Of a DNA stretch of 64,000 nucleotides, positions 1 through 64,000 are shown one piece after another (the first letter of the stretch is position 1; every line of letters begins with the position of its first letter). Made by a program: the position numbers and the translations under genes. The DNA comes from Acidobacteriota bacterium (GTDB lineage Bacteria; Acidobacteriota; Terriglobia; Terriglobales; Acidobacteriaceae): assembly GCA_021846275.1 (NCBI GenBank), contig JAJZBZ010000001.1:806001-870000 (forward strand). Direction: 5' to 3'. The notes below the pieces were generated by a model. That model saw only the letters and a list, made by a program, of their open reading frames with translations. It was not told the origin of the DNA and did no database searches.

Positions 1-1
1 G

Positions 2-325
2 GGGCGCGGCGCGGCGATGAAGATGCTGCTGACGGGCGCGATCATCGGTGCGCAGGAGGCGCTGCGCATCGGGCTGGTGGATGAGGTGGTGGCTGCCGAG
101 GCGCTGACGGAGCGGGCACACACGCTGGCGATGGAGATTGCGGCGAATGCGCCGGTGGCCGTGAGGCAGACGATGCTGGCCGTGGACGGCGGGCTGGATG
201 GAACGCTGGACGCCGGGCTGGCGGTGGAAGCGGAGGCGTTTGGCGCGTGCTGCGCGACGGCGGACATGCACGAGGGCACGCGCGCGTTTGTGGAGAAGCG
301 CGCGGCGCGGTGGAGCGGTCGGTAG
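2..325 (+). CDS. enoyl-CoA hydratase/isomerase family protein, C-terminal part (cut by window edge)
   Basis: The frame is open to the left edge, so only about 107 C-terminal residues are visible. They carry the crotonase signature downstream of the active site, A-x-E-A-x-x-I-G-L-V-D-E-V-V, then the helical trimerisation tail (A-P-V-A-V-R-Q-T, and an E-A-F-G-A-C-C-A-T-A-D-M-H-E-G-T-R-A-F segment ending in F-V-E-K-R). Members hydrate or isomerise acyl-CoA thioesters in fatty-acid or amino-acid catabolism in the cytoplasm. The catalytic glutamates and oxyanion-hole residues lie outside the window, so the precise reaction cannot be assigned. It converges with the receptor gene on the other strand, with only 26 bases between them. 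Confidence 0.85.
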   Translation, partial: GRGAAMKMLLTGAIIGAQEALRIGLVDEVVAAEALTERAHTLAMEIAANAPVAVRQTMLAVDGGLDGTLDAGLAVEAEAFGACCATADMHEGTRAFVEKRAARWSGR

Positions 326-351
326 CGCTCGCGGAGAAGCCGGAGCGTGGA

Positions 352-3201
352 TCAGAATTCGTAGTCAAGCGAAAACTGAAGTCGGCGCGCGGTGAAGGTG
401 TCGATGGGCGCGGAGAAATTTTGCATGGGCGCGGTGGCAGTTCCGTAGGCATCCTGAAGAAGCGAAAAGTTAGGATGGTTGAGAAGGTTGAAGCTCTCGG
501 CGACGACATCGAGGTGGCCGCGCGCGATGGGAATCATGCGCAGGACGCGAAGATCGAAGTCAAGCTGAGCGGGCGTGGCGAGGCTGTTGCGCGCAAATCC
601 GACGGGACGCGCGGCGAAGGGAAAGATGTGCTCCTGCGTGGTGTCCTCGCCGGTGAGCGGATTGGAGCGGAAGCCGCTGGAGACGAGGAGAATGGGAGTG
701 AACTCAAAGCCGGTGGCGAAGCGCATGAGCAGGCCCGGGTGCGCGGCGGCGGCGGCATCGGCGGGATCGTCGAGGTCGGGACCGATGAGCCAGAGGCCGC
801 TGAGCGTGAGGCGGTTGCGCTGGTCCTGAAGCGAGAGAGCGCGTTCGGCGGCGAGGTTGTACGGGTTCATCGGCTGCTCGGCGTCGTAAGAGGCGTCGTC
901 GATGGTTTTCGACCAGGTGTAACCGGCGAGGATTTCGAGATTGTCCTGAAACTGGCGGTTGAGGGAGACGGTGGCGCCGTTGAAGTTGGAGTTGGCCTCG
1001 GTGGAGAACTGGTTGATGGCGTCGTAAGCGGGATTGAGGCGTGCGGAGCCGAAGACGGGCGCGACGGGTGACTGTGCGACGGGCGGCGGGAGGTTGACGT
1101 TGACGGTGCGGCCGAGGCGCACGCCGTGTACGAACTGATAGGTGGCGGTGAGGGTGGTCTGGAGCGGGAGTTCGTGCTCGATTTCGAGTGAGGCGACTTC
1201 GCTGTAGGGGTTGCGCAGAGTGGGCTGCGCGGTGAAGATGGAGGGCGCGAGCTGAGGGAGTGGTCGCGTGGCGACGGTGCTCTGCCGAAAGATGGCGGCG
1301 GCCTGCGCACCCTCGGCGATCTGGGTGAAGCCGTTGGTGCCATTCCACTCCAGAGCGCGATTGAGCGTGGAGAGCAGGAAACGGTCGTAGAAGAGGCCGA
1401 AGCCGGAACGGAGAACGGTATGCTTCCAGAAGGCTGAATGCGTTGCGGGATTCCAGGCCAGTCCGAGACGCGGGCTGAAGTTCCACGGGGACTGCGGCAG
1501 CGGCTGCGGCAGGTGGTTATCGTCCCAGCGCAGGCCGTAGTCGAGGGTGAGCGAGTGGGTGGCGGTCCAGTGATCCTGCGCCCATGCGGCGGAGCGGATT
1601 TCGGCGAAGTTGGTGTCGGGCTGGCCGAAGCTCTGGACGAAGAAATCAGGATTTGCGGCGGCGAAGGACGCCAGAGACGGGAAGACAAAGAAGCTCTCTG
1701 CGGCGTCAGGCGTGAAGGCTCGAAGCGCGACGTGGTCAGCGCGCGCGCCCAACTGAAAGAGATGGGCGCGATGCTGGAGCGAAAAGCTGTCGGAGAATTC
1801 GGTGTGGGTTTCGACGTGGCGGTCGTTGCCGACGTACGGAGTGCCGAAAAGGGCCACGCCGGGTATGAGCACACCGGGGGTGAGATTGTCCGGGGTGGTT
1901 GCGTCGGCGGTGCGGGCGGTGAAGCGGCGCTGGGCGAGTTCAAAGTTGAGCTGGTTGAGGCGCGTGGGGCTGAGCGCGGAGGTGAGCGTCGCGTTGAGAC
2001 TGTTGTCGGCGACGAAGGTGGAACCGCGCGCGGAGAGATCGGAGAGATCATCGGTGTTGAAGGCGTCGGCGACGTTGCGCGTGTTGGTGAAGGCGTAGCG
2101 CAGCGTGAGGGATTGGCGCGATGAGAGGCTGTTGTCGAGGCGCGCGGAAAACTCGGTCTGCTGATCGTTGGTGGGGAAAAATCCGGAGTGAAGCTGGAGC
2201 GGTCCGAAGATGGATGCGCGCGCGATGGCGGGGTTGAGCGCGGCGAGCGTGGATGGGCTGAGGTCGTTGACATCCTCGCCCTGTGCGATCTCCTGCTCGG
2301 CGGCGAGATAGTAAAAGGTGCGGTCGCGATGGATGGGTCCGCCGAGCGAGAGGCCGATGCGCTCGCGATTTTCATCGGGCTTGCGCGGATAGAGGCCGAG
2401 CGTGGGGGTTCCGTTGAGCGCGCCGTTCTGGACGAAGGTGAAGGCGTCGCCGTGGAGGAGATTGACACCGGAGCGCGTGGCGACATCGACGGAGCCGCCG
2501 GCGGCTCCGCCGGACTGGGCCTGGAAGCCGTGGTTGATGATCTGGAAGTCGCTGATGGCTTCCGGCGAAAGTTCGGTGCGGCTGCCGCCGGAGAATTCAT
2601 CGTCGTCGTTGACGCCGTCAAGCAGGATGGCGTTGCTGCCGGGGCGCAGGCCGCCAAAGCTGAAGCCGCCGGTGCTGGAGCCGGGTGATGACGCGGACTG
2701 TGCGGGATTGGAGGCGGCGACCTGCGGCGAGAGCAGGGTGAAGGTGAGATAGTCGCGGCTGGGGATGGGCAACTCTTCGACGCGGTCGCGATCGATGTTG
2801 ATGACGGGCGAGGTTTGCGTGGGATCGAGCGCGGCGGTGACGGCGTTGACCTGGACGCGCGCGGTGGACGAGGCGAGTGAGAGCGGGAGGGTGAGCGTGG
2901 TGGCGCGACCGACGGAGACTTCGATGCCGTTTGTCGTGGAGGCGCGGAAGGATGGCGCTGCGATCTGGAGGGTATAGGCTCCGCTGGGCAGGTGAAGGAA
3001 CGCGAGGCCGCCGTCGGCGTCAGAGACGGCGCGCAGGGTGCGGCTGTCCGGCGTGGTGAGCGTGGCTGCTGCGGAAGCAACGGGAGAGCCATCGGGCGCG
3101 AGCAGGCGGACGAGGATGGAGCCGGTGGTCTGGGCCTGGGATGAAAGCGCGGAAATGCAGGCGAAGACAGCCGCGAAGAGCAGTCGCAGAAAGCGAGACA
3201 T
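352..3201 (-). CDS. Oar-like TonB-dependent receptor with carboxypeptidase-regulatory domain
   Basis: A protein of 949 residues. The chosen ATG at 3201 has a GGGAG box just upstream and begins directly with a signal peptide (MSRFLRLLFAAVFACISALS, then SQAQ); the frame stays open 16 codons further upstream, but that stretch does not look like an N-terminus. Residues about 25-110 form a carboxypeptidase-regulatory-like beta-sandwich (GSILVRLLAPDGSPVASA, then L-P-S-G-A-Y-T-L). A plug-like region follows (P-I-P-S-R-D-Y, L-D-G-V-N-D-D-D) and then an aromatic-rich beta-barrel ending in an aromatic C-terminus (S-L-D-Y-E-F). Such outer-membrane receptors import large substrates, often oligosaccharides, using TonB energy. 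Nothing nearby names the ligand. It resembles the receptors at 12.3-16.1 and 55.9-58.8 kb in architecture only. Confidence 0.88.
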   Translation of the reverse strand: MSRFLRLLFAAVFACISALSSQAQTTGSILVRLLAPDGSPVASAAATLTTPDSRTLRAVSDADGGLAFLHLPSGAYTLQIAAPSFRASTTNGIEVSVGRATTLTLPLSLASSTARVQVNAVTAALDPTQTSPVINIDRDRVEELPIPSRDYLTFTLLSPQVAASNPAQSASSPGSSTGGFSFGGLRPGSNAILLDGVNDDDEFSGGSRTELSPEAISDFQIINHGFQAQSGGAAGGSVDVATRSGVNLLHGDAFTFVQNGALNGTPTLGLYPRKPDENRERIGLSLGGPIHRDRTFYYLAAEQEIAQGEDVNDLSPSTLAALNPAIARASIFGPLQLHSGFFPTNDQQTEFSARLDNSLSSRQSLTLRYAFTNTRNVADAFNTDDLSDLSARGSTFVADNSLNATLTSALSPTRLNQLNFELAQRRFTARTADATTPDNLTPGVLIPGVALFGTPYVGNDRHVETHTEFSDSFSLQHRAHLFQLGARADHVALRAFTPDAAESFFVFPSLASFAAANPDFFVQSFGQPDTNFAEIRSAAWAQDHWTATHSLTLDYGLRWDDNHLPQPLPQSPWNFSPRLGLAWNPATHSAFWKHTVLRSGFGLFYDRFLLSTLNRALEWNGTNGFTQIAEGAQAAAIFRQSTVATRPLPQLAPSIFTAQPTLRNPYSEVASLEIEHELPLQTTLTATYQFVHGVRLGRTVNVNLPPPVAQSPVAPVFGSARLNPAYDAINQFSTEANSNFNGATVSLNRQFQDNLEILAGYTWSKTIDDASYDAEQPMNPYNLAAERALSLQDQRNRLTLSGLWLIGPDLDDPADAAAAAHPGLLMRFATGFEFTPILLVSSGFRSNPLTGEDTTQEHIFPFAARPVGFARNSLATPAQLDFDLRVLRMIPIARGHLDVVAESFNLLNHPNFSLLQDAYGTATAPMQNFSAPIDTFTARRLQFSLDYEF

Positions 3202-3345
3202 GGAGAACTCCCATGAAGCGTGAAAGACAGAACAGGAAGTCGGCTGCACGGGGCAGCCAGACAGCGGAGGAGTGCGTCGCGTGGGGCGTGTGATGAAGAC
3301 ACGCAGCGGCGACGCGCTCAGCTTTCAGCGCGTGGAGGGAGAAAA

Positions 3346-3675
3346 TCAGATGCGCAGTGGCGCGATGGGTGGGGAGGATTGCGGCGGGATGAAGCCGGGA
3401 TCAGCGTGGAGATGACTGGCCGATTCGAGGGCTGCGATGAGAGCGGCGGCAACGCGCGCGAGGCGGAATACGAGAGCGGAGCGCACGATCAGGCGGCAGA
3501 GCAGGAGGACGAGCGCGAGAAAGAGAACGATGGCGAAGAGATGGAACTCGGTGTCGTTGCCGAGGCCGGGGGAGTCCCAGCGGTCAAAGGATTCAAAGAG
3601 TGGCACGAGGAGCGTGGCGGCGAGCAGGAGGAATGTTCCGAGCTGAAGAAGTCGAAACTGGAGCAGACGCCGCAT
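3346..3675 (-). CDS. small membrane protein of unknown function
   Basis: A 109-residue protein with two hydrophobic segments (residues about 10-28, L-G-T-F-L-L-L-A-A-T-L-L-V-P-L-F, and about 45-66, F-A-I-V-L-F-L-A-L-V-L-L-L-C-R-L), a short polar loop between them and a proline-rich tail. I do not recognise the family. It starts divergently from holB; 66 bases separate the two start codons. There is no clear Shine-Dalgarno sequence, but a weak TAGCAT box sits 6 nt before the ATG, a spacing seen at other possible leaderless genes in this window. It lies upstream of, and on the same strand as, the receptor gene, 144 bases away. Confidence 0.6.
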   Translation of the reverse strand: MRRLLQFRLLQLGTFLLLAATLLVPLFESFDRWDSPGLGNDTEFHLFAIVLFLALVLLLCRLIVRSALVFRLARVAAALIAALESASHLHADPGFIPPQSSPPIAPLRI

Positions 3676-3741
3676 GAGGCGATGCTAGCACAGGAACACG
3701 AGAGGCGCAGAGTTTGTGCGGGATTCTGATAGCCTCGGATT

Positions 3742-4842
3742 GTGGGATTCGCGGATTTTATTGGGAATGAAATAGTGGCGCGGCGGCTGCGGGAGACGGT
3801 GGCGGCCGGTCGCGTGCCGCAGGCTGTGATTCTGGCCGGTGCGCGGGGCGCGGGCAAGTATACGCTGGCGCTGATGTTTGCGCGGCTGGTGAATTGTCTG
3901 GAACCGGTGGAGCGCGATGGGCTGCCGGATTTTTGCGGTGCGTGCCGGAACTGCGTGAGGATTGGCGAGGCGGAGAATCTGGACGCGCGCGTGGCCGAGG
4001 CGGTGGAAGCGCGGGAGGATTTGCGCGAGACGGACAAGCGGGAGACGCGGATTCTGGTGCAGACGCATCCGGATGTGATGGTGATTCCGCCGGACCCGCC
4101 GCAGATGCTGATCAAGGTGGGACAGGTGAGGCAGGTGATTCACAATGCTTATTTTCGACCGCCGAGCGAGGGACGGCGATCGGTGTTTCTGTTCACGACT
4201 TCGGCGCTGATGAAGGAGGCGGCGAACAGCTTGCTGAAGGTGATGGAAGAGCCGCCGGCGAATTGCACGCTGATGCTGCTGAGCGAGAATCCGGCGGAGC
4301 TGCTGCCGACGATTCGCTCGCGCGCGGTGTTGCATCGGCTGCATGCGGTGCCGACGGAGGCGCTGGAGCGGCTGCTGGCGGAGCGCAGGCCGGAGCTGCG
4401 CGGGACGCAGCGGGCGCTGGTGGCGCGGCTGGCCGAGGGCGCGGTGGGTCGAGCGCTGGGGCTGGACGTGGCGGCGTGGATGAGCGGCAGGAACGATGCG
4501 CTGGTGGTGCTGCGGACGGCGCTGCGCGGGCAGGATGATTCGGCGCTGTTTCGGATGACGGAGAGCTATCGTGCGGGCGCGGATGGGCAGGCGAAGACGC
4601 AGGGGCTGATGCGCGCGCTGCACGGGCTGGTGGAGGATTTGCTGCTGGTGCATGCGGGCGCGGCAGAGCTGGTGAGGAATCTGGACCTGGCGGCGGAGTT
4701 GAAGACGATGGCGGCGGGAGTGGATGTGGATTGGCTGGAGCGCGCGGCGCGGGAGATGCATGCGGTGGACGCGGGGATGCGCAGGAATCTGCTGCGGTCG
4801 CTGTCATTGGATGCGATGGCGGCGGGACTGGCGCGGGACTGA
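3742..4842 (+). CDS. holB: DNA polymerase III delta-prime subunit
   Basis: A 366-residue clamp-loader AAA+ subunit starting at GTG. Visible features: N-terminal F-I-G-N-E and a Walker-A-like GARGAGKY at residues 33-40 in which the usual Thr/Ser is Tyr, as expected for a clamp-loader stator that does not hydrolyse ATP; a zinc module of four cysteines (C52, C65, C68, C71); and a conserved S-L-L-K-V-M-E-E-P-P stretch with T-I-R-S-R-A, typical of delta-prime/DnaX. With tau/gamma and delta it loads the beta sliding clamp at replication forks. No Shine-Dalgarno sequence precedes the GTG. The Hfq-like gene follows 118 bases downstream in the same direction. Confidence 0.88.
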   Translation: MGFADFIGNEIVARRLRETVAAGRVPQAVILAGARGAGKYTLALMFARLVNCLEPVERDGLPDFCGACRNCVRIGEAENLDARVAEAVEAREDLRETDKRETRILVQTHPDVMVIPPDPPQMLIKVGQVRQVIHNAYFRPPSEGRRSVFLFTTSALMKEAANSLLKVMEEPPANCTLMLLSENPAELLPTIRSRAVLHRLHAVPTEALERLLAERRPELRGTQRALVARLAEGAVGRALGLDVAAWMSGRNDALVVLRTALRGQDDSALFRMTESYRAGADGQAKTQGLMRALHGLVEDLLLVHAGAAELVRNLDLAAELKTMAAGVDVDWLERAAREMHAVDAGMRRNLLRSLSLDAMAAGLARD

Positions 4843-4960
4843 AACAGGCGACAACCCGGCGAGCATTGCAGGCATCGGAGAAGACAGGGCCACGAGCAGA
4901 AGATCTGCGGGAGCGACTGCAAGGGCGCACGGTGGCGCACTGCCAGACAAGGAAACCGCG

Positions 4961-5377
4961 ATGGACAGAAAAAAAGAGATAAAGGCATCAATGCCGGAGA
5001 AGGCTGAGCAGTCGGAGCGGGCATACGCACCGGACGACGAATCTTCGGTTCACGGTGACGAAACGAGTGTAAGCGGTTCCCGAAAGCGCGGCGGGCTGAG
5101 GGCGCAGATTCGCGCGGCGCTTCCCTTCTCTTCGTCGGGCGGGCACAAGGAAAATTATGGACAGCATGATGCGGAGCTGTTCTATCTGCAGAAGCAGATT
5201 CAGCAGCAGACGCAGATGGTGGTGGTGCTGGAGGATGGCCGACAGGTGCAGGGCGTGATTGAGTGGTATGACAGGAACGCGATGAAGATTCGCGGACGGC
5301 AGCGCGTGCTGGTGTATAAATCGGCGATCAAATATCTTTACAAACAGGGTGAAAACGGCGCGACGACGATGCAGTGA
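4961..5377 (+). CDS. hfq: Hfq-like (Sm-fold) RNA chaperone with N-terminal extension
   Basis: A protein of 138 residues from the ATG at 4961, which is preceded by AAGGA at good spacing; a second in-frame ATG lies at 4991. The C-terminal 65 residues are an Sm/Hfq fold: an alpha-1 helix (L-Q-K-Q-I-Q-Q-Q-T-Q-M), the Sm1 strand pattern (V-V-L-E-D-G-R-Q-V-Q-G-V-I-E-W-Y-D) and an Sm2-like V-Y-K-S-A-I-K-Y-L. Proteobacterial Hfq has YKHA at this last site; here His is replaced by Ser. The first 70 or so residues are charged and probably disordered, unlike E. coli Hfq, whose extra sequence is at the C-terminus. Likely role: hexameric RNA chaperone for small-RNA regulation. It is convergent with tsaC. 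Confidence 0.75.
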   Translation: MDRKKEIKASMPEKAEQSERAYAPDDESSVHGDETSVSGSRKRGGLRAQIRAALPFSSSGGHKENYGQHDAELFYLQKQIQQQTQMVVVLEDGRQVQGVIEWYDRNAMKIRGRQRVLVYKSAIKYLYKQGENGATTMQ

Positions 5378-5465
5378 GCGGAGTTGCATCGAGCCGAGGC
5401 GCGGCTATGTTTCGCGGGCATGCGGGACGAAGGCGCGGCTTCTTCGGATGGGTTTGCGCGCGGTC

Positions 5466-6605
5466 CTAAATGGGTTTGTGCGCGGCGTCTTCGGCTGGCA
5501 CGGCGGCTTTGCGCAGGCGGTCGAGGATGGCCGCACCGATGCCGTCTGGCGCGGGCGCGGGCGCGAGGATGGTGGCGCAGCCGGAAGCGTCGAGATGGCG
5601 CAGGCCGGCGTAAAGCGAGGATGCAAGCGAGTCGGGATCGAGCCAGTTGCCCCAGGGGAAGATGTGGACTCTTTGCTCGCTCCATGGCTGCGAATCGCGC
5701 GGCGCGAGGCCGGGGAGATTTTGCGGCAGCAGCACTCCAACGGGGAATGAATCGGCGGGGAGACCGCGCAGTGCTTGCTGGATTTCTTCGACGCTTGCAA
5801 GCACGAGGATGAGGCGTGCGCGCGGCGCGTAGTGGCGCAGGCCGACGCCGGGCGATGGCAGGGATTCGTGCGGTGTTTCGGCGGACGCGGCGACGAGCGT
5901 GGCGGGATTCCACTCGCGCACGGCGATGCCGAGCGGGGTGAGCGTGGCGGCGAGTTGAGCGGCGGAGATGGCACCGGGGCGATAGATGACGAGCGGATGC
6001 TGAGTGGGATCGGCGACGGTGGATTCGACGCCGCAGGCGGTGGGGCCAGAGTCGAGGACGGCATCGATGCGGCCGTCGAGGTCAGCGAGGACGTGAGCGG
6101 CGGTGGTGGGGCTGATGTGGCCGAAGAGATTGGCGCTGGGCGCGGCGAGCGGCAGGGCGGCGCGGCGGATGAGTTCGAGCGCGACGGGATGGCGCGGCAT
6201 GCGCACACCAACCAGCGGGCGCGATGCGGTGACCGCATCGGGGACGAGCGGCGAGCGCGGCAACAGCAGTGTGAGCGGGCCGGGCCAGAAGGTTTCGATG
6301 AGCTTCGCGGCGGCTGGAGGGATCTCCGCAGTGATGCGGGCGAGCATCGATGCGTCGGCGATGTGGACGATGAGCGGATCCCAGTGAGGGCGCTGCTTGG
6401 CGAGGAAGATTTTTTCGATGGCGGCGGGGTCGAGCGCGTTTGCGGCGAGGCCGTAGACGGTCTCGGTGGGCATGGCGACGGTGCCGCCGGAGCGCAGGAT
6501 TGCGGTGGCATGATCGAGCGCGGCGGCATCGGCGGGGGATGGCTTCCACGAGGAAAAATCGTCGAAGGAAACGGGCGATGCGATGCGGAGGTGCAGCGTG
6601 CGCAT
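5466..6605 (-). CDS. tsaC: threonylcarbamoyl-AMP synthase, long Sua5 type
   Basis: A 379-residue protein from ATG 6605. The N-terminal YrdC/Sua5 domain (about 20-210) shows G-G-T-V-A-M-P-T-E-T-V-Y-G-L, the nucleotide/threonine site motif, and K-Q-R-P-H-W-D-P-L, then P-S-A-N. A C-terminal Sua5 domain (about 250-379) follows S-P-G-V-G-L-R-H-Y-A-P. The enzyme makes threonylcarbamoyl-AMP from Thr, bicarbonate and ATP for t6A37 modification of ANN-decoding tRNAs. The start has no Shine-Dalgarno sequence, but GATAAT lies exactly 6 nt upstream, so the mRNA may be leaderless. An upstream extension of the open frame overlaps the divergent CYTH gene and is rejected. Confidence 0.9.
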   Translation of the reverse strand: MRTLHLRIASPVSFDDFSSWKPSPADAAALDHATAILRSGGTVAMPTETVYGLAANALDPAAIEKIFLAKQRPHWDPLIVHIADASMLARITAEIPPAAAKLIETFWPGPLTLLLPRSPLVPDAVTASRPLVGVRMPRHPVALELIRRAALPLAAPSANLFGHISPTTAAHVLADLDGRIDAVLDSGPTACGVESTVADPTQHPLVIYRPGAISAAQLAATLTPLGIAVREWNPATLVAASAETPHESLPSPGVGLRHYAPRARLILVLASVEEIQQALRGLPADSFPVGVLLPQNLPGLAPRDSQPWSEQRVHIFPWGNWLDPDSLASSLYAGLRHLDASGCATILAPAPAPDGIGAAILDRLRKAAVPAEDAAHKPI

Positions 6606-6611
6606 GAAAGT

Positions 6612-6617
6612 ATTATC
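6612..6617 (-). promoter_or_regulatory. candidate -10 box giving a leaderless tsaC transcript
   Basis: Reading the minus strand, GATAAT is followed by 6 nt and then the tsaC ATG. A -10 box at that distance would place the transcription start at or next to the A of the ATG. No convincing -35 hexamer is visible. Confidence 0.35.
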
Positions 6618-6714
6618 TACGCAGCATCTGGCCGACGTCTGAGCGGGGTTTGCGCGAGAGCCGGCGGAATTTCGTATACTCGGCTGCAATGGCGGGGCGA
6701 AATGGCAGGGCCGA

Positions 6715-7296
6715 ATGGTAGGGATTGAGACGGAGATCAAGTTTGCCGTGGACGAGCAGGCGCGTCTGGAGGCGCGGCTGCTGGAGCTGGGGTTTCGCCT
6801 GGAGACGCGGCGCAGCTTCGAGAGCAATGTGCTGTATGACACGGCGGATCGGAGCCTGCGCGCGCGACGCGAACTGGTGAGGATTCGCGAGTATGCGGGG
6901 CGGACGATTGTGACGCACAAGCGAGTGCCGCCTGGCGGGGTGGGCGAGGACAGGCACAAGCATCGCGTGGAGACGGAGACGGAGGTTGCCGACGGCGCGG
7001 CGATTGAGGGGATTCTGCGCGCGGCGGGTCTGGAGGCGGTGTTTCGGTATGAGAAGTGGCGCACGGAGTATGGGGACGGGCGCGGGCACTGCGTGGTGGA
7101 TGAGACGCCGATCGGGGTGTATGCCGAGCTGGAGGGTGAGCCGGAGTGGATCGACAGCGTGGCGGCGGCGCTGGGCGTGGCGCAGGAGGCGCGGACGACA
7201 CAGAGCTATGGGAGATTGTTTGAGGCGTGGCGCGAGCGGGTGGGCGCGGCGGCGACGGACCTGACGTTTGCGGCGGTGGCGGCGGCGGTGGAGTAG
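6715..7296 (+). CDS. CYTH-domain protein (class IV adenylate cyclase / thiamine-triphosphatase type)
   Basis: A 193-residue protein carrying the diagnostic E-x-E-x-K signature at residues 5-9 (E-T-E-I-K), followed by the alternating charged strands of a triphosphate tunnel (R-S-L-R-A-R-R-E-L-V-R-I-R-E, T-H-K, E-T-E-T-E-V, Y-E-K-W-R-T-E-Y, D-E-T-P-I-G-V-Y-A-E-L-E-G). Tunnel metalloenzymes bind inorganic or nucleoside triphosphates. CyaB-type cyclase, thiamine triphosphatase and tripolyphosphatase share this fold, and the sequence does not decide among them. There is no CHAD domain. It starts divergently from tsaC; a TATACT box lies about 40 nt upstream of its start. Confidence 0.82.
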   Translation: MVGIETEIKFAVDEQARLEARLLELGFRLETRRSFESNVLYDTADRSLRARRELVRIREYAGRTIVTHKRVPPGGVGEDRHKHRVETETEVADGAAIEGILRAAGLEAVFRYEKWRTEYGDGRGHCVVDETPIGVYAELEGEPEWIDSVAAALGVAQEARTTQSYGRLFEAWRERVGAAATDLTFAAVAAAVE

Positions 7297-7359
7297 CGGA
7301 GCGAAAAGCTGGCTGCGCCGCAAGCGCGTGGATTGAGCACAGTGATAAGGTTTTCTAGT

Positions 7360-7465
7360 GCGTGTTTCCTCTACGCCTTTGCGCCTTTGGCAGAGTTCGT
7401 CAGCCCCGCTTTGGTGCGGGACTGATCCGTGCCTCTTCCGGCGTACGGTTATGGAGGAAACACGC
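7360..7465. repeat. 106-bp palindromic element with 12-bp terminal inverted repeats (type A)
   Basis: Perfect 12-bp terminal inverted repeats (GCGTGTTTCCTC at 7360-7371 and its reverse complement at 7454-7465) enclose a central hairpin (7401-7409 with 7416-7424, one mismatch). Both pairs share the same centre, 7412.5, while the arms between them no longer pair well. It occupies most of the gap between the CYTH gene and the GH31 gene. A related element with the same GCGTGTTTC end lies at 50117-50227. Confidence 0.75.
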
Positions 7466-7496
7466 TCGACTGTAGTGAAAATCTACGGAGGTAGCT

Positions 7497-10301
7497 GTGC
7501 TGAAATTTTTGCAATCCCTTACCGTCCTGACTGCTGTGGCTGGAGGTGGTGTGTGCCTGGCACAAACCGCTGCGACAGCAAACCCTATTCAACCCAAGAC
7601 AAACAACAGCGCACTGCATGCGGCAGGCGCGGAAACGACGGTTACCGATCCGGTGGCCGATCCTCGCGCGGAGATTCGCGTGGGTCATGCGCGATTTACG
7701 GTGCTGACTTCGCGGATGATTCGCATGGAGTGGGCAGCGGATGGAAAGTTTGAGGACCACGCTTCGTTTGTGTTTCTGAATCGGCGGATGCCGGTGCCGG
7801 AGTTTCATGCACGAAAGACGGCGGACGGCGTGACGATTACAACGGATGCGCTGACGCTGCGCTATGCGCCGGATGCGAATGGAGACGGCGAGTTCAATGC
7901 GGAGAATCTTTCGATTCACCTGACGGTGGATGGGAAGCTCGTGACGTGGCAGCCGGGCGTGAAGGACACGGAAAACCTGATGGGCACGACGCGGACGCTG
8001 GACGGAGCGCGCGGAGACAAGACGCGGGAGCCGATTGGGCAGGGACTGGTTTCGCGCGCGGGCTGGGCGCTGGTGGATGACTCGAAGCGGCCGCTTTTTG
8101 ACTCGGCGGATTTTCGATTTCTGCAAGGAGAAAAAAGCGAGTGGCCGTGGGTGATGCTGCGTCCGGCGGGCGAGCGGCAGGACTGGTATTTCTTTGGCTA
8201 TGGGCATGATTATCGCGCGGCGCTGGGGGATTTTGTGCGCGTGGCGGGACGGATTCCGCTGCCGCCGCGATTTGCGTTTGGGACGTGGTGGTCGCGCTAC
8301 TGGGCGTACAGCGATCAGGAGATTCTGCGCATCGCAAACGGCTTCCGCGAGAACGATACGCCGCTCGATGTGTTTGTGATCGACATGGACTGGCACATGA
8401 ACGAGCAGCAGTTGAAGGCTGCGGGCGATGTGGATCAATCCGGGCATGGCCTGGGATGGACGGGATATACGTGGAACAAGGTTCTGTTTCCGTATCCGAA
8501 GGATTTTCTGGAGCGTCTGCACGCGGACGGACTGAAGACAAGTCTGAACCTGCATCCGGCATCGGGCGTGGAGCCGTGGGAAGCGCAGTATCCGGAGATG
8601 GCGCGCGCGATGGGGATTGATCCGGCGACGAAGAAGTATGTGCCGTTTGACATTGCGAACAAGAAATTCGCGACGAATTACATCAACATTCTGCACCATC
8701 CGCTGGAAAAGGAAGGGATCGATTTCTGGTGGCTGGACTGGCAGCAGGAACCGACGACGAGTTTGCCGGGTGTGAGTCCGACGTGGTGGCTGAACTATGT
8801 GCATTTCACGGATCAGCAGCGCGAGGGCAAGCGTCCGCTGCTGTTTCATCGCTGGGGCGGGCTGGGAAATCATCGCTACCAGATCGGGTTCTCGGGCGAT
8901 ACGGTTTCGGTGTGGGATTCGCTGGCGTTTCAGCCGTGGTTTACGGCGACGGCGGCGAATGTGGGCTATGCGTACTGGAGCCACGACATTGGCGGACACA
9001 TGCCGGGAGCGGTGGAGCCGGAGCTGTATACGCGCTGGGTGCAGTTTGGCGAGTTCAGCCCGATCCTGAGAACACATACGACGAAGAATCCGGAGTCGGA
9101 GCGCAGGATATGGGCGTATCCGGAACCGTATTCGTCGATACTGCGCAAGAGCTTCCAGATGCGATATGCGATGCAGCCGTATCTCTACACTGAGGCGCGG
9201 CGCACGTATGACACGGGCGTGGCGTTTCTGCATCCGCTCTACTACGACTGGCCGGAGGCGGATGAAGCGTACACGAGCCGCGACGAGTATATGTTTGGCA
9301 AGCAGATGCTGGTTGCTCCGGTGGTGAAGGCGGCGGACGCTGTGACGGGACTGGCGACGGAGAGCGTGTGGCTGCCGAAGGGCGAGTGGATCGAGTGGGC
9401 AACGGGCAGGCACTTCACGGGGCCGACGACGGTGGAGCGCAGCTATTCGATTGAGCAGACGGCGGTGTTTCTGAAGGCGGGAGCGATTGTGCCGATGGAG
9501 CCGCCGATGCTGTATACGGGGCAGAAGCCGGTGGACCCGCTGATTGTGAATGTGTGGCCGCTGAAGCCGGGCGAAAGCTCGGAGTATCACGTGTATGAGG
9601 ACTCCGGCAAAGCGGTTGAGTATCAGTATGGCGCGTGGACGAAGGTTCCGGTGAAGGTGACGGAGAACGGGAACACGCTGCGCGTGGAGATTGGGCCGGT
9701 CGAGGGCAGCTTTGCCGGAATGCTGACGGAGCGTGGCTACGAGCTGCGGCTGCCTGCGGACTGGCCGCCCGCGAGCGTGACTGTGAATGGAGTTGCCGTG
9801 AAGCAGGCCGACGCGCTGGGCAAGGGCGGATGGAGTTTCGAGGGCAATACGCTGACGACGACGATTCCGGTGAGTCGGCGGAGCGTGCATGAGGCGGTTA
9901 CGATCGAGGTGACGCGCTCGGCGGAGATGATGGCGAAGCGCGGCGAACTGGATGGCTTCAGCGGCGCGATGACACGGTTGCGCGGGGCGTATGAGGCGAT
10001 GCAGGCGACGTGGCCGGCGTCGCAGCCGCCGGATGCGCTGATTCACGCGATGCAGACCGGGGATCGACTTGGCTACCATCCGGAGACGGCGCTGCGTGAG
10101 ATGGATGCTTTCCAGGCGAGCCTGACGGCGGCGAGCGAGGCCGTGAGCAAGGCTGGAAGTGATTTTGACCAGCACATGGCGGCGATGGAAAAGCAGTTTG
10201 CGCACTCAAGCTGGCGCGCGCCGGTGACGGAGGCGCAGCGGGAGTCGCGCGTGAATGCAATGGCCCGGGCGAAGACGCTGACGGCGGCGGCGGCGAACTG
10301 A
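7497..10301 (+). CDS. secreted glycoside hydrolase family 31 (alpha-glucosidase/alpha-xylosidase type)
   Basis: A 934-residue protein from GTG 7497, decided by GGAGG at ideal spacing just upstream. A signal peptide spans residues 1-23 (ending C-L-A-Q). An N-terminal beta-sandwich leads into a TIM barrel with V-F-V-I-D-M-D-W-H. The nucleophile is D414 in W-W-L-D-W-Q-Q-E, and the likely acid/base is D468 in G-F-S-G-D-T. A beta C-domain follows (about 570-780). The last 140 or so residues are a charged helical extension (R-G-E-L-D-G-F, A-M-Q-A-T-W) not usual for the family. GH31 enzymes release alpha-linked glucose or xylose; specificity is not readable here. It converges on the GH28 gene, suggesting work on plant polysaccharide side chains. 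Confidence 0.92.
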   Translation: MLKFLQSLTVLTAVAGGGVCLAQTAATANPIQPKTNNSALHAAGAETTVTDPVADPRAEIRVGHARFTVLTSRMIRMEWAADGKFEDHASFVFLNRRMPVPEFHARKTADGVTITTDALTLRYAPDANGDGEFNAENLSIHLTVDGKLVTWQPGVKDTENLMGTTRTLDGARGDKTREPIGQGLVSRAGWALVDDSKRPLFDSADFRFLQGEKSEWPWVMLRPAGERQDWYFFGYGHDYRAALGDFVRVAGRIPLPPRFAFGTWWSRYWAYSDQEILRIANGFRENDTPLDVFVIDMDWHMNEQQLKAAGDVDQSGHGLGWTGYTWNKVLFPYPKDFLERLHADGLKTSLNLHPASGVEPWEAQYPEMARAMGIDPATKKYVPFDIANKKFATNYINILHHPLEKEGIDFWWLDWQQEPTTSLPGVSPTWWLNYVHFTDQQREGKRPLLFHRWGGLGNHRYQIGFSGDTVSVWDSLAFQPWFTATAANVGYAYWSHDIGGHMPGAVEPELYTRWVQFGEFSPILRTHTTKNPESERRIWAYPEPYSSILRKSFQMRYAMQPYLYTEARRTYDTGVAFLHPLYYDWPEADEAYTSRDEYMFGKQMLVAPVVKAADAVTGLATESVWLPKGEWIEWATGRHFTGPTTVERSYSIEQTAVFLKAGAIVPMEPPMLYTGQKPVDPLIVNVWPLKPGESSEYHVYEDSGKAVEYQYGAWTKVPVKVTENGNTLRVEIGPVEGSFAGMLTERGYELRLPADWPPASVTVNGVAVKQADALGKGGWSFEGNTLTTTIPVSRRSVHEAVTIEVTRSAEMMAKRGELDGFSGAMTRLRGAYEAMQATWPASQPPDALIHAMQTGDRLGYHPETALREMDAFQASLTAASEAVSKAGSDFDQHMAAMEKQFAHSSWRAPVTEAQRESRVNAMARAKTLTAAAAN

Positions 10302-10324
10302 AGACGAGCCATGCTGAAAAGGAC

Positions 10325-10362
10325 AAATCCCACGGCTCATCCGCCGTGGGATTTTGTTTTTC
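10325..10362 (+). terminator. rho-independent terminator of the GH31 gene
   Basis: An 11-bp perfect stem, AAATCCCACGG with its complement, and an 8-nt loop, followed by TGTTTTTC. It lies 23 nt past the GH31 stop. The A-rich 5' flank allows weak action on the minus strand too. The remaining bases to 10509 show no gene. Confidence 0.85.
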
Positions 10363-10509
10363 GTCCTGCGCTCTGTCCCTGAGCCGGGAGCAGGATCGAG
10401 AGGCTTGTCGCAGTTGAGGGTTTGCGCGATGGTGACGGCGGCGAGCGCGGCGGGCGCTGTTACGGAGAGTGTGAAGATTGCAGTGACGGTTCCGTAATCG
10501 GCCTGAGCG

Positions 10510-12150
10510 TCAGAGCTTTCGCGAGCTGACATTGGCGAGCGTGATGTCTTCGGCGGCGCGGCTCCAGCCGATGCGCAGGTCGGTGACGTTGTTCAGCGAG
10601 AAGACATTGCCGTTTGCGCGCGGGGCGGTGATGGCGAAGAAATCGGCGCGATCGACCTCGACGAGCGAAAAAGCGGGGCGAGAATCGGGCAACATGGGCG
10701 CGAGTTCGACGTGGCTCATCTCCAGATGGCGGAGGTGGCGTAGATAGAAGCCGTAGCTGGGGGTTTCGCCGAAGCGGTTCGGATCGGGGTATTGATTCTC
10801 GGCTTCGGGAAGATCGGGAACGGCGGCGGAGACGCCGCCGGCTGGCTCGATGTAAATGTCGGAGAGCTTCACGTCCTCGATGGAGGAGTTCGGGATGCCT
10901 GTGAAGATGGAGCCGAATCGCGCGGGCGCGTTGTGGCAGACGAGGTTGCTGATGAGGATGCGGCGCAGGGTGCCGACCTGTGTTTTGCCTTCAGGGCCGC
11001 GCAGGCGCGAGCCGAGGCGAAGAAAAATGGGTCCGGTGACGAGGTCGCGCATGGTGGTGTTGGTGATGGTGACGTCTTCGAGGAGCGCGCCATCGACGGA
11101 CTCAAAGGCGTAACCCTGGCAGCCCTCAAAGACGCAGTTGGCGATGGTGATGTTGAGGAAGCCGCCGTTGGATTCGGTGCCGCATTTGATGCGTCCGGTG
11201 CGTGGGACGCGATCGGTGTCGGCGAATTTGCGAAAGCTGCCGTCGAGGACGGAGCCGAGCTGGTAGGCGCCGGTGACGAAGCAGTTGGAGATGGTGAGAT
11301 TGCGCGTGGGGCGGGCGTAGCCGAGCGCGTAACTGGATTTGGGGCAGATGCCGTCATCCCACGGCGAGTTGACGGTGCAGTTGGTGACGCGGACGTTCTG
11401 GCAGCAGTCGATGTCCATGCCGTCGCGGTCGGTGTCGATTTTCAGGTTGTCGATGGTGACGTTGTCGACGCCGGTGAGCAGGATGCCGAAGTGGCCGGCC
11501 TTGAGGATGGAGAAATCGCGGAGCAGGAGATTGTGACAGTTCCTGAGCGCGATGGCTTTGTTGCCGACGCCGGGCTGCTCGGCGATGAAGGGCGCGCCGT
11601 CGCCTTTGCGACCGCGACCGTTGGACAGGCCGCGGCCCCAGATGAGTCCCTGGCCGGTGATGCTGAAGTCGTGGATGTCCTCGGCCCAGAGCAGCGAGTT
11701 ATGCCAGTGATTGTGGCCGTAATCCTGATAGGCGTTCCAGGCGGTGTTTGGCTCGGCGGCATCGTAGGCTCCGCCGTTGTAGCCGGTGGAGTCGCCAGGC
11801 AGCGGCGAGTCGGCGGCGATCAGCGTTGCGCCCTGGTCAAGATGAAGATGGACGAAGCTCTTGAGCCGCAGTGAGAAGGAAAGATAATTTCCAGCCGGGA
11901 AAAGGACAACGCCACCGCCTGCGGCGGCCGCCGCATCGATGGCCGACTGAATGGCGCGCGTGTCGAGCGCCTTGCCGTCGCCGGCGGCTCCGTGATGGCG
12001 GACGTTGAAGAGGCCGTCGGCGCGGAGTGAGTCGGAGGTGGCACTGGGTGCGGCTGCGGCGGCAATGGAGGCGGCAGGGATGGCGGTGGCAGCCAGGCCG
12101 AAAGCACTGTTTTTGAGGAAGCTGCGGCGGAAAACGTCAAACTCACGCAT
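10510..12150 (-). CDS. exported glycoside hydrolase family 28 (polygalacturonase-like)
   Basis: A 546-residue protein from ATG 12150, which begins with a twin-arginine signal (R-R-S-F-L-K-N-S-A-F-G, hydrophobic A-A-T-A-I-P-A-A-S). It is a right-handed beta-helix pectinase: F-N-V-R-H-H-G-A-A-G-D-G at the N-terminus is the usual GH28 entry motif, then D-G-M-D-I-D (the N-T-D site region), W-D-D-G-I-C-P-K with the catalytic Asp pair, and R-I-K for substrate carboxylate binding. The classic GHG motif is not intact, so a non-standard galacturonan, rhamnogalacturonan or xylogalacturonan activity is possible. It is downstream of and co-directional with the 12.3-16.1 kb receptor, but a strong terminator separates them. 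Confidence 0.88.
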   Translation of the reverse strand: MREFDVFRRSFLKNSAFGLAATAIPAASIAAAAAPSATSDSLRADGLFNVRHHGAAGDGKALDTRAIQSAIDAAAAAGGGVVLFPAGNYLSFSLRLKSFVHLHLDQGATLIAADSPLPGDSTGYNGGAYDAAEPNTAWNAYQDYGHNHWHNSLLWAEDIHDFSITGQGLIWGRGLSNGRGRKGDGAPFIAEQPGVGNKAIALRNCHNLLLRDFSILKAGHFGILLTGVDNVTIDNLKIDTDRDGMDIDCCQNVRVTNCTVNSPWDDGICPKSSYALGYARPTRNLTISNCFVTGAYQLGSVLDGSFRKFADTDRVPRTGRIKCGTESNGGFLNITIANCVFEGCQGYAFESVDGALLEDVTITNTTMRDLVTGPIFLRLGSRLRGPEGKTQVGTLRRILISNLVCHNAPARFGSIFTGIPNSSIEDVKLSDIYIEPAGGVSAAVPDLPEAENQYPDPNRFGETPSYGFYLRHLRHLEMSHVELAPMLPDSRPAFSLVEVDRADFFAITAPRANGNVFSLNNVTDLRIGWSRAAEDITLANVSSRKL

Positions 12151-12221
12151 CGGGAAAACATCCTTTCCACTGTCGAAAAAATGATTGCACAGGTTGCTGG
12201 TTTCCGGGTTGATTTTGAAGC

Positions 12222-12260
12222 AAAGAAAAGAAGGCGTGGAGCCGCACCGTGCTCCACGCC
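12222..12260 (-). terminator. terminator/attenuating hairpin between receptor and GH28 genes
   Basis: A 10-bp perfect stem (GGCGTGGAGC with its complement, 12233-12242 and 12251-12260) and an 8-nt loop. Read on the minus strand, the tail is TTCTTTTCTTTG. It lies 20 nt past the receptor stop and about 70 nt before the GH28 start. It should end receptor transcripts or reduce read-through into GH28. Confidence 0.8.
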
Positions 12261-12279
12261 CAAGGAAAGTCACACAAAG

Positions 12280-15200
12280 CTAGAAGACGATGCGGCCACC
12301 GATCTGGACCTGGCGCGGCAGGCTGTTCTGGGCCACGTTGGTGATGTATCCGAAGTCGCTCGACGTGGGGCTGTTGACGTTTGGCGCGGAGAAGACCGCG
12401 TGGTTGAGCGTGTTGAAGGTTTCAAAGCGCAACTGGAAGTAAGCGCCATGGCCGAAGTTGAAGTTTTTGAGGATGGAAGCGTCGAGGTTGTTGTAGCCAT
12501 CCTGGCGAACCCAGGAGAGCGTCTGCGGCAGTGTGCGCAGGTGGAAGGTGTATTGACCGTTGATGAACTGGGTTCCGTTGCAGGCTCCGCTGGTCGGGCA
12601 GGAGGACGAGTTGCCGGTGACGAAGTTCTGGGTGCTGAGAGCCGGCGTGCCGGAACCGACGGGGGATGTGTTGCGCGTCTGGTTGGAGATTTGCCGGAGA
12701 CTGACACCGGGCTGGAGGGGAATATCGGCGGAGAACTCAATGGGCGCACCGGATTGATACTGGTAGATGCCGTTGAGGACGTAACCGCCGAGGATCTCAT
12801 CCCAGAGTTTGCTTCCGCCGAAGCTGAAGAGCTTGCCCTGTCCGAAAGGCAGCTCGTAGGTGCCACCGATGGTCAGGTGTTCGGTGTGATCGAAGGGCGA
12901 GACGCGGCGCGTGAGCGAGGAGTCCTCGTCGTTGAGATAGGTGTCCTGCTCGATGAGTTTGGAGAAGCTGTAGTTGGCGGTCATGGTGAGGCCATGGGAC
13001 ATGCGATGCTCCCAGTGCGCGATGAGTTCCTCGAAGAAGGACTGGCCGATGGTCTGGTTCTCATCGGTGACGTTGCTGGTGCCGAACTGAGGGAAGCCAG
13101 TGATGAGGGCGGAGAACGGCACGGTTTTCGATTTGTTGACGCCGGTGGTGTTGTTGGCACCAAGCGTCTGATAGAACGGGTTGGTGACCGATTCGCTGTA
13201 AGCCTTTGCGATGCTCTGGTCACGATAGGGATTCGTGGTGAGGAAGGGCAGGAGCGTGGCGTTGAGGTTGTGAACCTCCACGGGCAGGTGAAGCGCGTGG
13301 TTGCCGACGTAGATCAGTTCGACCATGTCGTTGTGAGTGATGGCGCGCTGGGCGCTGAGGTTCCAGCGCTCGGAGTAGGGGTCGTGTTCCACCGGCGCGA
13401 GGAAGCTGATCGACTGGCCGAGGAAGGTGCTTGCGCCCTCGGATGAGCCGACTGGCTGTTGAAATCCATTCGGGAAGGGATTGCTGAGCGTGCCGGCTGA
13501 GGTTTCGCCGTTGTTGGTGGAGGCAAGATACTGCGTGGCCGCGCTGAATCCCTCCTGATTGGAAAGAGCGGCGGAGGAATACTGGCCCTCGGAGTTGAGA
13601 TTTGTGAGCGTCTCCGGCTGAACGAAGATCGCAAAACCACCGCGGATTTCTGTCTTCGGATTCAGACTCCAGGCAAAACCAAGCCGGGGACTGAGGAAGC
13701 CGTTATTTGTGGCGTAGACAGCGCCGTTGGCGCGATTGGGGAAAGTGAGTCCGCCGAGGGTGTTGATGCTGTTGACGGTGTAGCTGCCGCCGTCGGCGGA
13801 GACGGTGACGGGCGAGAATGTCGGCGTGGCGGAGTAGTTGATCGGAGCCGTGGGATTGAAGCCATTGACGGTGTGTCCGAGGCGTTCGCGGAATGGCGTA
13901 TCGATGTCGTAACGCACGCCGAGATTGAGGGTGAGGTTGTTATTGACGCGCCAGTCATCCTGAACAAAGGAGCCGATGTAGTACTGGTGATAATCGGCGC
14001 GGGCGTTGAGGTCGAATTCGCCGCCGGCCGGAAGGCCGAGCAGGAAGGTGGCCAGGTCGCCACCAAAGGTCTGGGGCGAAGCGCCCGTGCCAGACTCGAC
14101 GAATCCGGAGTTGAAGCTGAAGCTGCCGGACGAATCGCCGAAGTTCTGAATGCTGATGCGGTACTGTCGACCGTCAAAACCGATCTTGAGGGTGTGATTG
14201 CCGATGACCTTGACCATGTCCGTGAAGACCTGGTAACTGGTGCTGGGATCGAGCGCGGAGCCGGTGTCGCCGAGGCACTGGTAACTGGTGTGGCTGCCGC
14301 AACTGTTCCCGGTCTGGAAGTTAATGAACGGAAGCTGGACCAGTTCGCTGGAAGACTGCATGTAGCCGGGAAAACCGAGGCTGGTGGGACTGAACGCCGT
14401 GGCCGGGGTGCTGTGAACCTCGTTGAAGTAGGTCCAATTCAGACGCGTGTCGAAGATGGTCGTCGCGTTGAGCGTGTAGACGTTGTCGAGCGAAGTGCCC
14501 CAGTTTTCGCGAACTAGAACGGTGCCGGTGGCACCGTTGCCGAAGTAGTTGTTCTTGATCTGGCTGCGGAAGTTGTGGCGCATGTCGAAGAAGACATGAT
14601 CGGCGGCGTTGACGTTGTAATCGAGACGGCCAAACTCGTTGTCATAATTGTCGATGCTGGGCGCGTTGGCGATGTAGTTGTCCTGGCCGTCAGTGGCCGC
14701 GTTGGCTGCGTTGTTTGGCGAGGGGAAGAGCTTCATGTACGCAAGCGCAATGGAGTTCAGCGGACCGAGGCTGGTGAGTTGGTTGTTGAGGATGGGAGCG
14801 CGGGTATAGGACGAGCCGTTGACCGTGACCTGATAGGGATTGTAGAGCTGGTTTGGATCGGGATATGGGCTGGTGTTGCTGCCGCTCGGATTACAGATGG
14901 CGGCGGCCGAACCAGGATCGTTGGCAAATCCAGCCGGACAGCCGGCGGCCAGCGTCTGGTAGAAGTCGCCCGCCTTTTCGCCGCCGGATGCGCTGCTGAA
15001 GAGCGGATCGGTGTCGGTGGGCACGGTGATGGTCGCGGTGTTCGGGGTGGAGTCCTTCAGACCTTCAAAGGCGAAGAAGAAGAGGAGTTTGTTGCGCCCG
15101 TCGTAGAGTTTTGGGATGCGGACAGGGCCGCCGATGCTGAGGCCGTACTGGTTGAAATGAAAGACAGGGGTGGGTTTGTTACTGCGATTGTTGAAGTAGG

Positions 15201-16122
15201 TGTTGGCGTCGATGCCGGAGATTTGTCCGAACTCGTAGGCAGTGCCGTGGAATTCGTTGGTGCCGCTCTTGGTGACGAGGTTGAGGACGCCGCCAATGGT
15301 GTGGCCGAAGCTGGCATCGGTGTCAAAGGGGCGCACGGAAACTTCGGCGACGGAATCCTCAGTGGGAGCGTAGGCGAGAGCGCCAAGCAGAGTCATGTCG
15401 GGCGAGCCGTCGAGGAGGACTTCGCTGACCTGATTCGGCGTGCCGCCCATGGACCAGGAATTGCCGGCGTTGTTGTCAAAAGGGTGAATCTGCTGGGGCG
15501 CGGCGGTGTTGATGACGCCGGGCGCGAGTTCAGCCAGAGTGGTCGGCGTACGACCGTTCAGGGGCAGGTCGGCGACGGCCTGGGTGTCAATGACGGAGCC
15601 GATGGCGGCGTTGGCCTGATCGAGTTGCGGCGGAGCGCCGGTGACGGTGACCGACTCGGTGGCGGCGCCGATTGTCATTTTCAGATCAATGACCTCGTGC
15701 TGCTGGGATTGCAGGGCGACATCCTTGCGGATAACCGCTTCGAAGCCCCTGGCGGTGGCACTGATTGTGTATTCGCCGGGCAACAGGAACGGAACGACGT
15801 ACTGTCCGGTGGCATCGCTGACGGTGTGGTCCGTTGTTCCGGTGTTCACCTCTCGGATGCTGATGGAAGCGCCGGGAATCACTGCGCCGGTGGAGTCCAT
15901 CACAGTTCCTGAAAGCGTGCCGCGAAACTCCTGAGCCCGAGCCGAAAGCGAACTGGCAAAGAAGACCACGACCACCCAGAGAAGACAGAAAAGCGAACCG
16001 GCGAAGGTGGAGATTTGCGAGGAGGAAGAATGATTGCGTCCCACAGGTCGATGGACCGCAAGATTAGAATGGTTTTCTAGTGGTCCTACCAGTTGGAGAC
16101 CACAATCAAAGTTGTTATGCAT
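12280..16122 (-). CDS. large Oar-like TonB-dependent receptor
   Basis: About 1280 residues from ATG 16122, with AAGG 9 nt upstream. The frame also allows ATG 16131 or GTG 16044. The hydrophobic export segment (F-C-L-L-W-V-V-V-V-F-F-A-S-S-L, cut near A-R-A-Q) is far from 16122, so the N-region is long unless GTG 16044 is used. A carboxypeptidase-regulatory domain (G-T-L-S-G-T-V-M-D-S-T-G-A-V-I-P-G-A) and a plug (L-P-L-N-G-R-T-P, L-L-D-G-S-P-D) precede a barrel ending in Q-I-G-G-R-I-V-F. Outer-membrane uptake receptor. The GH28 gene downstream and GH31 nearby suggest plant cell-wall oligosaccharides as substrate; this is inference from context. Confidence 0.9.
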   Translation of the reverse strand: MHNNFDCGLQLVGPLENHSNLAVHRPVGRNHSSSSQISTFAGSLFCLLWVVVVFFASSLSARAQEFRGTLSGTVMDSTGAVIPGASISIREVNTGTTDHTVSDATGQYVVPFLLPGEYTISATARGFEAVIRKDVALQSQQHEVIDLKMTIGAATESVTVTGAPPQLDQANAAIGSVIDTQAVADLPLNGRTPTTLAELAPGVINTAAPQQIHPFDNNAGNSWSMGGTPNQVSEVLLDGSPDMTLLGALAYAPTEDSVAEVSVRPFDTDASFGHTIGGVLNLVTKSGTNEFHGTAYEFGQISGIDANTYFNNRSNKPTPVFHFNQYGLSIGGPVRIPKLYDGRNKLLFFFAFEGLKDSTPNTATITVPTDTDPLFSSASGGEKAGDFYQTLAAGCPAGFANDPGSAAAICNPSGSNTSPYPDPNQLYNPYQVTVNGSSYTRAPILNNQLTSLGPLNSIALAYMKLFPSPNNAANAATDGQDNYIANAPSIDNYDNEFGRLDYNVNAADHVFFDMRHNFRSQIKNNYFGNGATGTVLVRENWGTSLDNVYTLNATTIFDTRLNWTYFNEVHSTPATAFSPTSLGFPGYMQSSSELVQLPFINFQTGNSCGSHTSYQCLGDTGSALDPSTSYQVFTDMVKVIGNHTLKIGFDGRQYRISIQNFGDSSGSFSFNSGFVESGTGASPQTFGGDLATFLLGLPAGGEFDLNARADYHQYYIGSFVQDDWRVNNNLTLNLGVRYDIDTPFRERLGHTVNGFNPTAPINYSATPTFSPVTVSADGGSYTVNSINTLGGLTFPNRANGAVYATNNGFLSPRLGFAWSLNPKTEIRGGFAIFVQPETLTNLNSEGQYSSAALSNQEGFSAATQYLASTNNGETSAGTLSNPFPNGFQQPVGSSEGASTFLGQSISFLAPVEHDPYSERWNLSAQRAITHNDMVELIYVGNHALHLPVEVHNLNATLLPFLTTNPYRDQSIAKAYSESVTNPFYQTLGANNTTGVNKSKTVPFSALITGFPQFGTSNVTDENQTIGQSFFEELIAHWEHRMSHGLTMTANYSFSKLIEQDTYLNDEDSSLTRRVSPFDHTEHLTIGGTYELPFGQGKLFSFGGSKLWDEILGGYVLNGIYQYQSGAPIEFSADIPLQPGVSLRQISNQTRNTSPVGSGTPALSTQNFVTGNSSSCPTSGACNGTQFINGQYTFHLRTLPQTLSWVRQDGYNNLDASILKNFNFGHGAYFQLRFETFNTLNHAVFSAPNVNSPTSSDFGYITNVAQNSLPRQVQIGGRIVF

Positions 16123-16177
16123 GCCTGGCATCCTTTGAATACAGATTTACCGCTGGGAATTTGGATCAACGTTGTGA

Positions 16178-16207
16178 ATTGTCCATGGATGGAAGAAGGA
16201 TTGTCAA
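16178..16207 (-). promoter_or_regulatory. sigma-70 type promoter of the 12.3-16.1 kb receptor
   Basis: On the minus strand, a perfect TTGACA (-35, 16202-16207), an 18-bp spacer and GACAAT (-10, 16178-16183). Predicted start near 16171, leaving a leader of about 50 nt before ATG 16122. Confidence 0.65.
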
Positions 16208-16389
16208 TAGAAAAAATAAAAAGTTTTTCGCTCGGATGCGAGTGTGCAGGAGTTCGAGAGGCCGACCGCAGAAGACCCAATTCCAATCCATTGGTCCGAC
16301 CATACAATGAAAATGTTTGCTGGATACTGGCAGTCAGCGATTTCTATTTCTAAATAAATCGATTCAGTCAGATGGGACGCAGACGTGCA

Positions 16390-16411
16390 GGCCCGGCGCT
16401 TACACCGGGCC
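16390..16411 (-). terminator. GC hairpin downstream of the isoaspartyl peptidase gene
   Basis: GGCCCGG and CCGGGCC pair over an 8-nt loop, 23 nt beyond the stop of the minus-strand gene at 16434. The tail lacks a U-run, so termination is likely but not certain. Confidence 0.5.
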
Positions 16412-16433
16412 AGTTAAATCGGAGCAGGGATGG

Positions 16434-17507
16434 TCAGGGTTCGTCGCGGTAGATGCCGATCTGGGCCTTGCCGCCTTCGGTCATGCGCGCGCGGAACATG
16501 CCGGGCGTGTTGAAGCTCCAGGCCATCTGGCCGTCGGGCGCGATGGCGATGACGCCGCCGTCGCCGTGGATGGGGACGAGTTGCTGCTGGATGACCAGAT
16601 CGGCAGCGGCTTGCAGCGTCATGCCCTTGTACTGGACGAGGGCGCAGATGGTGCGTGCGACGGTGAAGCGGATGAAGTACTCGCCGATGCCGGTGCCGGA
16701 GACGGCGCAGGACTGGTTGGAGGCGTAGGTTCCGGCTCCGATGATGGGTGAGTCGCCGACGCGGTCCCAGCGTTTGGCGGTGAGTCCTCCGGTGGAGGTT
16801 CCGGCGGCGACGTTTCCGGCGCGGTCAAGGGCGACGACGCCGACGGTGCCGTATTTATGGTTGTCGGGGGTCTCGAAGAAGGCGGATTCGTGGGTGGGCG
16901 CGGGCGGCGCTCCGGCTGGACGCGGAGGGATGGGCAGGTGTTCGCGCTGGAGTTCGCGGACCAGGCTCTGCCAGCGGCGCTCGGTGAAGAAAAACGACGG
17001 CGGCACTTGTTCGAGGCCGACGGAGCGGGCAAAGGCGTCGGCACCGGGGCCGACGAGCATGACGTGCGGCGATTTTTCCATGACGGCGCGGGCGAGCGAG
17101 ATGGGGTGGCGCGTGGTGGTGACGTCGGCGACGGCTCCGGCGGTCATGGTCTTGCCGTCCATGATTGCGGCGTCAAGCTGATTGGTTCCGTCGGCGGCGA
17201 AGACGGCTCCGCGCCCGGCGTTGAAGAGCGGATCGTCCTCAAGAATGCGGATTGCAGCCTCGACGGCATCGACCGACGAGCCTCCGCGATCGAGAATGGA
17301 GGTGGCCGCATGGAGCGCGGCGGCCATGCCGGCGCGATAGCCTTTTTCCGCTTCGGGCGACATGGAACTGCGCTCGATGACGCCGGCGCCGCCGTGGATG
17401 ACGACGGCCCATTTGTGCTGGGGACTGGGTGCTGGAGGCTGTGCAAATGCGGACGTGGACATGACGATTGTGGCTACCAGAATGAGGCTGTTTCGCAGGC
17501 GGTGCAT
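16434..17507 (-). CDS. exported isoaspartyl peptidase / plant-type L-asparaginase
   Basis: A 357-residue protein with a signal peptide (residues 1-22, ending S-A-F-A) and GAGG at correct spacing before ATG 17507. It belongs to the Ntn-hydrolase asparaginase-2 family: V-I-H-G-G-A-G at residues 37-43, N-A-G-R-G-A-V-F, and the autocleavage site with nucleophile T221 in H-K-Y-G-T-V-G-V-V-A-L-D, followed by the S-T-G-G-L-T-A-K-R-W and G-D-S-P-I-I-G-A-G-T-Y-A binding loops. Members self-cleave before the Thr, then hydrolyse beta-aspartyl dipeptides or asparagine. Export suggests scavenging of damaged peptides in the periplasm. The amidohydrolase gene ends 8 bases upstream, so the two are probably one transcript. 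Confidence 0.92.
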   Translation of the reverse strand: MHRLRNSLILVATIVMSTSAFAQPPAPSPQHKWAVVIHGGAGVIERSSMSPEAEKGYRAGMAAALHAATSILDRGGSSVDAVEAAIRILEDDPLFNAGRGAVFAADGTNQLDAAIMDGKTMTAGAVADVTTTRHPISLARAVMEKSPHVMLVGPGADAFARSVGLEQVPPSFFFTERRWQSLVRELQREHLPIPPRPAGAPPAPTHESAFFETPDNHKYGTVGVVALDRAGNVAAGTSTGGLTAKRWDRVGDSPIIGAGTYASNQSCAVSGTGIGEYFIRFTVARTICALVQYKGMTLQAAADLVIQQQLVPIHGDGGVIAIAPDGQMAWSFNTPGMFRARMTEGGKAQIGIYRDEP

Positions 17508-17514
17508 GGGCAGT

Positions 17515-18852
17515 TTACCTCGCTGAGGGGGTGATGTCGTTGCGGTAGATGTGGCCGCCCTTCATGACGAAGGCGACGCGGGTGACGGCGTCGATGTTCT
17601 GGAGCGGATTGCCGCGAACGGCGATGATGTCGGCGTCGAAGCCGGGCTTGAGCTGGCCGATCTGGTCCTGCCAGGTGAGCAGGCGCGCGCCGTGCAGGAG
17701 GTCGGCACGGAGCACGTCAGCCGGTGCCATGCCGTACTGGGCCATGAGGACCAGCTCGCGAGCCTGAGTGCCGTGAGGGAACGGGCCGACGTCAGAGCCG
17801 ACGGCCATGGGGACTCCGGCGGCGAGCTGCTTGTGGAACTGCTGGACGTGGTAGTCGAGTTCGGCGCGCTCCTGAGCGGCGGCGGCGGGTGAGTCGGCAT
17901 GGTCGGCGAAGTATTCGCTGATGGCGAAGGTGGGGACGGCGTAGATCTGTTTTTCGCGCATGAGGCGCATGGTTTCATCGCTGAGTTGGTAGGCGTGGTC
18001 GATGGAGGCTACGCCGGCTGTGGCGGCGTAGAGCGCGCCGGGTTCGCCGGTGCAGTGGACGCCGACGTTGGTGCCCATGCGCGCGGCCTCGGCGACGGCG
18101 GCGGCGAGCTGCTGCTCGGTGAACTGCCAGGGAGTGTGGAAGACGCCGTTGACGTAGGTGTCCCGACCAGTCTGGTACATCTTGACGAAGCTGGAGCCTT
18201 CCTTGAGCTGCTCGCGGATGACGGCGATGATCTGGTCGGTGCTGTCGGCGTAGGTGGCGTTCGACGAGATGTGTTCGGCGGGATTGAAGTGGATTGCGTC
18301 CTCGTGGCCGCCGAGAATGCTGATGGCGTTGCCGCTGATGCGCATGCGCGGGCCGGGAATGAGGCCGGCGTCGATGGAGTCGCGGACGGCGGAGTCAGCC
18401 GAGCCTGCGCCCTCGGTGCCCATGTCGCGCTCGGCGGTGAAGCCGGCCATGAGGTCGGCGCGGGCGGCGAGCGCGGCGTAGATGGTTCGCTGCGGGACGG
18501 ACTCGACGACGGTCTGCATATCCTCGGCACCGGGGTGAAGAAAAAGATGAACGTGGGCGTCGATGAGGCCGGGCATGAGCGTGGTGGAGCCGAGATCAAG
18601 AATCGTTGCGCCACTGGGATGGGTGACGGCCGTGCCGACTTCGGCGATGTGTCCGTCACGGACGAGAATTTCGCCGGGCGAGAGGACAGTTCCCTGCTCC
18701 ACGTTGAGCAGGTGAGCAGCATGCAGGACGGTGACGGAGGCCGATGCTGTTTGCGCGGAGGATTGCGCGGTTTGGGCGGTGAGCGACGGCGAGAGGATGG
18801 CGGCGAAAGCAAACGACGCGCAGGAGTATACGGAAATGAGACGGGAAAACAT
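17515..18852 (-). CDS. secreted metal-dependent amidohydrolase (imidazolonepropionase/prolidase-like)
   Basis: A 445-residue protein from ATG 18852; a TTG two codons upstream is a poorer start. A signal peptide (C-A-S-F-A-F-A-A-I-L-S-P-S-L-T-A) is followed by an amidohydrolase fold: composite beta-domain (L-V-R-D-G-H-I-A-E-V-G), metal motif D-A-H-V-H-L-F near residue 105, K-M-Y-Q-T-G with the candidate carbamylated Lys, V-H-C-T-G-E, I-D-H-A-Y, and the metal Asp in A-V-G-S-D-V-G-P-F. Related enzymes hydrolyse Xaa-Pro dipeptides or cyclic amides. With the isoaspartyl peptidase immediately downstream it may form a periplasmic peptide-salvage pair. No Shine-Dalgarno sequence precedes the ATG. Confidence 0.87.
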   Translation of the reverse strand: MFSRLISVYSCASFAFAAILSPSLTAQTAQSSAQTASASVTVLHAAHLLNVEQGTVLSPGEILVRDGHIAEVGTAVTHPSGATILDLGSTTLMPGLIDAHVHLFLHPGAEDMQTVVESVPQRTIYAALAARADLMAGFTAERDMGTEGAGSADSAVRDSIDAGLIPGPRMRISGNAISILGGHEDAIHFNPAEHISSNATYADSTDQIIAVIREQLKEGSSFVKMYQTGRDTYVNGVFHTPWQFTEQQLAAAVAEAARMGTNVGVHCTGEPGALYAATAGVASIDHAYQLSDETMRLMREKQIYAVPTFAISEYFADHADSPAAAAQERAELDYHVQQFHKQLAAGVPMAVGSDVGPFPHGTQARELVLMAQYGMAPADVLRADLLHGARLLTWQDQIGQLKPGFDADIIAVRGNPLQNIDAVTRVAFVMKGGHIYRNDITPSAR

Positions 18853-19105
18853 GGGCAAATAGTAAACTAAGTGACAGCGAACTGCGACGCAAACGAATGG
18901 AATTCCGCAATTTCGCGGCGGATGGTTCAGGAACAGCGCGGGACAGGATTCAGAAGTTCATGGATCATTCTGGTTCCGGGCGCGGAAAAAGGAAGAAAAC
19001 CTGAACCGGCATGGTCGGCGTGGAATCTAATACTCCGTCTAATCATTTCAGAACACCTATTGCCGAGCATCCAGTCGGAACAGACAGGTTGAGATTGCGG
19101 AAACG

Positions 19106-20002
19106 TTGAAGACCTTGACCGAAAAAAACAGGAGTTTATTTTTGCGCCATATCTGGTGTGTATTGGTTGTGGTGTGCGCCATTCCGGCACTGGGACAGAG
19201 CGACGCCAGCTTGTGCAATGCGCTGCCGGATGCTCCATCGGTCGCGCTGCAGGCGGCGAATGGGGCGGCTGGTGCCAACGCGGCTGGCGGCGCGGCGGCC
19301 GAGACGCAGGCTTCGCTGACGGAGTTGGCCTTAGAGCAGGCGGGTTCCTCGTCCTCGACGGCACAGCCGAGGAAACAGACTGCGAGCGACAAGAGTCAGG
19401 TGGCTCCGAACGAGCTGCAGCCGAAGCGGATTCTCGGCTTTATGCCAAATTATCGCGCGGTGAGCGCGGGCGAGATTCCGCCGCCACCCTCGGCCAAGGA
19501 ATCGTTCAAACTTGCGACCGAAAACAGCTTCGATTATTCGGCGATTGTTTTTTCCGAACTGACCTCACTGCTGGCCGAAGGGACGGATACGCATCCTGAC
19601 CTGGGCAAGGGCATACCTGGATTCTGGGGATATAGCTGGCGCGGATTTGTGGACAAGACGGATGGGAATTACATGGTGATCTTCGCGCTGCCAACGCTGC
19701 TGCACGAGGATGTCCGCTACTACGCGATGGGCCATGGCGGGTTCAAGCGGCGGGCCTTTCATGCGGCGGCCAGTGTGCTGGTGGCCAAGAATTATGACGG
19801 AGAGAATACGTTCAGCAGCGCGGAGGTCTTTGGCCGCGCCATTGCCGAGGGCGCATCGCTGTTTTACTATCCCGATTCGGACGATACCATGGGCGATCTC
19901 TTCGAGCGCTACGGGTATTCGATCGGCCGCGACGCGATCACCGCAACCTTTCGCGAGTTCTGGCCGGATATTGCCACGCATGTTCTGCATCGGCATCCGT
20001 GA
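19106..20002 (+). CDS. secreted protein of unknown function, tandem paralogue 1
   Basis: About 298 residues if started at TTG 19106; the start is uncertain because the Shine-Dalgarno sequence (GGAAA) is weak. It has a signal peptide (I-W-C-V-L-V-V-V-C-A-I-P-A-L-G-Q), then an N-A-L-P-D-A-P-S motif and an Ala-rich linker. The C-terminal domain (about 105-298) begins Q-P-K-R-I-L-G-F-M-P-N-Y-R-A-V-S-A-G and includes N-S-F-D-Y-S, L-L-A-E-G-T-D-T-H-P, L-H-E-D-V-R-Y-Y-A-M-G-H-G-G-F and E-F-W-P-D. I recall this kind of domain as common in acidobacterial secreted proteins but know no function for it. The next gene encodes the same domain, indicating tandem duplication. A TAATACT box upstream near 19027-19033 may be its -10. 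Confidence 0.72.
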   Translation: MKTLTEKNRSLFLRHIWCVLVVVCAIPALGQSDASLCNALPDAPSVALQAANGAAGANAAGGAAAETQASLTELALEQAGSSSSTAQPRKQTASDKSQVAPNELQPKRILGFMPNYRAVSAGEIPPPPSAKESFKLATENSFDYSAIVFSELTSLLAEGTDTHPDLGKGIPGFWGYSWRGFVDKTDGNYMVIFALPTLLHEDVRYYAMGHGGFKRRAFHAAASVLVAKNYDGENTFSSAEVFGRAIAEGASLFYYPDSDDTMGDLFERYGYSIGRDAITATFREFWPDIATHVLHRHP

Positions 20003-20155
20003 GCGCGCGGTGCGAGAATAGTGGCGGAGAATGCGGCTGGGAAATTCAGGTGGAAAAATTCAGACTGGCAAGATGAAGCAGAGTTCACCCACGGTTGCTT
20101 ACCTGCGCTGCTGTTTCCGCATCTAAAAGAAGACACACGAAATTCTGGAGGCTCA

Positions 20156-21295
20156 TTGCGTTTTCTGGTTGCATTCCTTGTGTGCCCATTGCTGGCATGC
20201 ACAGCGGTGGTCACAACACAGGCACAGTCTGTTTCCGATCCCAATACAGCCTCGCTGCCGGATGCGCCGGTTTCGCATCTGTCGGCCAGGAAAACGAGTC
20301 CGGCCAAGGAAACTGATCCTACGCTTCCGGCGGCAAACGCGGAAAGAGACGCATCTGGAGAGTTGGCGACGAGCGCGGATGCGAGCGTGGTTGCAAACGC
20401 GGATGTGAGTCTGGATGCGGGCGTGGATGCAGGCAACGATTCGACGGAGTTGAGTTCGGTCGAGATTGGCTTGGCGGGATTTCAGCGGGCGGGATTCGGC
20501 TCGGCGGAATTCAGTTCGGCGGAATTCAGTTCGGCGGAATTCAGTTCGGCGGGATTCAGTTCGGCGGGATTCAGTTCTTCGAGCCTGATCGAGGCATTTC
20601 AATCGGGCGGGTCTGATGGGAATGCGAAACCAGACGGGCAAACGGTCGCAGGCTCAGCGCAGAAGACCGCAGCGCCGCCCGCCGACGAGGAGCAGCCAAA
20701 GCGCATTCTGGGGCTGATGCCGAACTATCGCGCGGTGAGCGCGGGTGTGCGTCCGCCGCCGCCGGGGCCGAAGGAATCGTTCATTATCGCGACGGAGAAT
20801 AACTTCGATTACTCGCAGTTTGTCTTTGTGGGGCTGACCTCGCTGCTGGCCGAGGGGACGAATACGCATCCGGAGTTTGGCAAGGGCGCGGGCGGTTACT
20901 GGAGCTACTACTGGCGCGGATACATTGATAAATCGGATGGCGATTACCTGATTATCTTTGCCTTCCCGACGCTCTTCCACGAGGATGAGCGCTACTTTGC
21001 GATGGGCCAGGGCGGCTTCTGGAAGCGCGCGGAGTACTCCGGCATGTCGGTCTTCATTACGCCGAATTACCACGGGAAGAATGTCTTCAACTGGGCGGAG
21101 ATTCTGGGTCGCGGCGTGTCGCAGGCGGTCTCTCTGACCTATTACCCCTCGGAGGTCTCTTCGCCGTCGTCCTACTTCAGCAAATTTGGCTATGCGGTTG
21201 GGCGCGATGCTCTGACCAACGTCTTCCGCGAGTTCTATCCGGATATGGCGCGCGTTGTCTTCAAGCCGTTCCACAAGAAAAAGACGAATAGTTGA
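20156..21295 (+). CDS. secreted protein of unknown function, tandem paralogue 2, with pentapeptide-like repeats
   Basis: Start set at TTG 20156 because GGAGG lies 4 nt upstream and the frame then begins with a signal peptide (R-F-L-V-A-F-L-V-C-P-L-L-A-C-T). The frame stays open back to 20021, but that part has no export signal. The protein has 379 residues. It has an S-L-P-D-A-P-V motif after the signal, a long Ala/Asp/Ser linker, a run of A-(E/G)-F-x-x units (about residues 110-142), and then the same domain as the upstream gene (Q-P-K-R-I-L-G-L-M-P-N-Y-R-A-V-S-A-G through E-F-Y-P-D). The domains of the two proteins align along their full length with many identical blocks, so this is a duplication followed by linker divergence. 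Confidence 0.75.
   Translation: MRFLVAFLVCPLLACTAVVTTQAQSVSDPNTASLPDAPVSHLSARKTSPAKETDPTLPAANAERDASGELATSADASVVANADVSLDAGVDAGNDSTELSSVEIGLAGFQRAGFGSAEFSSAEFSSAEFSSAGFSSAGFSSSSLIEAFQSGGSDGNAKPDGQTVAGSAQKTAAPPADEEQPKRILGLMPNYRAVSAGVRPPPPGPKESFIIATENNFDYSQFVFVGLTSLLAEGTNTHPEFGKGAGGYWSYYWRGYIDKSDGDYLIIFAFPTLFHEDERYFAMGQGGFWKRAEYSGMSVFITPNYHGKNVFNWAEILGRGVSQAVSLTYYPSEVSSPSSYFSKFGYAVGRDALTNVFREFYPDMARVVFKPFHKKKTNS
20487..20580 (+). repeat. 15-bp tandem repeat encoding A(E/G)Fxx pentapeptides
   Basis: About six copies of a 15-bp unit (core TTCGGCGGAATTCAG, the later copies GGATTC) lie in frame within the unknown secreted gene and encode A-E-F-S-S or A-G-F-S-S. Three consecutive central units are nearly identical, which implies recent slippage or unequal exchange. 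Confidence 0.85.
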
Positions 21296-21296
21296 G

Positions 21297-22049
21297 TCAG
21301 GCGGCGGCGAGCTGACGCGCGCGTTCAAAGATGGCGCGAAACATGATCTTGGTGAGCCTGCCGGTATTTGTATTTTGCAGCGAGGGATGGTAGCTGGCGA
21401 GTACGAAGCGGCCATCCGGCAGCCTGTATTCCGCGCCGTGAGCGAAGGTGATGCCGGTGCGCGAAGTGAGAGCGCCGCTGCGCAGAAATGCTGAGAGCAC
21501 CGCGTCGAAGCCGATGCGGCCCAGGCAGACGACGACGCGCATCCGCGCGAGCAGGGCGAACTCCCGGTCGAGCCAGGGAGCGCAGTTATTCAGCTCTGCG
21601 GTGGTGGGTTTGTTGCCGGGCGGCGCACAGCGGGCCGCGGCGGTGATCCACATGTCGGCGAGCGCAAGGCCGTCGTCGCGGCGGGTGGATTCGGGCTGCG
21701 AGGCGAAGCCGGTGTCAAAGAGAACGGGGTAGAGAAAATCGCCGGAGCCATCGCCGGTGAAGGGTCGTCCGGTGCGATTGGAGCCGTGAGCGCCGGGAGC
21801 GAGGCCGACGACGACGACGCGCGCCGACGGGTCGCCGAAGGATGGAACGGGACGCGCCCAGTACTCCCAGTCGCGCCACTGGCGACGGCGTTCACGGGCG
21901 ATGGCGGCGCAGTGCTGGCGCATGCGCGGGCAGCGTTCGCAGGCAATGATCCGGTGGTTGAGTTCGTCGAGGGAGTTGGCAGGAGCGATGGCCGGAGCGA
22001 CGGAAGCCGGAGCGACGGAAGCCGGGGCGGTGGAATCGCTGCGCGTCAT
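21297..22049 (-). CDS. udgB: family 5 uracil-DNA glycosylase with 4Fe-4S cluster
   Basis: A 250-residue protein from ATG 22049. Motif A is G-L-A-P-G-A-H-G-S-N-R-T-G-R-P-F, and motif B is H-P-S-L-Q-N-T-N-T-G-R-L-T, both diagnostic of UDG family 5 (UdgB). Four cysteines (C-E-R-C near the N-terminus, then A-R-C-A-P-P and N-N-C-A-P-W) are the expected 4Fe-4S ligands. UdgB removes uracil, hypoxanthine and other deaminated bases from DNA. The N-terminus has a short Ala-Pro-rich repeat (V-A-P-A-S). The start has no Shine-Dalgarno sequence but has TACAAT exactly 6 nt upstream. It converges with the unknown secreted gene, one base apart. Confidence 0.9.
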   Translation of the reverse strand: MTRSDSTAPASVAPASVAPAIAPANSLDELNHRIIACERCPRMRQHCAAIARERRRQWRDWEYWARPVPSFGDPSARVVVVGLAPGAHGSNRTGRPFTGDGSGDFLYPVLFDTGFASQPESTRRDDGLALADMWITAAARCAPPGNKPTTAELNNCAPWLDREFALLARMRVVVCLGRIGFDAVLSAFLRSGALTSRTGITFAHGAEYRLPDGRFVLASYHPSLQNTNTGRLTKIMFRAIFERARQLAAA

Positions 22050-22055
22050 GAATCG

Positions 22056-22061
22056 ATTGTA
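22056..22061 (-). promoter_or_regulatory. candidate -10 box giving a leaderless udgB transcript
   Basis: On the minus strand, TACAAT is followed by 6 nt and then the ATG. A possible -35 (TTGTCG) lies about 15 nt upstream, a short spacer. No Shine-Dalgarno sequence is present. Confidence 0.4.
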
Positions 22062-22161
22062 GAGCGGAAACCGCATCGACAAAGCGGAATTGCAATGCCG
22101 TACAATGGCGAGGCATGGATGGAAGCCATGCGGCAAGCGGCTTAAAGACAGGCGGGATGGA

Positions 22162-23331
22162 ATGTCGAAGATACAGGATGTTTTCTATGCGTTTGCGCTG
22201 GCCGGAGTGGTCAGCCTGGTCTGCGCGCCGAATGGGCATGCGCAGGGAGCGAAGTCGGCTGTGCTGATTAACGGCGAAGCGCCGGTGACGCTGACACGGC
22301 CGCATACGCCGGGCGGGACGAAACCGGAGTTTACCGGGATTACGGTGATGCCGGGTCGCGGGATGGAAGTGCAGCAGATTACGGCGTGGTTTCCCGGCAA
22401 GGGCGAGATGAACGTGCTCGCGTCACCGAGCCTCGTGCAGACGGCGTCGATGCTGAATGGGCGCGACACGGGGAATGGCGATCTTGGGTACAGGCTGGGC
22501 GCGGCATTTCTGTTTCCGTATCCGAATCGGATACGCGGGAAGCTGACGGCGGATGGAAAGATGCTGACGGCGGTTTGGAATGGGCGGTCGGTAACGATTC
22601 CGGCAAACAATATCGGGCGTCTGCCGGGCGCGGAGCGGCACGCGATGCACGGGCTGATTTTGAAGTCCAAAGTGACCGACGTGAAGGTGACACGCACTGC
22701 TGATGGCGGCGTGATTACCGGCGTGCTGCACTGCGGCGATTTCGGCGGGCACTGGTTTTCCAGCAGCGATTTGTATTACACGATCACGCTGACGGCGGGG
22801 AGCCTGGAGGTGGCGATTACGGCGAAGAATGTGGGCAATGCGAGCGAGCCGGTTGCTCTGGGCTGGCATCCGTACATTGCACTGCCGAGCAGGGACCGCA
22901 AGCAGGCGCGGCTGCATATTCCAGGCAGCGTGCTGGCGGTGGTGGATAACTACGACAATGTTTTCCCGACGGGAAAGCTGATGCCTGTGGCCGGGACTGC
23001 GTATGATTTTGAGGCTCCGGATGGCAAGGCTCTGGGCGGGCAGTTTCTGGATGACAACTTCAGTTCGCTCCAGCGCACGAATGGCGTGGTGGTGGTGAAG
23101 GTGCTGGACCCGGAGGCGCATTACGGAGTGGAGATTGACGGCGTATCGCCGGAGATTCGCACGGTGCAGGCGTATGCTCCACCGACGCAGAGCTTTGTGG
23201 CCGTGGAAGACCAGTACAACTTTGGCGATCCCTTTGGCAGGGAGTGGGGCACGATGAACACGGGGATGGTGACGCTGGGGCCGGGCAAGAGCACGAAGTG
23301 GCAGGTGAGGCTGAAGCTGTTGCAGCCGTGA
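22162..23331 (+). CDS. secreted aldose 1-epimerase (galactose mutarotase-like) protein
   Basis: A 389-residue protein starting at ATG 22162 (MSKIQDVFYAFALAG), with a signal peptide ending G-H-A-Q. The body is a galactose-mutarotase beta-sandwich: P-Y-P-N-R-I-R-G near residue 120, H-A-M-H-G-L-I-L with the conserved active-site His, W-H-P-Y-I-A-L-P with the second His region, D-D-N-F-S-S and V-E-D-Q-Y-N-F-G-D-P-F at the C-terminus, where the family has its catalytic Glu. It would interconvert alpha and beta anomers of free sugars in the periplasm. It starts divergently from udgB. A TACAAT box at 22099-22104 could be its -10. Confidence 0.85.
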   Translation: MSKIQDVFYAFALAGVVSLVCAPNGHAQGAKSAVLINGEAPVTLTRPHTPGGTKPEFTGITVMPGRGMEVQQITAWFPGKGEMNVLASPSLVQTASMLNGRDTGNGDLGYRLGAAFLFPYPNRIRGKLTADGKMLTAVWNGRSVTIPANNIGRLPGAERHAMHGLILKSKVTDVKVTRTADGGVITGVLHCGDFGGHWFSSSDLYYTITLTAGSLEVAITAKNVGNASEPVALGWHPYIALPSRDRKQARLHIPGSVLAVVDNYDNVFPTGKLMPVAGTAYDFEAPDGKALGGQFLDDNFSSLQRTNGVVVVKVLDPEAHYGVEIDGVSPEIRTVQAYAPPTQSFVAVEDQYNFGDPFGREWGTMNTGMVTLGPGKSTKWQVRLKLLQP

Positions 23332-23360
23332 TGCAGCGGAATCGGGTGAAAAATCGAAGG

Positions 23361-23390
23361 CGGCTGCGCGGAGGAGCAATGGCGCAGCCG
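23361..23390 (+). terminator. hairpin terminator after the epimerase gene
   Basis: A 9-bp perfect stem, CGGCTGCGC with its complement, and a 12-nt loop, followed by TTCCGGTTTA. It lies 30 nt past the stop codon. The U-tract is weak. Confidence 0.55.
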
Positions 23391-23579
23391 TTCCGGTTTA
23401 TGGCGGCGTGCGTTGCGCGGGCGCTGCGGTTTGACCGGCTGCGGCAAGGCTCTTACCATAGAGGATGACGTCTCCCTGCCCGGAAGCTGAGCAGCGCCGT
23501 CCCGCAGGGCACGCGCTGCCACGGGATGCGCGGCGCACGGGCCGAGATCGGGACGGACGCACACTGGAAGGCACATACT

Positions 23580-25007
23580 TTGAGTTCTGCAGAGACGATT
23601 GAAACCGCCCCCCACGCTGAAGCTACTCCGGAATCCCCCGCCATCCGCAACGAAGCTGCTGAGGATCATTCGCACGAAGACCACGCTCATGCTGGGCACG
23701 CTGATGCCGGGCACGATCATGCCGGGCACACGCACGCGCCGGTGCTGAATCCGGAGTGTGTGCGCGAAGTAAAGATTGAAGCCACAGCCGAGGAAGTGGA
23801 TGCGGTCTTCGCGGGCGTGCTGAAGGAGTACAAAAAGCACGCAAGGATTCCCGGTTTTCGCGCGGGGAAGGTTCCGGAGCCGGTGGTGAAGCGGCGGTTT
23901 GCCGAGCAGATTCGCAAGGATGTGGTGGAGCGGCTGTTGCCGCAGCGATTTCAGGCGGCGATTCAGGCGGCGGGGCTGCTGCCGATCTCGCAGCCGCAGC
24001 TCACGCGGTTGACGCTGGAGGAAGGCAAGGCGCTGGATGGCACGGCGGTCTTTGAGGTGGTGCCTGCGATTGCGATCGACGGCTACGAGTCGGTGACGGT
24101 GCCGAAGCCGGAGGTGACGGTGAGCGAAGAGGATTTTCAACGCGAACTGAAGCAGTTGCAGGAGTCGCGCGCGACGGTGGAGACGGTGGACGAGGACCGC
24201 GCACTGGTGGATGGCGACTGGACGGAGATCAGCTTCTCCGGCGTGGCCGAGGGCAACGACGCGGAGCCGGTGAGCGGGGAGAATTCGCTGGTGGAGATTG
24301 GCGGCGAGCAGACGCTGCCAGCCTTTACGGAGGCGCTGCGCGGAGCGAAGGTGGGACAGGAGATTGCGGCTGAGGTTGTCTACCCGGCTGATTATCAGGA
24401 AGCGCGGCTGGCGGGCAGGACGGTGAAGTACGCGATTGAGGTGAAGGCGCTGAAGAAGCGGACACTGCCGGAGCTGAACGATGAATTTGCTCGGGAGCTG
24501 GGCGAGTATGAGGACATGGCTGCGCTGGAGACGCGGATTCGCGAGTTCCTGACGACGACGCGGCAGCGCGACAACGAGCAGCAGGTGCGCGAGGCGCTGT
24601 TTGCGAAGCTGGCGGAGCAGTTCCAGTTTCCGGTGCCGGAGACACTGGTGCAGCAGCAGGTGGATGCGCGGTTGGAGCGCGGACTGCGCGCGCTGGCGGC
24701 GCAGGGGATGAGCGCGGAGATGATGCGCAAGCTGGACCTGGGCAGGCTGCGCGGCGCACAGCGCGATGCGGCTTTGCAGGAGGTGAGGACGGCACTGCTG
24801 CTGGATCGGATTGCGGATGCGGAGAAGATCGAGGTGAGCGACGAGGAGCTGGAGCGCGAGCTGCAGATGGCGGCGCTGCAATCGCGGGAGCCGCTGGAGA
24901 GCCTGCGCAAGCGTTTGACCGAGGACGGCGGACTGGCTAGAATCCGAGAGCAGATCAAGCGGGAAAAGACGGCCAGCAAGCTCTACGAACGCATGCCCGC
25001 GGCCTGA
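23580..25007 (+). CDS. tig: trigger factor with His-rich N-terminal extension
   Basis: A 475-residue protein from TTG 23580, chosen because GGAAGG sits 8 nt upstream; an ATG at 23526 has no ribosome site. Residues 30-52 hold nine histidines alternating with Ala, Gly and Asp, ahead of the ribosome-binding domain. That domain contains the signature G-F-R-A-G-K-V-P. The FKBP-like PPIase domain (about 160-250) and the helical C-terminal chaperone domain follow. Trigger factor binds ribosomal protein L23 at the exit tunnel and shields nascent chains. It heads tig-clpP-clpX, the conserved order. The His-rich part is absent from model trigger factors. Confidence 0.93.
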   Translation: MSSAETIETAPHAEATPESPAIRNEAAEDHSHEDHAHAGHADAGHDHAGHTHAPVLNPECVREVKIEATAEEVDAVFAGVLKEYKKHARIPGFRAGKVPEPVVKRRFAEQIRKDVVERLLPQRFQAAIQAAGLLPISQPQLTRLTLEEGKALDGTAVFEVVPAIAIDGYESVTVPKPEVTVSEEDFQRELKQLQESRATVETVDEDRALVDGDWTEISFSGVAEGNDAEPVSGENSLVEIGGEQTLPAFTEALRGAKVGQEIAAEVVYPADYQEARLAGRTVKYAIEVKALKKRTLPELNDEFARELGEYEDMAALETRIREFLTTTRQRDNEQQVREALFAKLAEQFQFPVPETLVQQQVDARLERGLRALAAQGMSAEMMRKLDLGRLRGAQRDAALQEVRTALLLDRIADAEKIEVSDEELERELQMAALQSREPLESLRKRLTEDGGLARIREQIKREKTASKLYERMPAA

Positions 25008-25116
25008 ACTGCGGATCGCGCGCTGTACAACGGTGGCGGGAAAGCAGCCGTTACCAAAGAGTATCCTCTGGCGCCGAGAAGCGACAGACCAGACGGCAAA
25101 GTGAGAGAATAGCGCA

Positions 25117-25707
25117 ATGGCACTGGTTCCCATGGTGGTTGAGCAGACGAGTCGCGGCGAACGCGCCTATGACATTTACTCGCGCCTGCTTCGCGACAAC
25201 ATCATCTTCCTCGGCACGCCGATCGATGATCAGATTGCCAACCTGGTGGTGGCGCAGATGCTGTTCCTCTCCGGCGAAGACCCGGAAAAGGATATTCAGC
25301 TCTACATCAACTCGCCGGGCGGCTCGATCACGGCGGGGCTGGCGATCTATGACACGATGCAGTTCATCAAGAACGATGTGGTGACCTATTGCATCGGGCA
25401 GGCGGCCAGCATGGGAGCGTTTCTGCTGCTCTCCGGCACGAAGGGCAAGCGATTCGCGCTGCCGAATTCGCGCATACTGATTCACCAGCCGTCGATGGGC
25501 GGGTTGAGCGGACAGGCGACGGACATTGATATTCACGCGCGGGAGATTCTGCGCATTCGCGAGATCACGAATACGCTGATGGCCAAGCATACCGGGCAGA
25601 CGCTGGAGCGGATCGAGCGGGACGTGGAGCGCGATTTCATCATGAATGCGCCGCAGGCCAAGGAGTACGGTATCATCGATGAAATCATCGACAGGCCGCG
25701 AAGCTGA
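25117..25707 (+). CDS. clpP: ATP-dependent Clp protease proteolytic subunit
   Basis: A 196-residue serine peptidase subunit of normal length with an intact triad: S98 in [10 protein letters not shown]123 in [11 protein letters not shown], and a conserved Asp in the C-terminal region near [11 protein letters not shown]. The I-Y-I-N-S-P-G-G-S motif forms the oxyanion strand. It assembles as a double-heptamer barrel and degrades substrates unfolded by ClpX, encoded 64 bases downstream. The start has only GAGAG as a possible ribosome site; GAGAAT lies 6 nt before the ATG, so a leaderless promoter inside the tig-clpP gap is possible. Confidence 0.97.
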
Positions 25708-25771
25708 ACGGGAAGACGTTGGGGAGATGGATCGAAGTCGTGGATCGGGGACGATCAGGCGGGGGTAGGCA

Positions 25772-27049
25772 ATGAAAACTCGTTCGGGACCGGAAGACAC
25801 ATTACGCTGTTCGTTCTGCCACAAGTCACAGGATGCGGTGGCGAAGCTGATCTCCTCGCCGAGTGACTATCCGCGCGCGTATATCTGCGATGAGTGCGTG
25901 GGCGTGTGCAACTCGATTCTGGAAGATGACCGCTCGGAGGCCAATCCGTCGAGCGCACCGGCTCACCTGCCCAAGCCGCAGGAAGTGAAGACATTTCTTG
26001 ACGAGTACGTGATCGGGCAGGACCAGACGAAGAAGAAGCTGGCCGTGGCGGTTTACAACCACTACAAGCGAATCCAGATGAACCGGATGCGCAACAGCGA
26101 CGTGGAGCTTGCAAAGTCGAATATTCTGCTGCTCGGACCGACTGGCTCGGGCAAGACGCTGCTGGCGCATACGCTGGCGAAGATGCTGGATGTGCCGTTT
26201 GCGATTGTGGACGCGACCACGCTGACCGAGGCCGGGTATGTGGGCGAGGACGTGGAAAACATCATCCTGAAGCTGCTGCAGGCGGCGGACGGGGATGTGG
26301 CGCGCGCGCAGAGCGGGATCATCTACATCGACGAGATCGACAAGATTGGTCGCAAGGACGAGAATCCGTCGATCACGCGCGATGTCTCCGGGGAAGGCGT
26401 GCAGCAGGCGCTGCTGAAGATTCTGGAAGGTACGGTCGCGAATGTTCCTCCGCAGGGCGGACGCAAGCACCCGCACCAGGAGTTCACGGCGGTGGATACG
26501 ACGAATATTCTGTTCATCTGCGGCGGCGCGTTTGTGGGACTGGAGCGCGTGGTCGGTCGCAGGATCGGCAAAAAGGCGATGGGATTCAAGGCGACCGGCG
26601 ATGCGGAGCGGGATGGCGCGATTGCGCTGCGTCCGCAGCGGGATGCCGAGCTGCTGCGCCAGGTGGAACCGCAGGATCTGATCAAGTACGGGCTGATTCC
26701 GGAGTTTGTGGGCAGGCTGCCGGTGATGGGCGTGCTGGAAGAGCTGGATGAAGCGGCGCTGGTGGAGATTCTGACCAAGCCGAAGAACGCGATCCTGAAG
26801 CAGTATCAAAAGCTGTTTGAGTATGAGAATGTTCGGCTGCATTTCACCAGCGATGCTGTGGCCGCGGTGGCGCGCGAGGCGCTGCGCCGCAAGGTGGGCG
26901 CGCGCGGGCTGCGCATGATCCTGGAAGAGCTGATGCTGGACCTCATGTATCACCTGCCGAACAGCAAGCGCGTGCGCGATCTGGAGATTACGCGCGAGAT
27001 GGTCGAGCGGCGGGATCTTTCGCTGAGCCTGCTGGAAAAAGCTGGCTGA
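25772..27049 (+). CDS. clpX: ATP-dependent Clp protease ATP-binding subunit ClpX
   Basis: A 425-residue AAA+ unfoldase. The N-terminal zinc-binding domain has C13, C16, C39 and C42. Walker A is G-P-T-G-S-G-K-T at 122-129; Walker B is [10 protein letters not shown]. The pore loop G-Y-V-G-E-D and IGF-like region are replaced or followed by R-K-H-P-H-Q-E-F. The C-terminal small domain has K-V-G-A-R-G-L-R sensor 2. It feeds unfolded proteins into ClpP. It is the third gene of the tig-clpP-clpX operon. Confidence 0.97.
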
Positions 27050-27160
27050 GGCGGCGATTCCAGCACTGCGGTTTTTCTTTGCTTCGGCTACTGTCCGCGC
27101 CGACACTCGACGCTCGGTCTGTGCTTGACACGGCGCGTGGCCATCGCTGAGGCTGGGTGC

Positions 27161-28522
27161 ATGTACCGGTTTCGCAAAGCACTGCTCCTCCCTTCCCTCT
27201 TCGCAATTCTTACTTCGCTGCTGATGCTGCCAGGTGCTGCGCTGGAGCGTCAGCCGCAATCGGCTTACCATGCGCGGCGCGTGGCGCTGGGGAATGCGCT
27301 GCACGGGGGCGTGGCGATTCTGTTTGCCGCCGAGGAGCCGCTGCTGGACTTCATGCCGTATCGGCAGGATGCGGATTTCTATTACCTGACGGGATGGAAT
27401 GAGCCGGGCGCGGCGCTGCTGGTGGCGGGCGCGGATGCGAATGGCAAGCCTGCGCGCGGCTATCGCGAGATTCTGTTTCTGCCGACGCGGAATCTGCGGA
27501 TGGAGAAGTACACCGGCGTGAAGATGGACGCGGCGACGCCGGGCGCGGCGCGGCGCGCGGGCGTGGACGAGGTGATGCCGATGACGGCGCTGCCGTCGGT
27601 GCTGGGCGCGATGATCGTGGCCGACCGTGGCGTGGCTGGCAAACTGTGGACGGAGCCGGGTGAGGCTACCGCGGCCGCCCTGCTGCCGTGGACGGCGACG
27701 ACGCTGGGCGACGACGCGCCGCCGAAGGCGCACGACCTGACGGAGCTGACGACACCGCTGCGACAGATCAAGGATGCGGGCGAGATTGCGCTGCTGACCA
27801 AGGCGGCGAATGCGTCGATGGACGCGCAGAGGCTGATGATTCGCTCGGTGAAGCCGGGCGTGACGGAGCGGGCGATTGCCGGCGAGATGATTGCGCGGAT
27901 GATGGAAAATGGCTGCGAGCGGCCGTCGTATGCGCCGATTGTGGGCGCGGGAATCAACTCGACGACGCTGCATTATTCGGAAAATTCGGCAACGATGGAG
28001 GCAGGCGACGTGGTGGTGGTGGATGCGGCCTGCGAGTACAGCATGTACGCCTCGGACATTACGCGGACGGTGCCGGTTTCCGGGCATTTCACGGCGCGAC
28101 AGCGGGAGGTGTATGACGTTGTGCTGGGCGCGCAGCGCGCGGCTGCGGCGGCCTTTGTGGCGGGAAAATCGACGATCAACGATCCCTACCATCGCGACCC
28201 GAATTCGCTGGATTCGGTCGCGTGGCAGTATATCCACGACCACGGCAAGGGACTGCACGGCGAGCCGCTGAGCGATTACTGGATTCACGGGCTGGGACAC
28301 ATGGTCGGGATCGACGTTCATGATCCGGCGCAGTACCCGGTGGTGCTGAAGCCGGGGATGGTCTTCACGATCGAGCCGGGAGTTTATATTCCGCAGGAGA
28401 AGCTTGGCGTGCGCATTGAGGACACGTTCGTTGTGGGCGCGGATGGCAGGCTGATCGACCTGATTGCCAGCCTGCCGCACACGGCTGAGCATGTGGAGGC
28501 AGCGATGAAGGCGAAGCAATGA
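27161..28522 (+). CDS. exported M24B metallopeptidase (Xaa-Pro aminopeptidase type)
   Basis: A 453-residue protein from ATG 27161 with GAGG upstream; it begins with a signal peptide (L-L-L-P-S-L-F-A-I-L-T-S-L-L-M-L-P-G-A-A). The N-terminal creatinase-like domain is followed by a pita-bread catalytic domain with all expected dinuclear metal ligands: V-V-V-D-A-A-C-E-Y and S-D-I-T-R-T-V (two Asp), H-G-L-G-H-M-V-G-I-D-V-H-D (His), E-P-G-V-Y-I (Glu) and R-I-E-D-T-F (Glu). It removes N-terminal residues before proline. Its stop codon overlaps the start of the next gene (ATGA), so translation is coupled. Confidence 0.9.
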   Translation: MYRFRKALLLPSLFAILTSLLMLPGAALERQPQSAYHARRVALGNALHGGVAILFAAEEPLLDFMPYRQDADFYYLTGWNEPGAALLVAGADANGKPARGYREILFLPTRNLRMEKYTGVKMDAATPGAARRAGVDEVMPMTALPSVLGAMIVADRGVAGKLWTEPGEATAAALLPWTATTLGDDAPPKAHDLTELTTPLRQIKDAGEIALLTKAANASMDAQRLMIRSVKPGVTERAIAGEMIARMMENGCERPSYAPIVGAGINSTTLHYSENSATMEAGDVVVVDAACEYSMYASDITRTVPVSGHFTARQREVYDVVLGAQRAAAAAFVAGKSTINDPYHRDPNSLDSVAWQYIHDHGKGLHGEPLSDYWIHGLGHMVGIDVHDPAQYPVVLKPGMVFTIEPGVYIPQEKLGVRIEDTFVVGADGRLIDLIASLPHTAEHVEAAMKAKQ

Positions 28523-28872
28523 ATTCGATGCGGAAGACGGCGGACGACGAGGCGGAATCGCCGCTCGACGTGGCCGGGCTATGCCGCGTCTTTCGCGCGC
28601 AGCTTGCGGCCTGCCTCACAGAAAGCGCTGGCGGACGCGCGGGGCTGTTCGCCGCGAGCGCAGACGAAGTGGAGCCGTGGCCGGAGGCGGAGAAACTGCG
28701 CGCGCTGGCCGTGGCGATTCATGGGTTGACGGCGCAGCTTCGGCTTGATCTGGAGGACGCGAGAGTGGTGGACGAGTATCTGGACCTGTGCTCGATGCAC
28801 GGCGAGAGCCACCCGGGCGAGGCGCGGCTGGCGAGGCAGTTTCTGGAGCATCTGGAGACGGGCGCGGCATGA
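28519..28872 (+). CDS. small cytoplasmic protein of unknown function, coupled to the M24 peptidase gene
   Basis: A 117-residue, mostly helical, acidic protein without signal or membrane segments. It overlaps the M24 gene by ATGA at its start and the next membrane protein gene by ATGA at its end, which marks a three-gene translationally coupled unit. Notable short stretches: L-R-A-L-A-V-A-I-H-G-L-T-A-Q-L and Y-L-D-L-C-S-M-H-G-E-S-H. I do not recognise a family. Confidence 0.65.
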   Translation: MNSMRKTADDEAESPLDVAGLCRVFRAQLAACLTESAGGRAGLFAASADEVEPWPEAEKLRALAVAIHGLTAQLRLDLEDARVVDEYLDLCSMHGESHPGEARLARQFLEHLETGAA

Positions 28873-29255
28873 TCGTTCTGCGCACATTTCTGACGCTGGT
28901 GGCGGGGTTTGCGGCGATGGCGGCTGTGCTTGCGCTGGCTGCCGTGATGGCGCGATGGGTTGGACGAAAAAATGGCAGCGAGGGTGGCAGGTCGTCCGCA
29001 GGCGAGATGGCGTGGAATCTGGCGGCAACACTGCTGGCCGCGCTGGTCGGAGGGTATGTGACGGCGACGGTTGCCCCGCTGAATCCGCTGATTCACGCAC
29101 TGGCGCTGGCGCTGATCGTGCTGCTGCTGGGTGGGATGAGCGCCGTGCAACAACGCGGGCAAGCACCGATCTGGTTTGCGCTGCTGATGGTTGCGCTGGC
29201 TCCGTGCGCGGTGATTCTGGGCGGGCTGCTGCGGCTGAAGCAGCTTGGCATCTGA
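28869..29255 (+). CDS. small integral membrane protein of unknown function
   Basis: A 128-residue protein starting at the ATG that overlaps the previous stop; longer versions of the frame would run through the upstream gene. It has four hydrophobic helices (about residues 3-28, 50-70, 76-92 and 102-122). There is a G-G-Y-V-T-A-T-V-A-P motif between helices 2 and 3. No family is recognised. Context: last gene of the M24 unit, ended by a strong bidirectional terminator. Confidence 0.7.
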   Translation: MIVLRTFLTLVAGFAAMAAVLALAAVMARWVGRKNGSEGGRSSAGEMAWNLAATLLAALVGGYVTATVAPLNPLIHALALALIVLLLGGMSAVQQRGQAPIWFALLMVALAPCAVILGGLLRLKQLGI

Positions 29256-29283
29256 TGGGCATCAAGAGGGATCAGAAAATGAA

Positions 29284-29313
29284 ACGGCCCTCCCGCGTTT
29301 GCAGGAGGGCCGT
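29284..29313. terminator. bidirectional hairpin terminator between convergent genes
   Basis: A 10-bp perfect stem, ACGGCCCTCC with its complement, around a 10-nt loop. It lies 28 nt past the plus-strand stop and 17 nt past the minus-strand stop at 29331. The flanks are A/T-rich only on the left (GAAA), which favours minus-strand use. Confidence 0.75.
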
Positions 29314-29330
29314 GGAAACGCCCGAACTGA

Positions 29331-30215
29331 TTACCAGCGCAGGCCGATGGTGATGGGCACGAGTTCGGTGCGTCCCAGGCCCTGAGAGCTACCCTTGCCG
29401 GGCGTGTCGATCCAGAGATAGCGAGCCTCAACGTAGATGCGGAGACGGCTGACGCCACCCATGTCCGGGCTGCCCAGGCGGTGAGACAGACCGAGTCCAC
29501 CGTTAATGCCACCCTGGTTGCTGGAGAAGTGGCTGACGGTCACATTCGAGTAGCCGCCGTAGCAGAAGTAGTAGCAGTAGGTGACGGGTTGAGGATCGGT
29601 GAAGCTGGTCAGTTTGCGATAGAAGCCGCCGCCGCCGGTGAGGTAAATGTCACTGGCGCGCTTAGGGAAGAGATCGTAAACCGGATCGACGGTGAAGGAC
29701 CAGATGTGCGCGTTGCCGCCGGCGGATCCGGCCTGGCGCGTGAGAAATGCGGGCAGCTTGTCGTCGATGAACTGGTATTCAACCAGAGCGCTGAGATGGC
29801 TGGTGAACTTCCATCCCGCGCCGAGCGTGACCTGCGGACCCCAGGTGATGACCTTGGAATCGGGGCCATACGGAGCATCGGCACCACCACCACCCTCGAA
29901 TGAGAGATGGTTTTTCCAGCCGGTGGCATGACGGTTGTAGCCGTGATAGACCTGGCCGCCCGCCGCAGGATTGGCTGCCGGCTCCGGTGCCGCAGGCAGC
30001 GCCGTCAGCCCTGCCGTCAGGTCGCCCACCCCGTCCGTGCTCCAGGCATCGGAGCTGGAAAGCCCGGTGGTGGAGCTGGAAAACGAGTTGCTGTCAGCAG
30101 TCGGATTGGCAGCCGCGCGCGCGGGCAGAGCGGCGAACGAAAGCAGCCCGAATGCGGCGACCAGAGCGGTGGCACTCACTGAGCGGGAAGAACGGAAACG
30201 GGAAGGTTGGGACAT
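29331..30215 (-). CDS. outer-membrane beta-barrel protein (OmpA/porin-like)
   Basis: A 294-residue protein from ATG 30215, decided by GAGG 6 nt upstream. A signal peptide (A-T-A-L-V-A-A-F-G-L-L-S-F-A-A-L-P-A-R-A) is followed by a Ser/Ala-rich linker and about eight amphipathic beta strands (L-S-F-E-G-G-G-G-A-D-A, V-T-L-G-A-G-W-K-F-T, S-A-L-V-E-Y-Q-F, I-Y-L-T-G-G-G-G-F-Y-R-K, L-R-I-Y-V-E-A-R-Y-L-W-I, I-T-I-G-L-R-W at the end). The terminal W is typical of barrel proteins recognised by BamA. A loop carries an unusual aromatic, Cys-containing T-Y-C-Y-Y-F-C-Y-G-G-Y. Specific function unknown. Confidence 0.8.
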   Translation of the reverse strand: MSQPSRFRSSRSVSATALVAAFGLLSFAALPARAAANPTADSNSFSSSTTGLSSSDAWSTDGVGDLTAGLTALPAAPEPAANPAAGGQVYHGYNRHATGWKNHLSFEGGGGADAPYGPDSKVITWGPQVTLGAGWKFTSHLSALVEYQFIDDKLPAFLTRQAGSAGGNAHIWSFTVDPVYDLFPKRASDIYLTGGGGFYRKLTSFTDPQPVTYCYYFCYGGYSNVTVSHFSSNQGGINGGLGLSHRLGSPDMGGVSRLRIYVEARYLWIDTPGKGSSQGLGRTELVPITIGLRW

Positions 30216-30547
30216 GGTGCACCTCGAAAAGGTATTTGAACTTCGTTCTCGACGAATTGGATGCTGCGCACTCCACATGGTTTGACACGGAATGCGTGGA
30301 AAAGTTGCAGTCGGTGCGCTTTCGTTCAGGTCATCAAAACAGCGTGTCAGAGTTTCGAGCAGAACCGCAACAGGTGAACCGGGAGTAATAACTGGCCGGA
30401 CTGCCGTTCTGTGAGGAACGGCAGCATTGGCATGGACTTCGCCGTGCGCAGTAGCTGTGATTCCGCCCAACACCCTGACCTGTTGGAAACAGACTGCAGC
30501 GGGTTGGTTGCTCAGCGCGTACTGCTGTCCGGTATGCGCATCGGAGA
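30216..30547. other. 332-bp intergenic region with a palindromic repeat
   Basis: It separates rng from the beta-barrel gene, both on the minus strand. The centre is occupied by the palindromic element at 30362-30463, which would act as the 3' end of the rng transcript. The barrel gene's promoter must lie in 30216-30361, but no clear -35/-10 pair stands out. Confidence 0.5.
30362..30463. repeat. 102-bp palindromic element (type B, copy 1)
   Basis: A central 9-bp hairpin (CTGCCGTTC at 30401-30409 with 30416-30424) has its centre at 30412.5. The outer ends (30362-30371 and 30454-30463) are a 7-of-10 inverted repeat on the same centre. The right 48-bp arm matches the reverse complement of the left arm of the element at 58809-58910 at about 41 of 48 positions by eye. 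It lies downstream of rng. Confidence 0.8.
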
Positions 30548-33388
30548 TCAGCCCTGAATGTCGAACTGCTCCGGATGAAGCGTGGCGTCGTTCTTGACCA
30601 GCACGCTCTTTCCTGTGAGCGATTCGAACTCGCCGAGCCAGCGGGCGTTGCCGGATTTGAGCACCTTGGCCGTCTCCGGATGAACGCGCAGCGTGATCTC
30701 GCTCTGCTCGAAGTGGCGACGCATCTTGCGCATCTCGCTGTAGATTTCGTTGGCCACGGTGGTTGGACTTTTCACCATGCCGGTGGCCTGGCAGACCGGG
30801 CAGGGCACGCTGAGCGTGCGCTCCAGCGACTGCTTGACACGCTTTCGCGTAATGGCCACGAGTCCAAAGTCATTGAACTGGAGAACCTTGGTCGGAGCGC
30901 GATCCTGCTTGAGCGCCTCTTCGAGCGCCGTGAGCACGCGCGCGCGATTTCGGCGCTCGTCCATGTCGATGAAGTCGATGACGATGATGCCGCCGAGGTC
31001 ACGGAGGCGAATCTGGCGCACGATCTCCGGAATGGCGTCGAGGTTGGTCCTGAGGATGGTGTCCTCGAGGCGAGCCGTCTTGCCGACGTATTTTCCGGTG
31101 TTGATGTCGATGGCGACGAGCGCCTCGGTCTGGTTGATGACGATCGAGCCGCCGCTCTTGAGCCAGACCTTGGAGCGCAGAGCCTTGGAAATCTCATCCT
31201 GAATGCCGAAGTGCTCAAAGAGCGGAAGCTCCTTGTTGTAGAGCTTGACGCGGCGCACGAGTTCCGGCGAGAAGCGGTTGAGGAAGCGGACGATGCGCTC
31301 GTAATCGGCTTCGGAATCGACCCAGATGTGGGAGAAATTGTCGCTGACCTGGTCGCGCAGGATGCGTTCGATGAGGTTGAGGTCGTGGTAGATGAGCGCG
31401 GGAGGACGGGAACTGTCGGCGCGCTGGCGAATCTCGCTCCAGAGATGAATGAGGAAGCGGAGATCGGCGCGCAGCTCGTCTTCGCTGGCCCCTTCGGCAG
31501 CCGTGCGGACGATGAATCCGCCGGTGGCCTCGCCGCGCTCGCTGAGCAGAATCCGCTTGAGGCGCTGACGCTCCTCGTCGGACTCGATCTTGCGGCTGAC
31601 GCCGACGTGACTGACCGTGGGCATGAAGACGAGGAAGCGGCCAGGGAGCGCGATGTGGCTGGTGATGCGAGCGCCCTTTTGCGCGATCGGCTCCTTGGCA
31701 ATCTGGACGAGAATCTCCTGGCCGGGCTTGAGCAGGTCGCTGATGATGGGCAGGTCAGAGGTCTGCGCGGCGCGGCGCGTCATGGGACGGCGAGCTTCGC
31801 CCGTGGAACGCTCGGACGAACGGCCTTCGCGCGGCTCACGACTGTCGCGGGATTCGCGGTTGTCGCGGCCACGTCCGCCGCGTCCCCGGTTACGGCTTTG
31901 GCCGCCGCGGCCACGTCCGGAGCCGTCACGCGGTGAGCCGGATTCTCCGTCGCGCACGGGGCGCTGGTGGGTTTCCAACTGGACCTCGTGGAGCATCTCG
32001 CCGATGACGCCGGAGCGGACCTGCTGCTGGAGGGTTTCTTCTTCGAGATCGGAGGAATCGTGCTCGTCGGAGACGCGCAGCGCGTGGTGCGAGAGATCGT
32101 ACTCCTCGGCTTCAATCTCCTCTTCTTCGACATGGCCACTGCCGGGCGAAAAAGCGGAAACGCCGCGCACAGTCGGCTTTTTGCCCGGCTCAGCGGTTTC
32201 GCTGCGACGGCGACCGCCGAAGAGATCTTTCAGGCGGAAGGTGCTGGGCGGGATGGGATCGACATCGTGGCGGGCCGAAGCCTCGTGAATCTCCTCTTCG
32301 CTGAACTCTTCCTCAACGAACTCCTCGACGATCTGAGGCGAAGCAGCGGCGGGTTCAGCCGTGTGTCCTTCAACGGAAGCGGCGTGAACTTCATTTTCCT
32401 GCGCATTCGACTGCGCGCTGGAGGACGCGCTGGCTTGCAGCGTGGCCGGAGCGGCCGGAGCCGCAGACTGGCCGCGATGCCGGGCGAGAGATTCGCCGGG
32501 CAGCAGGCCCGTTCCATCCCACTGAATCTCGGTCTCGATGAGCGTGGAAGGCCGGGATGGCTTGAAGGCCGGAGGCGCTGGCGATGCTTTGGCCGCGGGC
32601 TTTGCAGCAGCTGCGCTCGGCTCAGCCTCAGGCACTCCGCCGTATCGCGCCAGCGATTCGCCGGGCAGCACGAATGCGGGCGCGGATGTGGCCGCGGATC
32701 TGCCGCGACGGCTGTCAGGCTGAGGCGCGTCACCGACCGGGTGAGTGGCACCGGCGTTGAGCTTGACGGACGGGTCGATTTCGAACTCGGCAACTGAAGA
32801 TTGCGGGCCTCCGGTCACCTGTCCGGAATCGCTGACGGATGAAGTTGCTTCTTCCGGCTCATCGCGACGACCGCCTCTGCGACGGCGACGACCGCGCCAG
32901 CGCCGCGTGCCGGAGGCGTCGTCGGTATCGCCAGCAGCCGATTCATCGGCAGACAAACCCTCGGTCGCTTCAGACGGGCTGGAGACCGGGGCAATGTTCA
33001 GGGTCTGGTTCTGGGTGGGAGCGTTCGGTGCCGCAGCTGCGCTGCGCGGCTCGCGTCCGCCGCCGCTCTGGCGGCGAGAACCGTCGTTGCCGGTTTGCTG
33101 GCGGATCGGAGTTCCCTGGGTGGTTGCCCGCTCCAGTTCGTCGGCGTCTTCCGGTTCTTCCAGTTCAAGGAAGTCGGTGACGTAAAGGAAGGCGTCGCGT
33201 TCGAGGCCGATATCAACGAATGCCGACTGCATGCCGGGCAGGACGCGGGTTACGCGACCCTTGTAAATCGAACCGGCGAGCGTGTACTCATTTTCGCGCT
33301 CGTAATAGATCTCAGAAAGCTGATCGTCTTCAAGAATGGCAAGCCGCGTTTCATGCGGCGTGCTGGATATACAAATCTCCTTGGCCAT
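30548..33388 (-). CDS. rng: ribonuclease E/G with a very large insert in the S1 domain
   Basis: A 946-residue protein from ATG 33388 (AAGG 5 nt upstream). Residues 38-78 begin an S1 RNA-binding domain (I-Y-K-G-R-V-T-R-V, A-F-V-D-I-G-L-E-R), which resumes only near residue 557 (E-I-L-V-Q-I-A-K-E-P). The roughly 475 residues between are charged, Pro/Ala/Arg-rich and probably disordered; they contain two copies of L-P-G-E-S-L-A-R. Then come the 5'-sensor/RNase H-like part, the catalytic Asp pair (A-I-D-I-N-T-G and V-I-D-F-I-D-M-D) and the zinc link C-P-V-C. It processes rRNA/tRNA and decays mRNA. A long hairpin-rich leader precedes it. Confidence 0.92.
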   Translation of the reverse strand: MAKEICISSTPHETRLAILEDDQLSEIYYERENEYTLAGSIYKGRVTRVLPGMQSAFVDIGLERDAFLYVTDFLELEEPEDADELERATTQGTPIRQQTGNDGSRRQSGGGREPRSAAAAPNAPTQNQTLNIAPVSSPSEATEGLSADESAAGDTDDASGTRRWRGRRRRRGGRRDEPEEATSSVSDSGQVTGGPQSSVAEFEIDPSVKLNAGATHPVGDAPQPDSRRGRSAATSAPAFVLPGESLARYGGVPEAEPSAAAAKPAAKASPAPPAFKPSRPSTLIETEIQWDGTGLLPGESLARHRGQSAAPAAPATLQASASSSAQSNAQENEVHAASVEGHTAEPAAASPQIVEEFVEEEFSEEEIHEASARHDVDPIPPSTFRLKDLFGGRRRSETAEPGKKPTVRGVSAFSPGSGHVEEEEIEAEEYDLSHHALRVSDEHDSSDLEEETLQQQVRSGVIGEMLHEVQLETHQRPVRDGESGSPRDGSGRGRGGQSRNRGRGGRGRDNRESRDSREPREGRSSERSTGEARRPMTRRAAQTSDLPIISDLLKPGQEILVQIAKEPIAQKGARITSHIALPGRFLVFMPTVSHVGVSRKIESDEERQRLKRILLSERGEATGGFIVRTAAEGASEDELRADLRFLIHLWSEIRQRADSSRPPALIYHDLNLIERILRDQVSDNFSHIWVDSEADYERIVRFLNRFSPELVRRVKLYNKELPLFEHFGIQDEISKALRSKVWLKSGGSIVINQTEALVAIDINTGKYVGKTARLEDTILRTNLDAIPEIVRQIRLRDLGGIIVIDFIDMDERRNRARVLTALEEALKQDRAPTKVLQFNDFGLVAITRKRVKQSLERTLSVPCPVCQATGMVKSPTTVANEIYSEMRKMRRHFEQSEITLRVHPETAKVLKSGNARWLGEFESLTGKSVLVKNDATLHPEQFDIQG

Positions 33389-33969
33389 GTTGCCTTTCTG
33401 TCCTGGGACAAGCCACGAGGACAACCGGCAGGGCACTCAACTGCGGAGAGACTCGAACAAGAGGAGGTGAATTTTCAGGCATCCCCGCCGCTCGAACACC
33501 CTGCGGGGTGGAGCGGGAGATGGCCACCGGCTCAGTGCGCGGGATGCGCGCGTGAGCCAGGCTCGAAGGCGAAACAGCGCGGCGAATCCGCCTCGTGTTT
33601 CGGCTGAGCTTCTGGCAATTTCCTGTTGGAAGCAAAGATGTTGTGGCAATTCCAGCCGGGGTCGGCAAACTCCGCATCAGCTTGAAAGCTGCGCGTCTGG
33701 CCTGCCGTTTCCCTGGTGATGCCGTTCGGCTGAACGATTGCAGGCATGCGGTGAGCAGCGAAACGAACAGGGCCGGGCACAACCGTGCGATCCCCCTGTG
33801 TTGCACTGCGTATTCGCCTGTGAGCCGACAACCGTCAACTGCCCGTCTTTGCGTCTTCATTCATCCCAATCCTGCCGGAGCGCTCGGTCAGTGGACCCGC
33901 CGGCCAGTGATGGTAGTTTTCGGATACCTGCCGAGGAAGCGGTCAGGCATCCCTTTTTACTGCATAAAC
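33389..33969. other. 581-bp gene-free leader region upstream of rng, rich in hairpins
   Basis: It lies between rodA (upstream, same strand) and rng. I see no convincing gene; the open frames here are GC-driven and overlap rng. Three strong stem-loops stand out: 33488-33516 (CCGCTC outer stem with CACCC/GGGTG inner stem and TGCG loop), 33569-33601 (CGAAACA outer, GGCG/CGCC inner) and 33700-33745 (GCCTGC outer, CGTTC/GAACG inner). This is consistent with a long structured 5' untranslated region for RNase E/G, as in the known autoregulated E. coli rne leader; that function is inferred. Confidence 0.5.
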
Positions 33970-35067
33970 TTAGTTGACAAACCGGCGCATGCGTACATTC
34001 ATCACCACGCCAAGCGCCAGAAAGGTAAACAACACGGAAGAACCGCCGTAGCTCATGAGCGGGAGCGGAATCCCCGTGACGGGCATGAATCCGATGACCA
34101 TGCCGATATTGACCATGATCTGGAAGGTCAAAACCGCAACCACCCCCATCACCAGCAGAGAGCCGGGAATGTCGGCCGCAGTTTGAGCGTTCTGGATCAA
34201 ACGCATCAATATAGCGAAGTATAACAGCAGAACCAGAAATGCGCCGACAAAGCCGTGCTCCTCGCTGAAAGCTGCGAAGATGAAGTCCGCATGGGGGATG
34301 GGCAGGAAATCGCCCTGCGTCTGGGTGCCTTTTTCCGCGCCCTGACCCCAGATGCCGCCGGAACCGACGGCGATGAGGGACTGGCGCAGATGATAGCCCG
34401 TTCCGCGCGGGTCGGCGTCGGGATTGAGGAAGCTGGTCAGGCGGGCCTTCTGGTAGGGTTTGATGGCCTTGCCGCTGGACCAGGCGCCGGCGACAACGAC
34501 CACCGAAACCGTGACCAGCAGCAGCGCCTGACGCCAGTGAATGCCGCCGAGAAAGAGGCCCGCGACGAGGATCGGGAAGTAGGTGAGCGCCGTTCCCAGG
34601 TCGGGCTGGGAGACGACAAGCAGCATGGGCAGGCCCACGAGCGCGATGGCCTTGAAGATGTCCGGCCAGGTGAGGCGCCTGCAGCCGAGGTTGGCGAAGT
34701 AATGGGCCATGAGCACGATGAGCACCAGCTTGACCCACTCCGAGGGCTGGAAGTGGATGGGGCCGAGGCGAATCCAGCGGCGCGCGCCCATGACGCGGGT
34801 GCCCACCAGGCGCACGGCCACCAGCGAGACCAGGCAGACTCCGTAGGCCCAGTAAGCGAAGTCGAGCAGGCGATGGTAATCGACGCGGGCGAGCAGGAAC
34901 ATGAGCACGAGGCCGCCGCCGATCCAGTACGTCTGCTTCACATGGAAGCCGATGTACTTGGTGTGCATGGTGGCGGAGTAAATCTCAAAGACCGAGAGCA
35001 CGCAGAGCGCGAGCACCATGCCGAGCAGCGGCCAGTCGAAATCGCGGTAACCGAGTGCTTTCTGCAT
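33970..35067 (-). CDS. rodA: rod-shape SEDS peptidoglycan glycosyltransferase RodA
   Basis: A 365-residue polytopic membrane protein with about ten helices and the SEDS signatures: G-A-R-R-W-I-R-L-G near residue 95, the W-S-S-G-K-A-I-K and G-W-G-Q-type periplasmic loop region (here I-W-G-Q-G-A-E-K-G-T-Q-T-Q-G-D-F-L-P-I-P-H-A-D-F-I-F-A), and the C-terminal P-L-P-L-M-S-Y-G-G-S-S. It polymerises lipid II into glycan strands for cell elongation together with its partner PBP2. Its ATG overlaps the PBP2 stop codon (ATGA), so the pair is translationally coupled. Last gene of the mreB-mreC-mreD-mrdA-rodA cluster. Confidence 0.95.
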   Translation of the reverse strand: MQKALGYRDFDWPLLGMVLALCVLSVFEIYSATMHTKYIGFHVKQTYWIGGGLVLMFLLARVDYHRLLDFAYWAYGVCLVSLVAVRLVGTRVMGARRWIRLGPIHFQPSEWVKLVLIVLMAHYFANLGCRRLTWPDIFKAIALVGLPMLLVVSQPDLGTALTYFPILVAGLFLGGIHWRQALLLVTVSVVVVAGAWSSGKAIKPYQKARLTSFLNPDADPRGTGYHLRQSLIAVGSGGIWGQGAEKGTQTQGDFLPIPHADFIFAAFSEEHGFVGAFLVLLLYFAILMRLIQNAQTAADIPGSLLVMGVVAVLTFQIMVNIGMVIGFMPVTGIPLPLMSYGGSSVLFTFLALGVVMNVRMRRFVN

Positions 35068-37205
35068 CAGCGCGCTCCCCGGCCTGCGGTTGGCGCTGGC
35101 TGTCGGCGACTGCTCCCCGTGGATGAATGAGCCTGCGTGCCGAGGCGCTTCGGATCGTCGGGATGGTTCAGAGCTATTTCGTAGCCGCCGACGCCGAGTC
35201 GCTCCGGAGCGGTGGCTGCCGGGTCGGTCGTCTTGCGAGCGTGCTGGGTTGGTCCGGCGGCGCGCAGCGCGGGCTGAGACCAGATGGCGGCCATCTGCAC
35301 GGTGGCGGCTGGGGGAGCGACGCGATTGGCGGATTGCTGGCCGTTGGCAGCCGTATGCGCTGGCGGCTGCACCGGACTGGCGGCGAGGTTGTTGGACAGC
35401 CGACGCTGCTTGTTCACGTATGCCGTGATGACCTGAGCGGCCAGTTTGGCCGAGCCGGAACCCCAGTCGCCGTGCTCCTGGAGGACGACGACGGCAATCT
35501 CCGGATTGCGGCGAGGAGCCATGCCGACGAACCAGGCATTGGGGGTTTTGGCTCCGCCGCGGTTGTGGGTGTCGCCGCCGCCGACGACCTGCGCCGTGCC
35601 GGTCTTGCCGGCAAAATCAATGCCCACCAGATGCGCGCCTTCAGCCGTGTGATAGAGACCCGGCTGCGTGGTTCCGGCCATGCCGTCGGTGATGGTCATC
35701 CAGGTGTCGGGATTGAGCGGAACGTCTGTGGTGCCGGAGCCGGGGTAGGTGTCAAGCAGGGCGCGCTCGAAGTCGGCGGGCACCTGATCGGCGTCGACCA
35801 GATGCGGGCGGACCATGTGACCGTCGGAGGCGACGCCGCTGAGCGCCCGCAGAAGCTGAATGGGCGTGACGGCGACCGCGCCCTGACCGATGCCAACCGA
35901 GATCACCTCGCCGGCGTACCACTTTTCGTGGTAGGTCTTCATCTTCCACTCGGTTGAGGGCATGACGCCGGCCATCTCGTTGGGCAGGTCGATGCCGGTC
36001 TTCACGCCGATGCCGAGTTCGTGCGCGTACTTCGCAATCGTGTCGATGCCCAGCATTGACGCGAGCTGGTAGAAGTACGTGTCGCAGGACTCGGGAATCG
36101 CCTCGTGAATGCTGAGCAGGCCGTGATGATGGTCGCAGTGGAAGAAGTGGCCGTAGAAGTTGCCGCCGCCCGCGCAGTTCACCTTGAGGTTCTGCGCGAT
36201 TCCCTGCTGAAGGCCGGCGACGGACATGATGACCTTGAAGGTCGATCCCGGTGCAAGCTGGTCCTGGATGGCCTTGTTCATGAGCGGGTGGTTGGGATCG
36301 CTGATGAGCGCATCCCACTCGGCGCGGCCAATGCGCACGGCAAATGCGTTGGGATCGAAGTTGGGATGGGAGACGAGCGCGAGAATCTGGCCGGTGCGCG
36401 GGTCCATGGCGATGATCGCGCCGTTGGCCGTGCCAAGCGCTTCTTCGGCGGCGCGCTGGATGTCGATGTCCAACGTCAGTTTGAGGTCGTGGCCGGGAGT
36501 TGCAGGCTGGATGCCGGCGCGACCGACTTCGCGGCCGTGGCTGTCGACGATCACGTCCATCGAGCCGTCCTGTCCGCGCAGAATCTCGTCGTAGGACTGC
36601 TCGATGCCGGCGCGACCGACGACATCGCCAGGCTCATAGTAGGCGTAGCGCGGATCGTTGAGCATATCCTCACTGACCTCGCCGACGTAACCGATGGCGT
36701 GGGAGGCGAAGCCGTCGCGCGGATAGAGCCGCCGCTCCTCGTCGATGGTTTCCAGTTCGGGCAGTTCGTTGCGGTGGGCGGCGATGAAGGCCTGCTCGTC
36801 GGGCGTGATGTCCTGCTTGATGGGAATAGGCTGGAAGGCTGCGGCTCCGCGATAGCGACGGAGCGTGGCGCGCAACTGATCGAGATCGAGGTCGAGGCCG
36901 CGCGCAATCAGCGGCAGATCGGTGTCCACGGGATGGCTCGGATCGCGGACGAGAAAGCAGGAGACGGATGGGTAGTTGTCCACGAGCAGGCGGCCTTCGC
37001 GGTCGAAGAGCTTGCCGCGTGGAGCGAGGATGGGCACCTTGCGAATGCGATTCTGCTCGGCCAGAACCTTCCAGCTATCGGCGCCGAGCACCTGAAGCCG
37101 CCAGAGGCCGGCCAGCAGCACGAGCATCATGAGCAGGATGCCGTACTGCACCAGCGTGAGCTTGAGCGCGGGCAGCTTCTCTTCGCGATTGACTCGTTCG
37201 GCCAT
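35067..37205 (-). CDS. mrdA: penicillin-binding protein 2 (elongasome transpeptidase)
   Basis: A 712-residue class B PBP. It has a single N-terminal membrane anchor (Y-G-I-L-L-M-M-L-V-L-L-A-G-L, residues 21-34), pedestal domain, and transpeptidase domain with S321-T-F-K324 as the acylation motif, S-C-D at 373-375 and K-T-G-T in F-A-G-K-T-G-T-A-Q-V. The last 100 or so residues form a Pro/Ala/Gln-rich, probably disordered tail that many relatives lack. It cross-links new glycan made by RodA during side-wall growth. The start has AAAGG about 9 nt upstream. It lies 60 bases after mreD. Confidence 0.95.
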   Translation of the reverse strand: MAERVNREEKLPALKLTLVQYGILLMMLVLLAGLWRLQVLGADSWKVLAEQNRIRKVPILAPRGKLFDREGRLLVDNYPSVSCFLVRDPSHPVDTDLPLIARGLDLDLDQLRATLRRYRGAAAFQPIPIKQDITPDEQAFIAAHRNELPELETIDEERRLYPRDGFASHAIGYVGEVSEDMLNDPRYAYYEPGDVVGRAGIEQSYDEILRGQDGSMDVIVDSHGREVGRAGIQPATPGHDLKLTLDIDIQRAAEEALGTANGAIIAMDPRTGQILALVSHPNFDPNAFAVRIGRAEWDALISDPNHPLMNKAIQDQLAPGSTFKVIMSVAGLQQGIAQNLKVNCAGGGNFYGHFFHCDHHHGLLSIHEAIPESCDTYFYQLASMLGIDTIAKYAHELGIGVKTGIDLPNEMAGVMPSTEWKMKTYHEKWYAGEVISVGIGQGAVAVTPIQLLRALSGVASDGHMVRPHLVDADQVPADFERALLDTYPGSGTTDVPLNPDTWMTITDGMAGTTQPGLYHTAEGAHLVGIDFAGKTGTAQVVGGGDTHNRGGAKTPNAWFVGMAPRRNPEIAVVVLQEHGDWGSGSAKLAAQVITAYVNKQRRLSNNLAASPVQPPAHTAANGQQSANRVAPPAATVQMAAIWSQPALRAAGPTQHARKTTDPAATAPERLGVGGYEIALNHPDDPKRLGTQAHSSTGSSRRQPAPTAGRGAR

Positions 37206-37265
37206 CTCCTGATTCCTTTCCGATCCATCCCGAAGCGGGCAGCCGCCGCACGGCTCACACTTAGA

Positions 37266-37787
37266 CTAGCTCCTGATCTGAAGACGATCCAGCAGCGGAA
37301 AAAGCACCAGCCCAATCAGCGCATTTCCGGCGGCGACCAGTACCTGCGCCAACAGATTCCAATGCATCTCCAACCCGAGGACGCCGCGCGTGACGAAAAC
37401 GACGAGCAGCTCGGCCAGAAGCGTGAAGGCAAAATTCATGGCTACGCGCAGCAGCGCATTCTCGACCACGAAACGAATGCCGAGCGAGGCGGCCAGAAAT
37501 CCGCAGACCGAGTTGGCGACGCCGTGGATGCCGATGGCCCCCTGCGTGAGGCCGTCCTGCAGAATGCCGAGGATCGCGCCGAGCAGCGTTCCGTGGATGG
37601 GGTGGCGGCGGATGAGCGAGAAATAGAGCACGACCAGCAGCGGCAGATCGAAGTAAGCGAAGCGGCCCAGCAGGCGCGGCAGCCATGCCTGAAGAACGAG
37701 CGCGGCCAGCGGCACGAGCACGTAGACCGCGAGCGGATAGCGGCGAATGTCGAGTTCGCGGCGATAATCGGTCGCGATTCCGGTCAT
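37266..37787 (-). CDS. mreD: rod-shape determining protein MreD
   Basis: A 173-residue inner-membrane protein with about five hydrophobic segments (Y-V-L-V-P-L-A-A-L-V-L-Q-A-W, D-L-P-L-L-V-V-L-Y-F-S-L, G-T-L-L-G-A-I-L-G-I-L-Q-D-G-L, N-F-A-F-T-L-L-A-E-L-L-V-V-F-V) and the family's G-I-L-Q-D pattern. It couples MreC to the elongasome. Its ATG overlaps the mreC stop by four bases. Confidence 0.9.
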   Translation of the reverse strand: MTGIATDYRRELDIRRYPLAVYVLVPLAALVLQAWLPRLLGRFAYFDLPLLVVLYFSLIRRHPIHGTLLGAILGILQDGLTQGAIGIHGVANSVCGFLAASLGIRFVVENALLRVAMNFAFTLLAELLVVFVTRGVLGLEMHWNLLAQVLVAAGNALIGLVLFPLLDRLQIRS

Positions 37788-39061
37788 GGCTGGCTCCTCT
37801 GCTGCGGTTTTTGTCCGCTGGCTGGCGGCCTGGTTGCGGGCGCGGCTGCGGGGGACGCGGTTTGCGCCGGGGTTGAGCCGGAAGTTGCGTCAGTGGCCGC
37901 GCCGGAGTTTGCATCGTAGCCGGGCGAGAAGCGGTCAGGATGTAGCGTCGGGATGGGCCTCGGAGCAGGCGGTGGCGTGGCAGGCTGTGAGCCGGGCTGG
38001 GTGGCGGACTGCGTTCCGCTGGCTACCGGAGCGTTGGGATCGGTGAGGCCGGGCAGGCGCTCGGCGAGTTCCTCGGCGGCTTTGCGGCGGGCCAGTTCCC
38101 GAGCAAGCTCGGCGGAAGCGGCTGCTCCCTGCTGCTGCTGGCTGGCGGCGATATCCTGCTCCATTTCGGCTGGAAGCTCCGATTGCAGATCGGTGAGGAC
38201 GAGCACTTCGTCGAGATGATCGAGCGCGGCGGCGGGCCGCAGGATCACATCGATAAACGCGCTGCTGTCGGGATCGCGCACGACGCGCGTGACCGTGCCA
38301 ACGGCGAGGCCGCGCGGGAAAATCTGGTCGCCGCCGGCGGTGAGCACCTGCTCTCCGGGCTGAATGCGCGAATCGGCCAGGATGCCGACCACTTCCGTCT
38401 GGCCGTTGGCGTCGCCGCGCAGGATGCCGCGAATCCGTGTCTTCTCCAGAATCACGCCGGCGCCGCTGGTCTGGTCGTTGATGAGCAGCACCTGCGCCGT
38501 GTGGGGAAAGACATCGCGCACCTTGCCGACGATTCCATCCGCGCTGATGACCGCCATGTCCGTGCGCAGGCCGTCGGCCGAGCCTTTGTCGATGAAGAGC
38601 AGATGGGACTGGAGATTGCCGCTGGTGCCGATGACCTGCGCCGGAAGTGTTTTGCCGGGGTAGCTCTGCTGAAAATGAAGCAGCGCCTGCAGTCGCTGGC
38701 CCTGGCGAGCGTCCTCGATCAGCATGGCCTGCTCCAGCCGCAGTTGATTGATTGTCTTTTGCAGTTGCTGGTTCTGGCCGCGCAGATGGACGAGGTCAAG
38801 ATAACCCGACCAGAGATGGACTGCGCCGATATCGATGGCGTGGAAGAGTCGCTCCGGCGGCGTGACCAGTCCGGCAGCCCACAGGCGCAGAAGCATGACT
38901 CCGCCCTGGTCGCGCAGGGAGCCGGTGGCAAGCCGCTGCGCGACGGAGGCAGCCTGCTCGCGCGTTGGCCGACGCACCTGCACCGCAAGACCGATGATCT
39001 GCGCCAGGAGCACGGCGAGCAGGACGATCAGGTTCCGGTGTCGGCTGAAGAACGATTCCAT
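37784..39061 (-). CDS. mreC: rod-shape determining protein MreC
   Basis: A 425-residue protein with one N-terminal membrane helix (L-I-V-L-L-A-V-L-L-A-Q-I-I-G-L), a coiled coil (residues about 85-125, Q-N-Q-Q-L-Q-K-T-I-N-Q-L-R-L-E-Q) and the MreC beta domain with V-I-G-T-S-G, L-I-N-D-Q-T-S-G-A-G and G-I-L-R-G-D. From about residue 315 there is an extra Ala/Pro/Gln-rich tail. MreC is the periplasmic scaffold that activates PBP2-RodA. AAAGGG lies 5 nt upstream of the ATG. The gap to mreB is 154 bases. Confidence 0.93.
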   Translation of the reverse strand: MESFFSRHRNLIVLLAVLLAQIIGLAVQVRRPTREQAASVAQRLATGSLRDQGGVMLLRLWAAGLVTPPERLFHAIDIGAVHLWSGYLDLVHLRGQNQQLQKTINQLRLEQAMLIEDARQGQRLQALLHFQQSYPGKTLPAQVIGTSGNLQSHLLFIDKGSADGLRTDMAVISADGIVGKVRDVFPHTAQVLLINDQTSGAGVILEKTRIRGILRGDANGQTEVVGILADSRIQPGEQVLTAGGDQIFPRGLAVGTVTRVVRDPDSSAFIDVILRPAAALDHLDEVLVLTDLQSELPAEMEQDIAASQQQQGAAASAELARELARRKAAEELAERLPGLTDPNAPVASGTQSATQPGSQPATPPPAPRPIPTLHPDRFSPGYDANSGAATDATSGSTPAQTASPAAAPATRPPASGQKPQQRSQP

Positions 39062-39198
39062 CCGTACCCTTTGCCGCGTTCGGCGCGGCGATAACGAAGC
39101 AGTCTGCCACCGGAAGCGTGGCCCGGAGGCTCAGGCCCAGAATAAACGCATTCCTGACGCAGCCGGATTGCCCTGCACGCCACGCCGCCGATGGGTGC

Positions 39199-40301
<1,103 letters not shown>

Positions 40302-40303
40302 TT

Positions 40304-40309
40304 ATTGTA
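40304..40309 (-). promoter_or_regulatory. candidate -10 box for the mreB operon
   Basis: TACAAT on the minus strand lies 23 nt before the mreB ATG at 40280. No good -35 is visible, so this rests on the -10 match alone. Confidence 0.3.
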
Positions 40310-40405
40310 AGGCCAGCTTAAGATGACTTATTTTACGCATGAGGAAGACTGGCAAAGAATTGCAACACCCGTTCCAATGAGGAAACTCTGAGCCGGTTTT
40401 GGGAA

Positions 40406-41641
40406 TCACTGCGGCATGACGAGCGCGGGAATCGGAGGCTGGTCGGTGGTGCGTTTGAGCTGTCCGCAGGCGGCGTAGATGTCGCGTCCGCGCGGACGGC
40501 GGATGTAGGTCTGGATTCCGGCGACGACGAGTTCCTGCTGAAAGGCGAGCACGGAATCCTGCGTCGGGCTGCTGTAGGCGATGCCAGGGCCGGGATTCCA
40601 GGCGATCAGGTTGACCATGCAGGGCAACTGACTGCGCCGCACGAGCGCGGCCAGTTCGCGCGCATCCTCGCGCCGATTGGTCACGCCGTCGAGCAGGACG
40701 TATTCAAATGTGATCTTTTCGCGCTGGCGGAACGGGATGGCGCGCACGGCGTCCACAAGTTCAGCGATGGGCCATTTGCGATTGATGGGCATCAGGGTCT
40801 CGCGAATCGAGTCGTTGGGCGCGTTGAGGCTGATGGCCAGTCGCGGACGGTCCGGCTCCTGGGCGAAGCGGCGAACTGCCGGAACGATGCCGGAGGTCGA
40901 GACGGTCATGCGCTGCGTGGCGATGCCGACTTCGTCGCGCAGCAGGCGCACAGCGGCCATGAAATTGTCGTAGTTCAGGAATGGCTCGCCCATGCCCATG
41001 AAGACAAGGTTGACGCGCTTTTTGTTGAGGACGACTTTGTGGCGATTGAGCACGGCGACCACCTGACCGGCGATCTCGCCGGCGGTGAGGTTGCGTTGCA
41101 GGCCGAGCTTTGCCGTGAGGCAGAACTGACAGTTGACGGCGCAGCCGACCTGACTGGAGACGCAGATGGTTGCGCGCTTCCAGCCGCCTGTGTCGCTGTC
41201 GTCTTCGTCGGCTTTTTCGCCGCCTTCTGCGCTGGTGTCTGCGTTGGTATCGGAAGCGTCTTCGGCTGTGCCGTCGCCCTCCGGCATCCAGACGGTTTCG
41301 ACCGTGTCTTCGGCGGTCTGGATCAGGTAGCGCTCGGTGCCGTCGATGGAACGAAAACTCTCTGCGATCTCGGGCCTTCCGAGCGTCCAGCCGTCTGCTG
41401 CGAGACGCTGGCGCAGCGTAGCGGGCAGGGTCGTGATCGCGTCCCAGTGATTGAGCCGCTGGCGATAGAGCGCCTCGGCGAGCTGTCGCCCGCGATAGGG
41501 CTTTTCGCCGTATTCGCCGAGGATCGAGACCAGCTCGGAGGAAGATTTGCCGAAGAGTCCAAGGTCCGGCTCGCGAGACGGATTTCCGGCCATTTCGCTC
41601 GCGGTTTCAACCGCATTTCCGTATTGGCTCGGCTGCTCCAT
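40406..41641 (-). CDS. rlmN: dual-specificity RNA methyltransferase RlmN (23S A2503 / tRNA A37)
   Basis: A 411-residue radical-SAM enzyme. The cluster cysteines are C167, C171 and C174 (C-x3-C-x2-C, C-A-V-N-C-Q-F-C), with G-M-G-E-P as the SAM-binding motif, and the catalytic C-terminal Cys lies in Y-A-A-C-G-Q-L. It adds methyl to C2 of adenine in 23S rRNA and some tRNAs. Residues about 121-154, just before the radical-SAM core, are a strongly acidic insert (many Asp, Glu, Thr and Ala) not present in E. coli RlmN. It lies upstream of the M16 peptidase in divergent orientation. An extended -10 sits 8 nt before its ATG. Confidence 0.94.
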   Translation of the reverse strand: MEQPSQYGNAVETASEMAGNPSREPDLGLFGKSSSELVSILGEYGEKPYRGRQLAEALYRQRLNHWDAITTLPATLRQRLAADGWTLGRPEIAESFRSIDGTERYLIQTAEDTVETVWMPEGDGTAEDASDTNADTSAEGGEKADEDDSDTGGWKRATICVSSQVGCAVNCQFCLTAKLGLQRNLTAGEIAGQVVAVLNRHKVVLNKKRVNLVFMGMGEPFLNYDNFMAAVRLLRDEVGIATQRMTVSTSGIVPAVRRFAQEPDRPRLAISLNAPNDSIRETLMPINRKWPIAELVDAVRAIPFRQREKITFEYVLLDGVTNRREDARELAALVRRSQLPCMVNLIAWNPGPGIAYSSPTQDSVLAFQQELVVAGIQTYIRRPRGRDIYAACGQLKRTTDQPPIPALVMPQ

Positions 41642-41649
41642 TCCGCATC

Positions 41650-41658
41650 AGAATAGCA
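41650..41658 (-). promoter_or_regulatory. candidate extended -10 giving a (near-)leaderless rlmN transcript
   Basis: On the minus strand, TGCTATTCT (an extended -10) is followed by 8 nt and the rlmN ATG. There is no separate Shine-Dalgarno sequence apart from a GGA directly abutting the ATG. Confidence 0.4.
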
Positions 41659-41747
41659 GCTATGAGGAAAACGACCCGCGCGCAGAGAGCGACTGCGACG
41701 AGCGAACGGCTACAATCATTGGCAGCAGGAAGAGACGGGAGCCAACA

Positions 41748-43046
41748 TTGTCCACGAACGGAACGACGACAGGAAATCCGCCGCGCAATCTGCGCCGCAC
41801 CGTGCTGGCCAACGGCATGGTGATTCTGACCGAGCGCATGGAGCATCTGCATTCGGTGGCGATGGGCGTGTGGGTGAAATCCGGCTCGCGCTATGAGGAC
41901 GCGCCGCAGAACGGCATCTCGCATTTTGTGGAGCACATGCTCTTCAAGGGAACGCGGTCGCGGTCGGCGCAGAGCATTGCGCGCGAGATGGATTCGATTG
42001 GCGGCAATCTGGACGCGTATACGGGCAAGGAGACGATCTGCTTCAGCGTGAGGGCGCTCGCGGGGCACGTGCCGATTGCGCTGGACGTACTGGCGGATCT
42101 GGTGCTGCATCCGGTCTTTGCCGCGCCGGATATTGAGCGCGAACGCGGCGTGATCCTGGAAGAGATCAAGATGGACGAGGACAATCCGGATGTTCTGGTG
42201 CATGAGATTTTCACGCAGAACTTCTGGAAGGATCAGCCGCTGGGCAAGCCGATCCTGGGCACGAGCGAGACGGTGAGCGAGTTTGGCCAGTCAAACCTGT
42301 TTTCCTACCACGAGGATCGCTTCCGCGCCGGGAATATGGTTTTTTCCGCAGCCGGACAACTGGATCACGACGCATTTGTGGCTGAGGTGGAGGAAAAGTT
42401 TCACCTGCTCGCACCAGGAGCGCCGACGCTCACGCTGCATCCTCCCGTAGTGAGCGCGCCGATACTGCTGCGCAACAAACGATCTCTGGAACAGGTGCAG
42501 ATCTGCATGGGCGTGCCGTCGCCGCCGATCACGGACGAAAATCGATATGCGACGCTGATTCTGAACACGGTGCTGGGCGGCGGGATGAGTTCGCGGCTCT
42601 TTCAGACGGTGCGTGAGGAGCGCGGATTGGCGTACTCGATCTACTCCGATCTGAGTCCGTACTCGGATACAGGATCGCTGTGCGTTTACGCGGGAACCTC
42701 GGCGAAGAAGGCGCGCGAAGTGGTCGAGTTGGTGCTGCGCGAGTTCCAGCGGATGAAGCAGGAGCCGCTGGCCGAGGAAGAACTGCGGCGCGCGATTGAG
42801 CAGGTGAAGGGCAACATTCTGATGGGCCTGGAAAGCTCCGGCTCGCGGATGTCGAACCTGGCGCGGCAGGAGATGTATTTCCATCACTTTTTCAGCGTGG
42901 ACGAGGTGCTGGACCGGCTGGAGGCGGTGACGGCAAGTCAGGTGCAGCAGATGGCGCAGATGCTCTTCCAGCCGGGAAAGATCGCTGTGACGATGCTTGG
43001 CAGGCTGGACGGGGTGAAGCTGCGCCGCGAGGAGATTGTCTGCTGA
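41748..43046 (+). CDS. M16 family zinc peptidase (processing-peptidase-like)
   Basis: A 432-residue protein from TTG 41748 with GGGAG 6 nt upstream; the longer frame would overlap the divergent rlmN gene. The inverted zinc motif H-x-x-E-H appears as H-F-V-E-H in S-H-F-V-E-H-M-L-F-K-G-T, with the distal Glu in E-R-G-V-I-L-E-E-I. The C-terminal half keeps the M16 R/Y-type substrate motif (S-S-R-L-F-Q-T-V-R-E-E-R-G-L-A-Y-S-I). The length matches the active-subunit type. No signal peptide is seen, so it probably acts in the cytoplasm on short peptides. TACAAT at 41711-41716 may be its -10. Confidence 0.9.
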   Translation: MSTNGTTTGNPPRNLRRTVLANGMVILTERMEHLHSVAMGVWVKSGSRYEDAPQNGISHFVEHMLFKGTRSRSAQSIAREMDSIGGNLDAYTGKETICFSVRALAGHVPIALDVLADLVLHPVFAAPDIERERGVILEEIKMDEDNPDVLVHEIFTQNFWKDQPLGKPILGTSETVSEFGQSNLFSYHEDRFRAGNMVFSAAGQLDHDAFVAEVEEKFHLLAPGAPTLTLHPPVVSAPILLRNKRSLEQVQICMGVPSPPITDENRYATLILNTVLGGGMSSRLFQTVREERGLAYSIYSDLSPYSDTGSLCVYAGTSAKKAREVVELVLREFQRMKQEPLAEEELRRAIEQVKGNILMGLESSGSRMSNLARQEMYFHHFFSVDEVLDRLEAVTASQVQQMAQMLFQPGKIAVTMLGRLDGVKLRREEIVC

Positions 43047-43108
43047 AGGGATGACGCCCTCTGAGGCGTTGGCGGCGATATGGGCGCGGTTTGCAAAGTT
43101 CCTTCGGA

Positions 43109-43129
43109 TTTTGCCGCAATCCGGCAAAA
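43109..43129 (+). terminator. hairpin after the M16 gene, next to the rimP promoter
   Basis: TTTTGCCG and CGGCAAAA form an 8-bp stem with a 5-nt loop, 62 nt past the M16 stop and 17 nt before the extended -10 of the next operon. The tail is A-rich rather than U-rich, so it is a weak or non-standard terminator. Confidence 0.45.
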
Positions 43130-43146
43130 AACCTGTTCGCAAAAAC

Positions 43147-43155
43147 TGCTATAAT
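43147..43155 (+). promoter_or_regulatory. extended -10 promoter of the rimP-nusA-infB operon
   Basis: TGCTATAAT is a perfect extended -10 (TGn plus TATAAT). No good -35 at 17 bp, which fits extended -10 use. The start would be near 43162, giving a leader of about 140 nt before rimP. Confidence 0.65.
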
Positions 43156-43302
43156 CAGGTTGCAGACGAATTTGTCCGCACGGGACTGAGCGTGGATTGA
43201 GCCAGCCAAAGAACCCGGCGCGGAGAGAGGAGTGGGCCAAAAGCCCACTTTTTATTTGCGGCAAAGATGGGTATGGCTACAGGTACGGCCGAGGAAACTG
43301 GG

Positions 43303-43887
43303 ATGGCATTCGCGTTGGAGACAATCCGGGAGGCGGCGCAGCGGGTAGCCGGTTCGCTGGGCCTGGATGTGGTGGACGCGACGTTTGCGACGCAGGGCAA
43401 GCAGCGGGTGCTGTGCGTGTATCTGGAGAAAAATGCGGCGCGGCGGGCAGCCTGTATCGCTCAGCAGCAGGCAGACGTGGAGAGCGAACCACTGCCGGGC
43501 GGCGCGAGCAAGCCGGAGCATCTGAGCTGGCTGACGCATGAGGATTGCGTTGCGTTCAGCCGGGATTTCGGGACGCTGCTCGATGTGGAGGAGATTGGCC
43601 CGGATGGGGAGTACACGCTTGAGGTCAGCTCGCCGGGACTGGACAGGAAGCTGGCTGCCCTGGCGGATTTTGAGCGTTTCCGGGAGGCGCTGGTGAAGGT
43701 GCAGACTTTTGAGCCGATTGCCAGCAATCGTTACTGGCAGGGGCGGCTGGTGGGAGTGAGTGGAACGAAGTTGACGGTGGACCTGCGCGCGACGCGGCAG
43801 AACAGCAAGGCGCGCAAGACCGGCGTGGAGCAGGTGGAGATTGAGTTGCGGAATGTGGAGCGCGCGCAACTGATTCCGGAGATTTGA
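43303..43887 (+). CDS. rimP: ribosome maturation factor RimP
   Basis: A 194-residue protein from ATG 43303, which has GAGGA 8 nt upstream and gives the normal RimP N-terminus (M-A-F-A-L-E-T-I-R-E); starts at 43267 and 43273 in the same frame lack a good ribosome site. Signature Y-T-L-E-V-S-S-P-G-L-D-R-K-L, followed by the C-terminal SH3-like domain. Compared with E. coli RimP there is a roughly 25-residue insert between strands 2 and 3 (A-C-I-A-Q-Q-Q-A-D-V). It assists maturation of the 30S subunit. First gene of the conserved rimP-nusA-infB order. Confidence 0.9.
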   Translation: MAFALETIREAAQRVAGSLGLDVVDATFATQGKQRVLCVYLEKNAARRAACIAQQQADVESEPLPGGASKPEHLSWLTHEDCVAFSRDFGTLLDVEEIGPDGEYTLEVSSPGLDRKLAALADFERFREALVKVQTFEPIASNRYWQGRLVGVSGTKLTVDLRATRQNSKARKTGVEQVEIELRNVERAQLIPEI

Positions 43888-43992
43888 GGTATTTGCAACC
43901 GAGCGGCAGGACGGTGGCAGGCAGTGATTTTTTGAGCGGTACGGGAACGGGTTCGCCCGCAAAGTACAGAAGAACAGGACAGGCAAGAGAGT

Positions 43993-45513
43993 ATGTCGAG
44001 CGCTTTGTATCAATCGATCGAGATGTTGAGCCGGGAAAAGAACATTGACCCGGAGATTGTGGTTCACGCCGTTGAGGAAGCCATTGTGCTGGCGACGCGG
44101 AAGTACTACAAGAGCCAGCAGGCGATGCGTGGCGAGCTGGACAAGGAGACGGGCGAGATCCATGTGTACGCATTCCGGTCCGTCATTGGAGCCGACGAGG
44201 AGCTGACCGATCCTGTGAACCAGATCATGCTGGCGGAGGCGCAGGCTGAGCTGGGCCAGGAGGTCGAGGTGGGCACGGAGCTGCGCACGTATCTGGACAC
44301 GCGCCCGCTAGGCCGAATTGCCGCGCAACTGGCCAAGCAGGTGATCTTCCAGAAGGTGCGGGATGCCGAGCGCGACACGGTGTTCAACGAATATGCGCAC
44401 CGCGAGAAGGAAGTGCTTTCGGCTGCGGTGAAGCGCATTGAAGGACCGGATATGGTGGTCGATCTGGGCAAGGCCGAGGCGCGGATGCCGCGCCGCGAGC
44501 AGTCGCGCCTGGAGTCGTTCACAGTGGGCGAGCGGATTCGCGTGGTGCTGCTGAAGGTGGATCGCACGGCGAAGGGTCCGCAGGTGCTGGTCTCGCGCGC
44601 CGCGCCGGAGCTGGTGCAGAACCTGTTTCAGTCCGAGGTTCCGGAGATTTACGACAACACCGTGGTGATTCGCGCGATTGCTCGCGAGGCTGGCGAGCGC
44701 ACGAAGATTGCCGTGATGAGCCGCGACAAGGATGTCGATCCGGTGGGCGCCTGCGTGGGCATGAAGGGCATGCGCGTGCAGTCAATCATTCGCGAACTGC
44801 GCGGGGAAAAAATCGACATCATCGAGTACAGCGAGGAGATTACGACCTTTGCGGAAAAGGCGCTGCAACCAGCCAAGGTGAGCCGTGTTTCGATTACGGA
44901 CCTGGTCAATAAGCAGTTGGAAGTGATCGTCGATGATACGCAGCTTTCGCTGGCCATTGGCAAGAAGGGCCAGAATGTGCGGCTGGCGGCGAAGCTGCTG
45001 GGATGGAAGATCGACATCAAGAGCGAAGAAGAGAAACGGCAGGAAGTGGAGCAGCAGATGTCCTCGCTTTCGGGTGGTCCTTCGACGCCGATTGAGCAGG
45101 TGACGGAACTAGGCGATTCGATCCTGCAGAAGCTGGTTGCGGCCGGCGTTACGACGGTGGAGGCGCTGGCGGATATGACACCGGAGCAACTGGAAGAGAT
45201 TCCGGGCATCGGCGAGAAGACGCTGGAGCGGATCGGCGTAGCCGTGCGGCACTACTTTGGCGAGTATGCCGAGGGCGAGGAGCGTCCGGAGCCAGCCGAA
45301 GAACCTGCCGCTGCGACAGAATCGACGGAAGCCGAGACCGAGGCGAAGGAAGCAGCCGAAGAAGCGGCGGCGGAAGAAACAGAAATGCCCGCGAAAGCGG
45401 TGGCGGAAACGGCTGAAGAAACTGTTGCACCGCTGGAAGTGAGCACGGAAAACGCAGCCGAGAATGCGTCAGAGGAAGCAGAAAAACCTGAAACGGGCGG
45501 ACAGGATGCGTAG
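43993..45513 (+). CDS. nusA: transcription termination/antitermination factor NusA
   Basis: A 506-residue protein: N-terminal RNA-polymerase-binding domain (1-125), S1 domain (about 135-200, G-E-R-I-R-V-V-L-L-K-V-D), KH1 and KH2 (about 225-345, with V-G-A-C-V-G-M-K-G and L-A-I-G-K-K-G-Q-N-V-R), and a helix-hairpin-helix region (I-P-G-I-G-E-K-T-L-E). The last 80 or so residues are an acidic Glu/Ala tail. It modulates pausing, termination and antitermination. The gap to infB is 114 bases, and the usual ylxR-type small gene is absent. Confidence 0.95.
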   Translation: MSSALYQSIEMLSREKNIDPEIVVHAVEEAIVLATRKYYKSQQAMRGELDKETGEIHVYAFRSVIGADEELTDPVNQIMLAEAQAELGQEVEVGTELRTYLDTRPLGRIAAQLAKQVIFQKVRDAERDTVFNEYAHREKEVLSAAVKRIEGPDMVVDLGKAEARMPRREQSRLESFTVGERIRVVLLKVDRTAKGPQVLVSRAAPELVQNLFQSEVPEIYDNTVVIRAIAREAGERTKIAVMSRDKDVDPVGACVGMKGMRVQSIIRELRGEKIDIIEYSEEITTFAEKALQPAKVSRVSITDLVNKQLEVIVDDTQLSLAIGKKGQNVRLAAKLLGWKIDIKSEEEKRQEVEQQMSSLSGGPSTPIEQVTELGDSILQKLVAAGVTTVEALADMTPEQLEEIPGIGEKTLERIGVAVRHYFGEYAEGEERPEPAEEPAAATESTEAETEAKEAAEEAAAEETEMPAKAVAETAEETVAPLEVSTENAAENASEEAEKPETGGQDA

Positions 45514-45627
45514 CAGGCATCTTACGAAGCCGGTCATTTCAGGGGATAATGGTTGCGACCGGGCATTCAAAGGCCGTGAGGTTGCAATGAACAGTTAACC
45601 GAACAGCAGGACAACGAAAAGAGGCGG

Positions 45628-48600
45628 ATGAGTAAGGTTCGAATCAACGATCTGGCACGCGAACTGGAGGTCAAGAGCAAGCAGGTTCTGGACGCTCTGG
45701 AGGCAATGAATCTGAAGGATGGGAAGACCCACTCCAGCTCCATCGAAGAGGATGAGGCCGAGCGTGTTCGGGTTCACCTGAAAAAGGGCGGGAAAGCTGC
45801 GTCCGGCAGCTCCAGCGCGCGCGCGGAGACAGCGATCCGCCCGAAGATTGATCTGTCCGGCATCTCCAAGCCGGGCGATGCGGCGAAGGCGATTCTGGCC
45901 AGCAGGCAGCAGGCCGAGCAGGCTGCGGCGCGCAAGCCGACAGCACCCGCGGCGAAGGCTGCTCCGTCCGCTCCCGCAGTTGCGCCACCTGTCGCAAAAC
46001 AGCCGCCGGTGACGATTGTTCCTCCCCGGCCAGAGCCGCGCAGGGTTGTGCCGCAACCGCGTCCCGCTCCCAGCGTGATTGTCGCGCCCGCTCCTGCGAT
46101 TGCAGCAGCGCCGCCAGCGAAAACCATCGTCGCGCGTCCGCCCGCCACGGCTGCCCCCGCCAAACCCGCGACCGCCGCCGCGACCACCGTGGTTGCGCGC
46201 CCGCCTGCGACAGAACCGCTGGAAGTGAAGCCTGCACCAGCGCCGGTAATTGCTAGACCGGCTGCGAGCAGCGGACCCGTAGCCACCAACGCCGAAGAAA
46301 TCCCGGCTCGATCTGCAAGCGAAACTGTCTCTGCGGCGACGCACCCACAAGTGACGGAAGCTGCGCCAGCGACGGCTAAATTGACGGCAGCGAGCGCGAC
46401 GATGGCGGATCCGACCGTATCCGCAGAGGCCTCTGCGACGGTCGAGACCGAGTCGCCGTCGATTTCAACGCAGGCTCCGGCGGCTCCGGCGCGACGCATG
46501 ATCATGCCCCAGACGGGTCCGCGGCCCACCTACAAGGCACCCGCTCCGGCACCCGGAGCCGCAGGCCCGGCTGGAGCGCAGGGTGGACTGGAGCGCGGTA
46601 AGCCGATCTTTGATCGACGCCCGACAGGTGCATTCCAGCCGCGTCCGGCTGGCGGCGCGCCGGGGCAGTTTGCCGGTGGCCCGCGCCCGAAGCATCCGAC
46701 TCGTCCCGGCTTCAGCGGACCAGGCGGACCGGGTGGCGGTCGGCCTGGATTTGGCGGACCACGTCCGGGGGGATTTGGCGGACCTCGACCGGGGGGATTT
46801 GGCGCTGCGCCGATGACCCCGCCTCCGGGTGAGCCGACACGCGCGCAGCGCCCGTCGGGACCGCCGCGTGGTCGCGGAAGACAGCAGTATCCAAAGACCA
46901 AGGAAGGCCCGATGAAGGGCTTCGTTCCGCCGCCACGCCTGGGCGGAGCGTTCCTGAGCAACGAACCGCTGCCGATCACGCGCGAGATTACGGTGACCGA
47001 AGGGATCAGCGTGAAGGATCTGGCGGAAAAGCTGGAGATTCGCGCCAAGGATCTGATTGCGACACTGCTGATGCGCGGCGTCTTTGTGACCGTGAACCAG
47101 TCGCTTGATGCGGAGATGGTCAAGGATGTGGCAGCGCGTTTCGGTGCGGCTGCCAGCGTGATCAGCTACGAGGATGAGCTGGCCAATCAGGCTCTGGAAG
47201 AGATTCTGGAGAGCGACAACATCGATGAGCTGGAGGTTCCGCGCTCGCCGGTGGTCACGGTGATGGGCCATGTGGATCACGGCAAGACCTCGCTGCTCGA
47301 CGCGATTCGCGAGACCGATGTTGCCTCTGGCGAAGCCGGCGGCATCACGCAGCATATTGGCGCGTACAAGGTTCGCTTCAACAAGGAAGGCTCACCAGCT
47401 TCGGGCCGCGAGATCGTCTTCCTGGACACGCCGGGCCACGAAGCGTTCACGCGCATGCGTGCTCGCGGAGCGAAGGTGACAGATCTCGTCGTGATTGTGG
47501 TCGCGGCGGACGATGGTCCGATGCCGCAGACGATTGAGGCGATTGATCACGCGAAAGCGGCGAACGTGCCGATTATTGTGGCCATCAACAAGATCGACAA
47601 GCCGGAGGCGCAGCCGGACCGCGTGATGAAGCAGCTTGCCGATCGCGGACTGGTTCCGGAGGACTGGGGCGGAGAGACGGTTTACGTGCCAGTTTCGGCC
47701 AAGAAGCGTTTGGGACTGGATCAACTGCTGGAGATGATCTGCCTGGTCTCCGATGTGGCCAGCCTGAAGTGTACGCCGGGACGCAAGGCTGTGGGCACGG
47801 TGCTCGAAGCGAAGCTGGATCGCGGTCGCGGAACGGTGGCTTCGGTGCTGGTGCAGAATGGCACGCTGCGGCTGAACGACAGCTACATTGTGGGCAACAC
47901 CTTTGGCAAGGTTCGCGCCATGTTTGATGATCGTGGGCGGTCGATTGAGGAAGCCGGGCCGTCAACGCCGGTCGAAGTGCTTGGCCTCGATGGCATGCCG
48001 GACTCTGGCGATACATTCCTGGTGGTTGCGGATCGTGACAAGGCCAAGGGCATTGCGCAGTATCGCAAGATGAAGGAGCGCGAGGCGCAACTGGCGAAGA
48101 GCAGCCGCGTTTCGCTGGAAGGTCTGGCGGAGCAGATTCGTCAGGCAGGCATGAAGGATCTGGCGATCATCCTGAAGGGCGACGTGACCGGATCGGTGGA
48201 GGTGCTGGCCGATTCGCTGGTGCGGATGTCTACCGAAAAGGTGCGCATCAAGGTCATACACTCGGGCGTGGGCGCGATCACGGAAAGCGACATTCTGCTG
48301 GCCTCGGCCTCGAACGCGATTGTGATCGGCTTCAATGTGCGTCCGGAGCGCAAGGCCGCCGAGCTGGCGCAGCAGGACGATGTGGAGATTCGTCTGCACT
48401 CGATCATCTACGAGTTGCAGGACGAGATTCGCAAGGCGATGCTGGGACTGCTCGATCCGACCTTCCGCGAGAACTACATCGGTCGCGCGGATGTGGTGAA
48501 CATCTTCCGCATTCCGAAGGTGGGCACGATTGCCGGTTGCCGCGTCACCGATGGCGTTCTGCGCCGCGATGCCGAGGTGAAGGTGCTGCGCGGAGACGAG

Positions 48601-48792
48601 CAGGTCTTCAAGGGCAAGATCGGTTCGCTGCGCCGCGTGAAGGACGACGTGAAGGAAGTGACGAATGGCATGGAGTGCGGCGTCGGCATCGCAGGCTTTG
48701 GCGACCTGAAGGAAGGCGACGTGATCGAAGCCTTCTCGACGGAGCGCATCGCCAGCGACCTGGGCGCGCTGACTTCCGCAGCCAAAAACTAA
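45628..48792 (+). CDS. infB: translation initiation factor IF-2
   Basis: A 1054-residue GTPase. An IF2N-type helix bundle at the N-terminus ([12 protein letters not shown]) leads into a roughly 370-residue Ala/Pro/Arg/Gly linker with repeated P-R-P-G-G-F-G-G units (46738-46806). A second IF2N follows, then the G domain with G1 G-H-V-D-H-G-K-T near residue 546, D-T-P-G-H-E and N-K-I-D, then domains II-IV binding fMet-tRNA. It positions initiator tRNA on the ribosome. AGAGGCGG precedes the ATG. A textbook terminator follows. Confidence 0.96.
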
Positions 48793-48814
48793 CCGCCGAA
48801 TGGCTAAACCTGAG

Positions 48815-48845
48815 GCCCGGAAGCATGGATTGCTTCCGGGCTTTT
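48815..48845 (+). terminator. rho-independent terminator of the rimP-nusA-infB operon
   Basis: A perfect 10-bp stem (GCCCGGAAGC with its complement) with a 7-nt loop and a TTTT tail, 23 nt past the infB stop. Confidence 0.92.
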
Positions 48846-48957
48846 CCATCTGGCAATAAAGTGGATGTGCCGCGCATATGACACGCAGCAGTACGACGCG
48901 CGGGCGGCGAGCGCAAGCATCTACAATAGTCTGGGCAGGACAGAGGAGAGACAGAGA

Positions 48958-50073
48958 ATGATCATTGGAGTTCCGCGCGAGATCAAGGACCACGAAGCGC
49001 GTGTGGGCGTGACGCCGGCGGGAGCGCGTGCGCTGACGGAGGCCGGGCATGTTGTGCTGGTGGAGACGCATGCCGGAGCGCAGTCCGGATTTCCCGATCA
49101 CGAATATCAGGACGCGGGCGCGGAGATTGTGGGCGATGCGGGCCACGTCTGGGGCAAGGCGGAGATGGTGGTGAAGGTGAAGGAGCCGGTTGCGGCGGAG
49201 TATGGGTATTTCCGACCGGGTCTGGTGCTGTTCACGTATCTGCATCTGGCGCCGCTGCCGGAGCTGACCAATCGCCTGCTGGATTCGAAGGTGGTGGGCA
49301 TTGCCTACGAGACGGTGCGCGACCGCGCGGGCACGCTGCCGCTGCTGACGCCGATGAGCGAAGTGGCCGGGCGGATGAGCATACAGGTGGGCGCGGCGTA
49401 TCTGGAAAAAGAGCGCGGCGGGCGCGGGATTCTGCTGGGCGGCGTGCCGGGCGTGACGCCGGCGAATGTCTGCGTGATTGGCGGCGGAATTGTGGGCACG
49501 AATGCAGCGAAGATTGCGATGGGCATGGGCGCGCGCGTGACGCTGGTGGACCTGAACCTGAATCGGCTGCGCGAACTGGACGATCTGTACGGCGGTCGGC
49601 TGCATACGCTGGCCTCGAACAGCCACAACGTGGCGCATGCGACGCGCGAAGCCGATCTGGTGGTGGGCGGCGTGCTGATTCCGGGCGCAACCGCGCCGAA
49701 GATTGTGACCAAGGCGATGGTTGCGCGGATGAAAAAGGGCGCGGTGATCGTGGACGTTGCAATTGACCAGGGCGGATGCGTGGAGACGGCGCGACCGACC
49801 TCGCACTCGGATCCGTCGTATCTGGTCGATGGCGTGGTGCATTACTGCGTGACGAATATGCCGGGCGCGGTGCCGCATACGTCCACGCTGGCGCTGACGA
49901 ATGCGACGTTTCCGTATCTGATGCGTCTGGCGAATCTGGGTGCCGAGGCCGCATTGCGCGCTGATGCTGGATTGGCCGAGGGACTGAATGTCTATCGCGG
50001 GCAACTGACGCATCGCGGCGTGGCGGAGTCGCAGGCGCGGGCGAGCGTGACGCCACGGGAAGCCATCGGCTGA
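48958..50073 (+). CDS. ald: alanine dehydrogenase
   Basis: A 371-residue protein from ATG 48958 with GAGGAG 8 nt upstream. N-terminal I-G-V-P-R-E-I-K-D-H-E-A-R-V with conserved Arg, active-site Lys in V-K-V-K-E-P, H-L-A-P with the catalytic His, and a Rossmann NAD site G-G-G-I-V-G-T-N-A-A-K-I-A. The C-terminus has D-Q-G-G-C-V-E-T and H-Y-C-V-T-N-M-P-G-A-V-P. It interconverts L-alanine and pyruvate with NAD(H) and ammonia. TACAAT near 48922 may be its -10. Followed by a palindromic repeat rather than an ordinary terminator. Confidence 0.95.
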   Translation: MIIGVPREIKDHEARVGVTPAGARALTEAGHVVLVETHAGAQSGFPDHEYQDAGAEIVGDAGHVWGKAEMVVKVKEPVAAEYGYFRPGLVLFTYLHLAPLPELTNRLLDSKVVGIAYETVRDRAGTLPLLTPMSEVAGRMSIQVGAAYLEKERGGRGILLGGVPGVTPANVCVIGGGIVGTNAAKIAMGMGARVTLVDLNLNRLRELDDLYGGRLHTLASNSHNVAHATREADLVVGGVLIPGATAPKIVTKAMVARMKKGAVIVDVAIDQGGCVETARPTSHSDPSYLVDGVVHYCVTNMPGAVPHTSTLALTNATFPYLMRLANLGAEAALRADAGLAEGLNVYRGQLTHRGVAESQARASVTPREAIG

Positions 50074-50116
50074 GCACGACGCAAGGCGGAAAACGCATAT
50101 AGCCACGATCCGCCGG

Positions 50117-50227
50117 GAGCGTGTTTCGCATCCGTTATGAAGCTGACGACATCCCGAATCATACCCGCAGCCGAAGTGGGTTTGGAAAGTGCTGGCAAAG
50201 CAGGAAGAGCATAAGCGAAACACGCTC
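50117..50227. repeat. 111-bp palindromic element with 13-bp terminal inverted repeats (type A-like)
   Basis: Perfect 13-bp terminal repeats (GAGCGTGTTTCGC at 50117-50129 and its complement at 50215-50227) share the centre 50172 with a small central hairpin (50163-50168 with 50176-50181, including one G-U pair). Its end matches the GCGTGTTTC of the element at 7360. The right end abuts the TATAAT box of the downstream kinase gene. Confidence 0.75.
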
Positions 50228-50233
50228 TATAAT
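50228..50233 (+). promoter_or_regulatory. -10 box abutting the palindrome, leaderless kinase transcript
   Basis: A perfect TATAAT begins on the base after the palindrome ends and lies 6 nt before ATG 50240. No Shine-Dalgarno sequence and no clear -35. Confidence 0.5.
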
Positions 50234-50239
50234 GCTGGC

Positions 50240-52564
50240 ATGTCATTGCTGGACACATCGGCGTATCGACAGGGGCGACGGTCGCGCAAGCGCGCAGCTG
50301 CGCTGCTGGCGGCTGGCGTCTTTGTGCTGCTCTCGGCGCTGGTGGCGTTGAATGCGTTCAACACCAACGGCATTCGATTCCTGACGCCGCAGACGACGGG
50401 CGAGATTCTGGCATTCACAGCGACCTCCGTGCTGGCGTTCATGATTCTGCTGGCGTTGCTGGTCATGCTGCTGCGGAATATCGTCAAGCTCTATCTGGAC
50501 GAGCGGAGTCGCGCGCTTGGTTCGCGGCTGCGCACGAGGATGGTGGCCGGAGCGGCGGTGATTGCGCTGCTGCCGGCGGGCTTCATGGTGCTCTTCAGTT
50601 TTGTGCTGATGAATCGCTCGGTGGATCGCTGGTTTTCGCAGCCCACGTCGGAGCTGCGCCAGAACTCCGTGCGCGTGGTGTATCAACTGGCGCACTACGC
50701 CGCGGCAAACGCGCGGCTGGAGGCGCAGGCGATCGCAGTCTCCGGCACGATGGACAGTGACGACGCGACGGCGCGGGCCGAGCTGCGCTCGCGCCGCATC
50801 ACGCTGGAGGATGGATTCGTTGTGGTGTATGGGGCTGATCGCAGGCCCTTGATTGGCTACCAGTTGCCGTCTGCTTCCGCGCAGCGCAGCGTGTTGCCGT
50901 GGATGGACGACGGAGTGGCGCGCGCCACTCCGCTGCGCGGCGACCTGAAGGACGATCTGCTGACGGTGGCGCAGCGGACGGATGAGCCAGTGCTGATCGT
51001 CGGCAATCAGGATTTTGTGCTGGGACAGGCGGCTACGCCGGGCGGTCGGATTGTCGTGGTGGGGTTGCCGATGCCTTCCGGACTGAGCGAGACGGCGAGC
51101 CAGATTCGGCAGGGCGCGGCGCGATACTGGAATCTTTTTCGCTCGCGCAATCGCATACGCACGACGTATCTCTTCATGCTGCTGTTGATCACTGCGCTGG
51201 TGTTTTTCTCCAGCATGTGGCTGGCGCTGTTTCTTTCCAAGCAGATTACGCGGCCGGTGGAGGCGCTGGCGGACGCGATGGATGAGATTGCCGAAGGCAG
51301 GCTGGAGAAACGGATCGCAGTGGAGTCGAGCGGTGAAATGGCCGATCTTGTGGATGCCTTCAACCACATGGCGCAGGATTTGGAAAGCAGTCGGCATCTG
51401 GCGGAGACGGCGCGCGAGCTGCTTTCTGACGCGAATCTGCGTCTGGACGAGAGACGCTTGGAACTGGAGACGATTCTGGAGACGATTCCAAGCGGCGTGG
51501 CCACGCTGGACAGCAATGGCGTGGTGAGGATGGCCAATCGCGCGTTCGCGCAACTGACGCGCCACGCTGAAGAAGAAACGCTGGTTGGACAGCCGGTGAC
51601 GGCGTATTTTCCGGCTGACTGCGGCGAGGAACTCGGTCGGCTGATTCGTCGCGCGCGGCGCATGGGAGCGGCGTCGGCGGAGCTGGAAACCAAATCCGTC
51701 GGCGCGGCACCGCATCTGGCCGTGACCTGTGCGCGGCTGGATATGGGAGCGGGGCGCGATGGGACGATTGTGGTGCTGGAGGACACGACGGAGCTGCTGC
51801 GCGCGCAGCGGCAGATGGCGTGGAAAGAAGCGGCGCAGCGAATTGCGCACGAGGTGAAGAATCCGCTGACGCCGATTGGGCTGTCGGCAGAGCGAATGCT
51901 GCGGCATCTGGACAAGCCGACGGCGGATACGGCAACCGTGCTGCGCAAATGCAGCGAGGTGATTCTGAGCAGCGTGACGAGCCTGCGCGGGCTGTTTGAC
52001 CACTTTGCCGCGCTGGCGGAGTTCCCCGCCCCGCAGCCGCGGCCGACAGCGATCAACGCGATTGTGGAGTCTGCGCTGGCGATGTTTGCAGGCCGCCTGG
52101 AGGGCATCCGGCTGCGCGTGGAGATGCAGGACGATCTGCCGCAGGTGATGGTGGACGGCGAGGCGATTCGACGGGCGCTGGCGAACCTGATTGATAACGC
52201 GGCGGAGGCGATGAGGAGCAGCCTGCTGAAGGTTTTGACGGTGACGACTTCGCTTACTGTGGATGGGACGCAGATTGAGGTGGCGATCTGCGACACCGGA
52301 AACGGGCTGACGGACGATATTCGCGAGCGCCTCTTCCTGCCGTTTTATTCGACAAAGCAGCGCGGCACGGGACTGGGGCTGTCGATCGCCGCCAAGATTG
52401 CGCAGGATCATCGCGGCTCGATCCGCGCGGAGTCAAACACGCCGCAGGGCGCGCGATTCTTGCTTTGCCTGCCGGTGGCGGAGATGGCCGAGCCTGCTGC
52501 GAGCGAAGATAACACTTCGCAGGAATCACGCGAAACCGAACCGCATGCGATTGCATCCAAATGA
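50240..52564 (+). CDS. NtrY-like membrane sensor histidine kinase
   Basis: A 774-residue protein from ATG 50240. It has an N-terminal membrane module (helices near R-A-A-A-L-L-A-A-G-V-F-V-L-L-S-A-L-V and S-V-L-A-F-M-I-L-L-A-L-L-V-M-L-L, a third after L-R-T-R-M), an extracytoplasmic sensing region, another helix (T-Y-L-F-M-L-L-L-I-T-A-L-V-F-F-S-S-M-W) and a HAMP (Q-I-T-R-P-V-E-A-L-A). Then come a PAS domain, the H box R-I-A-H-E-V-K-N-P-L-T-P, N box L-I-D-N-A-A-E-A-M, and G boxes C-D-T-G-N-G and G-T-G-L-G-L-S. NtrY homologues sense nitrogen or redox state. Its regulator follows 3 bases downstream. Confidence 0.9.
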   Translation: MSLLDTSAYRQGRRSRKRAAALLAAGVFVLLSALVALNAFNTNGIRFLTPQTTGEILAFTATSVLAFMILLALLVMLLRNIVKLYLDERSRALGSRLRTRMVAGAAVIALLPAGFMVLFSFVLMNRSVDRWFSQPTSELRQNSVRVVYQLAHYAAANARLEAQAIAVSGTMDSDDATARAELRSRRITLEDGFVVVYGADRRPLIGYQLPSASAQRSVLPWMDDGVARATPLRGDLKDDLLTVAQRTDEPVLIVGNQDFVLGQAATPGGRIVVVGLPMPSGLSETASQIRQGAARYWNLFRSRNRIRTTYLFMLLLITALVFFSSMWLALFLSKQITRPVEALADAMDEIAEGRLEKRIAVESSGEMADLVDAFNHMAQDLESSRHLAETARELLSDANLRLDERRLELETILETIPSGVATLDSNGVVRMANRAFAQLTRHAEEETLVGQPVTAYFPADCGEELGRLIRRARRMGAASAELETKSVGAAPHLAVTCARLDMGAGRDGTIVVLEDTTELLRAQRQMAWKEAAQRIAHEVKNPLTPIGLSAERMLRHLDKPTADTATVLRKCSEVILSSVTSLRGLFDHFAALAEFPAPQPRPTAINAIVESALAMFAGRLEGIRLRVEMQDDLPQVMVDGEAIRRALANLIDNAAEAMRSSLLKVLTVTTSLTVDGTQIEVAICDTGNGLTDDIRERLFLPFYSTKQRGTGLGLSIAAKIAQDHRGSIRAESNTPQGARFLLCLPVAEMAEPAASEDNTSQESRETEPHAIASK

Positions 52565-52567
52565 GCG

Positions 52568-53941
52568 ATGATGAGCCATATTCTGATTGCCGATGATGAA
52601 GCGGAAATCTGCGCGTCACTGGAAGAGATTCTGCGCGAAGAAGGCTACCAGGTGACGACGGTGGGCACGGCTGCGGAGGCGCTGACACTGATGCAGGATG
52701 CGATCTTCGAGGTGGCGCTGTTGGATATATGGCTGCCGGATCGCGACGGGCTGGAGGTGATGAGCGATGTGCAGGCGCTGCCCGCCGAGGCGCGGCCTGA
52801 GGTGGTTATCATCTCCGGGCATGGCACGATTGAAACCGCTGTACGCGCAACGAAGCTGGGCGCGTATGACTTTCTCGAAAAGCCGCTTTCGCTGGATCGC
52901 ACGCTGATGGTGGTGCAGCACGCGGTGGAGGCGCGACGGCTGCGCCGGGACAATCTGGAGTTTCAGCGACAGTTCTCCGCCAAGAGCAGCCTGACGGGAG
53001 ACAGCGTGCCGGCCAAGGCACTCAGACAGCAGATTCGGCTGATGGCTCCGACGAATGGGCGCGTGCTGATCTATGGCGAATCGGGCACGGGCAAGGAGTT
53101 GATCGCGCGTGCGATTCATGCCGAGAGCATGAGGCGGGATCGCGTGTTTGTGGAGCTGAACTGCGCGGCGATTCCAGAGGCGCACATTGAGGCGGAGCTT
53201 TTTGGTTATCGCAACGGAGCGCATCCGAGCGCGCAGGTCGGCGCAATGAAGGAAAAGCGAGGCGTACTGGAGCGCGCCGATGGCGGCACGCTGTTTCTGG
53301 ATGAAGTGGGCGATATGAGCCTGAAGACGCAGGCAAAGGTGCTGAGCGCGCTCGACGAGCAGTGCTTCACGCCCTTGGGCGCGACGCAGCCGATGCGAGT
53401 GGATGTGCGCGTGATCGCGGCCACAAATAAGGATTTGGAAGAGGAGATTCAGAAGGGAAATTTTCGCGAAGACCTCTTCTATCGATTGAACGTTGTTCCG
53501 TTTTTTGTTCCACCGCTGCGCGAGCGCAAGCAGGATATTGTTCCACTGGTGGCGGAGATTCTGCGCGAATTTGGGCGCGAGTACGGTCGTCCGCGCATCG
53601 AGATTGACGCTGAGGCCTGCGAGGCGCTGGCGCGGCATAACTGGCCGGGCAATGTGCGCGAACTGCGCAATGTGCTGGAGCGCGTGCTGATTCTGAATCC
53701 GCGCATTTTGCGCATTGAGCGCAAACACCTGCCGCCTCTGACGCACCGCGGCAGCGCGCAGATTCGTGGGAACGACTGGAGTTCGCTGCAGGAGGCGCGC
53801 GATGCCTATGAGCGTGAGTACATTTTGAAAAAACTGGAGGAGGCGCGCAACAACGTGAGCCGCGCCGCCGAGCTTCTGGGGCTGGAGCGCAGCCACCTCT
53901 ATCGCAAGATGAAGGCGCTGGGCATCACGGCGCGCGAGTAA
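52568..53941 (+). CDS. NtrX-like AAA+ response regulator lacking the GAFTGA loop
   Basis: A 457-residue protein. Receiver domain (1-120) with D53 in L-L-D-I-W-L-P-D-R-D-G; AAA+ domain with Walker A G-E-S-G-T-G-K-E at 170-177 and Walker B G-G-T-L-F-L-D-E-V-G-D-M; Fis-type HTH at the end (E-R-S-H-L-Y-R-K-M-K-A-L). Where sigma-54 activators have GAFTGA, this one reads G-A-H-P-S-A (217-222), and the next loop is also atypical. NtrX of alphaproteobacteria also lacks this motif and regulates without sigma-54. It is the partner of the NtrY-like kinase. Confidence 0.9.
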   Translation: MMSHILIADDEAEICASLEEILREEGYQVTTVGTAAEALTLMQDAIFEVALLDIWLPDRDGLEVMSDVQALPAEARPEVVIISGHGTIETAVRATKLGAYDFLEKPLSLDRTLMVVQHAVEARRLRRDNLEFQRQFSAKSSLTGDSVPAKALRQQIRLMAPTNGRVLIYGESGTGKELIARAIHAESMRRDRVFVELNCAAIPEAHIEAELFGYRNGAHPSAQVGAMKEKRGVLERADGGTLFLDEVGDMSLKTQAKVLSALDEQCFTPLGATQPMRVDVRVIAATNKDLEEEIQKGNFREDLFYRLNVVPFFVPPLRERKQDIVPLVAEILREFGREYGRPRIEIDAEACEALARHNWPGNVRELRNVLERVLILNPRILRIERKHLPPLTHRGSAQIRGNDWSSLQEARDAYEREYILKKLEEARNNVSRAAELLGLERSHLYRKMKALGITARE

Positions 53942-53946
53942 AAACT

Positions 53947-55173
53947 CTATTTGCTCTTTGCGATGGGAACTGTTCCGCCTGGGTTCTCCGGCGCGTGGGG
54001 ATGGATGCTGAAATCCCAGACCTCGTCGCTGATGTCGGAGGGCGAAAGAATCTGCACCAGTGCGTATTCACCCGTCGGCAGAGGAGCGGATGGCGTGAGC
54101 CTCATCCACTGATTGCCGGGCAGGATGGCCGTCGTCACGGGTCGCACATCTTCCGATTGCGTGACTTTACCCGACGCGCTGACGCGAACATTGCCGATGA
54201 TGCGGACGGCGCGGCGCTGATCGACGCGGACGATGGCGAAACCGGCATTGGCCGAAGCCGCGCCGTGCGGATTGTTCTGCGCGGCAGGCGCGTTGCGTGT
54301 GGGCACGGTGACGGCGCTTTCCGGTGCCTGCGCATTGGCGGCGTGATCGTCGAGCGAGAGATAGAACTGCGGCTGCGCGTCGTGCAGATGGATGCTGGCG
54401 GCGGCACCGTCGATCTCGATCTGATCGCGCTGGCCTGCGAGGGGTGCAACGGCGCGGAGGAGCTTCGACTTTGGGCCGCTGTTCAGAGTGCCGTAGGCAG
54501 CGGTCATTTCCAGCAATTCCGGATGGTCGTTGAAGTGATCGAGCACGAAGACGCCGTCGCGATCCGGCAGGCGCAGGCCGGGAACGACCTCTGGCATCTG
54601 CTGATTCAAAGCCGCACGCTGCGCGGCTTCCTCGCGATCCAGGGCCTCTGCCTCTTGCATGCCAGATGGATTCTCGTTCGCGTTCCCATCAGCGCTGGAG
54701 GGAGCGATCTGATTTTGCTCCCACTGATGCGTTGCCTTCCAGTCGACGAGCGAAGTCGGCAACTCCTCCCAGTCTTCGCGGTCAACGGAGAAATAGCGCA
54801 CGCGATCACCGACGATCTGGTAGCTGCGCACGATTTGAAAGCTGCCGTCGGTGAGAATGAGGCGACGGTTGACGAGTCGCGGCGACCCAGTCGGTTTCGT
54901 CGGAAGCACGGCGCGATCCTGCGCTAGCGCAGGGTTAGCAGGCTGCGTCTGAATGAGTACGCGCGGCGGCTGCGCGGGCTGCTCCTGTGGCGGAACGTCG
55001 GTGGGCGAGTTCGGCGCGTCGGGCGATGGCGGAGCCGACTGCGCCAGCGCAGGCATTGGCAGCAGGAGTGACGAGCTAATGAGCAGGGTTGCGAGCCGCG
55101 TGACGAAACGCGCCAGGCAATCCGGAATATCCGCGAAACGATCTGAAATTGGTGGCACAATACTTCTCTTCAT
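53947..55173 (-). CDS. exported protein of unknown function
   Basis: A 408-residue protein from ATG 55173 with a late hydrophobic export segment (L-A-T-L-L-I-S-S-S-L-L-L-P-M-P-A-L-A-Q). Then a Pro-rich linker and a beta-rich body with L-I-L-T-D-G-S-F-Q-I-V-R-S-Y, V-R-Y-F-S-V-D-R-E-D-W-E-E-L-P. No catalytic motif is recognised. The open frame continues upstream to 55458, overlapping the divergent gene and lacking a signal. Converges with the NtrX-like gene, leaving 5 bases. Confidence 0.7.
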   Translation of the reverse strand: MKRSIVPPISDRFADIPDCLARFVTRLATLLISSSLLLPMPALAQSAPPSPDAPNSPTDVPPQEQPAQPPRVLIQTQPANPALAQDRAVLPTKPTGSPRLVNRRLILTDGSFQIVRSYQIVGDRVRYFSVDREDWEELPTSLVDWKATHQWEQNQIAPSSADGNANENPSGMQEAEALDREEAAQRAALNQQMPEVVPGLRLPDRDGVFVLDHFNDHPELLEMTAAYGTLNSGPKSKLLRAVAPLAGQRDQIEIDGAAASIHLHDAQPQFYLSLDDHAANAQAPESAVTVPTRNAPAAQNNPHGAASANAGFAIVRVDQRRAVRIIGNVRVSASGKVTQSEDVRPVTTAILPGNQWMRLTPSAPLPTGEYALVQILSPSDISDEVWDFSIHPHAPENPGGTVPIAKSK

Positions 55174-55393
55174 AGGTGATTGAGTCGCATGTCTGGTCGC
55201 AGTGTATGTCCGAGAAATGAAACCGAAGACGGGGTCGAAAGCGCTCATACAGGAATTTGACGAATGGGAAACCCTGTGGGATAGCCTCCGGACTCGACAA
55301 AAGAGACTCGGCAAACGTCGCAAGTATGTGTATGCTGAGTGAAAGAGACTTCCTGCGCGATCCGCAAGCACATGCCCATTCACAGAAATTGAA

Positions 55394-55711
55394 ATGATGA
55401 AGAGAACGAATTCCAGCCATGCCGCATCCCTTGCGGAGCATTCGCAAGCGCTTCGCATCTCGGCTTATGTCTGCATCGTTCTGCTTGCGTTTCTGATGTT
55501 TGTGCAGGCGGCGCATGTGCATCCGGCGGGCAGCAATCCGGATCAATGCCCGATCTGCATTGCGATGCACTCGGCGGCTCCGGTGCGGTCACACGCGGCA
55601 GTTCTGACCAGTACGTGGCACTCCGAACTGGTGATTCAGTATCGCGCGCGGACGCTCGCAACGGAGCTGCACTGCAAACTCTACAACCGCCCTCCGCCTT
55701 CGCTGGTCTAA
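55394..55711 (+). CDS. small membrane/exported protein with His and CxxC motif
   Basis: A 105-residue protein. One hydrophobic segment (I-S-A-Y-V-C-I-V-L-L-A-F-L-M-F-V-Q-A) is followed immediately by A-H-V-H-P and then C-P-I-C-I-A-M-H-S. The H-x-H plus C-x-x-C-x3-H arrangement suggests metal binding and resembles small proteins found next to TonB receptors (DUF2946-like); this comparison is from memory. It lies 228 bases upstream of the receptor gene in the same direction. The Shine-Dalgarno sequence is weak. Confidence 0.6.
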   Translation: MMKRTNSSHAASLAEHSQALRISAYVCIVLLAFLMFVQAAHVHPAGSNPDQCPICIAMHSAAPVRSHAAVLTSTWHSELVIQYRARTLATELHCKLYNRPPPSLV

Positions 55712-55770
55712 CGCGAAGCTGAAGCGGATCAGAAGTTCCGGTTTTCGCAATCGGCCTTTTGTTGTAGTTC

Positions 55771-55793
55771 CATCCAGCCACATTTGCTGGATG
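55771..55793 (+). terminator. hairpin after the small Cys/His gene
   Basis: CATCCAGC and GCTGGATG make a perfect 8-bp stem with a 7-nt loop, 59 nt past the stop. There is no U-tail, so termination is uncertain. A second small hairpin (GCAGGAA with TTCCTGC) lies at 55909-55926, just before the receptor start. Confidence 0.4.
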
Positions 55794-55939
55794 TGACAGC
55801 GTACTCCGAACGAATTGCGATGCGATCCAATCCTCTTCACTTCTGTGCGTGACTCCTGTGCGCTGCCGGGTTTCGGCGGCTTGACATGGACGAGTGTTTC
55901 TCATCACAGGCAGGAAGCTGTTCCTGCGAGGGTCTCTGA

Positions 55940-58804
55940 ATGAACTGTTCCCGTTTGACTCATCGGTTTGCGGTCTTTTTTTCTGTATTGAGCATCTTGT
56001 TCCTCTCTCAGGCTGCATTTCCGCAGTCGGCAGCCAACTCCGGCACGATTGAAGGCACGGTGACCGACACCACCGGTGCGGTCATTCCCGGTGCACAGGT
56101 GACGGTGGAAAACCCCGTCAGCAGGCTTTCACGCAGCGCCGTCACCGACGCTACCGGCAAGTATCAGATTACGAATCTTCCCTTCAACCACTACCATCTG
56201 GTGATCAGCGCGCAGGGATTTGAATCCACCTCGCATGACGTCGATCTGGCTTCCACGGTGAAAGTTCATTTGGCGGACAGTCTGAAGATCGGGGCCGGCG
56301 TGACTACCGTTGAAGTCACCGGAGAGGATCTGCTGGAAGACAGTCCCACATTCCACACGGATGTGGACCGCAAGCAGATCCAGAAACTTCCGCTGGAGAG
56401 CCAGTCCTCCGGCCTCAGCTCTCTGGTCACGCTGGCGTCACCGGGCATCGCGGCTGACTCCAACGGCCTCTTCCACGGCATGGGCGATCACGCTTCGAAC
56501 TCTTTTTCGATTGATGGGCAGTCGGAGACCGATCAGGTGAGCAAGGTGTTTTCCAACCAGCTTCCGGTCAGCTCGGTAGCCTCCATCGAAGTGATTGACG
56601 GCGCGCCACCGGCAGAATATGGCGACAAAACCAGCGTCGTGATTGTGGCCACCACCCGATCTGGCCAGGGAATGACAACGCCGAGCGGCCAGGCTTACAG
56701 CTCTTACGGCAGCTTCGGTTCCAGCACTGGCGGCTTCGATATTGGCTATGGCAAGCAGAACTGGGGAAACTTTCTTTCCACCGACCTGCTGAATACCGGA
56801 CGCTTTCTGGATGGTCCGGAGTTTGGAGTCATACACAGCAAGGGCAATGAGCAGAATGTCTTTGATCGCCTTGATTACACGCTGAATGCGAAGGATTCTT
56901 TCCGCCTGAACCTGAACTATAGCCGTTCCTGGTTCCAGACACCGAATGCATACGAAAACCTGGGTGTGCAAAACGATGTGCCGGGCACGGGTGACACTGC
57001 GAATCCTGTTCTGGAGAATGTCGGCAACACCGATCAGCGCTCCAAAATCGGCACCTTCAACATCAGTCCAAGTTATACGCACATTCTCAGCGATTACGCT
57101 GTGTTCAATTTTTCCGCATGGGTGCGCAAGGATTTGTATAATTACTATCCCAGCAATAATGCTCTGGCTGACCTGGGGCCTGCCAATCTTCAGACTTCTT
57201 CGATCTCCCAGATTCGCACGCTGATGAATACCGCCGCGAAAGCCGACTACACGTACGCCCGGGGAATACAAAACATCGACATCGGCGTGGAGTATGGGCA
57301 GACATTCCTGCGTGAGAGCGACGCGCTCGGCATCGTCGATAACATCTATAACTCGCCTTGCGCGGACGCGAGCGGCACGCCTGTGCCGGGTTACTCCAGT
57401 CCCAGCGATTGCGCAAACGCCGGTTTGATTCCGAATGGATCGTATCGTTCGGTTCTTGCGCCCTACGATCTGACCCGTAGCGGCACAAGCTACTTCTACT
57501 TTGGTCATACGGATGTGAAAGAGCTGGCTCTGTGGGTGGAGGATCGCATTCACAAAGGCAACTGGAGCGCGGACCTGGGCCTGCGGGAGGATGTTTACAA
57601 CGGTCTGACCGACGCCAACCAGACCGAACCGCGCCTGGGCACCTCGTATCAGATCAAGAAGACGAATAGCGTGCTGGGCATCTCGTATGCGCGCACGCTG
57701 GAGACGCCTTTCAACGAAAACCTCGTGCTTTCCAGCCAAGGCTGCCTCAATTCCGTGCTCAGTCCGTTGCTTTCCTGCCAGCCGGGTGTGTCCGGAAACA
57801 TGCAGCCGGGATTTCGCAACGAGTTCCACGCAAATCTGCAGCAGGCGTTCAGCAAGTATCTGGTAATCAGCGGCGAATACGTCTGGAAGTACACGCACAA
57901 TGCCTTTGACTTCAGCGTGCTCGGCAATACCCCGATCACCTTCCCGATTGACTGGCACAACTCGAAGATCCCAGGCTTCGCGCTTCGCGCCGAGGTTCCC
58001 ACGACGCATGGCTTCAACGCCTATGTGGTCATGTCCTCAGTAGCGGCGCGGTTTTTCCCGCCACAGGTTGCCGGTGCGGGAGCCACGAGCGGAGCCGCCG
58101 TGGGTTATCCCTTCCGCATCGATCACGACGAACGCTACAACGAGACGACGCATCTGGAGTACACGGTTCCCGGCTCGGGATGGTTCCGAGGAACGTGGGC
58201 TGGCTTCAACTGGCGCTACGACTCCGGACTGGTAGCCGGCTCGTCGCCTTGCTATAACCTGCTGAGCAATGATCCGAACTCGGCCTGCGCAAACAGCTCA
58301 TACGGGCCGGATGGCAATCCCGCTGAACTGAACGGCGCGCCTGCCGTATCGCTGGTCGACAATGGAATATCGTCCGCGACAAATCCTGTCACCGGTCTTC
58401 CGGTTGCGCTTCCGCTTACGGCCGATGAGGAGTATGAATCCGGGCTGTCCTGCGAGGGAGATCGGGCAACGCCGACGCACCGGATCGGCACGCCGGTCAC
58501 CGCTGACGGCACAACCTACTATGAGTGCCCAGCCAGCCAGCTGACTTCGAGTCTGCTCAGTATTCCAGCACCTGGGAAGGGCGATAACGATAAGGATCCG
58601 CCGCGCGTGGCTCCGCGCAGCCTCTTCGATGTTTCCTTTGGCAACGACAATCTCTTACACACGAAGCGTTACAAGCTGGGAACGACGTTTACCGCCATCA
58701 ACATCACAAACAAATTCGCGCTTTATAACTTCCTGTCCACCTTCAGCGGCACGCACTTTGTAACTCCGAGGGCGCTGACGGCCGAAATCTTCCTGCATTT
58801 TTAG
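55940..58804 (+). CDS. Oar-like TonB-dependent receptor
   Basis: A 954-residue protein. Signal peptide (F-A-V-F-F-S-V-L-S-I-L-F-L-S-Q-A-A-F-P), carboxypeptidase-regulatory domain (G-T-V-T-D-T-T-G-A-V-I-P-G-A), plug (S-F-S-I-D-G-Q-S-E-T-D-Q, A-E-Y-G-D-K-T-S) and barrel ending in T-A-E-I-F-L-H-F. A C-terminal block contains D-E-E-Y-E-S-G-L-S-C-E-G-D. Its 5' leader holds a short hairpin, and the small Cys/His protein gene precedes it, which together might mean metal or metallophore uptake. That is a weak inference. Followed directly by a palindromic repeat. Confidence 0.9.
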   Translation: MNCSRLTHRFAVFFSVLSILFLSQAAFPQSAANSGTIEGTVTDTTGAVIPGAQVTVENPVSRLSRSAVTDATGKYQITNLPFNHYHLVISAQGFESTSHDVDLASTVKVHLADSLKIGAGVTTVEVTGEDLLEDSPTFHTDVDRKQIQKLPLESQSSGLSSLVTLASPGIAADSNGLFHGMGDHASNSFSIDGQSETDQVSKVFSNQLPVSSVASIEVIDGAPPAEYGDKTSVVIVATTRSGQGMTTPSGQAYSSYGSFGSSTGGFDIGYGKQNWGNFLSTDLLNTGRFLDGPEFGVIHSKGNEQNVFDRLDYTLNAKDSFRLNLNYSRSWFQTPNAYENLGVQNDVPGTGDTANPVLENVGNTDQRSKIGTFNISPSYTHILSDYAVFNFSAWVRKDLYNYYPSNNALADLGPANLQTSSISQIRTLMNTAAKADYTYARGIQNIDIGVEYGQTFLRESDALGIVDNIYNSPCADASGTPVPGYSSPSDCANAGLIPNGSYRSVLAPYDLTRSGTSYFYFGHTDVKELALWVEDRIHKGNWSADLGLREDVYNGLTDANQTEPRLGTSYQIKKTNSVLGISYARTLETPFNENLVLSSQGCLNSVLSPLLSCQPGVSGNMQPGFRNEFHANLQQAFSKYLVISGEYVWKYTHNAFDFSVLGNTPITFPIDWHNSKIPGFALRAEVPTTHGFNAYVVMSSVAARFFPPQVAGAGATSGAAVGYPFRIDHDERYNETTHLEYTVPGSGWFRGTWAGFNWRYDSGLVAGSSPCYNLLSNDPNSACANSSYGPDGNPAELNGAPAVSLVDNGISSATNPVTGLPVALPLTADEEYESGLSCEGDRATPTHRIGTPVTADGTTYYECPASQLTSSLLSIPAPGKGDNDKDPPRVAPRSLFDVSFGNDNLLHTKRYKLGTTFTAINITNKFALYNFLSTFSGTHFVTPRALTAEIFLHF

Positions 58805-58808
58805 AGAA

Positions 58809-58910
58809 GAATCACAGCTACTGTGCCCAGCGCAGTCTATCCCGATGCTGCCGTTCCTCGAAGAACGGCAGCCCTGGCGATGGTGAGTACGAGCAAACCG
58901 GCTGTGATTC
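58809..58910. repeat. 102-bp palindromic element (type B, copy 2)
   Basis: Terminal 10-bp perfect inverted repeats (GAATCACAGC at 58809-58818 and its complement at 58901-58910) and a central perfect 10-bp hairpin (GCTGCCGTTC at 58847-58856 with 58863-58872) share centre 58859.5. The reverse complement of the left 48-bp arm matches the right arm of 30362-30463 at about 41 of 48 positions. It begins 5 nt after the receptor stop. Confidence 0.85.
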
Positions 58911-59043
58911 TGAGCGGACTGACGGCGGAAGTTGGATTTCATTTCTGAGTGTGCGAAAGACCACATGAAAGCTGAAGATTCTTAAGAGTGTGACAATAAA
59001 TTCACGGAATTTCCTCGATAAAACATCCTTGTGGAGATAACTT

Positions 59044-59081
59044 CCTCCGCGCATCTGGCGTCTACTTAGCATGCGCGGAGG
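59044..59081 (+). promoter_or_regulatory. 11-bp stem-loop upstream of the PEP-mutase-family gene
   Basis: CCTCCGCGCAT and its exact complement enclose a 16-nt loop, about 100 nt before the start codon. There is no U-tail. It may be an operator or a leader structure. Confidence 0.4.
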
Positions 59082-59182
59082 TTGTGCAGCGTGATTCGCA
59101 GTCGAGCTTCCGGCTAAGGAAAGATACGGCAAGGGCCGACACTCTGAGTCGAATACATATTCAAATATCTGCGAGGAAATCA

Positions 59183-60064
59183 ATGATGACTGCTGCAGCC
59201 CGCCTGCGAAAGACGCTTGGACAGCGTGGATTGGTGATTGCTCCTGGAGCGTTTGACTGCCTGTCGGCCAAGGCTGTGGAGATGGCGGGATTTTCCGCGC
59301 TCTACATGACTGGGATGGGCACATCGGCAAGTCGGCTGGGCCTGCCGGATTATGGGCTGGCGACGATGACGGAGATGGTGAACAACGCGCACGCTATCTC
59401 GGCTGCGGTTCACGTTCCGGTGATTGCCGACGCGGACACGGGATATGGGAACGAACTGAACATGACGCGCACGATTCACGAGTATGAACGCGCTGGCGCG
59501 GCGGGCGTGCATATCGAAGATCAGGTATTCCCGAAAAAATGCGGCCATCTCGGCGGCAAGCAGGTGATACCTCGTCGGGAATATATCAGCAAGATTGCAG
59601 CGGCGGTGAAGGCGCGGCGCGATCCGGAATTTGTCATCATCGCGCGCACGGATTCCAACGCGGTACTGGGTTTTGAGGAAGCTGTGACACGCGCGAATGC
59701 GGCGCTCGATGTGGGCGCGGACCTTGCCCTGGTGGAGGCTCCTGAGGATTTTGAGCAGATGGCCAGCGTTCCGCAGCGCGTGCATGGCCCCTGCGTGCTG
59801 AACGTGCTGATCGGAGGCAAGAGTCCGCTGGCACCGCTGGCGCAGGTGGAAGAGATGGGATACAGGATGGCCCTGCTCTCCGATGCGATGATTGGAGCCG
59901 CCGTGTTTGCCTATGAAACGATGATGGAGCAGGTGCGACGCACTGGAGAGACACTCCGTTTCCAGCGCAGATTCACGCCGCGTGAACTCTTTGAGCGTTT
60001 CGACAGCGAGCGGTGGGATGCTCTGCGACCAGAGGAAGAAAATGTGGAAGCGGTGGCGGGTTGA
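59183..60064 (+). CDS. isocitrate lyase / PEP mutase superfamily protein
   Basis: A 293-residue protein from ATG 59183, decided by GAGG upstream; a second ATG follows immediately. It is a TIM barrel of the 2-methylisocitrate lyase/carboxy-PEP mutase family: P-G-A-F-D near residue 21, D-A-D-T-G-Y-G with Mg-binding Asp, I-E-D-Q-V-F-P-K-K-C-G-H with the catalytic K-K-C-G-H, and I-A-R-T-D-S. The length and KKCGH fit 2-methylisocitrate lyase, carboxyvinyl-carboxyphosphonate mutase or oxaloacetate-type lyases; these cannot be separated here. No prp genes are adjacent. Confidence 0.85.
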   Translation: MMTAAARLRKTLGQRGLVIAPGAFDCLSAKAVEMAGFSALYMTGMGTSASRLGLPDYGLATMTEMVNNAHAISAAVHVPVIADADTGYGNELNMTRTIHEYERAGAAGVHIEDQVFPKKCGHLGGKQVIPRREYISKIAAAVKARRDPEFVIIARTDSNAVLGFEEAVTRANAALDVGADLALVEAPEDFEQMASVPQRVHGPCVLNVLIGGKSPLAPLAQVEEMGYRMALLSDAMIGAAVFAYETMMEQVRRTGETLRFQRRFTPRELFERFDSERWDALRPEEENVEAVAG

Positions 60065-60087
60065 AGCGTCGATAGCGAGCGAAGACA

Positions 60088-60118
60088 AAGGCCCATGCGC
60101 ATTGCGCGCATGGGCCTT
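60088..60118. terminator. bidirectional terminator between PEP-mutase-family gene and secG
   Basis: A 13-bp perfect stem, AAGGCCCATGCGC with its complement, around a 5-nt loop. On the minus strand the tail reads TTTGTCTT, which suits secG termination. It also follows the plus-strand stop by 23 nt. Confidence 0.85.
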
Positions 60119-60151
60119 GCCGTGTTGCGTTTGCCGCGTCGCGTGCCGCGG

Positions 60152-60457
60152 CTATTTGCCGCTTTGGGCAGGAGCCGAAGTCTTGATGCCGGAGAGCACG
60201 GAGTTGCCGGAGTTGGTGTTGCGCAGATAGAGGATGGTGAGCGAGATGGAGGTGACCATGAAGATGGCCGCCGCCCAACTCGTGAGCCGTGTGAGCAGGT
60301 TGGCGGCGGCGCGCGGGCCAAAGGCAGTCTGCGAACCCTGACCGCCGAAGGTTCCGGCGAGATCGGCGCTTTTGCCCTGCTGAAGAAGAACGACGCCAAT
60401 CAGAAAGAAGCAGACGATCACATGAACAGCGATGACTGCGTAGAGAAGAAAGTGCAT
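60152..60457 (-). CDS. secG: preprotein translocase subunit SecG
   Basis: A 101-residue protein with two membrane helices (F-L-L-Y-A-V-I-A-V-H-V-I-V-C-F-F-L-I-G-V and A-A-A-I-F-M-V-T-S-I-S-L-T-I-L-Y) and the conserved V-L-L-Q-Q-G-K loop followed by G-G-Q-G-S-Q-T-A-F-G. Third component of the SecYEG channel. AAGG lies 8 nt before the ATG. It lies 49 bases downstream of tRNA-Leu(GAG) on the same strand. Confidence 0.93.
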   Translation of the reverse strand: MHFLLYAVIAVHVIVCFFLIGVVLLQQGKSADLAGTFGGQGSQTAFGPRAAANLLTRLTSWAAAIFMVTSISLTILYLRNTNSGNSVLSGIKTSAPAQSGK

Positions 60458-60506
60458 GCTGGTTTACCTTCTGGAATTGCGCGAGGAGTGCGCCCCGGAA
60501 AAATTT

Positions 60507-60591
60507 TGGTGCGGAAGGGGGGACTTGAACCCCCACGCCTTTCAGCGCAAGCACCTCAAGCTTGTGCGTCTGCCAATTTCGCCACTTCCGC
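60507..60591 (-). tRNA. tRNA-Leu (anticodon GAG)
   Basis: An 85-nt class II tRNA with encoded CCA. Acceptor GCGGAAG pairs with CTTCCGC; anticodon stem CAAGC/GCTTG with loop TTGAGGT gives anticodon GAG (reads CUC/CUU); long variable arm CGCTGAAAGGCG; T-stem GGGGG/CCCCC. It lies just upstream of secG. Confidence 0.95.
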
Positions 60592-60652
60592 AGTGTTGTG
60601 ACAATCATGAGTATACCAAAACTCATCCCTGTCGGTTTGCACGCACAGCGGG

Positions 60653-62470
60653 CTAAGGCCTCGGCCTGGCCGATGACGCCTGCATCTCCATGATCTTTTG
60701 ATAGAGGCTGTTGCGGGTCTCCAGGCGAGCGATGGCGCGCGTGACGTAGCGGATGTGGAGGCTGACGCCACCGTCTGTTGGACGCAGATGGATTTCAGCC
60801 GTTGCATTCGCATGCTCGTGGGCGAGGGGACCGAAGGAGTGACGCCAGTCTTTTTCGGCCTTTTGAGCGTCGGCATCTGTGGCCTCGCGGACAAGCTTGT
60901 GAATGGCGTCGGCGGCGACCCATGTGGTTTCGGATTTAGGCAGGTTGATGGTCAGGTCGTCCCACATCCACTGTTCGGATGTGGAGAAGCAGGAGTACTG
61001 GCCGGTGATGGGAAAGCTGTTCAGCATGGTGACGCGGCGTCCGGTGGGGTGGGCATCGTCGGGCGAATCGCCCATCTCCAGCAACGTGGTGCGGAAGAGC
61101 CGAATTTCGATGACTTCGCCGGTGGTTCCGTTGATCTGGACGAGGTCGCCGATGCGAATGCCGCCTTTGCCGATGAGGACGAACCAGCCGACGAAAGCCA
61201 GAAGAAAATCCTGGAATGCGACGGTGATGCCGGCGGTGGCGAGGCCGATGATGGTCGTCAGGTGATCGGGAATGCCGAAGACCACGAGGAGAATAAGGAG
61301 CACGCCGAGAAGCTGAATGGAAACCTCGGCGATGGCGCGCAGCGTGTGAAGCCTGCGCTGGTCCATGGTGGATCGGCTGGTCCACTGGCGCACGAGCGTG
61401 TCGGCAATGAGCATGCAGATGAGGATGATGCACAGCCAGAGTGCGGATCGTGCGATGAGATGGAGCAGGATGCCGTGTTGCAGCTCAATCTGATTGCCCC
61501 ACTGGCGGTAGGTGATAGCAAGCCGGTTCTCGGTCTGGATGCGGTCGTTGAGGATGGTAAGCAGTTCGCGGTAGGATGCCCGCTCGCGGAGCGAGGCGAG
61601 CGCATCGACGGAATTGGCGGAGGTTGCGCCAAGACCGGCCAGCGCGGCGGCGTTTTCGCTGGCGGTGCTAGCGCTTTGCAACTGGTTCGCAAGCTGCTTG
61701 AGCGAGGCGGCATCCTGCGTGGCGCGTATGCGCGCCTGGCGGATGGCTTTGCGGCGGTTGCTCTGCATCAGCCATGTATCGATCTGGCTGGCAAGCGTGT
61801 GGTTTCTCTGGACAACAATAGCTGCCGGATCAAAGGGCTTCCGCGCCTGTTTGTCGTAGTCGACGAGGGTGGCTTCGCGCGCCTTCAACTGGCGCTCAAT
61901 CTCAGCGCGCGGGTCGCCGGAGACGCGGGCCAGAGCGGCTTCTGTGTCGCTGAGAATATCGGTGTCCAGGCTGAGCTGCGCCTTCCAGATATTGAGGTTG
62001 CCGGGAACCTGAGCAGCGGCAGAATGGTCGGATGCCGCCGGATGACTGAGCGCATCGACGTGAGCCTGATCCTGCGCGACCAGTTGCTGAATCTGCTGGA
62101 CCTTCTGGGCGAGCGCGAGAGCTGGTCCGGTCAACTGGCGCTGGTCCATGTCGGCCTGGCGCAGTGCGAAGCTGAAGGCGAGATCGACTTCATGATCGGC
62201 CAGACGCTCGGCGGTGCGCGCGAGGCGTTGCTCTTCCGCGGTGGCGGCAAGCGGAGCAAGCGCCTGCGCCGTGAGCCAGGGCGTCTGGTCCACTTGTACT
62301 GCGCTGGTTTTGCCGCTGGTGGACTGAATCGCTGACTGGTTGAGAAATGGAAGATGGGTCATCGTCTTGCGCGTGGTCCAGAGCAGGAAGACGCTGAGGG
62401 CGGCAAGAATGACCAGGAAAGCAAGAGTGGCGCTGCGTGAACGGGAAACGGGTGCAACGCGATGCGACAT
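60653..62470 (-). CDS. MscS-family mechanosensitive channel with long periplasmic N-domain
   Basis: A 605-residue protein from ATG 62470 with GGGAGGA 7 nt upstream; the ATG at 62491 has none. An N-terminal helix (L-A-F-L-V-I-L-A-A-L-S-V-F-L-L-W) is followed by about 280 residues of coiled, Gln/Ala-rich periplasmic domain. Then come further helices and the pore-type TM3 (T-T-I-I-G-L-A-T-A-G-I-T-V-A-F-Q-D-F-L), and the beta domain G-D-L-V-Q-I-N-G-T-T-G-E-V-I-E-I. Such channels release solutes on osmotic downshift. It starts 26 bases after the threonine dehydratase stop, so they are probably cotranscribed. Confidence 0.88.
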   Translation of the reverse strand: MSHRVAPVSRSRSATLAFLVILAALSVFLLWTTRKTMTHLPFLNQSAIQSTSGKTSAVQVDQTPWLTAQALAPLAATAEEQRLARTAERLADHEVDLAFSFALRQADMDQRQLTGPALALAQKVQQIQQLVAQDQAHVDALSHPAASDHSAAAQVPGNLNIWKAQLSLDTDILSDTEAALARVSGDPRAEIERQLKAREATLVDYDKQARKPFDPAAIVVQRNHTLASQIDTWLMQSNRRKAIRQARIRATQDAASLKQLANQLQSASTASENAAALAGLGATSANSVDALASLRERASYRELLTILNDRIQTENRLAITYRQWGNQIELQHGILLHLIARSALWLCIILICMLIADTLVRQWTSRSTMDQRRLHTLRAIAEVSIQLLGVLLILLVVFGIPDHLTTIIGLATAGITVAFQDFLLAFVGWFVLIGKGGIRIGDLVQINGTTGEVIEIRLFRTTLLEMGDSPDDAHPTGRRVTMLNSFPITGQYSCFSTSEQWMWDDLTINLPKSETTWVAADAIHKLVREATDADAQKAEKDWRHSFGPLAHEHANATAEIHLRPTDGGVSLHIRYVTRAIARLETRNSLYQKIMEMQASSARPRP

Positions 62471-62496
62471 GAAACGATCCTCCCAATGCAATGCGC

Positions 62497-63711
62497 TTAC
62501 TGTATGCGCTCGAAACGGAAACCCGCCTCGGCGAGGGCGTGGCTAATCGCGGTGATGTGCGAAGCTCCTCGCGTTTCGAGGGTAACATCGATGACCGTTT
62601 CGGCGAGACTGACGCCGTAATACGCACGGTTGTGGATGGTTTCAACGATATTGGCGCGCTCGCGGGCCAGAATCTCGGTCAGTTGCAGCAGAGCGCCGGG
62701 GCGATCCAGCAGGTAGACGCGGATGCGCAGCAAGCGTCCGTCTTTTACCAGGCCGCGCTCGATGATCTTGGCCAGCAGCGTGACGTCAATGTTTCCTCCG
62801 CAGACGAGGACGGCCGTGCGCTGGCCGCGCAGCGAGGTTTTGGCCTGAAGCAGGCTGGCAAGCGCAGCCGCGCCGGCACCTTCGGCGAGAGTTTTTTCGT
62901 GCTCCAGCAGCATGAGAATCGCAGAGGCAATCTCCTCGTCGTCGACGGTCACGATTTCGTCCACGAAGCGGGTGACGAGCGGCAGGGTGTGCTCGCCGAC
63001 GCGGCGCACGGCGATGCCGTCGGCGATGGTGGCCTGCGCGGCGATGGTGATCGGTTTCCCAGCCTCGCGCGCGCGCAGCATCGACGGCAGTTTTTCCGGC
63101 TCGACGCCGACGACGCGAATGCGGGGATTGCGCTCCTTGAGCGCGCAGGCGATGCCTCCGATGAGGCCGCCACCGCCGATGGGCACGACGACGGCTTCGA
63201 GATCGGGCACCTGCTCGAACAGCTCCAGACCGATGGTTCCCTGCCCTGCGATGACCAGCGGATCGTCGAAGGGATGGATGAAGGCGAGGCCAAATTCGGC
63301 GCAGCGACGGATTGCTTCGTCGCAGGCCTCGTCGTAGTTTGCTCCGTGCAGAATGACCTCCGCGCCGAAGGCTCGCGTGGCGACAACCTTGACCAGCGGC
63401 GTGGCCTGCGGCATGACAATCTGGGCACGAATGCCGAGCCTGGCCGCATGAAAGGCAACGCCCTGCGCGTGGTTTCCGGCGGACGCCGCGATGACACCGC
63501 GACGGCGCTCGTCTTCGGTCAGGGTGAGCAGCTTGTTCAGAGCGCCGCGCTCCTTGAAGGCTCCGGTGCGCTGGAGGTTTTCCAGCTTGAGAAAGATTTC
63601 AAGACCCGTGCGCTCGGAGAGATGATGGGAAAGCTGGCAGGGCGAGAGATGAATTGCGTTGCCCAGCCGGATGCGCGCGGCTTCGATGGTCTCAAGATTG
63701 ACGGTTGGCAC
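62497..63711 (-). CDS. ilvA: threonine dehydratase with C-terminal ACT domain
   Basis: A 404-residue PLP enzyme. GTG 63711 is chosen because GAGGAG lies 7 nt upstream; ATG 63726 in the same frame has no ribosome site. PLP Lys in Q-R-T-G-A-F-K-E-R-G-A (residue 53), S-A-G-N-H-A-Q-G, G-G-G-G-L-I-G-G phosphate loop, and a C-terminal ACT domain (L-D-R-P-G-A-L-L-Q-L-T). It deaminates threonine to 2-oxobutyrate, the first step to isoleucine. The short single-ACT form is often called TdcB-like, but the upstream attenuator with Ile codons argues for a biosynthetic role here. Confidence 0.9.
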   Translation of the reverse strand: MPTVNLETIEAARIRLGNAIHLSPCQLSHHLSERTGLEIFLKLENLQRTGAFKERGALNKLLTLTEDERRRGVIAASAGNHAQGVAFHAARLGIRAQIVMPQATPLVKVVATRAFGAEVILHGANYDEACDEAIRRCAEFGLAFIHPFDDPLVIAGQGTIGLELFEQVPDLEAVVVPIGGGGLIGGIACALKERNPRIRVVGVEPEKLPSMLRAREAGKPITIAAQATIADGIAVRRVGEHTLPLVTRFVDEIVTVDDEEIASAILMLLEHEKTLAEGAGAAALASLLQAKTSLRGQRTAVLVCGGNIDVTLLAKIIERGLVKDGRLLRIRVYLLDRPGALLQLTEILARERANIVETIHNRAYYGVSLAETVIDVTLETRGASHITAISHALAEAGFRFERIQ

Positions 63712-63753
63712 TTCGAGGCTCCTCATAAGGTTTTATAACTGTTTCCTGCAATG

Positions 63754-63783
63754 AAAAAGCCATCTCCGCTTTGCGGCGATGGC
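63754..63783 (-). terminator. attenuator terminator upstream of threonine dehydratase
   Basis: On the minus strand, GCCATC-G-CCGC, loop AAA, GCGG-A-GATGGC (one internal mismatch), followed by TTTTT. It lies between the leader peptide stop (63814) and the dehydratase start. A competing pairing GGCTGTG (63829-63835) with CACAGGCC (63781-63788) would unzip its 5' arm. Confidence 0.8.
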
Positions 63784-63813
63784 CTGTGTGGAATCCAGAA
63801 TTCTTTGGATGGA

Positions 63814-63897
63814 TCAGGCTTTTCTCCGCACAGCCGAAATGGCACCGCTAATTCGCATGGCGGCGGTAATTCGACGGCGGATGAAGAACAGAAGCAT
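63814..63897 (-). CDS. 27-residue leader peptide of the threonine dehydratase attenuator
   Basis: ATG 63897 to TGA 63814-63816 encodes 27 residues beginning M-L-L-F-F-I-R-R-R-I-T-A-A-M. It holds four Ile codons (positions 6, 10, 16, 20), two Leu, one Val and one Thr, with many Arg. It lies in the expected place: after a promoter, before an antiterminator/terminator pair, ahead of an isoleucine-pathway gene. No Shine-Dalgarno sequence precedes it; the start codon lies 9 nt after the -10 box, so its mRNA may be leaderless. Product acts by being translated, not as a protein. Too short to judge by homology. Confidence 0.65.
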   Translation of the reverse strand: MLLFFIRRRITAAMRISGAISAVRRKA

Positions 63898-63906
63898 GTT
63901 GAGCGA

Positions 63907-63936
63907 AGTAGAGCAGAGAAGTGAGCGATCCGTCAA
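63907..63936 (-). promoter_or_regulatory. promoter of the leader peptide and threonine dehydratase
   Basis: On the minus strand, TTGACG (-35, 63931-63936), 18-bp spacer, TCTACT (-10, 63907-63912). The predicted start falls within 3 nt of the leader peptide's ATG. Confidence 0.55.
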
Positions 63937-63979
63937 GCAAGCGCGGGGATGCGGACGAGCACGACGCGCGCGGCGAACT

Positions 63980-63994
63980 TACAATGAAGCCATG
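63980..63994 (+). promoter_or_regulatory. possible -10 box and start codon of a plus-strand gene running off the window
   Basis: TACAAT (63980-63985), 6 nt, then ATG CTG AGC at the edge. The spacing matches the leaderless pattern seen elsewhere here. Only three codons are visible, so the gene is not established. Confidence 0.25.
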
Positions 63995-64000
63995 CTGAGC

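Follow-up and report, generated by a model that had tools for sequence, protein, structure and literature searches.

Probable isoleucine-sensing leader-peptide attenuator upstream of the threonine dehydratase gene ilvA in Acidobacteriaceae

The window, namely, the whole 64,000-nucleotide stretch analysed here from an Acidobacteriota bacterium (contig JAJZBZ010000001.1), possesses on its minus strand, between positions 63936 and 62497, a promoter, a 27-codon ORF with isoleucine codons, a U-tailed terminator, and ilvA, in this order as read from the sequence. The features are as follows.

63936-63931, minus strand: promoter −35 element TTGACG, followed by an 18-nt spacer to the −10 element (sequence)
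63912-63907, minus strand: promoter −10 element TCTACT, with the leader ATG 9 nt downstream
63897-63814, minus strand: leader peptide ORF of 27 codons, MLLFFIRRRITAAMRISGAISAVRRKA, ending in the stop codon TGA at 63816-63814
63873-63868, minus strand: first CGA-ATT (Arg-Ile) pair, codons 9-10 (sequence)
63855-63850, minus strand: second, conserved CGA-ATT pair, codons 15-16, with the probable sensing codon (comparison of close loci)
63830-63815, minus strand: candidate antiterminator 5′ strand (UGCGG, GA, GCCUG), extending over the final codons of the leader and its stop
63810-63793, minus strand: candidate AUCCA/UGGAU mini-hairpin within the antiterminator loop (folding of this sequence only)
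63786-63772, minus strand: candidate antiterminator 3′ strand (CAGGC..UC..CCGCA), overlapping the terminator 5′ arm
63785-63757, minus strand: intrinsic terminator hairpin of 8 + 4 pairs with a 1x1 mismatch and an AAA loop
63758-63754, minus strand: terminator U-tract TTTTT (sequence)
63723-63719, minus strand: ilvA Shine-Dalgarno site AGGAG (sequence)
63711-62497, minus strand: ilvA, biosynthetic threonine ammonia-lyase (threonine dehydratase), with a GTG start

IlvA scored over the cut-offs of the threonine ammonia-lyase models NF005600 and TIGR01127. A preliminary description of this DNA had named the promoter, the ORF with four isoleucine codons, the terminator with its TTTTT tail, and ilvA, and we found all of them. 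A consensus promoter and terminator scan listed neither the leader promoter nor the leader terminator, which we attribute to its rules (an A at position 2 of the −10 element and an unbroken stem); this miss was not counted against the element.

Isoleucine occupies codons 6, 10, 16, and 20 of the leader. Among 54 distinct leaders, isoleucine accounted for 242 of 1699 codons (14.2%), compared with 6.1% in 12 genes of the window genome, and the other two frames of the same leaders contained 1.8% and 1.1% isoleucine with 31 and 41 stops, respectively. Because a CGAAT pattern was used to collect these leaders, their Arg-Ile counts lean toward the CGA-AT pair; six of the leaders contain only one or two isoleucine codons. 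AUU was the favoured isoleucine codon in the leaders (167 of 242), and AUC prevails in the 12 genes (252 of 328). The frame-specific enrichment and the in-frame stop are indirect signs that the leader may be translated. Ahead of the leaders of relatives, a TTGA(C/T)-N16..19-hexamer arrangement was picked without a shuffle control, and the −10 element lay 6 to 15 nt from the leader start in 52 of the 56 promoter rows with a distance below 40 nt (64 rows in all, with a few loci represented twice; rows above 40 nt were left out as mis-picks). Automatic picking missed the GTG starts in L015 and L046. Such spacing leaves little space for a leader Shine-Dalgarno site, suggesting that this mRNA is probably leaderless or almost leaderless.

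The terminator had a predicted folding energy of −18.9 kcal/mol (z −5.6), which none of 200 shuffles equalled. It also formed when the whole leader (63900-63752) was folded as a single strand (z −2.7; 2 of 200 shuffles equal). The segment 63850-63752 folded as a single long alternative hairpin of −41.2 kcal/mol (z −4.3), in which the last leader codons pair with the terminator, and the segment 63850-63786, from which the terminator arms are excluded, showed ordinary folding (z 0.3). The conserved form of the alternative pairing joins UGCGG..GA....GCCUG (63830-63815) with CAGGC..UC..CCGCA (63786-63772). Because its 3′ strand overlaps the terminator 5′ arm, this antiterminator and the terminator are mutually exclusive, and the earlier observation that the antiterminator strand overlaps the last codons of the leader holds for this pair. 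The pair listed first in the preliminary description, GGCTGTG/CACAGGCC (63835-63829 with 63788-63781), is complementary in the window but absent in its nearest relatives, L006-L010, and was dropped as not conserved. Hairpins inside the leader ORF, possibly of a protector (1:2) type, appeared in single folds of some sequences.

Covariation in the hairpins, which had been proposed as a check, was modest in the terminator; in the antiterminator it was seen between subclades but not inside the close group. Across 29 relatives, 98.3% of 289 terminator cells were paired, with double changes in 8 cells at 2 of the 10 pairs. The paired percentage, the double-change cells, and the covariation score exceeded those of all 500 shuffles; the counts of pairs and of pair types did not. 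In a MAFFT alignment of the close group, 84.0% of the antiterminator cells were paired and the covariation counts showed no excess over shuffles, partly because two length classes were misaligned. We therefore applied an alignment-free swap test, in which the arms of 50 sequences paired with their own partners at −18.3 kcal/mol, compared with a permuted mean of −15.75 (sd 0.35); relatedness being ignored, none of 20,000 permutations was as low, and the same held for 21 divergent sequences alone (0 of 20,000). In eight of the 50 sequences, the own arm gave weaker pairing than the arms of others did on average. The set retained the poor cases L036 and L039 and omitted L057, L183, and L186, in which no terminator was detected. 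Between groups, the letters of the helix change on both sides (GCGGG/CCCGC, UGCGGAGA/UCUCCGCA, GCGGGU/ACCCGC, and GGGAGCGG/CCGCUCCC). By eye, the pairing was visible in 44 of the 50 single folds and not seen in L036, L039, L130, L131, L134, and L141.

The close set consisted of 29 ilvA loci, namely, all 28 distinct loci with at least 79% IlvA identity plus L068 (75%); six apparent copies, judged by eye, were omitted (L034, L035, L067, and L114-L116). The upstream alignment within Acidobacteriaceae that had been suggested earlier revealed that the frame, the isoleucine codons, the stop position, and the placement of the start persist at these loci. The isoleucine leader was kept in 28 of the 29, the exception being L036, which has no isoleucine codon in the corresponding frame; the same is true of its relative L282. 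All 29 have the terminator hairpin, that of L039 without a U-tract. CGA precedes the sensor codon in 27 loci and CGA-ATT is found in 25; L010 and L047 have ATG (Met) at the sensor codon and isoleucine codons earlier in the leader, and L039 has CAA at the preceding position. In 22 of 28 measured loci, the distance from the sensor codon to the stop is 36 nt; taken together, in-frame stops 33, 36, or 42 nt past this codon occur in 24 of 28, and those 48 or 51 nt past it in four. The antiterminator strand, located by pattern match in 28 loci, starts 21 nt after the first base of the sensor codon in 16, 23 nt in 6, 19 to 20 nt in 2, and 31 to 33 nt in 4. By our reckoning of the footprint, a ribosome paused at the sensor would end just short of the strand, and one at the stop would cover it. 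The slightly more distant L050, L051, and L054 (72-76% identity), which are not in the close set, lack the leader.

Terminator-like hairpins are common, the consensus scan listing 2 in 2 kb against 1.8 expected, and the element could be no more than an intrinsic terminator preceded by a chance ORF, with ilvA expression constant or driven by another promoter. We consider this very unlikely, given that the start spacing, frame, isoleucine codons, stop position, and alternative pairing all persist in close relatives and that the same leader also precedes a citramalate-synthase-like gene, as described below.

In the 12 genes, no other CGN codon is as rare as CGA (15 of 364 Arg codons), and the CGA count at the close loci is unbiased by the motif, these loci having been gathered via protein similarity. 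This prevalence, together with the conservation of CGAATTA at the nucleotide level, would also suit a riboswitch or protein-binding leader in which the near-invariant CGAAUUA is the recognition motif and the isoleucine codons are incidental. However, the motif stands in frame within isoleucine-enriched ORFs, the part before the terminator in the window folds like shuffles, and Cys- or Thr-rich leader loci keep the architecture, some of them without the motif. An Rfam search (4227 families, 60000-64000, E up to 5) found no T-box or other family at threshold; it listed one tRNA match and one snoRNA match far under its gathering score. We therefore give this explanation very little credence as well. 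A tRNA-Leu(GAG) gene is located at 60510-60591 on the minus strand of the window.

For the distribution of the leader, ilvA orthologues were taken from the genus (15 genomes), from a family sample, and from named contigs, including one of Occallatibacter savannae AB23 (L043), which carries the element. In the family sample, 91 of 150 genomes had a match at 1e-110, and 87 of those loci were examined. The leader was read in 28 of the 87, and a terminator was found in all but two (L183 and L186); the other 59 have no such leader by eye, many of them with another gene ending closely upstream of ilvA and one (L142) nearly without upstream sequence. The anticipated conservation across the family is thus evident in the close group but is not general. 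Leaders in which Arg-Ile-(Ser/Thr/Ile) stands mostly 10 to 13, and at most 20, codons ahead of the stop were found in divergent genera (e.g., L118, L121, L128, L140, L149, L195, and L059); a search for this motif also returns chance matches at places without the element, such as the upstream region of L036, L154, L176, and L184. A covariance model of the close group, searched against 397 genomes of the order, gave matches with E of at most 0.01 in 70, all from the same family, the matches including reverse-strand shadows of the palindromic terminator. Within the genus, the model matched in 12 of 15 genomes, which are those holding a whole or partial ilvA orthologue. The sole convincing match in the window's own genome was the ilvA leader (other matches, E >3), and no such element was seen by eye at leuABCD-ilvDBHC, at hom, or in the stretch before aspartokinase (behind asd).

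Among the best 30 model places, 19, matched by contig, were loci used to build the model. Five of the other 11 adjoin ilvA (L210, L214, L218, L220, and L221), five adjoin a pair of PaiB-like and citramalate-synthase-like genes, and one is at a contig edge. Sixteen further, weaker places were opened, with gene names there taken from our reading of the translations; seven lead to ilvA and one (in G202) to a citramalate-synthase-like gene. Six genomes (G110, G205, G212, G265, G311, and G202) have the isoleucine leader before a small PaiB-like gene and a citramalate synthase homologue (L224, L227, L229, L230, L233, and L281), and none of the six has an ilvA orthologue: their best IlvA match was 195 to 221 bits or none, compared with >680 bits for orthologues. 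Their completeness is 92 to 100%. Eight other genomes in the same comparison likewise have no ilvA orthologue; the loss is therefore not peculiar to the six. The citramalate-synthase-like protein of G110, the one protein scanned, best matched TIGR00977 with 306 bits, under the cut-off of 450, and its activity is not certain. The PaiB-like gene had no NCBIfam match and was identified by our reading of its sequence. It lies downstream of ilvA in 12 of 23 leader-ilvA loci, often directly, from which we infer the loss of ilvA from a leader-ilvA-paiB operon; the citramalate-synthase-like gene was found in none of these 23 loci within the stretch examined. Although citramalate synthase is not related to threonine dehydratase, either enzyme leads to 2-oxobutanoate, from which isoleucine is made. 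The retention of one leader over two unrelated enzymes with the same product points to isoleucine as the sensed signal.

The features by which an attenuator is recognized were found together at this locus: a short promoter-proximal ORF with codons that match the pathway, a terminator before the structural gene, and an exclusive antiterminator over the 3′ codons of the leader. The preliminary description had interpreted the region as an attenuator, and the conservation of the leader, the exclusive pairing, and the leader before the citramalate-synthase-like gene support this interpretation. With the promoter-like motif, the ORF and its codons, the terminator, and the linkage to ilvA or the citramalate-synthase-like gene taken into account, we consider it very probable that the element is a ribosome-mediated transcription attenuator that senses the charging of isoleucyl-tRNA and controls the step committed to isoleucine. 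The course of events that we infer is as follows. RNA polymerase would start a few bases upstream of the leader ATG, and a ribosome would follow from this nearly leaderless start. When Ile-tRNA is plentiful, the ribosome would reach the UGA and cover the GCGG...GCCUGA region, masking the antiterminator 5′ strand; the GGCCAUC..GAUGGCUUUUU hairpin would then form and transcription would stop ahead of ilvA. When Ile-tRNA is scarce, the ribosome would stall at the isoleucine codon after CGA, or at an earlier one, and would leave free the antiterminator strand, which is 19 to 23 nt downstream in most close relatives. The free strand would pair with the terminator 5′ arm, and read-through into ilvA would thus respond to isoleucine.

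Arg-Ile-Ser/Thr/Ile recurs mid-leader or near the end in most of the leaders found, in searches that used this motif, as would also be expected of a TnaC-like nascent-peptide arrest, with the ribosome halted by the Arg-Ile-(Ser/Thr/Ile) peptide once this has bound free isoleucine or an intermediate. This is extremely unlikely, since few residues outside the motif are conserved, leader length and the C-terminus vary across relatives, and arrest by the end product would give read-through at plentiful isoleucine, the wrong sign for a biosynthetic gene.

The proposed attenuation has known counterparts. In the enterobacterial ilvGMEDA, thr, and trp attenuators, a stalled ribosome picks the antiterminator over the terminator, and the regulatory codons match the end product of the pathway, as proposed here. 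By contrast, these attenuators belong to Proteobacteria, sense several branched-chain residues or Thr plus Ile, and usually add a protector hairpin as a third structure, along with a Shine-Dalgarno site for the leader. The ilvBNC attenuator (ilvL) of Corynebacterium glutamicum, as described in the available parts of the sources, has a transcription start one nucleotide from the leader start codon (PMC11857589) and resembles the present element in its ribosome-mediated attenuation, short leader ORF, and overlapping terminator and antiterminator (PMC11857589; ilvB-II uORF, PMC11109978). It differs in being from Actinobacteria, in its leader MTIIRLVVVTARRLP, whose control codons are those for Val and Leu, and in controlling ilvBNC instead of ilvA (PMC11857589). 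A sequence relation between ilvL and the acidobacterial leader was not evident to us. Mycobacterial cysteine-rich uORFs, in the available part of their description, are likewise short ORFs carrying regulatory codons, from a genome with many leaderless transcripts, and they parallel the Cys-rich leaders of relatives described below; however, they concern another amino acid, other genes, and another phylum, and their authors call the regulatory role speculative (PMC4633059).

Other leader types were observed at several of the weaker model places and elsewhere. L267 (G041:C9) and L268 (G258:C20) have Cys-rich leaders (MNLSRQMQCRCCSCCCTCAHTGAGERLT and MCVRVCCRATCVCPGARDCLI), accompanied in both by a terminator and an alternative pairing, before siroheme/cysH-like and sulfite-reductase-like (sulfate-assimilation-like) genes, and are probable cysteine attenuators. 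The window's own genome has, ahead of a PAPS-reductase-family gene (possibly sulfate adenylyltransferase), a small ORF that includes Cys codons (MIRAAHNTSCCRLSMPIDGCSL; L303, C11, 1171-1239). Thr- and/or Ile-containing leaders with a terminator and an antiterminator were seen before aspartokinase genes in L266 (G025:C13), L271 (G028:C178), and L273 (G084:C260). In L270 (G035:C37), an open frame ending in VIIISISVVIVIAITGGAGT and a hairpin lie at about 2540-2710 on the plus strand, opposite to the model match, with an ilvD-like gene next, and may be an Ile/Val attenuator. The model match in L269 (G035:C65) is before an aspartyl/asparaginyl-tRNA-synthetase-like gene and has an ORF with three Asn codons. 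L272 and L277 (G318 and G367) have an isoleucine leader and then a small ACT-domain-like gene; ilvA comes next in L272 and was not seen in the stretch examined of L277.

The recurrent CGA may itself be relevant to sensing. The 43 tRNA genes of the window's own genome include Arg anticodons ACG, CCG, TCT, and CCT but no TCG; if the assembly is complete for tRNAs, CGA would thus be read by an inosine-34 tRNA, as in most bacteria according to the available part of PMC3711424. An inosine:A pair in the P site could slow decoding before the isoleucine codon and lead to over-sensitivity to Ile-tRNA charging. The replacement of CGA by CGG, CAA, or CAG in some relatives (L183, L191, L039, and L272) counts against this codon-pair idea. 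The same 43 genes include no tRNA-Ile(GAU), perhaps because the assembly misses ribosomal RNA operons. We propose only tentatively, as a joint reading that may well prove wrong, that the near-invariant CGA has a function ahead of the sensing AUU and that the leader belongs, as the Ile type, to a group of nearly leaderless attenuators (Ile, Ile/Val, Thr, and Cys) in Acidobacteriota, retained when the citramalate-synthase-like gene replaces ilvA.

In the open-access literature, as covered by titles and the beginnings of abstracts, we found no leader-peptide attenuator for ilvA, cimA, or Acidobacteriota, in agreement with the preliminary description, which knew of none for this lineage. This kind of mechanism is known; where it occurs here and how it is built are new to us. 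Premature terminators (attenuators) were predicted in Acidobacteria by Naville and Gautheret in 2010; in the available part of that study, almost no predicted acidobacterial attenuator had an associated function, and ilvA is absent from the main text (PMC2965389). If the present interpretation is true, it would assign a function to one group of these orphan terminators of Acidobacteriota, a phylum that includes many soil bacteria. One attenuator over two unrelated enzymes of the same step would be a natural experiment, revealing which amino acid is sensed without recourse to the laboratory, and the Cys-, Thr-, and Ile/Val-type relatives suggest a wider use of such control in the group. If CGA is functional, it would be a codon-pair amplifier inside an attenuator, and the recurrent CGA-AUU pair offers a testable proposal on how attenuators set their sensitivity.
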